From a virus, in the IMG/VR virus record IMGVR_UViG_3300038659_000394, positions 1 through 29,643 of that record: a DNA stretch of 29,643 nt; one strand, written 5' to 3'. This document shows, one piece after another, positions 1 to 29,643 of this stretch; positions within the stretch are counted from its first letter, which is position 1; each line of letters opens with the position of its first letter. Made by a program: the position numbers and the translations under genes. The notes beneath the pieces were generated by a model, which saw only the letters and a list, made by a program, of their open reading frames with translations, did no database searches and was not told the origin of the DNA.

Positions 1-144
1 CCACTGTGTCCTTCTTGCCAAAGATCAATAAAATATGATGATTGGAGATTAGGTAAATGGGACAAAGTAAAAGAAGAAATAAAAAAAGGAAATGATTTAA
101 GCAATCAACCAAGTCCTATACAAAATAAAGACGAAAATTTATAA
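1..144 (+). CDS. C-terminal end of an unknown zinc-motif protein (5' partial)
   Basis: Frame 1 is open from the first base to a TAA at 142-144, giving 47 residues that start PLCPSCQRS. The CPSC pair looks like half of a zinc knuckle whose partner cysteines would lie upstream of the window. The tail is charged (KVKEEIKKG) and ends in a low-complexity N/Q/P stretch. The real start is outside the window and nothing more specific can be recognised. A promoter begins nine bases after its stop, so the next genes probably form a new transcription unit. Confidence 0.6.
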   Translation, partial: PLCPSCQRSIKYDDWRLGKWDKVKEEIKKGNDLSNQPSPIQNKDENL

Positions 145-152
145 GGATTCTA

Positions 153-181
153 TTGACATTTATGTTTTTTTATGTTATTAT
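153..181 (+). promoter_or_regulatory. sigma70-like promoter upstream of the RHH genes
   Basis: TTGACA at 153-158 is followed by a 17-base spacer and TATTAT at 176-181. The spacer holds a run of seven T. The site closely resembles the one at 4102-4130: both share AGGAT upstream, CTATTGAC, a T-run and ATG-TATT around the -10. The first gene downstream starts at 216, giving a leader of about 30 bases. Confidence 0.75.
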
Positions 182-215
182 ATTATTAAATGAAATAAAT
201 GAAAAAGGAGACAAA

Positions 216-365
216 ATGAAAAAGGACAAAATGAAAAGATTAAGTTTTTCTTATCCTAATACTTTGAAAAAAGAATTAGAAAAAGAAGCAGGTAAGGATT
301 TAAGATCCTTACCCAGTTTAATTAAAATGATTCTGGATAAACAAGTAAACACAAAGGAGAAGTAA
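216..365 (+). CDS. small ribbon-helix-helix-like DNA-binding protein
   Basis: The product is 49 aa. The start at 216 is chosen because AAAGGAG lies just upstream; the same frame is open back to an ATG-less stretch inside the promoter, which cannot be leader and coding at once. The sequence has a short beta strand (RLSFSYP), then a Lys/Glu-rich helix (NTLKKELEKEAGK) and a second helix (SLPSLIKMILDKQ), the order expected of an RHH (CopG/Arc-like) repressor. It is directly followed by a second protein of the same shape one base downstream. Such proteins normally dimerise and bind operators, often their own promoter. Autoregulation of the promoter at 153-181 is inference. The family call rests on pattern, not on a search. 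Confidence 0.65.
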   Translation: MKKDKMKRLSFSYPNTLKKELEKEAGKDLRSLPSLIKMILDKQVNTKEK

Positions 366-366
366 A

Positions 367-540
367 ATGCCTACAATGGTCTTCAATTATTCTGAAAAAA
401 AAATAAAAAAATTGGATGAATTAGCCGGAAAAGAATCTCGATCAAGATCCTCATATATCCAGAAAGTATTGTTTGGGTATTTGAAGAAAAAAGGGGTTGT
501 TCCTGGAACTAAAAAGACTGTCAAAATTAGAAAAAAATAA
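367..540 (+). CDS. small ribbon-helix-helix-like DNA-binding protein, second copy
   Basis: The product is 57 aa (MPTMVFNYSEKK...), starting one base after the TAA of the previous gene, with the ribosome site AAAGGAGAAG inside that gene's end. It has a strand MVFNYS, helix EKKIKKLDELAGKES and helix SRSSYIQKVLFGYLKKK, again the RHH pattern, followed by a basic tail (KKTVKIRKK). The tandem arrangement suggests a duplicated regulator pair made from one transcript. The tail coding sequence contains a perfect GTTCC-T-GGAAC palindrome at 499-509. The gene is short but has a proper start, stop and ribosome site. Confidence 0.65.
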   Translation: MPTMVFNYSEKKIKKLDELAGKESRSRSSYIQKVLFGYLKKKGVVPGTKKTVKIRKK

Positions 541-563
541 AATTAATAAAGGGAGATTAAAAA

Positions 564-959
564 ATGACGAAAAAAATCATAAAACCAAAGGAAAAAGAAC
601 CCAATCCTTTTATGTTATCCGGTGAAAAAGCTTTATTAGTTGCTGAAGGTTGTAAATTAGATAAACAAAAAAAGGATATTGAAAAAAGGTTAACAGAAAT
701 TAAGAAAGCTCTGGATTTCAAAAAAGCAGGGGAATATTCAAATTCTGCCGGTGATAGGATTGTTGTTTCTATTCGTGATAATTATACTAATATTGTTCCA
801 AAAGAATTGTACTCTACTATGAAGAAAAAGAAACTTGGAAAATTCTTTTGGGGAAGTGTAAAAGTGGCCCTAACAGAAGCAAAAAAATACCTAACTGAGA
901 AAGAAATAGACTCCTTAAGAAAAAAGTTAGATCCAATTAAAATTTACTCCTTTAAATAA
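564..959 (+). CDS. unknown charged phage protein
   Basis: The product is 131 aa, preceded by AAAGGGAG at a good distance. It is rich in lysine. Residues about 25-50 form a heptad-like helix (KQKKDIEKRLTEIKKALDFKK), followed by a short beta-rich stretch (DRIVVSIRDNYTNIVP) and a closing helix (LTEKEIDSLRKKLDP). This helix-strand order recalls phage proteins that sit next to DNA metabolism genes, but no family is recognised. It is followed by another small gene with a 10-base gap and probably belongs to the same operon as the helicase at 1166. Confidence 0.6.
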   Translation: MTKKIIKPKEKEPNPFMLSGEKALLVAEGCKLDKQKKDIEKRLTEIKKALDFKKAGEYSNSAGDRIVVSIRDNYTNIVPKELYSTMKKKKLGKFFWGSVKVALTEAKKYLTEKEIDSLRKKLDPIKIYSFK

Positions 960-969
960 GGAGTAATAA

Positions 970-1161
970 ATGGATTTTTTAATTATGCTGGGCCTGAATG
1001 CCTTGTTTGATCTACTGTGGCCCCAATACAAACAAAGATCACAAGGAAACACAAACGTTGAAGCTGCCTTTTGGTTTGGCACTTCGTATGAAAATCTCCA
1101 TGATGAGAATTATGATAAAGAACCTACTCAAAATTCTGATTATGATTATGTAGATTGGTAA
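970..1161 (+). CDS. small unknown acidic protein
   Basis: The product is 63 aa with a ribosome site AAGGAG just upstream, overlapping the end of the preceding gene's stop region. The first 20 residues are hydrophobic (FLIMLGLNALFDLLWP), possibly a short amphipathic or membrane-contact helix. The rest is polar and strongly acidic, ending NSDYDYVDW. No family is recognised. Its stop is four bases before the helicase start, which has no good ribosome site of its own, so translation of the helicase may be coupled to this gene. Confidence 0.55.
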   Translation: MDFLIMLGLNALFDLLWPQYKQRSQGNTNVEAAFWFGTSYENLHDENYDKEPTQNSDYDYVDW

Positions 1162-1165
1162 TAAA

Positions 1166-3526
1166 ATGAAAAAACTTATAATTGAAGTGGGAAGAGGTGT
1201 GAAGTGTATAAACACACCTAAAGTTGTCAGAGATAAGATAAAAAAAGACCTTACTTTTGATAATCCTGCCTATAAAAAAGCACTTGAGAGGGGAGGCTAC
1301 ACAAGTCTTCCCCCTCAGATTGTTCTTTTTGATTCTGAAAAAACTACTTTTTGGTTACCTCGTGGTTATGTTTTTTTCTTAATTAGATTTTTGAAAAAAA
1401 TTAACCATCCTTTTAATATTGTGGATGAGACTACGACATTAAAACCTCTTGATTTAAAATTTTATGGGAAATTAAGAGACTACCAAAAAGGTGCTGCAAA
1501 AAACATTTTTAAATATCCTTTAGGTGTTTTAGAAGCTGGAACAGGTTCTGGTAAAACAACTATGGCCTTGTTTGCTATTGCAGAAAGGAAACAACCTACT
1601 TTGATTTTAGTTCATACAAAGGAATTACTTTATCAATGGAAAGATAGAATAAAGGAATTTCTACATGAAGATTGTGGGTTAATTGGAGATGGGAAATTTG
1701 AAGTAAAACCAATAACTGTAGGTACTATCCAAACTGTCAAAAAAAGACGAGAAGAAATAATGGATTCTTTTGGCTTTTTGGTAATAGATGAATGTTTTGT
1801 AAAAGGAACATTAATTGATGGAAAACCAATAGAAACATTAAAAGTTGGTGATTATGTTAATAGTTATAATCATAAAACCAATAAAATTGAAAAAAAGAAA
1901 ATCCTTCATGTTTTTAAACACAAAGTCAAAGGGGATTTAATTCGAATAAATACCCCAACAAAGAAAGGACCAATAAGCACTTTAAATCATCCTTTTTTTG
2001 ATCCTGTCAAAAAAGATTACTTGACAGCATCTACATTTAATGATAGTAATACTGTGTACAGCATAGTTAGACAATCATTAAAAAAAGGAATAAAAAATGA
2101 AACTACAAATTCAGAGCAATTGCAAGATATGCGGAAAAGAAATAACCCTCTACAACGGAGGTCCAAATTATTTACGCACTTATCATGCAATACACGGTTC
2201 AGCCAAATGTTCGGAAAAATGCTGTCAAAAAGCAAGAAAAATTGGAAGAGAAAAAGCAGGAAAAAGTTTATCCGAATACAACAAAAAGTACGCCAGCGAA
2301 CGAATGAAAAAGAACAATCCTTCTTTCAATCCTATGATTATAGAAAAAGCAAAAGCTACCAAAAGATTGAGAGAAACCCTTCATATTTGGAAAGGAAAAA
2401 GGGGAGGAAATGGGCAATTAACCAAGCAACAGGAAAAACTTGCCTTGGCTTTAGGATGGGAAACAGAAGTACCCATCAAAACAGCCGATCACTTACCTAT
2501 GAACCAAAGAAGAAAATGGTGCAAAAAGAAAAAAGTCCCAACTTGTTACAAAGTAGATATTGGAAATCAGAAATTAAAAATAGCAATAGAAGTAGATTCC
2601 AAAAATCATCAAACGAAATCTGTAGCGAACAAAGACCGAAAGAAGGAATCGTTCTTGAAATGGAAAAAGTGGACAGTACTGAGATTTACCAACGAAGAAA
2701 TAGACAACAATTTAGAGAAGTGTGTCCAGATAATTTTGTCTATAATATCGAAGTGGAAGACAACAACAACTACTTTGCCGAGGATATATTAGTACATAAT
2801 TGCCATAGGTACGCTACTCAAGGGACAGCTTTTACCATTCAAGATTTTTCTGCAAAGTATTATCTAGGTTTAACTGCTACTCCTTTTCGAAGTGATGGTT
2901 TAGGTTCTATAATTTTTGCATGTATTGGTCCTAAGATTCATATTGTAAATAAAAAGAACCTTTATGATACAAAAGCTATATTGAGACCTGATGTTTATAT
3001 TGTAAATACCTCGTTCAATTATCTGTTTACCGATGATTATTCAAAAATGATCACTGAGCTAACAAATGATATTGACAGAAACACTCTTATTTGCAAGGAA
3101 ATAGCCTCAGATTTAAAGAAACACAAAGATGCTATACTCATAGTATCAGATCGCAAAAAACACGTAAATTTACTACAGGAAATGCTTTCTGATAATTTTG
3201 GTGTAAAGAGTATTTGTTTAACAGGAGGAATAAATAAGAAAAAACGAACTGAATATGTGGAACAAATCAGACGAAAAGAATGTAAGGTTGTTTTTGCTAC
3301 AATAAGTTTAATAGGGGAAGGTTTTGATGCTCCTTATTTAACTGCTCTGTTTTTGACTACTCCTATTAAATTTTCAGGTAGATTGATCCAGGCTTGCGGC
3401 AGGATTTTGCGTCCTGAAAAACATAAAACACCGCGAATTTATGATTTCCGAGATAACAATGTGAATGTTTTGAGATTTTCAGGTTATAGTAGAGATAGAG
3501 TATATAAACGAGAATGGGCAAAGTAA
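1166..3526 (+). CDS. SF2 DNA helicase (UvsW/RAD25-like) interrupted by an intein
   Basis: The precursor is 786 aa; removing the intein at residues 210-545 leaves a helicase of 450 aa, a normal size for T4 UvsW-type enzymes. Visible helicase motifs are RDYQKGA (about 104-110), Walker A GTGSGKT (125-131), Walker B VIDE|CH (the DECH box, split by the intein), LTATPFRSDG after the intein, and GRLIQACGRILRP near the C terminus (motif VI with its arginine finger). Enzymes of this type use ATP to remodel branched DNA such as stalled forks, and in T4 help switch from origin- to recombination-dependent replication. Context fits, with another helicase, SSB and RecA in the same window. The start follows the previous stop by four bases with only a weak ribosome site. 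The helicase can be active only after splicing, because the intein separates DE from CH. Confidence 0.9.
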   Translation: MKKLIIEVGRGVKCINTPKVVRDKIKKDLTFDNPAYKKALERGGYTSLPPQIVLFDSEKTTFWLPRGYVFFLIRFLKKINHPFNIVDETTTLKPLDLKFYGKLRDYQKGAAKNIFKYPLGVLEAGTGSGKTTMALFAIAERKQPTLILVHTKELLYQWKDRIKEFLHEDCGLIGDGKFEVKPITVGTIQTVKKRREEIMDSFGFLVIDECFVKGTLIDGKPIETLKVGDYVNSYNHKTNKIEKKKILHVFKHKVKGDLIRINTPTKKGPISTLNHPFFDPVKKDYLTASTFNDSNTVYSIVRQSLKKGIKNETTNSEQLQDMRKRNNPLQRRSKLFTHLSCNTRFSQMFGKMLSKSKKNWKRKSRKKFIRIQQKVRQRTNEKEQSFFQSYDYRKSKSYQKIERNPSYLERKKGRKWAINQATGKTCLGFRMGNRSTHQNSRSLTYEPKKKMVQKEKSPNLLQSRYWKSEIKNSNRSRFQKSSNEICSEQRPKEGIVLEMEKVDSTEIYQRRNRQQFREVCPDNFVYNIEVEDNNNYFAEDILVHNCHRYATQGTAFTIQDFSAKYYLGLTATPFRSDGLGSIIFACIGPKIHIVNKKNLYDTKAILRPDVYIVNTSFNYLFTDDYSKMITELTNDIDRNTLICKEIASDLKKHKDAILIVSDRKKHVNLLQEMLSDNFGVKSICLTGGINKKKRTEYVEQIRRKECKVVFATISLIGEGFDAPYLTALFLTTPIKFSGRLIQACGRILRPEKHKTPRIYDFRDNNVNVLRFSGYSRDRVYKREWAK
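1793..2800 (+). mobile_element. intein in the DECH box of the SF2 helicase
   Basis: The intein is 336 residues (210-545 of the precursor). It begins with Cys (CFVKGTLIDGKPIETLKVGDYV, block A), has block B as TLNHPFF, block F as VYNIEVEDNNNYFAEDILVHN, and ends His-Asn before the +1 Cys of the host CHRYATQG. These are the standard class 1 splicing residues. Between the splicing blocks the intein frame (about residues 310-530) reads as a low-complexity Arg/Lys/Ser/Gln string with no LAGLIDADG or HNH motif. Instead the neighbouring +1 frame at 2097-2792 holds a well-formed endonuclease. The element is thus a mini-intein whose endonuclease is coded out of frame. Confidence 0.9.
2097..2792 (+). CDS. 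Vsr/DUF559-like homing endonuclease nested out of frame in the intein
   Basis: The product is 231 aa, read +1 to the intein frame, with a ribosome site (AAAGGAAT) about nine bases before its ATG. N terminus: four-cysteine zinc-binding region (CKICGKE ... CSEKC) followed by a NUMOD3-like stretch (SERMKKNNPSFNP). The middle (KGKRGGNGQLTKQQEKLALALGWETE) and C-terminal core (YKVDIGNQKLKIAIEVDSKNH ... DRKKESFLKWKKWTVLRFTNEEI, shown in part) carry the IEVDxxxH and D-x-x-R-x-x-x-L ... VLRF pattern of the DUF559/Vsr-like PD-(D/E)XK fold used by EDxHD homing endonucleases such as I-Bth0305I. The stop is 8 bases before the intein ends, so its tail also overlaps splicing block F. It is clearly more protein-like than the intein frame over the same bases. 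It would cut intein-less alleles of the helicase gene. The family call is from pattern only. Confidence 0.8.
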   Translation: MKLQIQSNCKICGKEITLYNGGPNYLRTYHAIHGSAKCSEKCCQKARKIGREKAGKSLSEYNKKYASERMKKNNPSFNPMIIEKAKATKRLRETLHIWKGKRGGNGQLTKQQEKLALALGWETEVPIKTADHLPMNQRRKWCKKKKVPTCYKVDIGNQKLKIAIEVDSKNHQTKSVANKDRKKESFLKWKKWTVLRFTNEEIDNNLEKCVQIILSIISKWKTTTTTLPRIY

Positions 3527-3584
3527 AAGGAAAATAATATAAGAAGCAATAAATCTTAATAGAAAGGAAAAAAGGAGGAAAAAC

Positions 3585-3935
3585 ATGAAAAAGTACCATA
3601 TTACAAGTTATTGGCAAACTGAAACTGGAAGATTTAATGATGATCAGGGCACCTTTGTTGATCGCAGATTTAGTGATATAAAGGAAAAAGAAATTTATGT
3701 TGAATACGATAAGGAAACAGATGTTATTCACTTTCGTGGTGATCCTACAGGATATAAATCTTATAATTTTTCCTCTATTGAATATTCTTCTAAAACCTTT
3801 AAATTTGATAAATTTTGCATCTGCTCAGGTACTATAAATTCTCGGCCCAGATGTGACATAAAAGTAAAGGATTTCATGAAAATTTTTAACCTAATTAAAA
3901 AGGAGAGAAATGAAAAACGGGAGAATGATTATTAA
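3585..3935 (+). CDS. unknown beta-rich protein
   Basis: The product is 116 aa with a strong ribosome site (AAAGGAGG) eight bases before the ATG. It is rich in aromatic residues and alternating strand-like segments (YHITSYWQTETGRF, KEIYVEYDKETDVIHFRGD, KFDKFCICSG), and ends in a basic helix. Two cysteines (CIC) are close together; no complete metal site is visible. No family is recognised. It sits between the helicase and a further small gene whose start overlaps its last 26 bases. Confidence 0.6.
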   Translation: MKKYHITSYWQTETGRFNDDQGTFVDRRFSDIKEKEIYVEYDKETDVIHFRGDPTGYKSYNFSSIEYSSKTFKFDKFCICSGTINSRPRCDIKVKDFMKIFNLIKKERNEKRENDY

Positions 3936-4086
3936 ACAGGATGCACCAGTAGGGCCAAAGGGAGCAAAATTTACAAATCCTATTCAGAATGGTGGTTGGA
4001 ATGTAGTTAGGTTAGTTCTAAAAACATTAAAAGGACAACCTTATCAGATATTTGAGGATGGTTATACTATAAAAATTTATTGGTAA
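3910..4086 (+). CDS. small unknown protein overlapping the preceding gene
   Basis: The product is 58 aa (MKNGRMIIKQDAPVGPKGAK...), starting inside the previous gene after AAAGGAGAG. Central segment GGWNVVRLVLKTLKGQPYQIF followed by DGYTIKIYW (shown in two parts) looks like a compact beta fold. It ends 15 bases before the -35 of the promoter at 4102. No family is recognised. The ribosome site and protein-like composition support it as real. Confidence 0.5.
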   Translation: MKNGRMIIKQDAPVGPKGAKFTNPIQNGGWNVVRLVLKTLKGQPYQIFEDGYTIKIYW

Positions 4087-4101
4087 AACTTTAGGATGCT
4101 A

Positions 4102-4130
4102 TTGACTTTTGTGTTTTTTTATGCTATTGT
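4102..4130 (+). promoter_or_regulatory. sigma70-like promoter for the SF1 helicase/primase operon
   Basis: TTGACT at 4102-4107, a 17-base spacer containing a T-run, and TATTGT at 4125-4130. It closely matches the promoter at 153-181 over more than 35 bases, including AGGAT upstream. The next gene starts at 4213, leaving a leader of about 75 bases that contains a strong ribosome site (AAGGAGG). Confidence 0.75.
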
Positions 4131-4212
4131 GTAGCATGTAAAAATAAAGAAGAAAAACAACTTAATGGAAAAGCTTTTCCCTTTATAACAAGCACAAAAC
4201 AAGGAGGTATTT

Positions 4213-5745
4213 ATGCAATTTAATGGGTTAAAGTTGACTCCGGAGCAAGAACACGTAGTCGATTGTATCAAATCTGGAGAAGACACAAAAGTTCAAGCTC
4301 CGGCTGGTTCTGGAAAGACTTTTGTTTTGGAAGCTGCTGCTTCTGTGATTCCTGAAAAGGTAGGTATCTACCTTGCTTTTAATAAAGCAATTGCCGATTC
4401 TGCGGGGAAAAAATTTGGAACAAATGTTGAATGTCGAACTGGTCATTCTGTTGCATTCAGGGAGGTTGGAAAAGATTATTCTCATAAATTTGGAAAACTA
4501 ACAGGTTGGGTGGTTTGTAATCATCTAGGAATAGTTAATCCTGCTCCGTTTCCGACTATTTCTTCAAGGGGTTATCTGATTTTAGATGCTCTCAGGAATT
4601 TCTGTTATTCTAATGATCCTAAAATCACTTATCGAGTTGTTCCTAAACTTAAAGGTAATTTCAAAACCCCTGAAGCCCACAAAGAAGCCCAGAAAATCAT
4701 AGCTTCTGATGCTGATCGCTTATGGGACTTAATGGAAGACCCTGAATGTGATGTTCCTATCACTCATGATTTTTATTTAAAATTATGGGCTCTTTCCAAA
4801 CCGATCATTGATCGTGATTTTATTTTATTTGATGAAGCCCAAGATGCAAATCCAGTTATGCTTGGAGTAATTGCAAGGCAAAAACATGCTCAAAAAATCT
4901 GGGTAGGAGATCAGTTTCAGCAAATTTATTCTTGGCGTGGTGCTATTAATGCTATGCAAAGAATACCTACTGAACACAATCCTTTTTTAACTCAATCTTT
5001 TAGATTTGGTGATGCTATTGCAAATGTAGCAAGTGATATACTCACTTGCTATATGGCTCCTGAGAATGCTCCGCCAAGAATTAAAGGATTTGAGGAATGT
5101 ATTAGTGATATTTCATATTCCACAATTACTGATCCCAATGTCGTTATTTGTCGTACAAATAATGGTGTTATTACAAATGTTTTTAAATACCTTAATTTAG
5201 ACAAAAAAGTGTATGTTCAGGGCGGCACAAAACAAATAGAAACTCTTTTGAAAGGAGCAAAAGATTTAAAGAACGGCAAGACTACTTGGGTACCTGACTT
5301 AGCATTGTTTAAATCTTGGGGAGAAGTTTTGCAATATGCAGGTTCTGAAAGCGGATCTGATTTAAGGGGTTTAGTGAATATTGTAGATCGTCATGATATT
5401 GATGAGCTTCTTGGAATTCTTGGGTCCACACAACAATCTGCTGCTAAGGCAGAAATCACTTTAACAACTGGACACAAGGCGAAAGGCTTAGAATGGTCAA
5501 AGGTACAGCTTTATTCAGATTTTGCAGAAATTGAGTTAGATGATGAAGGAAAAATGAGACCTATGAGACAAGAGGATATCAATATTCTTTATGTGTCTGC
5601 AACAAGGGCCTTAAATACTCTTGATGTATCTCAATGCCGGGCTTGTCATCCTGTGTCATTTAAAAAATCACAACAGTTCTTTGGAATAGAAAGTAATTTT
5701 GATAGTAAACCCAAACTGAAGAAAATTAGGAGGAAAATTGTCTAA
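4213..5745 (+). CDS. SF1 (UvrD/Rep-like) DNA helicase
   Basis: The product is 510 aa with a strong ribosome site (AAGGAGG) upstream. Motifs of a UvrD-type superfamily 1A helicase appear in order: Q-motif region LTPEQEHVVD, Walker A AGSGKT (31-36), DFILFDEAQD Walker B (about 202), VGDQFQQIYSWRGA (motif III, about 231), LTTGHKAKGLEW (motif V, about 419) and VSATRAL (motif VI, about 462). It is shorter than bacterial UvrD (about 720 aa) because the 1B/2B insertions are small, resembling the compact F-box-helicase-like group. Such enzymes translocate 3'-5' on single strands and clear protein or duplex from forks. It leads an operon that also contains the primase, so a role at the phage fork is likely. 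Confidence 0.88.
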   Translation: MQFNGLKLTPEQEHVVDCIKSGEDTKVQAPAGSGKTFVLEAAASVIPEKVGIYLAFNKAIADSAGKKFGTNVECRTGHSVAFREVGKDYSHKFGKLTGWVVCNHLGIVNPAPFPTISSRGYLILDALRNFCYSNDPKITYRVVPKLKGNFKTPEAHKEAQKIIASDADRLWDLMEDPECDVPITHDFYLKLWALSKPIIDRDFILFDEAQDANPVMLGVIARQKHAQKIWVGDQFQQIYSWRGAINAMQRIPTEHNPFLTQSFRFGDAIANVASDILTCYMAPENAPPRIKGFEECISDISYSTITDPNVVICRTNNGVITNVFKYLNLDKKVYVQGGTKQIETLLKGAKDLKNGKTTWVPDLALFKSWGEVLQYAGSESGSDLRGLVNIVDRHDIDELLGILGSTQQSAAKAEITLTTGHKAKGLEWSKVQLYSDFAEIELDDEGKMRPMRQEDINILYVSATRALNTLDVSQCRACHPVSFKKSQQFFGIESNFDSKPKLKKIRRKIV

Positions 5746-6067
5746 ATTTACTAAAGAGGAACTTGAAAAAAGAATAACTGATCTTGAAAATTTTATAAAA
5801 AAAAGAGATAAATCTAAGCAAAATATGGTAAGATTTCCATTTGATCCTGACAAACACTCTGGAAATTTACCTGCTGATGTTGTTGTTGCAGAAGCTTTTG
5901 GTCAATTGAAAGAAGTTGTTATTGGAGGAATTGATAAAGAAGGGAAATGGTGGTTCTCTTGTTCTTCTGATGATGATGCAAAGATATTGTGGATTTTGGA
6001 AAACTTTAAAATAATTCTTATTGATGCGTCACCTCAACGAGAATTTAATGAGGGAAGAGAAATCTAA
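5738..6067 (+). CDS. unknown protein with TTG start
   Basis: The product is 109 aa. The start is TTG at 5738, overlapping the last eight bases of the helicase gene and preceded by TTAGGAGG, a near-perfect ribosome site that decides the start. N-terminal residues 4-25 are a charged coiled-coil-like helix (KEELEKRITDLENFIKKRDK). The remainder is a mixed alpha/beta segment with an acidic turn (SSDDDAK). No family is recognised. Its end overlaps the start of the next gene, so the cluster is translationally coupled. Confidence 0.6.
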   Translation: MSKFTKEELEKRITDLENFIKKRDKSKQNMVRFPFDPDKHSGNLPADVVVAEAFGQLKEVVIGGIDKEGKWWFSCSSDDDAKILWILENFKIILIDASPQREFNEGREI

Positions 6068-6395
6068 ATGTACCAGTTATTTTGCCAAGTACAGATATAA
6101 AAATATAGGAAACGGTGTTAGTATTGCGTTAAGCACTCCTCTTGAAATGGAAACTTATTCTGATTTATTTCCTACTTGGGAATTGCTTAATAAATGGAAA
6201 AAAGATCATAATAAAGAAGAATACATAAAAATTTATTCTGAAAAAATTCTTTCAAAATTGGAACCCTCGAAAGTTTATAAAGATTTAAAAGATAAAATTA
6301 TTTTATGTTGGGAAAAACCAGGAGATTTTTGCCATCGACATTTAGTAGCTGATTGGTTAATGAAAAATTTAGATGTTCAAATCAAAGAATTATAA
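6048..6395 (+). CDS. DUF488-like protein
   Basis: The product is 115 aa from ATG 6048. The frame is also open from TTG 6021 and ATG 6024, but DUF488 proteins begin close to the TSYFAKYR segment, so 6048 is preferred. The C-terminal LCWEKPGDFCHRHLVADWL is the hallmark of DUF488, with paired cysteine and histidines. The biochemical role of DUF488 is unknown; the conserved Cys/His set suggests a small catalytic or metal-binding protein. The gene overlaps the preceding one by 20 bases, and the primase follows at a one-base gap. Family call is from the motif. Confidence 0.7.
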   Translation: MREEKSKCTSYFAKYRYKNIGNGVSIALSTPLEMETYSDLFPTWELLNKWKKDHNKEEYIKIYSEKILSKLEPSKVYKDLKDKIILCWEKPGDFCHRHLVADWLMKNLDVQIKEL

Positions 6396-6396
6396 A

Positions 6397-7335
6397 ATGA
6401 GAATACCTAAAAGAAAAAAAACAAACATGGAATATGTAGATATTCAGGCAATACTTGACGATTTACATATTCCATATACAACCAGGGGAAAGAACGTTTC
6501 TCAAGGTTGGGTAGGAACGCAATGCCCATTTCCTGGTTGTGATGATCACTCCAATCATTTGGGCTTAAATTTAGATTCTCCTGTGGTGTCTTGTTTTTCT
6601 TGTGGAAAGTCTGGAAACTACCTCACTTATCTCGCAGCTAAATTAGAATCTTGGAATAAAGCTGTCGAGATAATTGAAAAATACACCCCAAAAGAACTAA
6701 AAAAACAACAATACCAAATAAAAGAAAACAGGGTTTCTCAAGTAGAATTACCTAAAGAAGCAACAAAGAAACCAACAAAATATCAAAAACAATATATCGA
6801 AGGGAGGGGTTATGATTTAAAAAAAATGGAAATATTGTACGATTTTTATTATTGTGGACCAATAGGTGATTGGAAAAACAGAATTATTGTTCCTATTTAT
6901 TACAAAAATAAATTAGTGACTTTTTCCAGTATTGATATCGCCAAAAACTCAAAACTAAGGTATAAACATGAAAGTGAAGAAAGATCAATATGCCATTGTA
7001 AGGAATTATTATATGGAATAGATCAAATTCCCCATAAAGATGTTATTTTGGTTGTAGAAGGTTTTTTTGACAAAGCCAGAATAGGACAAAACTGTGTCTC
7101 AACTATGGGAACAATTGTTACTGAAACTCAATTAAAACTTTTAACCCAATTTAAAAAAGTAATCACTGCTTTTGATGGAGACTTTGCCGGAAGAGAGAAC
7201 AGCAAAAGAATAGCTGATAACTTATCAGCTTTTACTGAGGTAGAAGTCGTTTTCCTACCGGATAACAGCGATCCCGACAGTCTTGCGTACTCAGATATCA
7301 AAGAACTACAAAACATGATTAAAACAGGCTTTTAA
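6397..7335 (+). CDS. DnaG-type primase
   Basis: The product is 312 aa, with a CHC2-type zinc finger at the N terminus (C43, C48/H51, C66, C69 in CPFPGC ... SCFSCG) and a TOPRIM domain further on (VVEGFFDKAR, about 219, supplying the catalytic Glu; AFDGDFAGREN, about 258, supplying the metal-binding Asp pair). The zinc finger reads template DNA and the TOPRIM core makes RNA primers. It lacks a helicase-binding C-terminal domain and is about half the length of bacterial DnaG. The helicase is a separate gene at 10203, unlike T7 gp4. The start at 6397 follows the upstream stop by one base; ATG 6373 and 6427 in the same frame are alternatives. Confidence 0.88.
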   Translation: MRIPKRKKTNMEYVDIQAILDDLHIPYTTRGKNVSQGWVGTQCPFPGCDDHSNHLGLNLDSPVVSCFSCGKSGNYLTYLAAKLESWNKAVEIIEKYTPKELKKQQYQIKENRVSQVELPKEATKKPTKYQKQYIEGRGYDLKKMEILYDFYYCGPIGDWKNRIIVPIYYKNKLVTFSSIDIAKNSKLRYKHESEERSICHCKELLYGIDQIPHKDVILVVEGFFDKARIGQNCVSTMGTIVTETQLKLLTQFKKVITAFDGDFAGRENSKRIADNLSAFTEVEVVFLPDNSDPDSLAYSDIKELQNMIKTGF

Positions 7336-7350
7336 CAAAGGAGATTTAAA

Positions 7351-7674
7351 ATGAAAAAAATGTATTTTACTGCAATTTTGGTTGCACTTATGCTCAGTCT
7401 GGTTATAGTTTCTTTTTGTTTTGCAAATGATGGTTGTAAAAAATTAGGAGTTTTGGCGGAAAATATTATGACAAATAGGCAAGCTGGAGCTGATTTTACT
7501 GAAATGTTGGATGTAGCTGAAAACACAGGTTGTTCAGAAGAACTCAAAAAACTTACTAAAAATTTGGTTATTGAAGCTTATGATAGATCGGAATACTCAA
7601 CACAAGAATACAAGGAAAGAGCAATAAGACGATTTAAAAATGATGTTATGGTAAAATGCTATAAAAACCAGTAA
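7351..7674 (+). CDS. small exported protein
   Basis: The product is 107 aa with a strong ribosome site (AAAGGAG). The first 26 residues form a classical signal peptide: MKK, a hydrophobic core YFTAILVALMLSLVIVSFC, and a likely cut after CFA. The mature part is about 80 aa, charged, helical, with three cysteines (NDGC, NTGC, VKC) that could form a disulfide. No lipobox is seen. A secreted or periplasmic protein inside a replication cluster is out of place functionally; candidates are superinfection exclusion or an envelope-active accessory product, both inference. It ends the operon: a promoter and non-coding structure follow. Confidence 0.7.
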   Translation: MKKMYFTAILVALMLSLVIVSFCFANDGCKKLGVLAENIMTNRQAGADFTEMLDVAENTGCSEELKKLTKNLVIEAYDRSEYSTQEYKERAIRRFKNDVMVKCYKNQ

Positions 7675-7728
7675 AAACTATTGAAAACAGGTGAAAACAA
7701 AATAATGTTAAGGAGTTGAAGAAATTTC

Positions 7729-7755
7729 TTGACATTATTTTTTTTCTATTATAAG
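7729..7755 (+). promoter_or_regulatory. promoter of the 7.7-7.96 kb non-coding element
   Basis: TTGACA at 7729-7734, then an A/T spacer with eight T in a row, then overlapping -10 candidates TATAAG (7750-7755, 15-base spacing) or ATAAGT (7751-7756, 16-base spacing). The spacing is a little short compared with the other promoters here. It is the only promoter-like signal in the gene-free interval 7675-7976. Confidence 0.55.
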
Positions 7756-7761
7756 TCTGAA

Positions 7762-7928
7762 TAATGATATTTGATTCAATCTATGAAACGCTTAGTCACC
7801 GTGAAGAAAGGATCAAACACACCCACTTTGTTAAAAGGTACTTTAAACTAATTTAAATAATTAAAAACCTTTTTAAAAAGATCCAGCAAAGAGTGGGTGG
7901 GACTTAGATTGACTCTCTAAGTTTTTTT
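7762..7928 (+). ncRNA. candidate small structured RNA or leader upstream of the initiator genes
   Basis: Between the promoter at 7729 and a terminator-like hairpin at 7902-7928 there is no open frame of useful length. The RNA would contain CACCCACTTTG (7820-7830) pairing with CAAAGAGTGGGTG (7887-7899) as an 11-bp stem with a 2-base bulge. The enclosed segment includes the left arm of a 25-bp inverted repeat whose right arm lies past the terminator. The two pairings compete for or cross one another, as in attenuators. Boundaries are inferred from promoter and T-run. It could be an independent RNA or the leader of the 7977 gene. Confidence 0.4.
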
Positions 7929-7957
7929 ATTGGCTGGATCTTTTTAAAAAGGTTTTT
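7863..7957. repeat. 25-bp perfect inverted repeat with nested hairpin
   Basis: Arm 7863-7887 is the exact reverse complement of 7933-7957 (GCTGGATC plus a T5A5 core and GGTTTTT). Each arm also contains the 12-bp palindrome CTTTTTAAAAAG (7869-7880 and 7940-7951). The 45-base spacer holds a second hairpin, 7902-7922. The right arm ends eight bases before the ribosome site of the next gene. It could act as a DNA cruciform, a protein site or an RNA switch. Confidence 0.8.
7902..7928 (+). terminator. Rho-independent terminator-like hairpin
   Basis: ACTTAGA (7902-7908) pairs with TCTAAGT (7916-7922) around a 7-base loop, and a run of seven T (7922-7928) follows. The stem is A/T-rich and only 7 bp, extendable by G-U pairs, so it is probably a weak or conditional terminator. 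It lies inside the spacer of the 25-bp inverted repeat. Confidence 0.55.
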
Positions 7958-7976
7958 TAGTTTGAAAGGAATCAAT

Positions 7977-8444
7977 ATGCCTATTCTTGAAAATGGTTCA
8001 ATTAATCCTTCAAAACCCCTTTCTTTAGATGAATATCTTTGTATAACTCGTTTAACTCCAGAACAAAACACCTATTCAGTGAATAAACATATTCTAAAAG
8101 TTTTAGGTCCTTTGTATGCTATTTATTTAACAAATCTGATGGAACTACAAAGAGAAAAAGCAGAACACGAGGAGGACTATGGTGATTTTTTTAAATCAAA
8201 TCATAAGGAACAAATTGAAGCTACAGGATTAAATGATTATGAAATCCGAAAAAGTAAAAACTTTTTTAAAAAAATAGGAATATTATCTACTACTAAAAAA
8301 GGTATACCTGCAAAAGAGTATTATAAAATAAATTACAGAATCGCAGAATACCTTTTTTGTATTGACAACAACTATATTGAACCTAAAGAAGGAAAGAAAC
8401 CAGAAGTAATTAAATTAAAAAAATTAATAGGGCGAAAAAAATGA
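7977..8444 (+). CDS. winged-helix protein, short paralog of the replication initiator
   Basis: The product is 155 aa from ATG 7977 with ribosome site AAAGGAA. TTG 7962 in frame is rejected because it lies on the ribosome site. The core runs VLGPLYAIYLTNLMELQ ... TGLNDYEIRKSKNFFKKIGIL ... KKGIPAKEYYKINY, a helix-turn-helix with a beta wing as seen in phage replication initiators (lambda O/DnaD-like N-terminal domains). The next gene has the same domain (LGLRECAVLSNLLEKW ... ISEYEISQAKKNL ... KKGIPAKEYYLLDF), so the two are paralogs. A 29-base stretch coding KKGIPAKEYY is identical in both. It overlaps the next gene by four bases. A regulator or partner of the initiator is likely; the exact role is unknown. 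Confidence 0.65.
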   Translation: MPILENGSINPSKPLSLDEYLCITRLTPEQNTYSVNKHILKVLGPLYAIYLTNLMELQREKAEHEEDYGDFFKSNHKEQIEATGLNDYEIRKSKNFFKKIGILSTTKKGIPAKEYYKINYRIAEYLFCIDNNYIEPKEGKKPEVIKLKKLIGRKK

Positions 8445-10213
8445 AAAAAATTTCTCAATCAGAATGTAACACTATCCTAAATGAATCAATTTCTTCCATT
8501 TTTATTAAGACTCCTAAATTTTTACAACAAGCATTGGGACTAAGGGAATGTGCAGTATTGTCCAATTTATTAGAAAAATGGAATTATTTTTTTAAGAATG
8601 GTATGTTACAAAAAGATAATTCATTTTACTTATTACAAAAATATCAAGCCTTAGAAATTGGAATAAGTGAATATGAAATATCTCAGGCTAAAAAGAACCT
8701 AAAATCCTTAAATTTAATAACCATAATCAAAAAAGGTATACCTGCAAAAGAGTATTACCTTTTAGATTTTGATAAAATTGAACAAGTATCGAGTGAAGCC
8801 CGACAAAAATATGAAGAAACCTTAGAAAATCTTAATAAAAACAACAGTTTGTCGAAATTTGAAGGACAAGACTCTAATGGTAAAAAAATCAAAAAAACCG
8901 TTAACCGAAAAAAGAGTTTACAGACCCTACAGGGCTTAAGGGGTCAAGACCCTACGCCAGATGAGCGGTCTATATATAATAAGAATAAAGTAAATAATAA
9001 AACAAAAAAAAATTTTTCTTTGAAAAATATTAAACTCGAAAAAATGAAAGGTTCTAAACTCTTGCGCACTAAGGTTGTTCCTGGCGGAACAAAGGTGCCG
9101 GAGGCACCTAAGGGAACAAAGAAGTTAAATGGAAAGAACAATAAGAAATCTCCTTGTAAAAAGGTGAAAGGTTCTAAACTCTTGCGCACTAAGGTTGTTC
9201 CTGGCGGAACAAAGGTGCCGGAGGCACCTAAGGGAACAAAGAAGTTAAATGGAAAGAACAATAAGAAATCTCCTTGTAAAAAGGTGAAAGTCCAGGTAAA
9301 CATAAAAAAACATGAATCTCTTGAACCTCCTAAATCTTTGCCAAAAATTAAGATTGAGCCAAATCCCTTGCAAAAGTTTAATTTCAAACCTGAAGTCTTT
9401 GAAATTTTGAACCATTGGCGAATCTTAGGTGGGAAAATTCCGAAAGATCCAAATAGGAGAAAAGTTGCAGATAATATTGCAAATCAAATCCAAGCTCTTT
9501 TGATAAAAGGTAACAATCCTTATACTTCAATTTTAAAGGATAATGAATTAGAACAATTCCGAACAAAGAAATGGACTGTACAAGAAATAAAAGATTCAAT
9601 TACCTATTTCAAAAAAGAACTTTGCAGACCTATTGAAAATATAGTTTCTTTTCTTCAATTTATTGTCCATCACAATTATAACTCAAACCAATCTCAACGA
9701 GATTATTCTCCTCTTGTATCTTCTTTTTCTGCTTTACCTCAAAACCTTTCTTACCTTGCTAACAAATTAAAAACCAAATTTGAATATTTTTATGATGACA
9801 TCCATTTTTATGATAAATCATTTAGCAAGATAGGTTCCTTCTTGGAACAAAAATTAATAGACTACAAACCTTATGTGCCTCATGCCAACAGAGGATTTTG
9901 TGTAGAAGACTTACCTTCTCTATTTTTGTATTATATGGATCAACAGGTAATTAAAGAAGGAAAACAAGATTGCTTGAAATACATGTCTAAGGATGAGAAT
10001 CTCAATAATTTTATAAGCCACCTTAGCAAATTGAATGTGATTAAACACAGAACGGATGAGGAATTAAAAAACTATAAAAAAGAAACAAAGGAAAGGTATG
10101 AAATTCAATACGGTGAATATGGGAAAATGATAAATTCAGGTGTATCAAAAAATTGGAATGAAGATCAATGGGAATATTTTGAATTTTTAAAGGAACAAGT
10201 TGATGCTGATTAA
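8441..10213 (+). CDS. probable replication initiator (lambda O-like), with internal tandem repeat
   Basis: The product is 590 aa. Residues about 20-125 are the winged-helix domain also found in the preceding gene. Residues about 130-300 form a long basic linker (Lys/Gly/Pro-rich) containing a perfect 40-residue tandem duplication (about 202-281). Residues about 315-410 form a conserved helical domain (EVFEILNHWRILGGKIPKDP, then NPYTSILKDNELEQFRTKKW), which resembles replisome-organiser C-terminal regions. An ATGA overlap couples it to the gene before; the DnaB-type helicase start lies within its last codons. Winged-helix N terminus, repeat-bearing linker and following helicase match the lambda O/P layout, in which the origin lies inside the initiator gene. 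Function is inferred from layout and domain shape; no catalytic motif exists to check. Confidence 0.65.
   Translation: MKKISQSECNTILNESISSIFIKTPKFLQQALGLRECAVLSNLLEKWNYFFKNGMLQKDNSFYLLQKYQALEIGISEYEISQAKKNLKSLNLITIIKKGIPAKEYYLLDFDKIEQVSSEARQKYEETLENLNKNNSLSKFEGQDSNGKKIKKTVNRKKSLQTLQGLRGQDPTPDERSIYNKNKVNNKTKKNFSLKNIKLEKMKGSKLLRTKVVPGGTKVPEAPKGTKKLNGKNNKKSPCKKVKGSKLLRTKVVPGGTKVPEAPKGTKKLNGKNNKKSPCKKVKVQVNIKKHESLEPPKSLPKIKIEPNPLQKFNFKPEVFEILNHWRILGGKIPKDPNRRKVADNIANQIQALLIKGNNPYTSILKDNELEQFRTKKWTVQEIKDSITYFKKELCRPIENIVSFLQFIVHHNYNSNQSQRDYSPLVSSFSALPQNLSYLANKLKTKFEYFYDDIHFYDKSFSKIGSFLEQKLIDYKPYVPHANRGFCVEDLPSLFLYYMDQQVIKEGKQDCLKYMSKDENLNNFISHLSKLNVIKHRTDEELKNYKKETKERYEIQYGEYGKMINSGVSKNWNEDQWEYFEFLKEQVDAD
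8729..8757 (+). repeat. 29-base identical repeat shared with 8295-8323
   Basis: The 29 bases starting with six A and GGTATACCTGC are identical at 8295-8323 and 8729-8757, in the beta-wing codons (KKGIPAKEY) of the two paralogous winged-helix genes. The surrounding paralogous sequence is much less similar, which suggests gene conversion or selection on the DNA itself. GTATAC is palindromic. Confidence 0.8.
8967..9284. other. candidate replication origin inside the initiator gene
   Basis: An A/T-rich stretch (8967-9040, beginning with alternating TATATATAATAA) directly adjoins two 120-bp repeat units that each hold two adjacent short palindromes: TTGTTCC-TGGC-GGAACAA (9075-9092 and 9195-9212) and AGGTGCC-GGA-GGCACCT (9093-9109 and 9213-9229). 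Four 17-18-bp palindromic sites plus a melting-prone flank, inside the coding linker of an initiator-like gene, is the arrangement of lambda ori. This is inference from layout. Confidence 0.45.
9045..9284 (+). repeat. perfect 120-bp tandem duplication
   Basis: Bases 9045-9164 and 9165-9284 are identical at every position, and six further bases of a third copy follow (9285-9290). The unit is exactly 40 codons, so the frame is kept. It is visibly richer in G+C than its surroundings. Zero divergence points to very recent duplication or ongoing homogenisation. Confidence 0.95.
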
Positions 10214-11762
10214 AGAATCTGTTTCCAAGACTGAGGAGAAAAGAATTTGCACAGGCTTAATTGTTTCTACAGAATTTTTTCAACAAATAAAATCCATTTT
10301 TGAATTGGATTATTTTACCAATTCCTATTTAAAAACAATAGCATCTTGGTGCGATACTTTTTTTGAATCTTATGGAAAAGCCCCTTTTAACCATATCCAA
10401 GATATTTTTAAGGATGAATACAATGCTGGACGAATAAGAGACACGGAAGCGGAATTAATAGATACCTTGCTCAAAGATTTAGCTGAAACTTATTCAGAAG
10501 GTGAAATCAATGTTGATTATTGGGTTGAATTAGCCAGTAATTATTTTCGATCCAGAAAATTAGAAATTCTGGTAAACAATATTTCAGTTCTTAAAGAAAA
10601 AGGAGACCTTGAAGAAGCAGAAACTCAAATAGAGGAGTTTTATAAACTATCTTATCCTTCAGAAGAAAAAACCCTCATCAATCCTGGTGATCTTGAAACA
10701 CAAGAAAGGATTTATAGAAAACGAGATGAAGAGGAAATAAACTTTTATCAAATACCAGGTGATCTTGGAAGATATTTAGGTAATTGGAAACGTGGAGATG
10801 TTATCGGCTTTTTTGGTCCAGCAAAGAAAGGAAAAACAAGAACCTTATTGACCATGTATAAATATGGTATTTTATCCAAAAAGAAAACCTTATTCTTTTC
10901 AATTGAAATGACTGATACAGAGGTTCTCCCTTTAACTAATCAGGTATTTTTTCCAATGACAAACAAAGAACCTGGCATGTACACTTATCCTGTATTTGAT
11001 TGTTTTTATAATCAAAAAGGAACTTGTAAAGAAAGACTCTCAAACACCATGGTTCAATTTGAAAAAACCGAAAAATCAGATAAGAATGAAAAAACAAAAA
11101 TAGAAAAGCCTATTTATGATCCAGGACATACTGTTTGCACAAAATGCAGAAATCATCCTGACCTTGATATTAGAAAAAAATATAAGCAAGGTAATTTTTG
11201 GGAAGAAATACACAGGGATGCTAATGATATTTTTACTGTTCGAGAACGAATAAACAGGTTTAAAAAAATGTGGAATAAGTATGGCCGTCTTTCTGTTCAT
11301 AAAAAATATACCTTAACATATGACAAAATGATGAGGGATATTGATCTTCTTTGGCAAAAGCAAAGCTGGTTTCCTGATATTCTCATAATTGATTATGTGG
11401 ATATTCTAAGTATTGATTCAAAATTCGATGATTATAGGTTAGATGATGAGAAATGGAAACTACTTGCAAAGGTTGCCGGAGAAACAAATACTTTGGTAAT
11501 TACAGCTACTCAAGCAAATAAAGCAGGTCATACTACAGAACAATTGGATTCTACACATCAAGGTGGATTCTATGGAAAAAACAGGCATGTTAATTTAATG
11601 TGTGGATTAAATCAAAACTCCGTAGAAAAAGAACTTGGAATGATGCGTTATGGAATTACTGAAGCAAGATCAATTGAATTTATTCCTGGTAAAGATTGTC
11701 TTGTCTTAAATGATTTTTCCACAGGCCAAGCATATCTTGATTCATATTATCCGTATTATTAA
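10203..11762 (+). CDS. DnaB-type replicative helicase with zinc-finger insertion
   Basis: The product is 519 aa. The start is ATG 10203, within the last codons of the initiator, with AAGGAA nine bases upstream. The N-terminal ~170 residues are helical, as in DnaB. The RecA-like core has Walker A GPAKKGKT (about 205), SIEMT (the DnaB FSLEM equivalent), Walker B LIIDYVDIL (about 392) and ITATQANK (about 433). Between Walker A and B an insertion carries cysteines (FDCFYNQKGTCK ... HTVCTKCRNH), probably a zinc-binding module, which standard DnaB lacks. It would unwind the fork 5'-3', loaded by the upstream initiator and served by the primase at 6397. The chain ends SYYPYY. Identification is solid at superfamily level. 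Confidence 0.85.
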   Translation: MLIKESVSKTEEKRICTGLIVSTEFFQQIKSIFELDYFTNSYLKTIASWCDTFFESYGKAPFNHIQDIFKDEYNAGRIRDTEAELIDTLLKDLAETYSEGEINVDYWVELASNYFRSRKLEILVNNISVLKEKGDLEEAETQIEEFYKLSYPSEEKTLINPGDLETQERIYRKRDEEEINFYQIPGDLGRYLGNWKRGDVIGFFGPAKKGKTRTLLTMYKYGILSKKKTLFFSIEMTDTEVLPLTNQVFFPMTNKEPGMYTYPVFDCFYNQKGTCKERLSNTMVQFEKTEKSDKNEKTKIEKPIYDPGHTVCTKCRNHPDLDIRKKYKQGNFWEEIHRDANDIFTVRERINRFKKMWNKYGRLSVHKKYTLTYDKMMRDIDLLWQKQSWFPDILIIDYVDILSIDSKFDDYRLDDEKWKLLAKVAGETNTLVITATQANKAGHTTEQLDSTHQGGFYGKNRHVNLMCGLNQNSVEKELGMMRYGITEARSIEFIPGKDCLVLNDFSTGQAYLDSYYPYY

Positions 11763-11924
11763 GCGATTTTAGCGTGATAAAAGCAAAAGAGATACATAGA
11801 TACTCAAAAAAGTTAAAAACGCTTTAAAACGAAAGGTTTTTAAAGGAATTCATAGAATTTTGAGAAATGACAGAAGCAAATTAAATCAAAATGAAATTAA
11901 AATAAAATAAATCATAATTTCTTA

Positions 11925-11953
11925 TTGACTTTTTAATGATTTCTTGTTAATCT
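11925..11953 (+). promoter_or_regulatory. sigma70-like promoter
   Basis: TTGACT at 11925-11930, a 17-base spacer and TAATCT at 11948-11953. The CTTATTGACTTTT context is the same as at 24091-24103. Transcription would begin near 11960, about 20-25 bases before the AAAAAGG ribosome-site-like sequence at 11972-11978. The stretch 11763-11924 between the helicase stop and this promoter shows no gene. Confidence 0.7.
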
Positions 11954-11978
11954 TAAAATAGCGAATAAAATAAAAAGG

Positions 11979-12254
11979 ATATTAAAATTAAATCCAATTA
12001 ATCCAAAATTAGTATCAGATGAACTTTATGATAAATCAATAGGAAAATTAAATAGAAATCCAAATAACTATGCAGCAGGTTACAAGAATAGAATAATCCA
12101 TATGATTGATAGTGTTTCAAGAGGATATATAACTCCAGCAGAAGCTTATGATGCTTTAAAAGCAAAATATTTTCCAATAGTGTTAGAAACAAGATCAAGT
12201 TATAGGAGACTGCCAAGAAAACCCGTCCGCTTGCCCCGTGGAGTGTCACACTAA
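11979..12254 (+). CDS. unknown small protein with no standard start codon
   Basis: The frame ending with TAA at 12252-12254 is open from 11940 and reads as good protein from about 11988: LNPINPKLVSDELYDKSI, then NYAAGYKNRIIHMIDSV, a helix ITPAEAYDALKAKYFP, and a basic tail RRLPRKPVRLPRGVSH. There is no ATG, GTG or TTG upstream of ATG 12102, although a promoter and an AAAAAGG ribosome-site-like motif sit exactly where a start near 11979-11988 is expected. Either a rare ATA/ATT-type start is used, a base change destroyed the start, or a shorter 50-aa product from 12102 is made. The start given is the ATA. Function unknown. The last codons are markedly G+C-rich. Confidence 0.5.
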   Translation: MLKLNPINPKLVSDELYDKSIGKLNRNPNNYAAGYKNRIIHMIDSVSRGYITPAEAYDALKAKYFPIVLETRSSYRRLPRKPVRLPRGVSH

Positions 12255-12281
12255 CACTTAATAATTTAAGGAAAAACACAA

Positions 12282-12449
12282 ATGTCAGATTTTAAAACCA
12301 TAAATAAAGATATCCAAAAATCACATCAGGTGTTTGCTAATCTATATACCCAAGCTAAAGAAGCAGAAAGACAATTTAACCTATTAAAGAAAGCTTTTAA
12401 AAATTCTAATCTTAAGGATATGATGCGGAAGAATTTGATCGAATTTTAA
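12282..12449 (+). CDS. small unknown helical protein
   Basis: The product is 55 aa after AAGGAAAAA. It is largely one helix (SHQVFANLYTQAKEAERQF, then LLKKAFKNSNL). Near the end, after codon 46, another frame of the same bases reads DAEEFDRILKEMEKKNEIQ, which looks more protein-like than the KNLIEF ending here. A two-base frameshift near 12418-12424 is therefore possible. No family is recognised. Confidence 0.45.
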   Translation: MSDFKTINKDIQKSHQVFANLYTQAKEAERQFNLLKKAFKNSNLKDMMRKNLIEF

Positions 12450-12467
12450 AAGAAATGGAAAAGAAAA

Positions 12468-12812
12468 ATGAAATCCAAATTATTTGATACTAAAATCCAA
12501 TCTAAAAATATTACAGAATCCTCAATTGTTAAAAAACTCCAAGAGTTTCTTTATGAGAAAAAAAATAGTTCCAAGTTTGATTTCTCTGTCTCTATTTGTT
12601 CAAGCTCCTTTTTTATTGAATTACATGAAATAAAAAATCAGGGATGGAAAATCCTTGTTTTCGATTCAAATGATGATTTTGAAGAACAGATTGAAAAAAA
12701 TTATGAACAGGACCTATATAGCTATGAAACTGCTGTTGTTTTTCAAGTCAGACACAATATATCGGAAACAGTTGCTAATTTAACTAAGTTGCTTCTTTTA
12801 ATGGATGAATAA
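12468..12812 (+). CDS. unknown protein
   Basis: The product is 114 aa. The ATG at 12468 follows AGAAATGGAAAAGA, a modest ribosome site. It reads as an alpha/beta domain: helix SIVKKLQEFLYEKK, strands FDFSVSICSSSFFIELHEI and WKILVFDSND, an acidic helix FEEQIEKNYEQ, strand ETAVVFQVR and helix SETVANLTKLLLLMDE. The alternation resembles small nuclease or sensor folds but no active-site motif is evident. It precedes queD with a 59-base gap. Confidence 0.55.
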   Translation: MKSKLFDTKIQSKNITESSIVKKLQEFLYEKKNSSKFDFSVSICSSSFFIELHEIKNQGWKILVFDSNDDFEEQIEKNYEQDLYSYETAVVFQVRHNISETVANLTKLLLLMDE

Positions 12813-12871
12813 GGTAATGGAACAAATGACAGAAGTTTGCAAAAATGAATGGTTAAAATAAGGAGAATAAA

Positions 12872-13231
12872 ATGCTCAAAACCCAAGTTACAAAAATTTT
12901 CAAATTCGAAGCTGGTCATCAATTAGAAAACAGTTTCACGAAAGAATGTGAATCCCCACACGGACATAGTTATAAAGTGGAAGTAACTTTTGAAGGAAGG
13001 GTCTATACTGACACAGGAATGGTGATTGATTTTGGAGAACTGAAACAAATTGTAAAACCTATTATTGATGAATATGATCATAAATTTTTTACCAAAGAAA
13101 ATTATGGCAAAAATCCCACAGCCGAAAATATGGCAAGTGATATTTTCTGGAAAATTAGAGAAAAAACATTAATGATAAAACAAGTGAAACTATGGGAAAC
13201 AGATACAAGTTATGTTATAGTTAGGTGTTAA
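12872..13231 (+). CDS. queD: QueD, 6-carboxy-5,6,7,8-tetrahydropterin synthase
   Basis: The product is 119 aa, the usual QueD length, with ribosome site AAGGAG. It converts dihydroneopterin triphosphate (made by FolE) to 6-carboxytetrahydropterin, the second step toward 7-deazaguanine. The zinc ligands are H16, H30 and H32 (FEAGH ... SPHGHSY), the catalytic cysteine is C26, the D69-H70 pair lies in EYDHKFF, and the substrate-binding E109 is in LWETDTSY. NPTAEN (81-86) is the family signature. The T-fold works as a multimer. It forms a pathway set with queE (174 bases on) and folE. Confidence 0.93.
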   Translation: MLKTQVTKIFKFEAGHQLENSFTKECESPHGHSYKVEVTFEGRVYTDTGMVIDFGELKQIVKPIIDEYDHKFFTKENYGKNPTAENMASDIFWKIREKTLMIKQVKLWETDTSYVIVRC

Positions 13232-13233
13232 AG

Positions 13234-13264
13234 TTTAGGATAGGTTTTGGGTTACTATCCTAAA
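13234..13264 (+). other. 10-bp hairpin after queD
   Basis: TTTAGGATAG (13234-13243) pairs perfectly with CTATCCTAAA (13255-13264) around an 11-base loop. It starts three bases after the queD stop codon. No T-run follows, so it is not a standard terminator; it may protect the queD mRNA end or be the start of a structured queD-queE spacer. Confidence 0.7.
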
Positions 13265-13381
13265 AGGGGTACTCCAAGGTCGGATATGCTCCCGGCGTCC
13301 TTTAAGGATTCCTCCCCTGTAGTCTTCTAAAGCTGTCATTGCTACTAAAAGGAATTCATCCGGGACACTTATTTGACTTAT
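13235..13381 (-). other. G+C-rich island between queD and queE with a protein-like antisense frame
   Basis: About 53% G+C over 13261-13320 in a window that is otherwise clearly A/T-rich. On the minus strand a frame is open from 13381 to a TAA at 13237-13235 and reads protein-like (VPDEFLLVAMTALEDYRG, GILKGRREHIRPWSTPF). Its only ATG gives 34 residues (13339 to 13235). The composition suggests a transferred fragment of a gene, or a structured RNA with G+C-rich stems. Neither can be decided from the sequence. Confidence 0.4.
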
Positions 13382-13405
13382 TTAATTTTTAAAAGGCTTT
13401 TTTAA

Positions 13406-14056
13406 ATGAAAATTACAGAAATATTTGAATCAATTCACGGGGAAGTAAATGGTCATCACCAAGGAAGAATCTGCACATTTATAAGAACCTCTGGATGTAA
13501 TTTGAGGTGTTATTATTGTGATACTCCCGGAACACAAAATCCTATTGGAGAAAATACTACTTTTGATTCTATTTTGGATAAAATTAAATACTATAACAAT
13601 CAATACCTTTGTATAACAGGAGGAGAACCTTTACTTAATAAATCACAAATGGTAGATTTATTATCATTACTTCATTTCCAAAATTATAAAATTTCAGTAG
13701 AAACAAATGGAACTATAGATATTACTCCTTTTTACCGATATGTAGAAAGTTTTGTTGTTGATTACAAAGTGGGAGTGGATAACTATAAACCCTTTTTAAA
13801 AAATTATATAAATTTACGAAACACTGATGTTATAAAATTTGTAGTGGGTTCTGAAAAGGACATAATAGAAATTGTAAACAATTTTTCTTTTTTAGAACAC
13901 CAATATAAAAATAAAACACAAAAACCTGTTATCTCTTTTTCTCCTATTATATCTGAAACCTTCACACCAAAAATATTATTTACTGGCCTAAAGAATAACG
14001 GAATCCATAACGTATTGATATCTGTTCAAATACATAAGTATATAGGATTTAATTGA
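13406..14056 (+). CDS. queE: QueE, 7-carboxy-7-deazaguanine synthase
   Basis: The product is 216 aa, normal for QueE. It is a radical-SAM enzyme that rearranges 6-carboxytetrahydropterin into 7-carboxy-7-deazaguanine. The [4Fe-4S] cysteines are C31, C35 and C38 in SGCNLRCYYCDTP, a CxxxCxxC motif; CITGGEPLL carries the SAM-binding GGEP. IFESIHGEVNGHHQGR at the N terminus is the family substrate-binding start. The ribosome site is poor (AAAAGG at a distance of about ten bases). The last 15 codons (LISVQIHKYIGFN) are echoed in a damaged copy about 125 bases downstream. Confidence 0.93.
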   Translation: MKITEIFESIHGEVNGHHQGRICTFIRTSGCNLRCYYCDTPGTQNPIGENTTFDSILDKIKYYNNQYLCITGGEPLLNKSQMVDLLSLLHFQNYKISVETNGTIDITPFYRYVESFVVDYKVGVDNYKPFLKNYINLRNTDVIKFVVGSEKDIIEIVNNFSFLEHQYKNKTQKPVISFSPIISETFTPKILFTGLKNNGIHNVLISVQIHKYIGFN

Positions 14057-14058
14057 AC

Positions 14059-14180
14059 ATGGAAAAATTAACCCAAACAAGATTAAAAGAAATTTTACAC
14101 TATAATTCAAAAATAGGTACAAACCAAATCGCAACTATTTGATTTCCTTTAAGATACATAAATATGTAGGATTTCATTAA
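14059..14180 (+). pseudogene. scar: HNH endonuclease start fused to a second queE tail
   Basis: ATG 14059 opens a 27-codon frame (MEKLTQTRLKEILHYNSK...) whose beginning is the typical N terminus of phage HNH homing endonucleases (LTQERLKELLxYDPETG). It stops at 14140-14142. Overlapping from about 14132 to the TAA at 14178-14180, another frame reads NYLISFKIHKYVGFH, closely matching the QueE C terminus LISVQIHKYIGFN. The arrangement looks like a decayed HNH gene joined to the end of another queE copy, left by homing, deletion or recombination. No intact product is expected. Confidence 0.55.
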
Positions 14181-14187
14181 AAAGTAC

Positions 14188-14216
14188 TTGACATTTTAAT
14201 AAGAATTGATTATGAT
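14188..14216 (+). promoter_or_regulatory. strong sigma70-like promoter
   Basis: TTGACA at 14188-14193, exactly 17 bases, and TATGAT at 14211-14216: the best consensus promoter in the window. It follows the queE scar and drives 14292 and probably folE and the genes after it. The leader is about 70 bases and ends with AAGGAG. Confidence 0.8.
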
Positions 14217-14291
14217 TTATCATTATCTAATTATTATCAAAACGGTAATAATTTTAATTTTTTTTAAATTAATTTTTTAAGGAGACAGAAC

Positions 14292-14969
14292 ATGTCAGAA
14301 GAAAAGAACATCACAGAAGAATCCATCAAAGTAGCCATTAAAGATCTTAATGCCCATCTTAAATCAAAGGAAAAAGAAGAGATTTCCATTGAAGGAATTG
14401 AAGGCGTTGAAGCTCAGATTCAGGTATTTCTTGTGCCTGTTTTTGAAGAAATTGAAAACGGTACTGCTGCTGAACTTCCGGAAAAAGTAATTGAACTTTA
14501 TAATCAGATAGCAGAAGACGAAGAAGAACCTGGAGAACCTGAAGAAGGGTGTTTCTTTTTACCTTTAGAATCTTTTACAGAAAAGAAACCTAAAAAGAAA
14601 CCCAGAAAAGAAATTGAAAAAGATGCTTACGGTGTATCCATGAACAGTGGAGCACACAAACTCAATCTGATGCTGGAAAAAGGAGCTTCAATTGCTGATA
14701 TGATTGATGGAGTAGGTACTACTCGCAGTAGAGTTCAATCACACATGGCTTCTTTGAAAACCAAGGGTTTCTTTATTAATAATATTGATGGGGTTTTTAC
14801 TGTTATGTCTGAAGAACCCCCGGAAAGACTTAAAAAAGAAAAAGTTGACGGTGCCAAAGAAGGAGAAAAAACTGAAAAGAAAAAAGCTCCTGCTAAAAAA
14901 TCATCTTCCAAAAAATCATCTTCCAAAAAATCATCTTCCAAAAAATCATCTTCCAAAAAAGGAAAATAA
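14292..14969 (+). CDS. probable DNA-binding protein with Lys/Ser repeat tail
   Basis: The product is 225 aa with a strong ribosome site and its own promoter. It has three parts. Residues 1-85 are acidic and helical. Residues about 115-170 (GAHKLNLMLEKGASIADMID, then TTRSRVQSHMASLKTKGF) look like a winged helix of the DUF3489 type. Residues 180-225 are a basic tail with the pentapeptide KKSSS repeated four times, like histone H1-type or AlgP-type tails. Such a protein could bind DNA non-specifically or act as an abundant regulator. Its strong promoter supports high expression. FolE begins five bases after its stop. The function is not established. Confidence 0.6.
   Translation: MSEEKNITEESIKVAIKDLNAHLKSKEKEEISIEGIEGVEAQIQVFLVPVFEEIENGTAAELPEKVIELYNQIAEDEEEPGEPEEGCFFLPLESFTEKKPKKKPRKEIEKDAYGVSMNSGAHKLNLMLEKGASIADMIDGVGTTRSRVQSHMASLKTKGFFINNIDGVFTVMSEEPPERLKKEKVDGAKEGEKTEKKKAPAKKSSSKKSSSKKSSSKKSSSKKGK
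14895..14960 (+). repeat. 15-bp coding tandem repeat (four units)
   Basis: The unit AAAAAATCATCTTCC is repeated four times without a mismatch from 14895 to 14954, plus six A of a fifth unit. It codes for the KKSSS repeats of the 14292 product. The array is prone to copy-number change by slippage in steps of five residues. Confidence 0.95.
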
Positions 14970-14973
14970 AACT

Positions 14974-15546
14974 GTGACGGAAATTCAAAAAGATTTCCAT
15001 CACATTATATCTGAGGGATTGGGGCTCGATATGTCGGACCCCAATCTCAAAGACACTCCTAAGAGATTGGAAAAAATGTATAAAGATTTTGTCAAAAATA
15101 CTGACAAACCTTTTAAAGGACTTACTGTTTTTCCAAACAGTGATGGATATGATCAAATAATTCTATTGGATACCATTCATTTCACTTCTATATGTTCTCA
15201 TCATTTTATACCTTTTGCTGGTAAAGCCTGGTTTGCTTATATTCCGGATGAATTATTATTAGGGGCCTCTAAACCGGCAAGAGTGATAGAACATTATGCA
15301 GCAAGACCTCAACTACAAGAAAACCTTTGTCAACAGGTTGTTAAATTTATTAGCAAACAACTTAAACCATTAGGAATTATGCTTGTAATGAGAGCAATAC
15401 ACGGTTGTATGTCTTGTCGTGGAATTTATCAATATCACGGAGCCGGAATGATGACTTCTTCTATTACCGGTATTTTCAAAGAAAACAAAGCACCTCATGA
15501 TGAAGTTATGGATTTGATAAAAATGTCAATAATGATGGAAAAATGA
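14974..15546 (+). CDS. folE: FolE, GTP cyclohydrolase I
   Basis: The product is 190 aa from GTG 14974, chosen because AAGGAA lies about ten bases upstream and FolE proteins start at this point; the frame is open further upstream only through the repeat array of the previous gene. It opens GTP to dihydroneopterin triphosphate, the first step of the 7-deazaguanine path. Zinc ligands are C74 and H77 (ICSHHF) and C145 (HGCMSCRG); catalytic neighbours H143 and R149 are in place, and the ARPQLQE (about 110-116) signature is present. The stop overlaps the next gene's start (ATGA). Carrying its own FolE lets the phage boost pterin supply independent of the host. Confidence 0.93.
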   Translation: MTEIQKDFHHIISEGLGLDMSDPNLKDTPKRLEKMYKDFVKNTDKPFKGLTVFPNSDGYDQIILLDTIHFTSICSHHFIPFAGKAWFAYIPDELLLGASKPARVIEHYAARPQLQENLCQQVVKFISKQLKPLGIMLVMRAIHGCMSCRGIYQYHGAGMMTSSITGIFKENKAPHDEVMDLIKMSIMMEK

Positions 15547-15881
15547 AAACAATGAATATAATTATTAATACTCGATTTTCAGCTATTCATTTTTGGCCTG
15601 ATTGTCCTATAAAGGAAGTTGCTTATCTTAGAAATCCTCATAGACATGAATTTCATGTTCAAGTAAAAGCTCCAGTAAAACATGGTGATAGGGATATTGA
15701 ATTTATCCAATTAAAAAACAAGATTCAACTGTGGATTTCTAAGAATTGGGATAAACAAAATCTTGAAAACAAATCCTGTGAAAATATGTGTTCTCTATTA
15801 CTGTTTGTTTTTCCTGAATTATCTTATGTTCGGGTTTTGGAAGACGGAGAAAATGGCGCAGAAATAGAGAAACCTAAATAA
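15543..15881 (+). CDS. second QueD-like T-fold protein
   Basis: The product is 112 aa. It has the QueD/6-pyruvoyl-tetrahydropterin synthase layout: FSAIHFWPDCP (H16, C21), NPHRHEFHV (H33, H35 as zinc ligands), DIEFIQLKNKI matching the QueD VIDFGELK helix, SCENM matching TAENM, and VLEDGENGAE with a candidate substrate-binding Glu. It differs strongly from the QueD at 12872. It is translationally coupled to folE (ATGA overlap). It may act on a different pterin, replace QueD under some conditions, or have another pterin-related role. The fold assignment is fairly safe; the reaction is unknown. Confidence 0.65.
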   Translation: MKTMNIIINTRFSAIHFWPDCPIKEVAYLRNPHRHEFHVQVKAPVKHGDRDIEFIQLKNKIQLWISKNWDKQNLENKSCENMCSLLLFVFPELSYVRVLEDGENGAEIEKPK

Positions 15882-15890
15882 GGAGATAAA

Positions 15891-16235
15891 ATGCCATTAA
15901 CAATAATTCCAGATTGGGATCCTACAAAACAAGCTTTGAATTTAAGAAATCAGTATGACCCTATTCTACAATATAACGCAAAAATTATTTGTGATAAATG
16001 TGGGACAAGACATTTTCCAGATGAAGACACCTTTATTGTAATTTATGGAAATATTACAATAAATTTTGGCAGAGGTGTAGTAGGAAATAATTTCAGGCAA
16101 GACGACGAGTTAGATGGGGCTGCAATATTTTGTAGAAGTAAAAAATGTATTGAATCCTTCACAAAATCTTTATTGCTACCTTCAGAAGATGAATATGAAG
16201 ACGAAGACGTTGAAGATCCTTATAAAGATATATGA
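15891..16235 (+). CDS. unknown zinc-binding protein
   Basis: The product is 114 aa with ribosome site AAGGAG. It contains a treble-clef-like cysteine set: ICDKCG (about 33-37), a connecting histidine (RHFPDED), and IFCRSKKC (about 79-86), so CxxC ... CxxxxC. The C-terminal 20 residues are nearly all acidic (EDEYEDEDVEDPYKD). Similar single-zinc proteins with acidic tails in phages are of unknown role. It closes the folE operon before the tRNA-like gene. Confidence 0.6.
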   Translation: MPLTIIPDWDPTKQALNLRNQYDPILQYNAKIICDKCGTRHFPDEDTFIVIYGNITINFGRGVVGNNFRQDDELDGAAIFCRSKKCIESFTKSLLLPSEDEYEDEDVEDPYKDI

Positions 16236-16265
16236 GAAATTGTACTGAAATTGGATAAATTTTAA

Positions 16266-16371
16266 GCGGGAGTAGATGTAAATTGGTAGACACTCTGGCC
16301 GGTGAAATATAGTAACCGGAGGGACAGATAAAAAGAGTCTGTTGCGGGTTCGAGTCCCGTCTCCCGTACCA
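16266..16371 (+). tRNA. tRNA-like gene, unusually long, anticodon unassigned
   Basis: Acceptor stem 16266-16272 pairs with 16361-16367 over 7 bp (one G-U), followed by A and an encoded CCA (16369-16371). The T arm is perfect (16344-16360, loop TTCGAGT). A 5-bp variable arm (16324-16328 with 16338-16342) marks a class II tRNA, and the D loop AATTGGTAGAC resembles tRNA-Leu. However the total is 106 bases, and the region where a 17-base anticodon arm belongs is about 30 bases (16294-16323). It can fold as CCGGT/ACCGG with an 11-base loop, or TCTGG/CCGGA with a 17-base loop, not both. The D stem is also weak. It is either an abnormal or damaged tRNA or one carrying an insertion. Confidence 0.65.
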
Positions 16372-16381
16372 AAGGATTATC

Positions 16382-16813
16382 ATGATTAAAAATTATGTGT
16401 TCACGGGACAAGAAGCAGAAGGACCTCAAAAAGGTATTCTAACTCTTTTTATTCCTAAAAACGCAATAAACAGAACATCTTTTTTTGAGTTTGCTAAAAA
16501 ATACAATATAACCAGATTGTATTTTGGAGCTGGGAATGATCGAGGAATTAATCCTGATTTAATTGGACATCTTAAATGGATTCCTAAGCATTTTACTATT
16601 TTTTTAGAAATTTTAAAAGGAGATGATTTAAAATTAATCCCTCCCTCTTTTTTAAAAAGAACCAATATTATTTATGTTATTCAGGATTATTTAGAAGTTA
16701 ATCCTTCTGTTTTTAAGATTGAAAGTAAAAAAGAAGTTAATTGGTACGAACTACAAAAACCCTTTACAAACTCACTTGACTCAAAACTATATGAATGGGA
16801 CCAGGACTTATGA
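16382..16813 (+). CDS. unknown protein upstream of the glycosyltransferase and DpdA
   Basis: The product is 143 aa, starting ten bases after the tRNA-like gene and overlapping the glycosyltransferase start by four bases (ATGA). Alternating strands and helices (ITRLYFGAGNDRGINPDLIG, HFTIFLEIL, NIIYVIQDYLEVN) suggest a small alpha/beta domain. No nucleotide-binding or metal motif is clear. The operon position suggests a role in the DNA-modification step or its regulation, which is inference only. Confidence 0.55.
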   Translation: MIKNYVFTGQEAEGPQKGILTLFIPKNAINRTSFFEFAKKYNITRLYFGAGNDRGINPDLIGHLKWIPKHFTIFLEILKGDDLKLIPPSFLKRTNIIYVIQDYLEVNPSVFKIESKKEVNWYELQKPFTNSLDSKLYEWDQDL

Positions 16814-17958
16814 GAAAATTATTTTATCTTCCTTTAGAATCGTACAAAGAAAGGTATACTTGCCAATTATCAGCCCCTGAAACAGGATGGTTAGAAAGAA
16901 ATTGGATGAAAGAAGGTGTAAATTATACCAGAGTAGAAGGAGACAGCAACTTAGCTTCTTCTCTTATTACTGATGGTGTTGTTCTTGATTCAACAAATAG
17001 AGGAATGTGGTGTTGTTCTCAAATTAAAAACCTATTAAGTCATTTGAAGGCAGGCCATATCACCTCAGACGATGTTATTTATTTTGATGATTTTTGGACT
17101 CCAGGATTTTCTGCTTTGCCATATGCGTTTCACTTAACAGGTATTCAACCAAGAATGTACGCCATGCTACATGCCCAAAGTATTGACAAATTTGATTTCA
17201 CATATGATATGCGCCATTGGATGAGACATTTTGAAAAAGGTACTGCTAAACGTTTAAGTGGAATTTTTGTTACTTCAACTTGTCTTCGTGATCTTTGTCT
17301 TTATCATAATGTTGGTCATCCTGGTAATGTTTTCTTAACTGGTTTGCCTTATAATAGTGAAGAAGTAGAATCCCATTTCCCTAAACACGTACCTCTTAAA
17401 GCAGATAATCAAGTAATTTATTCAAGCAGATGGGACAAAGAAAAAGATCCTGGATTTTTTATGGATGTTATAGAGAGATGCATCCAATTGAAAATAGATG
17501 TGAATTTCCTTATTACTACTTCTTCAGAAAAATTAAGAAGTAATGACTCTGCCCTTCTTGAAAGATTACAAAATTTAATCAATAAATATCCTTATGTAGT
17601 TAAATTAAGAGAAAATTGTTCTAAGGAAGAATATTATACCAATTTATTAGAATCTAAGATACAAATGAATACCGCAGATCAAGATTTTGTAAGTTGGACT
17701 CTTTTAGAAGCCACCACTTGTGGATGTAGACCTTTATATCCTAATTTTTTAAGTTTCCCAGAAGCATTGAACTATAACTATGATTACATGTATGAAAAGA
17801 ATGATGTGACAAGTGCGGTTTTAGCCTTAAAAAAGGCATTAAGTGCTGCTATATCAGATTATTCACACATTTACAAACCATTTGATAATTCTTGGAAAAG
17901 AATGCTCAGTATTATGCAAGGTGATTTTAAATACTATGTAGATAACCCTTTATTTTAG
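16810..17958 (+). CDS. GT-B fold glycosyltransferase
   Basis: The product is 382 aa from ATG 16810, coupled to the preceding gene. The C-terminal half has GT4/GT1-like features: NQVIYSSRWDKEKDPGFFMD (about 204-223) as in the start of the glycosyl-donor domain, a helix VIERCIQLKIDVNFLITTSS, then SKEEYYTNLLESKIQMNTAD and SWTLLEATTCGCRPLYPN (about 296-313), the position of the donor-binding E-x7-E-like motif. The N-terminal domain would bind the acceptor. Lying directly before dpdA it may decorate the modified base or another phage product; phage glycosyltransferases commonly act on modified DNA bases. The acceptor cannot be read from sequence. Confidence 0.7.
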   Translation: MRKLFYLPLESYKERYTCQLSAPETGWLERNWMKEGVNYTRVEGDSNLASSLITDGVVLDSTNRGMWCCSQIKNLLSHLKAGHITSDDVIYFDDFWTPGFSALPYAFHLTGIQPRMYAMLHAQSIDKFDFTYDMRHWMRHFEKGTAKRLSGIFVTSTCLRDLCLYHNVGHPGNVFLTGLPYNSEEVESHFPKHVPLKADNQVIYSSRWDKEKDPGFFMDVIERCIQLKIDVNFLITTSSEKLRSNDSALLERLQNLINKYPYVVKLRENCSKEEYYTNLLESKIQMNTADQDFVSWTLLEATTCGCRPLYPNFLSFPEALNYNYDYMYEKNDVTSAVLALKKALSAAISDYSHIYKPFDNSWKRMLSIMQGDFKYYVDNPLF

Positions 17959-17965
17959 GATTAAA

Positions 17966-19858
17966 ATGAGAAGTATTTTTGTTGATTCAGGTGCTCACTC
18001 TCTATATACCAAATATGTTATCAATCGACAACATGTGAATGGTTATTCTTTTTATGAATCTGACGCATTTTGGAATTATGTTGATCAATATGCAGAATGG
18101 GTAAAGCAAAGACTTCATTTGATTGATGTTTATGTAAATGTGGATGTTATTTTCAATCCTGAATTAAGTTGGAAAACCCTCAAATATTTAGAAAATACTC
18201 ACGACTTAAATCCATTACCTGTTATTCATGCCAATACTGATAAAAAATGGTTATACAAACATCTTGATAATTATGAATACTTAGGAATAGGAGGCATAGG
18301 TCAAGAGAAAACAGTAAAAGAATTTCTTCCTTTTGGAGATATGGTATTTAATGCTATTACTGACACAAAAGGATACCCTACTCATAAAACACATGGTTTT
18401 GCTATGACTTCTAATTTTCTATTAAATCGTTTTCCTTGGTATTGCATGACCGAAGAAGACCATGAAGTTCTTACTAAAAAAGGTTGGAAAAAGAGAAGCA
18501 AACTACAGATAGGAGAAGAAATATTAGCATTTGATGAAGGAGTAACCAAATGGGAACCTATTTTAGATATTCCAGTATTCCCAGTAAAAAATGAAAAAAT
18601 AACCCATATTGAAAACCGAAATATTGATGCTCATATTTCAAATAATCATAGGTGGATAACAACCGACCATAATAAAAGAGGATTAAAATGGAGATTTAAA
18701 GAAACTGATTATTTAACAAAAAGTGATGCTATTCCAAGGGTAGGTAAAGATTATAAATTTCCAACTGAAAAAAAATATTCAGATGAGCAAGTTAAATTAT
18801 TAGGATGGATTTGGACAGATGGGTCTATGAGAGACAGATCTAAAAAAGGATGCAAATTCAACAGCATAATTATATACCAATCTAAAACAGCTAATCCTAA
18901 AAAATGTAAAGAAATTGAAACCCTTTTAAATAAAAGTAAAGAAAAATACTGTATTTGTAAAGGGGAATGTGGAATGAACAATTATGAGATATATGGTAAT
19001 ATTTCTAAATGGATATGGTCTCTAGCTCCTGATAAAAAAATACCTTTACCTTTTATTTTTGATTTAACAAAAGACCAATTAAAAATGTTTATAGATGCTT
19101 CTATAAAAGGAGATGGAACTTTAACAAAATTAATTAGAAGAAAAGGAATAGAAATTACAGTAAATAGATCTGTTAAAAAAGAAAATTTAGAAATTTTACG
19201 CATAGGTTATTTATTATTAGGTATTCCTACTTCTATTTTTTACGGTAAAAATAATAAAAAAAGTCTGCGTACTTCCTCAGTAGATTATATCTATAATAAT
19301 CAAACAAGACATTGGATTGAGAACTATACTGGTAATTTGTGGTGTGTAAAAGTTAAAAGTGGAGCTTTTTTTACAAGATGTAATGAAAAAATTTATGTAA
19401 CAGGAAATTCAGTTGATTCCACAGCTTGGGCCCACTTCGGAAGATTTGGAGCTATATTGATACCTAAGTTAAAAAACGGAAAATATGATTACAAAACTAC
19501 ACCTATTATTCTTTTTATTTCTGATCGGTCAACAAAAAAAGATTTAGCAGGAAAACATTTAGATAATTTTTCCAAAATTGAAAGAAAAATGATCCTAAAA
19601 TACATTAAAGATAAGGGATATATTTTAGGAAAATCTGAACACAAAAAAGTTCCATTAGATTATAAAGTTACTCCAGGTAAAGAATTTAGAATTTCAAAAC
19701 ACAAAAACCATACACTAATCGAAAACTGTATTGAAAAAGGTGTAAAAAATAACAACCTAATGAGGGATTTTTTCAATGCAGAATACTACAAAGATTTAGC
19801 TAATTCTTTACCTGAATGGCCTTGGAAGTTCAAACACAAAGAAGGGACATTATTTTAA
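17966..19858 (+). CDS. dpdA: DpdA-type DNA 7-deazaguanine transglycosylase, interrupted by an intein
   Basis: The precursor is 630 aa; removing the intein at residues 160-481 leaves 308 aa, near the size of phage DpdA proteins. DpdA is a tRNA-guanine-transglycosylase relative that exchanges guanine in DNA for a 7-deazaguanine base. The extein has FVDSGAHSLYTKY (5-17), VYVNVDVIFNPELSW, PVIHANTD, YLGIGGIGQ and, rejoined across the intein, FPWY|SVDSTAWAHFGRFGA (shown in part), the most conserved DpdA signature. The base is supplied by FolE, QueD and QueE coded upstream. Starts seven bases after the glycosyltransferase. The intein sits in the signature motif, so DNA modification should depend on splicing. 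Assignment to DpdA rests on these motifs plus pathway context. Confidence 0.82.
   Translation: MRSIFVDSGAHSLYTKYVINRQHVNGYSFYESDAFWNYVDQYAEWVKQRLHLIDVYVNVDVIFNPELSWKTLKYLENTHDLNPLPVIHANTDKKWLYKHLDNYEYLGIGGIGQEKTVKEFLPFGDMVFNAITDTKGYPTHKTHGFAMTSNFLLNRFPWYCMTEEDHEVLTKKGWKKRSKLQIGEEILAFDEGVTKWEPILDIPVFPVKNEKITHIENRNIDAHISNNHRWITTDHNKRGLKWRFKETDYLTKSDAIPRVGKDYKFPTEKKYSDEQVKLLGWIWTDGSMRDRSKKGCKFNSIIIYQSKTANPKKCKEIETLLNKSKEKYCICKGECGMNNYEIYGNISKWIWSLAPDKKIPLPFIFDLTKDQLKMFIDASIKGDGTLTKLIRRKGIEITVNRSVKKENLEILRIGYLLLGIPTSIFYGKNNKKSLRTSSVDYIYNNQTRHWIENYTGNLWCVKVKSGAFFTRCNEKIYVTGNSVDSTAWAHFGRFGAILIPKLKNGKYDYKTTPIILFISDRSTKKDLAGKHLDNFSKIERKMILKYIKDKGYILGKSEHKKVPLDYKVTPGKEFRISKHKNHTLIENCIEKGVKNNNLMRDFFNAEYYKDLANSLPEWPWKFKHKEGTLF
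18443..19408 (+). mobile_element. LAGLIDADG intein in DpdA
   Basis: The intein is 322 residues, from CMTEEDHEVLTKKGWK (block A, Cys1) to KIYVTGN, with +1 Ser in the host. Block B is HISNNHRW. Two dodecapeptide motifs of a LAGLIDADG endonuclease are recognisable: LLGWIWTDGSM and MFIDASIKGDGTL. The penultimate residue is Gly instead of the common His, which is tolerated in some inteins. It is an in-frame, full-length homing intein. Confidence 0.88.
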
Positions 19859-19859
19859 A

Positions 19860-20165
19860 ATGAAGCTATATTTAGCAGGTAATTTTACTGTTACAGATGA
19901 GGTTCAAAATGAAGTTGCTTTAGAAAAAACAATGAAAGAAGATTATAATCGCCTTTGCACATTTTTTTATCCTAAAGCTGCTGATGTTGTAATCCAAAAT
20001 AAAAAACCAAAAATCAAAAAAGAAGTAGAAATTAAAGAAAAAGATTTATCCTTAAAAACACACCCAGCAATAGGAGAAGTTAGTAATGGCAAAGAAGATA
20101 AAACTAAAGAAAAAAACACCAAAAAAAGAGTTAAAGTTACAATCAAAAGAAGCAAAAATTTATGA
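19860..20165 (+). CDS. unknown protein, overlaps the sliding clamp start
   Basis: The product is 101 aa, starting one base after the dpdA stop. The N terminus MKLYLAGNF and RLCTFFYPKAADVVIQ resemble small phage proteins of unknown role often starting MKLYLAGNF. From about residue 75 the chain is Lys-rich and coded by bases that also code the clamp's Lys-rich N terminus in another frame (80-base overlap), so either the tail is non-essential or the clamp begins later than 20086. Confidence 0.5.
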   Translation: MKLYLAGNFTVTDEVQNEVALEKTMKEDYNRLCTFFYPKAADVVIQNKKPKIKKEVEIKEKDLSLKTHPAIGEVSNGKEDKTKEKNTKKRVKVTIKRSKNL

Positions 20166-21213
20166 TAAAGGAAAAACTTTAAAAATTCTTTCAGCCATTA
20201 AACCAGGATTAGCTATGAAAGATATTGTTGAAGGAATGAAAAATTTCTACTTTGATGGTAAGAATATAATTACCTATAATGACAAAGTATCAATAATGCA
20301 TCCTTTTGTAACTGATTTCAAATCATTTATTCATGCCGAAACTTTTTATAAATTGATCAGCAAGCTTCCTTCTGATCAATTTAAAATGTCACCTATAACT
20401 GATGCCCAAATAAAAATTGAATCAAAGGGTGTTGATGTGACTTTAGTGGCTATAACAGATTCAGAAATTATTAAACGAATTTCAGTTGTAAATAAAGGGA
20501 TTAAAAAAGTAGAATGGAAGAAGCTTCCTAAAAATTTCATAGAAAGTATAAATCTTTGTTCTTTTGCTGCTTCGAAATCTGATACTGATTCCACTATTTC
20601 TTGCATTAGATTAATAAACAAAACCTGTGTAGCTACAGATAAGAAAAGAATAGCATACGCAAAATTAAAATCAAAAATTGAACCTATGTTCATTAAAGCA
20701 AGCGAAGTGAAACATCTTCTTGGAATAGAACCTACTAATTATGGAAGTAACAAAGGGTGGTTATTTTTCAAAAACAAAGATGGATGTGTTTTTTCAATTC
20801 GAAAAATAGAAGGAAATTTTCCTAAATGGAAACATCTTTTTGATTTTGAAGGATCAAAAGTTGATTTGCCGTCTGAACTTTTAAATGGTATAGATCTTGC
20901 TTCTGTTTTTACTAATGATGGCAATGCTCCTCCTTTAAAAATTAAGATTGAAAAAAATCTTTGTAAATTAGAAGTCCAAACCGATGAAGGCAAACTAAAA
21001 TATTCTGCACCAGTTGATTACAACTTAGATTTGATTGATTTTACAATAAATCCAGATTTTCTAAAAGAAATGATTAAGTTCGCCACCACAATAACTTTTG
21101 TTGAGGGTAAGGCAAAGCTTGAGACAAAAACCTTTGCTGTTTTAACTGCTTTTTTCTCTAAAGATGAAGACGCAGGAGAAAGATATACTCGTTACGGTAA
21201 AAAGGAAAAATAA
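20086..21213 (+). CDS. DnaN-like DNA polymerase sliding clamp
   Basis: The product is 375 aa, the length of bacterial beta clamps (about 366). The start is ATG 20086 with GGAG nine bases upstream. Three repeating clamp-like domains can be followed: residues about 30-140 (KPGLAMKDIVEGMKNFYFDG ... AETFYKLISKLP), about 140-260 (RLINKTCVATDKKRIAYAKL ... KASEVKHLL ... GCVFSIRKIEGNFPKWKHLF) and about 260-375 (LLNGIDLASVF, DFTINPDFLKEMIKF). The RLI-x-ATDKKRIAYA piece equals the beta-clamp LVATDGHRLA segment. The clamp tethers the polymerase at 21415, and the clamp loader at 24846 fits. Sequence is divergent but the layout is convincing. Confidence 0.78.
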   Translation: MAKKIKLKKKTPKKELKLQSKEAKIYDKGKTLKILSAIKPGLAMKDIVEGMKNFYFDGKNIITYNDKVSIMHPFVTDFKSFIHAETFYKLISKLPSDQFKMSPITDAQIKIESKGVDVTLVAITDSEIIKRISVVNKGIKKVEWKKLPKNFIESINLCSFAASKSDTDSTISCIRLINKTCVATDKKRIAYAKLKSKIEPMFIKASEVKHLLGIEPTNYGSNKGWLFFKNKDGCVFSIRKIEGNFPKWKHLFDFEGSKVDLPSELLNGIDLASVFTNDGNAPPLKIKIEKNLCKLEVQTDEGKLKYSAPVDYNLDLIDFTINPDFLKEMIKFATTITFVEGKAKLETKTFAVLTAFFSKDEDAGERYTRYGKKEK

Positions 21214-21214
21214 A

Positions 21215-21412
21215 ATGGACGAACAAGACAACAGAAAACCTGATTGGGTTAAATATTATCAAGTTACCAATTATGAATGGGATTGCCCCTCGTGTAACTA
21301 CACAAATGTAAACACCCAAGACCCTACAGGTAGAGTTTTAAGATGTTTTAAATGCGGTTCACATTTTGATCACGTACGGGATGGGGGATATTTAGAAAAA
21401 GGAAACTATTGA
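21215..21412 (+). CDS. small zinc-ribbon protein
   Basis: The product is 65 aa from ATG 21215, with AAAAGGAAAAA upstream. Two cysteine knuckles, CPSC (about 24-27) and CFKC (about 44-47), separated by 16 residues, make a classical zinc ribbon. It lies between clamp and polymerase and its stop overlaps the possible TTG start of the polymerase. It may be a small DNA- or polymerase-binding factor; no finer call is possible. Confidence 0.65.
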   Translation: MDEQDNRKPDWVKYYQVTNYEWDCPSCNYTNVNTQDPTGRVLRCFKCGSHFDHVRDGGYLEKGNY

Positions 21413-21414
21413 AT

Positions 21415-24063
21415 ATGAGTTTGTTTTCGAAGTCTGAGATTAAAAAAACCTGTGAAATAAAAACAGACATTTCTGAATTGAAATCGGATTGTTTGAAATG
21501 CGGTTTATATAAAAATAAGAATCATCCTCAAATAGAATATGAAGGAGAAGGGAGAAGGAAAATACTCATTATCGGGGAAGGAGCAACCTTAGATGATGAG
21601 TTATACGGAACACCTTTCAGTGGAGAAGAAGGAGAATTGCTTGAAAAAAAACTTCGATTCACAGGAATAAATTTACACAGAGATTGCTGGAGAATGAAAG
21701 CAGTTAGGTGTGAAACTTACAAACCTACTTATAATCAAATTAGAGCCTGTTATCCTTTTGTCAAAAAAACAATTCTGACTTTAAAGCCTTCCCTTGTGAT
21801 TCTTTTAGGTTCCACTCCTATTGCTTCTTTATTTGGTCAAGATTTTTCTAATAGAGAGATCGAAAGATGGAGAGGTTATCTGATTCCTGATCAAGAATTA
21901 CAATGTAATGCTTTTCCACTAAATCCAATAATTGATCTCATAGATGATCCAAAGAACAAAAATCTTAAAAGTCTATTTGAACGAGATTTACAAAACGCCA
22001 TTGATAGCCTAAACCAGCCGTTTATTAAGCAAACAGATCATGAGCAGTACATTACTATACTTAAAGATTTCAAAGCTCTTAAATCGACATTATTAAAGGT
22101 AATAAAAAAACAACCCTTAATTACTTATGACTATGAAACTACAGGTTTAAAACCTTTTAAAAACGGACATAAAATTGTCACCATAAGTTTTTCTGTGAAT
22201 GAGAAAAAAGCTTTTTCATTTCCTTATCAATATCGAGATTTCTGGACAAAACAAGAACAAAAAGAAATAAGGCTTCTCTGGCGAAAAATTTTAAAAATTC
22301 CTAAGATAAAAAAGATAGCGCAAAACTCCAAGTACGAAGAAATCTGGGGAAAAGTTTTCTTTAAAAAGAGACATAAATGGCATTTTGATACTATGATGTG
22401 TGCCCATATTCTTGATAATAGACAAGGCATAAGTGGTTTAAAATTTCTTGCATTTGTAAATTTTGGAGTTAGGCCGTATGATAAAGATATTAAACCTTTT
22501 CTAAAATCAAAGGGTGAATTTAACTCAATAGAAAAATTTCCTTTGAATGATGCATTAATGTATAATGGATTAGATTGTATCTATACTCATATGCTCTACA
22601 ATAAACAAATCCAAATAATCACCAAACAAAGAGGATTACTTCAAGCTTACAATTTCTTTATGAAAGGCAATAAAGAAATGGCTACCTTGCAATTAAATGG
22701 TTTTTGTATGAATACAAAATACTACAAAATAACAAGGAGGAAACTTGAAAAGAAAATTGCCCAATTAGAAAAAGAATTATTAACAGGTCGAGAAGCAAGA
22801 GCATTTAAAAAACAGTATGGAAAGCCTTTGCTTTTGACCTCAAATCAAGACTTAGGTAATCTTTTTTATGAAGTTCTTGGAAAAGATCCAGTTTTCACAT
22901 CAAAAGACAATTATAAAACAGATAAGGAAACACTTGAAAAACTAAATTTACCTTTTGTGAAGAAACTCCTCATCAAAAAAAAATATGAAAAAGCCTTAGG
23001 TACTTATTTAGGTCAATTTGAAAGAGAAATCGTAAGAAAAAAATTACATCCGTTCTTTGATTTAATTATTCCTATTTCTTATAGATCAAGTAGTTCTGGA
23101 CCTAACTTTCAAAACCAACCTAAACGAGACGAAGAAATTAAAATTTTAGTGCGATCAGGAATAATTCCAAGAAAAGGTTGTGCTATATCAGAAACAGACT
23201 TTTCCGGAGCAGAAGTTATAGCCTCAGCATCTTGCCATAAAGATCCAAATTTTATAGCATATTTAAAAGACAAATCTACCGACATGCATAGAGACAATGC
23301 AACTGACCTTTTATTATTGCCTCCTGATATGTTAGAACGGCCAGACTACACTAAAAAACAGAAAAAATTAATTAAAATTATTAGATTCTTTGCAAAAAAT
23401 AATTGGACCTTTGCACAATTTTATGGTGATTGGTTCGGATCATGCGCACCTGTCTTTTGGGCCAACGTAGTTGAAGCAGGATTAAAATTACCTAATGGTC
23501 AGACTTGTAAAGAATGGTTAGAATCTAAAGGTATTATTGAATTAGGTGAAATGGAGAATGGTCGTCCTACTCCTGGTAGTTTTCTTGAACATTGTAAAGA
23601 AGTAGAAGACAAAATGTGGAATAAAAGATTTCCACAATATACACAATGGAAAAAGAATATCATTGAATTTTATCAAAAGTATGGATATATAGAAAGTTTA
23701 TTTGGATTCAAATTTACCGGATATATGTCTAATAATCAGTGTAATAATTTTCCTATTCAATCTGCAAGTTTTCATCTGCTTCTCTATACTTTGGTTCAAG
23801 TGCAAAAAATGATCAAAAGGAAAAAATTAAAAACAAAACTTATTGGTCAAATACATGATTCAATTATTGCAGATGTTCCTAAAGAGGAATTAAAACTTTA
23901 TCATAGAGAAGTGCATAAAATAGTCTCAGGTTTAAAGGATAAGTTTGATTGGTTAGTGGTTCCTATGGGAATAGAAGTTGAACTTTCTAAACTCCGAGAG
24001 GATGGAGGAAGCTTGGCAGAAATGCAAGAAGTTGATCCATTGAATGTTGAACTTTGGAATTAA
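21415..24063 (+). CDS. DNA polymerase I with N-terminal family-4-like uracil-DNA glycosylase domain
   Basis: The product is 882 aa from ATG 21415 (TTG 21409 is equally possible given AAAGGAAAC upstream). Residues about 20-190 resemble family 4 uracil-DNA glycosylases: CLKCGLYKN, IIGEGATLDDELYGTPFSGE (the GExPG...G-PF-G motif) and LVILLGSTP. A DEDD 3'-5' exonuclease follows (DYETTGLKP about 239; FDTMMCAHIL; NGLDCIYTHML). The polymerase has motif A DFSGAEV (about 592), motif B RFFAKNNWTFAQFYG (about 655-670) and motif C QIHDSI (about 812). It is the phage replicative polymerase. The same domain fusion is known from SPO1-like phages. The glycosylase may scan for uracil ahead of the fork; whether it is catalytically active is not certain, because the GEAPG motif is altered to GEGAT. 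Confidence 0.88.
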   Translation: MSLFSKSEIKKTCEIKTDISELKSDCLKCGLYKNKNHPQIEYEGEGRRKILIIGEGATLDDELYGTPFSGEEGELLEKKLRFTGINLHRDCWRMKAVRCETYKPTYNQIRACYPFVKKTILTLKPSLVILLGSTPIASLFGQDFSNREIERWRGYLIPDQELQCNAFPLNPIIDLIDDPKNKNLKSLFERDLQNAIDSLNQPFIKQTDHEQYITILKDFKALKSTLLKVIKKQPLITYDYETTGLKPFKNGHKIVTISFSVNEKKAFSFPYQYRDFWTKQEQKEIRLLWRKILKIPKIKKIAQNSKYEEIWGKVFFKKRHKWHFDTMMCAHILDNRQGISGLKFLAFVNFGVRPYDKDIKPFLKSKGEFNSIEKFPLNDALMYNGLDCIYTHMLYNKQIQIITKQRGLLQAYNFFMKGNKEMATLQLNGFCMNTKYYKITRRKLEKKIAQLEKELLTGREARAFKKQYGKPLLLTSNQDLGNLFYEVLGKDPVFTSKDNYKTDKETLEKLNLPFVKKLLIKKKYEKALGTYLGQFEREIVRKKLHPFFDLIIPISYRSSSSGPNFQNQPKRDEEIKILVRSGIIPRKGCAISETDFSGAEVIASASCHKDPNFIAYLKDKSTDMHRDNATDLLLLPPDMLERPDYTKKQKKLIKIIRFFAKNNWTFAQFYGDWFGSCAPVFWANVVEAGLKLPNGQTCKEWLESKGIIELGEMENGRPTPGSFLEHCKEVEDKMWNKRFPQYTQWKKNIIEFYQKYGYIESLFGFKFTGYMSNNQCNNFPIQSASFHLLLYTLVQVQKMIKRKKLKTKLIGQIHDSIIADVPKEELKLYHREVHKIVSGLKDKFDWLVVPMGIEVELSKLREDGGSLAEMQEVDPLNVELWN

Positions 24064-24094
24064 GATAGGTCATTAAGAAAACAATAAATTCTTA

Positions 24095-24123
24095 TTGACT
24101 TTTGCATAAGAATGTAATATACT
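24095..24123 (+). promoter_or_regulatory. sigma70-like promoter upstream of the methyltransferase
   Basis: TTGACT at 24095-24100, 17 bases, TATACT at 24118-24123. The CTTATTGACTTTT context equals that of 11921-11933. Transcription would begin near 24130, which argues for the ATG at 24149 as the start of the next gene, because ATG 24134 would be almost leaderless. Confidence 0.75.
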
Positions 24124-24148
24124 TATAGCACAAATGAAGGTAATACAC

Positions 24149-24691
24149 ATGAAAAAATATTTAACGTTTGAGTCTTTTTTTGATAAAGTTGTCAAAAGAG
24201 ATGAGGATTATTGGAATAGTTCTTATAAAAAAAGATGGGTCTATATGGAACCTATAATCCAAAAAATTAAACAATTAAATCCGACAACTGCTATTGAAAT
24301 AGGGACTGCCGGTATCTCTTTAATGAATTTCAGTGACTCTATGGATATAAAAGAAAAATATGTAGGAAATAAACATACTGAATCTTACGTATTTGATATT
24401 AGAGAAACACCATGGAACATTCCTAATAAAAAATATGATATTTTAGTAGCATTACAAGTCCTTGAACATTTGAGTCCAAACCAGTCTGAAGTATTTAAAG
24501 AAATAAAAAGAATATCAAAACAAGCCATAATAACTTTACCTTATTTATGGGTTTGTAAAAATCCGAAAGATCGTCATCATAATGTAGATGATCAAAAAAT
24601 AGCAGAATGGACTAATCATGAAGAACCACATACAAAGGAAATCTGGACTGCAAATAATAAAAAACGAATTGAATTATATTATAAATTTTAA
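24149..24691 (+). CDS. class I SAM-dependent methyltransferase
   Basis: The product is 180 aa from ATG 24149, with AAGG about nine bases upstream. A Rossmann-type methyltransferase is indicated by AIEIGTAGISLMNF (motif I, SAM binding, about 50), SYVFDIRETPW (acidic end of strand 2), YDILVALQVLEHLSPNQ (motif IV and following helix) and ISKQAIITLPYLW (strand 5). The pattern is of small-molecule or O-/C-methyltransferases; the DPPY motif of N6-adenine or N4-cytosine DNA methylases is absent. It is transcribed from its own promoter. The substrate is unknown; modification of the 7-deazaguanine product is one speculative option. Confidence 0.72.
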   Translation: MKKYLTFESFFDKVVKRDEDYWNSSYKKRWVYMEPIIQKIKQLNPTTAIEIGTAGISLMNFSDSMDIKEKYVGNKHTESYVFDIRETPWNIPNKKYDILVALQVLEHLSPNQSEVFKEIKRISKQAIITLPYLWVCKNPKDRHHNVDDQKIAEWTNHEEPHTKEIWTANNKKRIELYYKF

Positions 24692-24703
24692 AGGAGATGC
24701 ATA

Positions 24704-24868
24704 ATGAGCAAAACAATTTCAATTACAATTCCAACTCCTCTTGAAAAAGAACTAAAAGAGGAATCAAAAAAACAAGGAGTTTCTCGAAGTAGGTTTATTT
24801 GTAACCTACTATTAACTTGGAGTGAGAATAAAAAGGAAAAATTAAATGAGTTTACAAGTCCTTTATAG
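24704..24868 (+). CDS. small ribbon-helix-helix DNA-binding protein
   Basis: The product is 54 aa (MSKTISITIPTPLEKELK...), with ribosome site AAGGAG. It is a clear RHH: strand TISITIP, helix TPLEKELKEESKKQG, turn VSRS, helix RFICNLLLTWSENK. It overlaps the clamp loader start by 23 bases. It is the third RHH-like protein in the window and the most canonical. It probably dimerises and binds an operator; the promoter at 24095 is a candidate target (inference). Confidence 0.75.
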   Translation: MSKTISITIPTPLEKELKEESKKQGVSRSRFICNLLLTWSENKKEKLNEFTSPL

Positions 24869-25784
24869 ACCTGCAACATTTAAAATGTTTGCCGGAAACA
24901 AGGAATTAAAAGAGAATCTACAACAAGTAGTGAAAAGAAAAAACCCCCCTTCTTCTTTTCTAATTGTAGGTCCAAGTGGTTGTGGAAAAACAACTCTTGG
25001 TAGAATTATCAAAAGGGCGCTATCCTGTCATGATGATGATTATAAGGAAATGAATGCTGCAAATGATAGAACCTTACCTGCTATTCGAAACGTATTAGAA
25101 GACATGAAATATACACCTATGTCTGGTGAAAAAAAAGTCATCTTAATGGATGAATGCCATCAATTATTAGGTAATGTTCAAGAAGCCCTTCTTAAAGGCT
25201 TAGAAGAACCGCCAGCACACGTTCATTTTATTTTATGTACTACAAACCCAGAAGCTTTGAAAGATACGTTTAAACGAAGATGCCATATTTATGAAGTTGC
25301 TCCATTAAACAGCAACGAAATGATGAAGCACCTTAAAATTATTATCCAAGCAGAAAAGATTGAAAATTATCCTAATTCCATTCTTGAAAAAGTTATTGAA
25401 TTATCGAATGGGTCTCCTGGTATTGCTTTAAAATATCTGGATATGGTAATTGACATGAAAAATGATGAAGAATCAGCAATCAAACTGTTGAAATCTTCAG
25501 GTACTTCTGAAAAAGATGTATACGAAATCTGTCAAGCTTTGGTTAATTTCAAAATAAACGATAAAACAAGATGGTATAAAGTAAAAAAACTTCTCAAAGA
25601 ATTTAAAGGAGATGGTGAATCGGCCAGACGGCCTATTCTTGGTTATTTAAATTCATGCATTTTGAATAATCCAGAAGGAGATAACTTTGCTTTAATTATG
25701 GATGAATTTAAAGATAATTTTTATGATTCTGGAAAAGCTGGATTATCCTTAGCTTGTTTTAAAGCTTGCCATATTATTGATTAA
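24846..25784 (+). CDS. clamp loader ATPase (DnaX/RFC-like)
   Basis: The product is 312 aa. The ATG lies in the end of the RHH gene after AAAGGAAAAA. AAA+ motifs: Walker A GPSGCGKTT (42-50), Walker B ILMDECH (about 99-105), sensor 1 FILCTTNPEAL and the DTFKRRCHIYEV equivalent of the SRC motif, with the arginine finger. LYRPATFKMFAGNKELKENL at the N terminus is the DnaX start. The C-terminal third is helical and forms the collar. It would open and load the clamp coded at 20086. Only one loader gene is seen; a small subunit (T4 gp62-like) may lie elsewhere or not exist. Confidence 0.9.
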   Translation: MSLQVLYRPATFKMFAGNKELKENLQQVVKRKNPPSSFLIVGPSGCGKTTLGRIIKRALSCHDDDYKEMNAANDRTLPAIRNVLEDMKYTPMSGEKKVILMDECHQLLGNVQEALLKGLEEPPAHVHFILCTTNPEALKDTFKRRCHIYEVAPLNSNEMMKHLKIIIQAEKIENYPNSILEKVIELSNGSPGIALKYLDMVIDMKNDEESAIKLLKSSGTSEKDVYEICQALVNFKINDKTRWYKVKKLLKEFKGDGESARRPILGYLNSCILNNPEGDNFALIMDEFKDNFYDSGKAGLSLACFKACHIID

Positions 25785-25801
25785 AAAGGAAAGTACTACA
25801 G

Positions 25802-26314
25802 ATGATTGATAAAAATGAAATGCGGAATTACAGGCGAGATATAGATATAGATAAATCCAACTTAGAAGATGAATGGGAATTGCATTCCTCTTTATATCTA
25901 CATTATGCAGATGAGTATGCAGATGCTTTTGACCATAAAGAAACAGCAAAAGCAAAATTAGAATGGATTAGTTCTAAATTGGATTTAGAGATTCGTCAAA
26001 ATTACAAACAATATGGATTTAATTCTAAACCAGCGGAAGGCGGAATAAAAAGCACAATAATTATCAATAAAAACTATCAAAAAGCATTAAAAAAATACAA
26101 CAAAGCAAATGCCTTGTTTGTTAGACTTACAGGAGTAAAAACCGCATTTGAACATCGTAAACATGCTATTGGAAATCTTGTAGCTTTAAGGATAGGTGGA
26201 TTTTATTCCGAACCAAGAAACATAGTAAAGGATGTTAAGAAAATACAGTCAGTTAAAGGTCATGAAGCTCGAAAAAAAGCCATAAATGAAAAGATGAAAA
26301 ACCGTAAAAAGTAA
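25802..26314 (+). CDS. unknown helical protein between clamp loader and SSB
   Basis: The product is 170 aa, almost entirely helical and charged: LHSSLYLHYADEYADAFDHK, KAKLEWISSKLDLEIRQNY, YQKALKKYNKANALFVRL, HRKHAIGNLVALRIGGFYSEP, then a basic tail KKAINEKMKNRKK. The position directly before SSB and RecA, and the shape, recall recombination mediator proteins such as T4 UvsY, but there is no sequence match to point to. The ribosome site AAAGGAAAG is at a fair distance. Confidence 0.6.
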   Translation: MIDKNEMRNYRRDIDIDKSNLEDEWELHSSLYLHYADEYADAFDHKETAKAKLEWISSKLDLEIRQNYKQYGFNSKPAEGGIKSTIIINKNYQKALKKYNKANALFVRLTGVKTAFEHRKHAIGNLVALRIGGFYSEPRNIVKDVKKIQSVKGHEARKKAINEKMKNRKK

Positions 26315-26319
26315 TAGCT

Positions 26320-26343
26320 ACAGATAAAAATCTGTGCTATACT
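26320..26343 (+). promoter_or_regulatory. operator-like dyad and possible promoter before the SSB gene
   Basis: ACAGAT-AAAA-ATCTGT (26320-26335) is a perfect 6-bp dyad, immediately followed by TATACT (26338-26343), the same -10 sequence as at 24118. The -35 position (TAGCTA) is poor, so the promoter may need an activator or read-through may dominate. The dyad lies in the spacer, a typical operator place. The leader up to 26411 holds AAAAGGAG. Confidence 0.4.
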
Positions 26344-26410
26344 TATATTGTAGTTTTGGATATAGGGCGAATGGTCCCATTTTACCAATTATTAAAAAAG
26401 GAGTAAAGAC

Positions 26411-27271
26411 ATGTCCTCATTTCGGGAAAGAATGAAAAAAAAGAAAAACAGCCTCAAAAAAAGACACAACACGCCAGCGAAAAGTACCGCTTTTCCAACA
26501 GTTTTCAACAAATCAAAAATCCCCACAGGAGTAGAATTTTTTCGGTGCAAAGAAGGCCAACACATCGTTGATATTTTACCTTGGGAAGTTGGTCCAGACA
26601 TGCCTGTTGATACAACCGGGGAAAATCCTATTACTGACGAAGGTGACTTTGATTATGTTTTAGACTTGTTTGTTCACCAAAACGTAGGTTCAATGCGTCA
26701 GCCTTATGTTTGTCCTTGGGAAAATTTCAGACTTCCTTGTCCGATTTGTGAATTTATAAAAGCAAATCGTCTACCTAAAGAAGAATGGAGTAAACACAGA
26801 CCAAAAAGAAGGTCCATCTATCTTATTTGGGATCGTACTGATGCCAAAGAAGAAAATAAAGGTGTTCAAATTTTTGATGCAGCTCATTTTTTCATGGAAG
26901 AAAAAATTGAAGAAATTGCAAAGCTTCCTAGGGGCGGGGGTTACGATACTTTTTCAGATCCAGATGAAGGTAAAAGTGTTTGCTGGACTCGTAAAGGTTC
27001 TGGTAAAGAAAATACATCCTATCTTGGTCACAGATTTATTAAAAGAGAATCAAAAATACCAGATAAGATTCTTGACTCTACTTTTTCTTTGGATCAAGTA
27101 ATTGATATGCACCCTTCTTATGAAGAAATCGAAAAAGCCTTTAATGGTGTGGCTGAGGAAGAAGAAAAAACCGAAAAGCCTAAAACCAAAGAAAAGAAAA
27201 AAACCAAACCTGGGAAGAAAAAAGTCAAAGTAAAACCGAAGAAAAAAACTGATGATGACATTCCTTATTAA
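26411..27271 (+). CDS. gp32-like single-stranded DNA-binding protein
   Basis: The product is 286 aa with ribosome site AAAGGAG. A basic N terminus (FRERMKKKKNSLKKRHN) matches the cooperativity region of T4 gp32. A zinc site H89, C101, C110, C113 (FVHQ ... YVCPWENFRLPCPIC) has spacing almost the same as gp32 (H64, C77, C87, C90). The OB-fold core extends to about 235. The tail is a long acidic then Lys-rich linker, and the chain ends TDDDIPY, like the acidic tip of bacterial SSB (DDDIPF) that recruits partners. It coats single strands at the fork and in recombination. RecA begins 12 bases downstream. Confidence 0.88.
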   Translation: MSSFRERMKKKKNSLKKRHNTPAKSTAFPTVFNKSKIPTGVEFFRCKEGQHIVDILPWEVGPDMPVDTTGENPITDEGDFDYVLDLFVHQNVGSMRQPYVCPWENFRLPCPICEFIKANRLPKEEWSKHRPKRRSIYLIWDRTDAKEENKGVQIFDAAHFFMEEKIEEIAKLPRGGGYDTFSDPDEGKSVCWTRKGSGKENTSYLGHRFIKRESKIPDKILDSTFSLDQVIDMHPSYEEIEKAFNGVAEEEEKTEKPKTKEKKKTKPGKKKVKVKPKKKTDDDIPY

Positions 27272-27282
27272 GGATTCTAATT

Positions 27283-29643
27283 ATGGCCAAAAAGATAAAA
27301 ATCAAACCTATTAAAAAAATTATAAGTACTGCTGATTCTTTTGAAGCCATGATGGATGAAGAAGAGGTTGTTGATCCTGAATTTATTGATGTTAATAATT
27401 TAGTTCCAATGGGATCAACAACCGGTCATCTTGAATGTTCTGGTAATTGGCAAGGAGCTTTTAACTTAGGAAAAATGATTAATTTAATAGGTGATTCTCA
27501 CGCAGGTAAATGTATTAAAAATTCATATATTTTAACTTCAAAAGGAATGGAGTTAATAGATGATATAGGTAAAAATAAAAAAGAGGGGATAAGCCCTTAT
27601 ATTGAAACTTTATCTATAGATAAAAACCGAAAAGACGTAACCTCACTTTTTTGGAAAGAAAAAGTCTCTAAGACAATAAAAATTATCACTAAAAAAGGAT
27701 ATTCTATTGAAGGAACTCTAGATCATCCTATTATGATAATGAATAAAAATTTCCAATTCAAAATGCGTAAATTACAAGATATTAAAAAAGACGATTGTGC
27801 TATAATAGCAAGAGGTACTAATAATTTTACGGAAGAATATTTTCCTATTAAAAATATAAATTTATCTGAAACTAATGTAAAGAAAGCAAATATTCCTAAA
27901 TTTATAAACGAATCTTTTGCTAGATTATTAGGTTATATTGTAGCAGATGGAAATATATACCCTAATACTATTTTTCTTTCTACTACTAAATCTTATATTA
28001 GGGAAGATTTAAGCACAATAGCATCTAATTTAAATATATCTTTAAAACAACAATCTATAGGAGGAAAACATTTAGCTACTGTTATTGCTAATTTATTTGA
28101 TAATCCTGATAAATTTACAGCAAGGTATAAATTTGTTCCAGAATGTATTTTAAAATCACCTAAAAATATTCAAACTTCTTTTTTAAAAGCTTTAATAGAT
28201 TGTGATGGGTATGGAACTAAAACACAAATAAGTTATTATACTGCATCGAAACAATTAGCAAAACAAGTCCATTTAATGCTCTTAAATTTAGGTATAATTT
28301 CTACTTTATCTTTTAAAAATGGTGCTTTTGACGGAGTAAATTATCATGATCATATTTATTGGGCTGTAAATATTTATGGAGATGAACTAATTCTTTATAA
28401 TAATTTAATCGGAAGTTCTAAATATAATGAATTTTTAAAACGAAAAAATACTCAAAGAAATAGTGATTATGATTCAATACCAAATTTAATTAAAAAAATG
28501 AAAGGAGATATTGAAAAATTAAGGAAAAAAGTAGGATGGTCTAAAAACGGAAAATGTACAAATGATCCAAGACGTTTTCCGAGAATAAAATTTGCAAATA
28601 CTGAAAATGGCTCAAAAAAAATGATTAAACGATTTATTGAATTATTTTTAGAATGGCCTATTGATTTATCTTTTTATAACACAATTCTTTCATCAGGATA
28701 TTGTTTTGATTCAATTTCGATTATTGAAGAAAAGATAAATCAAACAATAGTTTATGATGTTCATATTCCAAATTCACATTTATTTTGGAGTAATGGGTTT
28801 ATAAGTCATAATACCTTATTAGCTTTTACTATATTTGCGGAATGTAATAAGTTAAAAAGATTTGATGATTACCTTTTTAAATATGATGATGTAGAAGCAG
28901 CAAATGAGTTTAATATTTCCCTTCTGTTTGGTTCACAATGCGCTAATAGGATAGATCAAACTGAACGAAGCAGGACTATTGAAGATTTTAATGATCGAAT
29001 TGCTTCTCTTTTGGATGAAGGAGAACCTTTTATTTATGTGCTTGATTCATTCGATGGATTAACCAGTGAAGCTGCTATTAAAAAAGATATCGAAAATCGT
29101 AAAAAAAGAGAAAAAGGAAATGAAACAACAGGTGATTTTGGTGACGGCAAAGCTAAAATCTTTTCAAGATTCTGCTCTATGAGAATACAAGAATTAAAAG
29201 ATACTAATTCCCTTCTTATTATTATTTCACAAACAAGAGATAACATAGGTTTCGGTGCTCAATTTACTCCAAAAACAAGATCAGGAGGAAGGGCATTAAA
29301 ATTTTACTCAGCTTTTGAAATATGGTTAGCATGTCAGAAAAAAGAGAAAAAGGGCAAAAGAACCATCATTACTAATGTTCAAGGTAAAATAACTAAAAAC
29401 AAGTTAACTGGTAAGCATGGTGAATTTTACTTTCCTATTCTTAATGATTACGGAATGGATAACATAAAGTCTTGTATCAATTTTTTGATGGATGAAGGGG
29501 ATTGGACAGGAACTAAAAAAGCAGTAAACACAAAAGGTTTCTTAGATTTAAAAGATTCTAAAGGTAAAAAGAAACACCCATCTGTCAAAGAACTTATTGA
29601 TTATATTGAAGAGGAAAATAAAGAAGTCAGTTTGTATAAACTG
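27283..29643 (+). CDS. RecA/UvsX-like recombinase, interrupted by an intein (3' partial)
   Basis: The frame is open from ATG 27283 to the window end (787 codons, no stop yet). Removing the intein (residues 77-510) leaves 76 plus 277 residues. The extein has LVPMGSTTGH, LIGDSHAGK|TLLAF (Walker A, P-loop split by the intein), FIYVLDSFDGL (Walker B), LLIIISQTRDN (the conserved Gln region before loop L2) and RSGGRALKFYSAFEIWL (the RecA GGxALKFYSSxRL motif). Phage enzymes of this type pair and exchange homologous strands for recombination-dependent replication. The ribosome site is AAGGA, 12 bases after the SSB stop. The C terminus is missing because the window ends. Confidence 0.9.
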   Translation, partial: MAKKIKIKPIKKIISTADSFEAMMDEEEVVDPEFIDVNNLVPMGSTTGHLECSGNWQGAFNLGKMINLIGDSHAGKCIKNSYILTSKGMELIDDIGKNKKEGISPYIETLSIDKNRKDVTSLFWKEKVSKTIKIITKKGYSIEGTLDHPIMIMNKNFQFKMRKLQDIKKDDCAIIARGTNNFTEEYFPIKNINLSETNVKKANIPKFINESFARLLGYIVADGNIYPNTIFLSTTKSYIREDLSTIASNLNISLKQQSIGGKHLATVIANLFDNPDKFTARYKFVPECILKSPKNIQTSFLKALIDCDGYGTKTQISYYTASKQLAKQVHLMLLNLGIISTLSFKNGAFDGVNYHDHIYWAVNIYGDELILYNNLIGSSKYNEFLKRKNTQRNSDYDSIPNLIKKMKGDIEKLRKKVGWSKNGKCTNDPRRFPRIKFANTENGSKKMIKRFIELFLEWPIDLSFYNTILSSGYCFDSISIIEEKINQTIVYDVHIPNSHLFWSNGFISHNTLLAFTIFAECNKLKRFDDYLFKYDDVEAANEFNISLLFGSQCANRIDQTERSRTIEDFNDRIASLLDEGEPFIYVLDSFDGLTSEAAIKKDIENRKKREKGNETTGDFGDGKAKIFSRFCSMRIQELKDTNSLLIIISQTRDNIGFGAQFTPKTRSGGRALKFYSAFEIWLACQKKEKKGKRTIITNVQGKITKNKLTGKHGEFYFPILNDYGMDNIKSCINFLMDEGDWTGTKKAVNTKGFLDLKDSKGKKKHPSVKELIDYIEEENKEVSLYKL
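27511..28812 (+). mobile_element. LAGLIDADG intein in the RecA P-loop
   Basis: The intein is 434 residues (77-510), from CIKNSYILTSKGMELIDDIG (block A) to SNGFISHN, with +1 Thr. Block B is GTLDHPIM, block F VYDVHIPNSHLFWSNGF. LAGLIDADG motifs are LLGYIVADGN and FLKALIDCDGYG. Cys1, block B His, penultimate His and terminal Asn are all present, so it should splice. It is inserted between the Lys and Thr of the P-loop, a known RecA intein site. Confidence 0.92.

Follow-up and report, generated by a model that had tools for sequence, protein, structure and literature searches.

Phage helicase inteins with a nested, out-of-frame homing endonuclease gene as a probable dual-coding mobile element

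Within the window (the whole 29,643-nucleotide stretch of viral DNA analyzed, positions 1 to 29,643 of IMG/VR record IMGVR_UViG_3300038659_000394), a helicase gene is interrupted by a Hint intein whose nucleotides also carry, in the +1 frame, an open reading frame for a DUF559/Vsr-like endonuclease. We consider it very probable that the two constitute a composite mobile element, in which an intein seated in the Walker B motif of the helicase and a separate homing endonuclease are encoded by the same nucleotides. Judging from the relatives described below, it is also likely that such inteins are widespread among phages and stably dual-coding, pairing a splicing domain with a separate homing endonuclease in the sole feasible register, with about 50 codons specifying a fold in both frames.

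The helicase intein and its nested reading frame

The helicase precursor ORF (ResIII/Helicase_C) occupies positions 1166 to 3526 of the plus strand, encodes 786 amino acids and contains no stop codon. Its N-extein (1166-1792) and C-extein (2801-3526) match Pfam ResIII (3.6e-23) and Helicase_C (6.3e-13) as well as a PHROG helicase family (2.4e-59). Between them, inserted between the DE and CH of the Walker B motif, lies a 336-residue intein (1793-2800, plus strand) that runs from Cys1 to Asn336, opening with CFVKG, carrying block B (TLNH) and block F, and closing with LVHN followed by the Cys of the C-extein. The residues expected of an intein are all present, namely Cys1, a block B TxxH, the penultimate His with the terminal Asn, and Cys at +1. 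Profile matches were obtained to Pfam Intein_splicing (2.6e-6, below Pfam's curated cut-off) and NCBIfam intein_Cterm (1.9e-5). In an AlphaFold model, residues 1-95 and 284-336 were confidently predicted and the stretch between (about 100-283) was disordered; the N-terminal Hint half, comprising blocks A and B (residues 1-95; 1793-2077, plus strand), is free of endonuclease overlap and reached a pLDDT of 96-98. The model superimposed on the Mtu RecA intein with a Z score of 19.5 (130 residues aligned at 1.6 Å). The earlier note had read 1793-2800 as a helicase intein whose frame is open throughout, and these coordinates proved exact, stop-free and supported by both splicing motifs and Hint fold. 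Its description of the intein middle as low-complexity holds for residues of about 100-283, which are predicted to be disordered, and fails for residues 284-336, which fold as the C-terminal Hint half. An intein of the canonical type, with an in-frame endonuclease, is present in the window's own RecA-like gene.

The nested ORF (2097-2792, plus strand, +1 relative to the helicase and intein frame) encodes 231 amino acids and matches Pfam DUF559 (3e-11, above the gathering threshold) and MTES_1575 (1.3e-5). An AAGGA Shine-Dalgarno sequence (SD; 2085-2089, plus strand) stands 7 nt ahead of the ATG, which is also preceded, one codon away, by a stop in the endonuclease frame (2091-2093). The predicted protein begins with a zinc ribbon (C9, C12, C38, and C42; 2121-2222, plus strand) whose cysteines are invariant or nearly so among relatives, followed by a conserved SERMKKNNPS motif (2295-2324, plus strand) that we take to be NUMOD3-like, and by a DUF559/Vsr catalytic core spanning residues 146-217 (YKVD...IEVDSKNH...D...WTVLRFTN; 2532-2747, plus strand). 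The structural model (pLDDT 89) matched 3hrl (Z 11.5), the EDxHD homing endonuclease I-Bth0305I (3r3p; Z 10.0 over 90 residues at 2.5 Å) and Vsr (1cw0; Z 8.9), with 3r3p ranking first in Foldseek (E 8.5e-3). A comparison with the EDxHD family in both fold and core motif gave an HMM E value of 0.005, and the aligned core of 3r3p reads IEVNG against our family consensus of IEVDG. The window copy itself reads DSKNH for a near-invariant DGxSH, the residue beside the conserved Asp167 being Ser in place of the Gly found in at least 90% of relatives, so that its activity could be reduced. These profile and fold matches, which include the structural match to known endonucleases that the earlier note had asked for, agree with its reading of the +1 frame as a Vsr/DUF559-like endonuclease with zinc cysteines and an IEVDxxxH core; its own ribosome site is likewise borne out, as is the overlap of the endonuclease tail with the C-terminal splicing region, where intein residues 284-333 cover endonuclease residues of about 182-231 (2642-2789, plus strand).

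Relatives, reading register and selection in two frames

A profile search with the endonuclease across IMG/VR, GenBank phages and GTDB contigs recovered 99 distinct relatives, 91 of which, counting the window, lie within a longer open host ORF, in the same register throughout. Viral contigs hold about 314 relatives in all. The remaining eight comprise three that are open and cut by contig ends, one with a single stop in the linker (L077), one split form at the same site in which the host frame is broken between the intein halves (L028), one free-standing endonuclease (L126) and two distant in-frame fusions belonging to another Hint lineage (L032 and L033). Because the nested class is defined by its open host frame, a second search was started from the intein N-terminus, making ascertainment independent of the endonuclease, with many contigs shared between the two sets; 74 of the 78 loci it classified were nested (57 of 61 distinct), two were mini-inteins and two were cut by contig ends. 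Nested forms occur in cultured phages including CP-T1, phi673 and MR14, and 40 full-length matches in cultured phages lie beneath CDSs annotated as helicase, hypothetical protein or "coil containing protein". Intein_splicing was detected in 44 of 46 hosts scanned with Pfam, of which about 28 were helicases and 16 were clamp-loader-type AAA ATPases. In the parsed relatives the insertion site is nearly always the Walker B junction between DE and CH; in a few (L046, L134, L138, L146, and L165) it falls two residues later, after DEAH or DEGH, and the next residue is Cys or Ser. The window also has a clamp-loader Walker B site of its own, free of an intein, at 25154. All 90 parsed inteins have Cys1, a terminal Asn and Cys or Ser at +1, and 89 match block B ([TS]xxH). 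A search of plasmids returned partial DUF559 matches only. On these sequence comparisons, the nested intein-endonuclease is a widespread conserved class and more than a single oddity. Homologs with stops in the endonuclease frame and only the intein frame conserved, which would have spoken against the dual-coding reading of the earlier note, were mostly not what we encountered, as full-length relatives keep both frames.

The open intein frame is not a product of chance. We computed exactly how many intein-frame stops would arise if the endonuclease were recoded with synonymous codons: for the window, 15 stops were expected under the endonuclease's own codon usage (probability of none, 7.6e-9) and 25 under phage codon usage (2.5e-17), against none seen, and the third frame over the same gene holds 21. 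Across the 91 nested loci a mean of 11.7 intein-frame stops per locus was expected and none was observed, a zero that is partly definitional given how the class is delimited, while the third frame averages 18.9; what carries information is the small number of the 99 relatives that lie outside the nested class. The synonymous-recoding calculation thus rules out a chance open frame (P 7.6e-9), and together with the 74 of 78 loci found through the intein it upholds the earlier proposal that selection against stops keeps the intein frame open. The register is similarly constrained: a stop-free +1 frame is attainable for all 91 family proteins and a stop-free +2 frame for just 3 of them, chiefly owing to the TGA that arises wherever a Met codon precedes a codon with A as its first base, and all 91 nested relatives use +1 and none +2. 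Other same-strand nested ORFs of at least 190 aa formed a low background in the fetched loci, numbering 19 besides the counted endonucleases, and most of these represent either the window or repeat excerpts of those endonuclease loci.

Across the 91 loci, the best SD pairing at the predicted endonuclease start averaged -6.0 kcal/mol, compared to -2.9 kcal/mol in matched controls (p 6e-17), and the first start codon follows an upstream stop at a median distance of 4 codons; some homologs have no clear SD at the predicted start. This enrichment is evidence for internal initiation, drawn from sequence and short of proving expression.

Substitutions between relatives fall mainly on the third position of endonuclease codons, the first position of the intein codons, indicating that the intein linker is for the most part unconstrained except by the avoidance of stops. 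We scored intein-frame constraint per column against a codon null in which synonymous codons were redrawn without stops; mean z was -0.7 at endonuclease positions 1-185 and -9.2 from position 186 onward, and as shared ancestry inflates such per-column scores, positions 1-185 serve as an internal control. Opposite W192 the intein has Val in 88% of relatives (34% expected), and opposite R196 it has Glu in 77% (20% expected). The constrained intein residues spell a C-terminal Hint strand, RV(E/D)S(V/I)E(I/V)Y, and the extra constraint is confined to the C-terminal Hint strands, in agreement with the AlphaFold model. Since intein residues 284-336 are predicted to fold as a Hint half, the last 50 or so endonuclease codons would encode two structured proteins, and the codon comparison supports the view that selection, beyond avoiding stops, conserves the C-terminal Hint residues.

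Evidence on mobility and the weighing of alternatives

Three pairs of phages present occupied and empty versions of the site: phi673/phi674 (99.2% identical), CP-T1/VchM-138 and 159E43-1b/142E35-1. In all three the insert extends exactly from Cys1 to Asn, and the +1 residue is Val or Ala in empty alleles and Cys in occupied ones. Of the 14 differences between phi673 and phi674, 7 lie in the first 90 nt beyond the right end of the insertion (p 3.5e-6) and the 90 nt on its left have none, a right-flank cluster compatible with co-conversion; the CP-T1 pair has a weak SNP cluster (p 0.03 at 30 nt). Occupied and empty alleles, together with a SNP cluster, lend indirect support to the proposed site-specific cleavage of the empty allele. 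No intein-free close relative of the window's helicase was found in viral contigs, which is why the empty site is documented in relatives. Distances for the endonuclease, the Hint domain and the exteins are correlated with one another (r 0.64-0.68), and therefore much of the inheritance runs with the host gene. Decay forms are also present: L155 and L205 are mini-inteins from which the endonuclease is mostly deleted, with remnants that include the part around W.VLRF that overlaps a Hint strand; in L146 the endonuclease is missing its N-terminal part; and L133 and L164 are mini-inteins with no endonuclease remnant at all. Mini-inteins and decayed copies of this kind are what a homing cycle would predict, and the nested endonuclease probably serves to spread the intein.

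We propose that ribosomes translating the helicase frame would make an intein-containing precursor, in which the linker of about 185 codons joining the Hint halves is simply the endonuclease sequence read out of frame, and would be tolerated for its lack of stops and of ordered structure. The splicing domain would then excise itself and ligate DE to CH, yielding helicase. Ribosomes starting at the internal SD and ATG (2085-2099) would make the 231-aa endonuclease, with its zinc ribbon, NUMOD3-like motif and DUF559/Vsr core, as a separate polypeptide. The endonuclease would cleave uninvaded Walker B codons, and repair would then bring in the complete element along with the +1 Cys codon required for splicing.

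If the endonuclease were instead a dead passenger of the intein, untranslated or inactive and open only through recent descent, the departure of the window copy from the near-invariant Gly and the decay seen in some relatives would find a ready explanation. However, relatives at 30-50% identity retain the full ORF with all core residues, their changes gather at endonuclease position 3, the pattern that purifying selection on a protein leaves, SDs are enriched at the endonuclease starts, and the element is present or absent between near-identical phages, so that we regard a dead passenger as improbable. Production by ribosomal frameshifting, which would fuse the endonuclease to the N-terminal Hint half, would suit two frames overlapping in one mRNA and those relatives where a clear SD is absent; it is very unlikely given the in-frame stop one codon before the window's ATG, the short median distance from upstream stop to start across relatives and the SD enrichment at nested starts. 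Removal at the RNA level, with the insert being an intron that harbors the endonuclease ORF and the helicase frame open through it by accident, has the precedent that group I introns normally carry free-standing endonuclease ORFs, and I-Bth0305I, whose fold is among the closest, bears the annotation of a mobile intron protein. We hold this for practically negligible, as 91 loci keep the host frame open where about 12 stops each would be expected, the splicing residues are complete and the Hint fold is recognizable. Searches for a group I or II intron found no Rfam intron in the window region (at permissive settings) or in 10 loci (at the gathering threshold).

The history of the element is more evenly poised. 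The earlier note envisaged an endonuclease gene invading a mini-intein out of frame, whereas an ancestral in-frame or split-intein endonuclease might have slipped out of frame with no such invasion, a course which we rate as a serious contender, if somewhat short of an even chance. In-frame relatives in another Hint lineage (L032 and L033) and the split form at the same site (L028) speak for slippage; against it, an in-frame version of the nested endonuclease at the DE/CH junction is absent among the 78 loci found through the intein. Any origin would end in +1, since 88 of the 91 proteins could not be accommodated in +2, and the mini-inteins L133 and L164 may descend from nested forms rather than be their ancestors. 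By either route, the outcome that we favor is an intein with a separate, nested endonuclease.

Known systems and implications

Textbook inteins of the PI-SceI type carry a LAGLIDADG endonuclease in frame as part of the intein polypeptide, so that splicing and cutting are fused in one protein. The element described here shares with them a Hint domain and a homing endonuclease, precise insertion at a conserved site and a putative homing cycle; it differs in that its endonuclease would be a separate polypeptide from the +1 frame. Fractured genes, reportedly described by Dassa et al. in 2009, are said to place a free-standing Vsr-like endonuclease between the two parts of a split intein. They likewise combine an intein with a separately made Vsr-like endonuclease, as proposed here from sequence, but have a broken host frame and rely on trans-splicing, while in the window and its 90 nested relatives the host ORF is unbroken. 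A split-intein fractured gene is ruled out for the window by its unbroken host frame.

I-Bth0305I (PDB 3r3p; reviewed in PMC3943268) resembles the window endonuclease in its Vsr-like catalytic domain and modular DNA-binding region. It is annotated as a mobile intron protein, whereas the window endonuclease comes from inside an intein and bears its zinc ribbon and SERMKKNNP module N-terminally, unlike I-Bth0305I. A closer parallel in genetic layout is ShiLan, where a mobile HNH endonuclease ORF lies out of frame in a host gene and is argued to be non-intein (PMC11855218, 2025). Both systems have an out-of-frame mobile endonuclease ORF, an open host frame and a disjunct distribution. However, the nuclease in the window is DUF559/Vsr rather than HNH, its host frame is a complete Hint intein with all splicing residues where ShiLan has no detectable splicing domain, and its start has an SD where ShiLan has no detectable ribosome site.

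Each ingredient is already known: the intein, the Vsr-like homing endonuclease and the insertion of an endonuclease out of frame (ShiLan, PMC11855218). In the literature searched, we found no description of a DUF559 endonuclease nested in an intein, and no match to conserved intact inteins with such an endonuclease and a doubly structured overlap; the accessible portions of PMC10448857 and PMC2988022 hold no precedent. PMC11855218 cites earlier work for overlapping frames in actinobacteriophages, and we make no claim of priority for the overlapping-frame principle because precedents, in actinobacteriophage or other inteins, may lie beyond the literature covered.

The last 50 or so codons appear to encode two folded proteins and so offer a rare natural test of overprinting. 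Members of the class in cultured phages have been hidden beneath annotations such as "helicase" or "coil containing protein", and in the near-isogenic phi673 and phi674, whose host Corynebacterium glutamicum is easy to handle in the laboratory, homing, splicing and dual translation are open to direct testing. By dividing splicing and cutting between reading frames, the nested class would leave each function free to be expressed and to evolve alone while holding both together as one inseparable mobile unit.

Target sites and architectures among relatives

The DE|CH site of the window's clamp-loader gene (24846-25784; site at 25143-25166) is uninvaded and shares the core GATGAA|TGCCAT with the invaded helicase site of the same window, and in other phages this clamp-loader site is occupied by relatives of the window's intein/endonuclease element. 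Among the related loci found by sequence searches, the insertion in L046, L134, L138, L146 and L165 is shifted two residues later, behind DEAH or DEGH; the intein type is unchanged, and the next residue is Cys or Ser. A related endonuclease is fused in-frame within a different Hint (protein-splicing domain) lineage at L032:3546-5666 and L033:2907-6365, in both cases followed by CRC. At L028:4448-6670 the element is split into a Hint-N ORF and a Hint-C ORF with a separate endonuclease between them, a form that possibly represents a step to trans-splicing.

A further intein and a possible intein-like insert in the window

The RecA/UvsX-like gene (27283-29643), incomplete because it extends past the window end (29643), holds an ordinary intein with an in-frame LAGLIDADG (Pfam LAGLIDADG_3, 7.5e-17; Intein_splicing, 2.7e-14). 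The 630-aa ORF at 17966-19858 had no Pfam match and, judged from its sequence, seems to carry another intein-like insert (YCMTEEDHEVLTKKGW ... IYVTGNS).

Repeats, overlapping frames and Que-type ORFs

In ORF 8441-10213, partly covered by a long antisense ORF (8944-9387), a unit of ~40 aa (KVKGSKLLRTKVVPGGTKVPEAPKGTKKLNGKNNKKSPCK) occurs twice in near-identical copies. ORF 14292-14969 ends in a Lys/Ser-rich repeat tail, which at 14785-14969 shares its bases with the 5' part of ORF 14785-15546, read there in a different frame as LPKNH repeats. This latter ORF, GTP-cyclohydrolase-like by sequence reading, lies near the 630-aa ORF, as do a QueD-like ORF (12872-13231) and a radical-SAM QueE-like ORF (13406-14056), both Que names likewise coming from sequence reading and the Radical_SAM assignment not. 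This group possibly serves 7-deazaguanine DNA modification.
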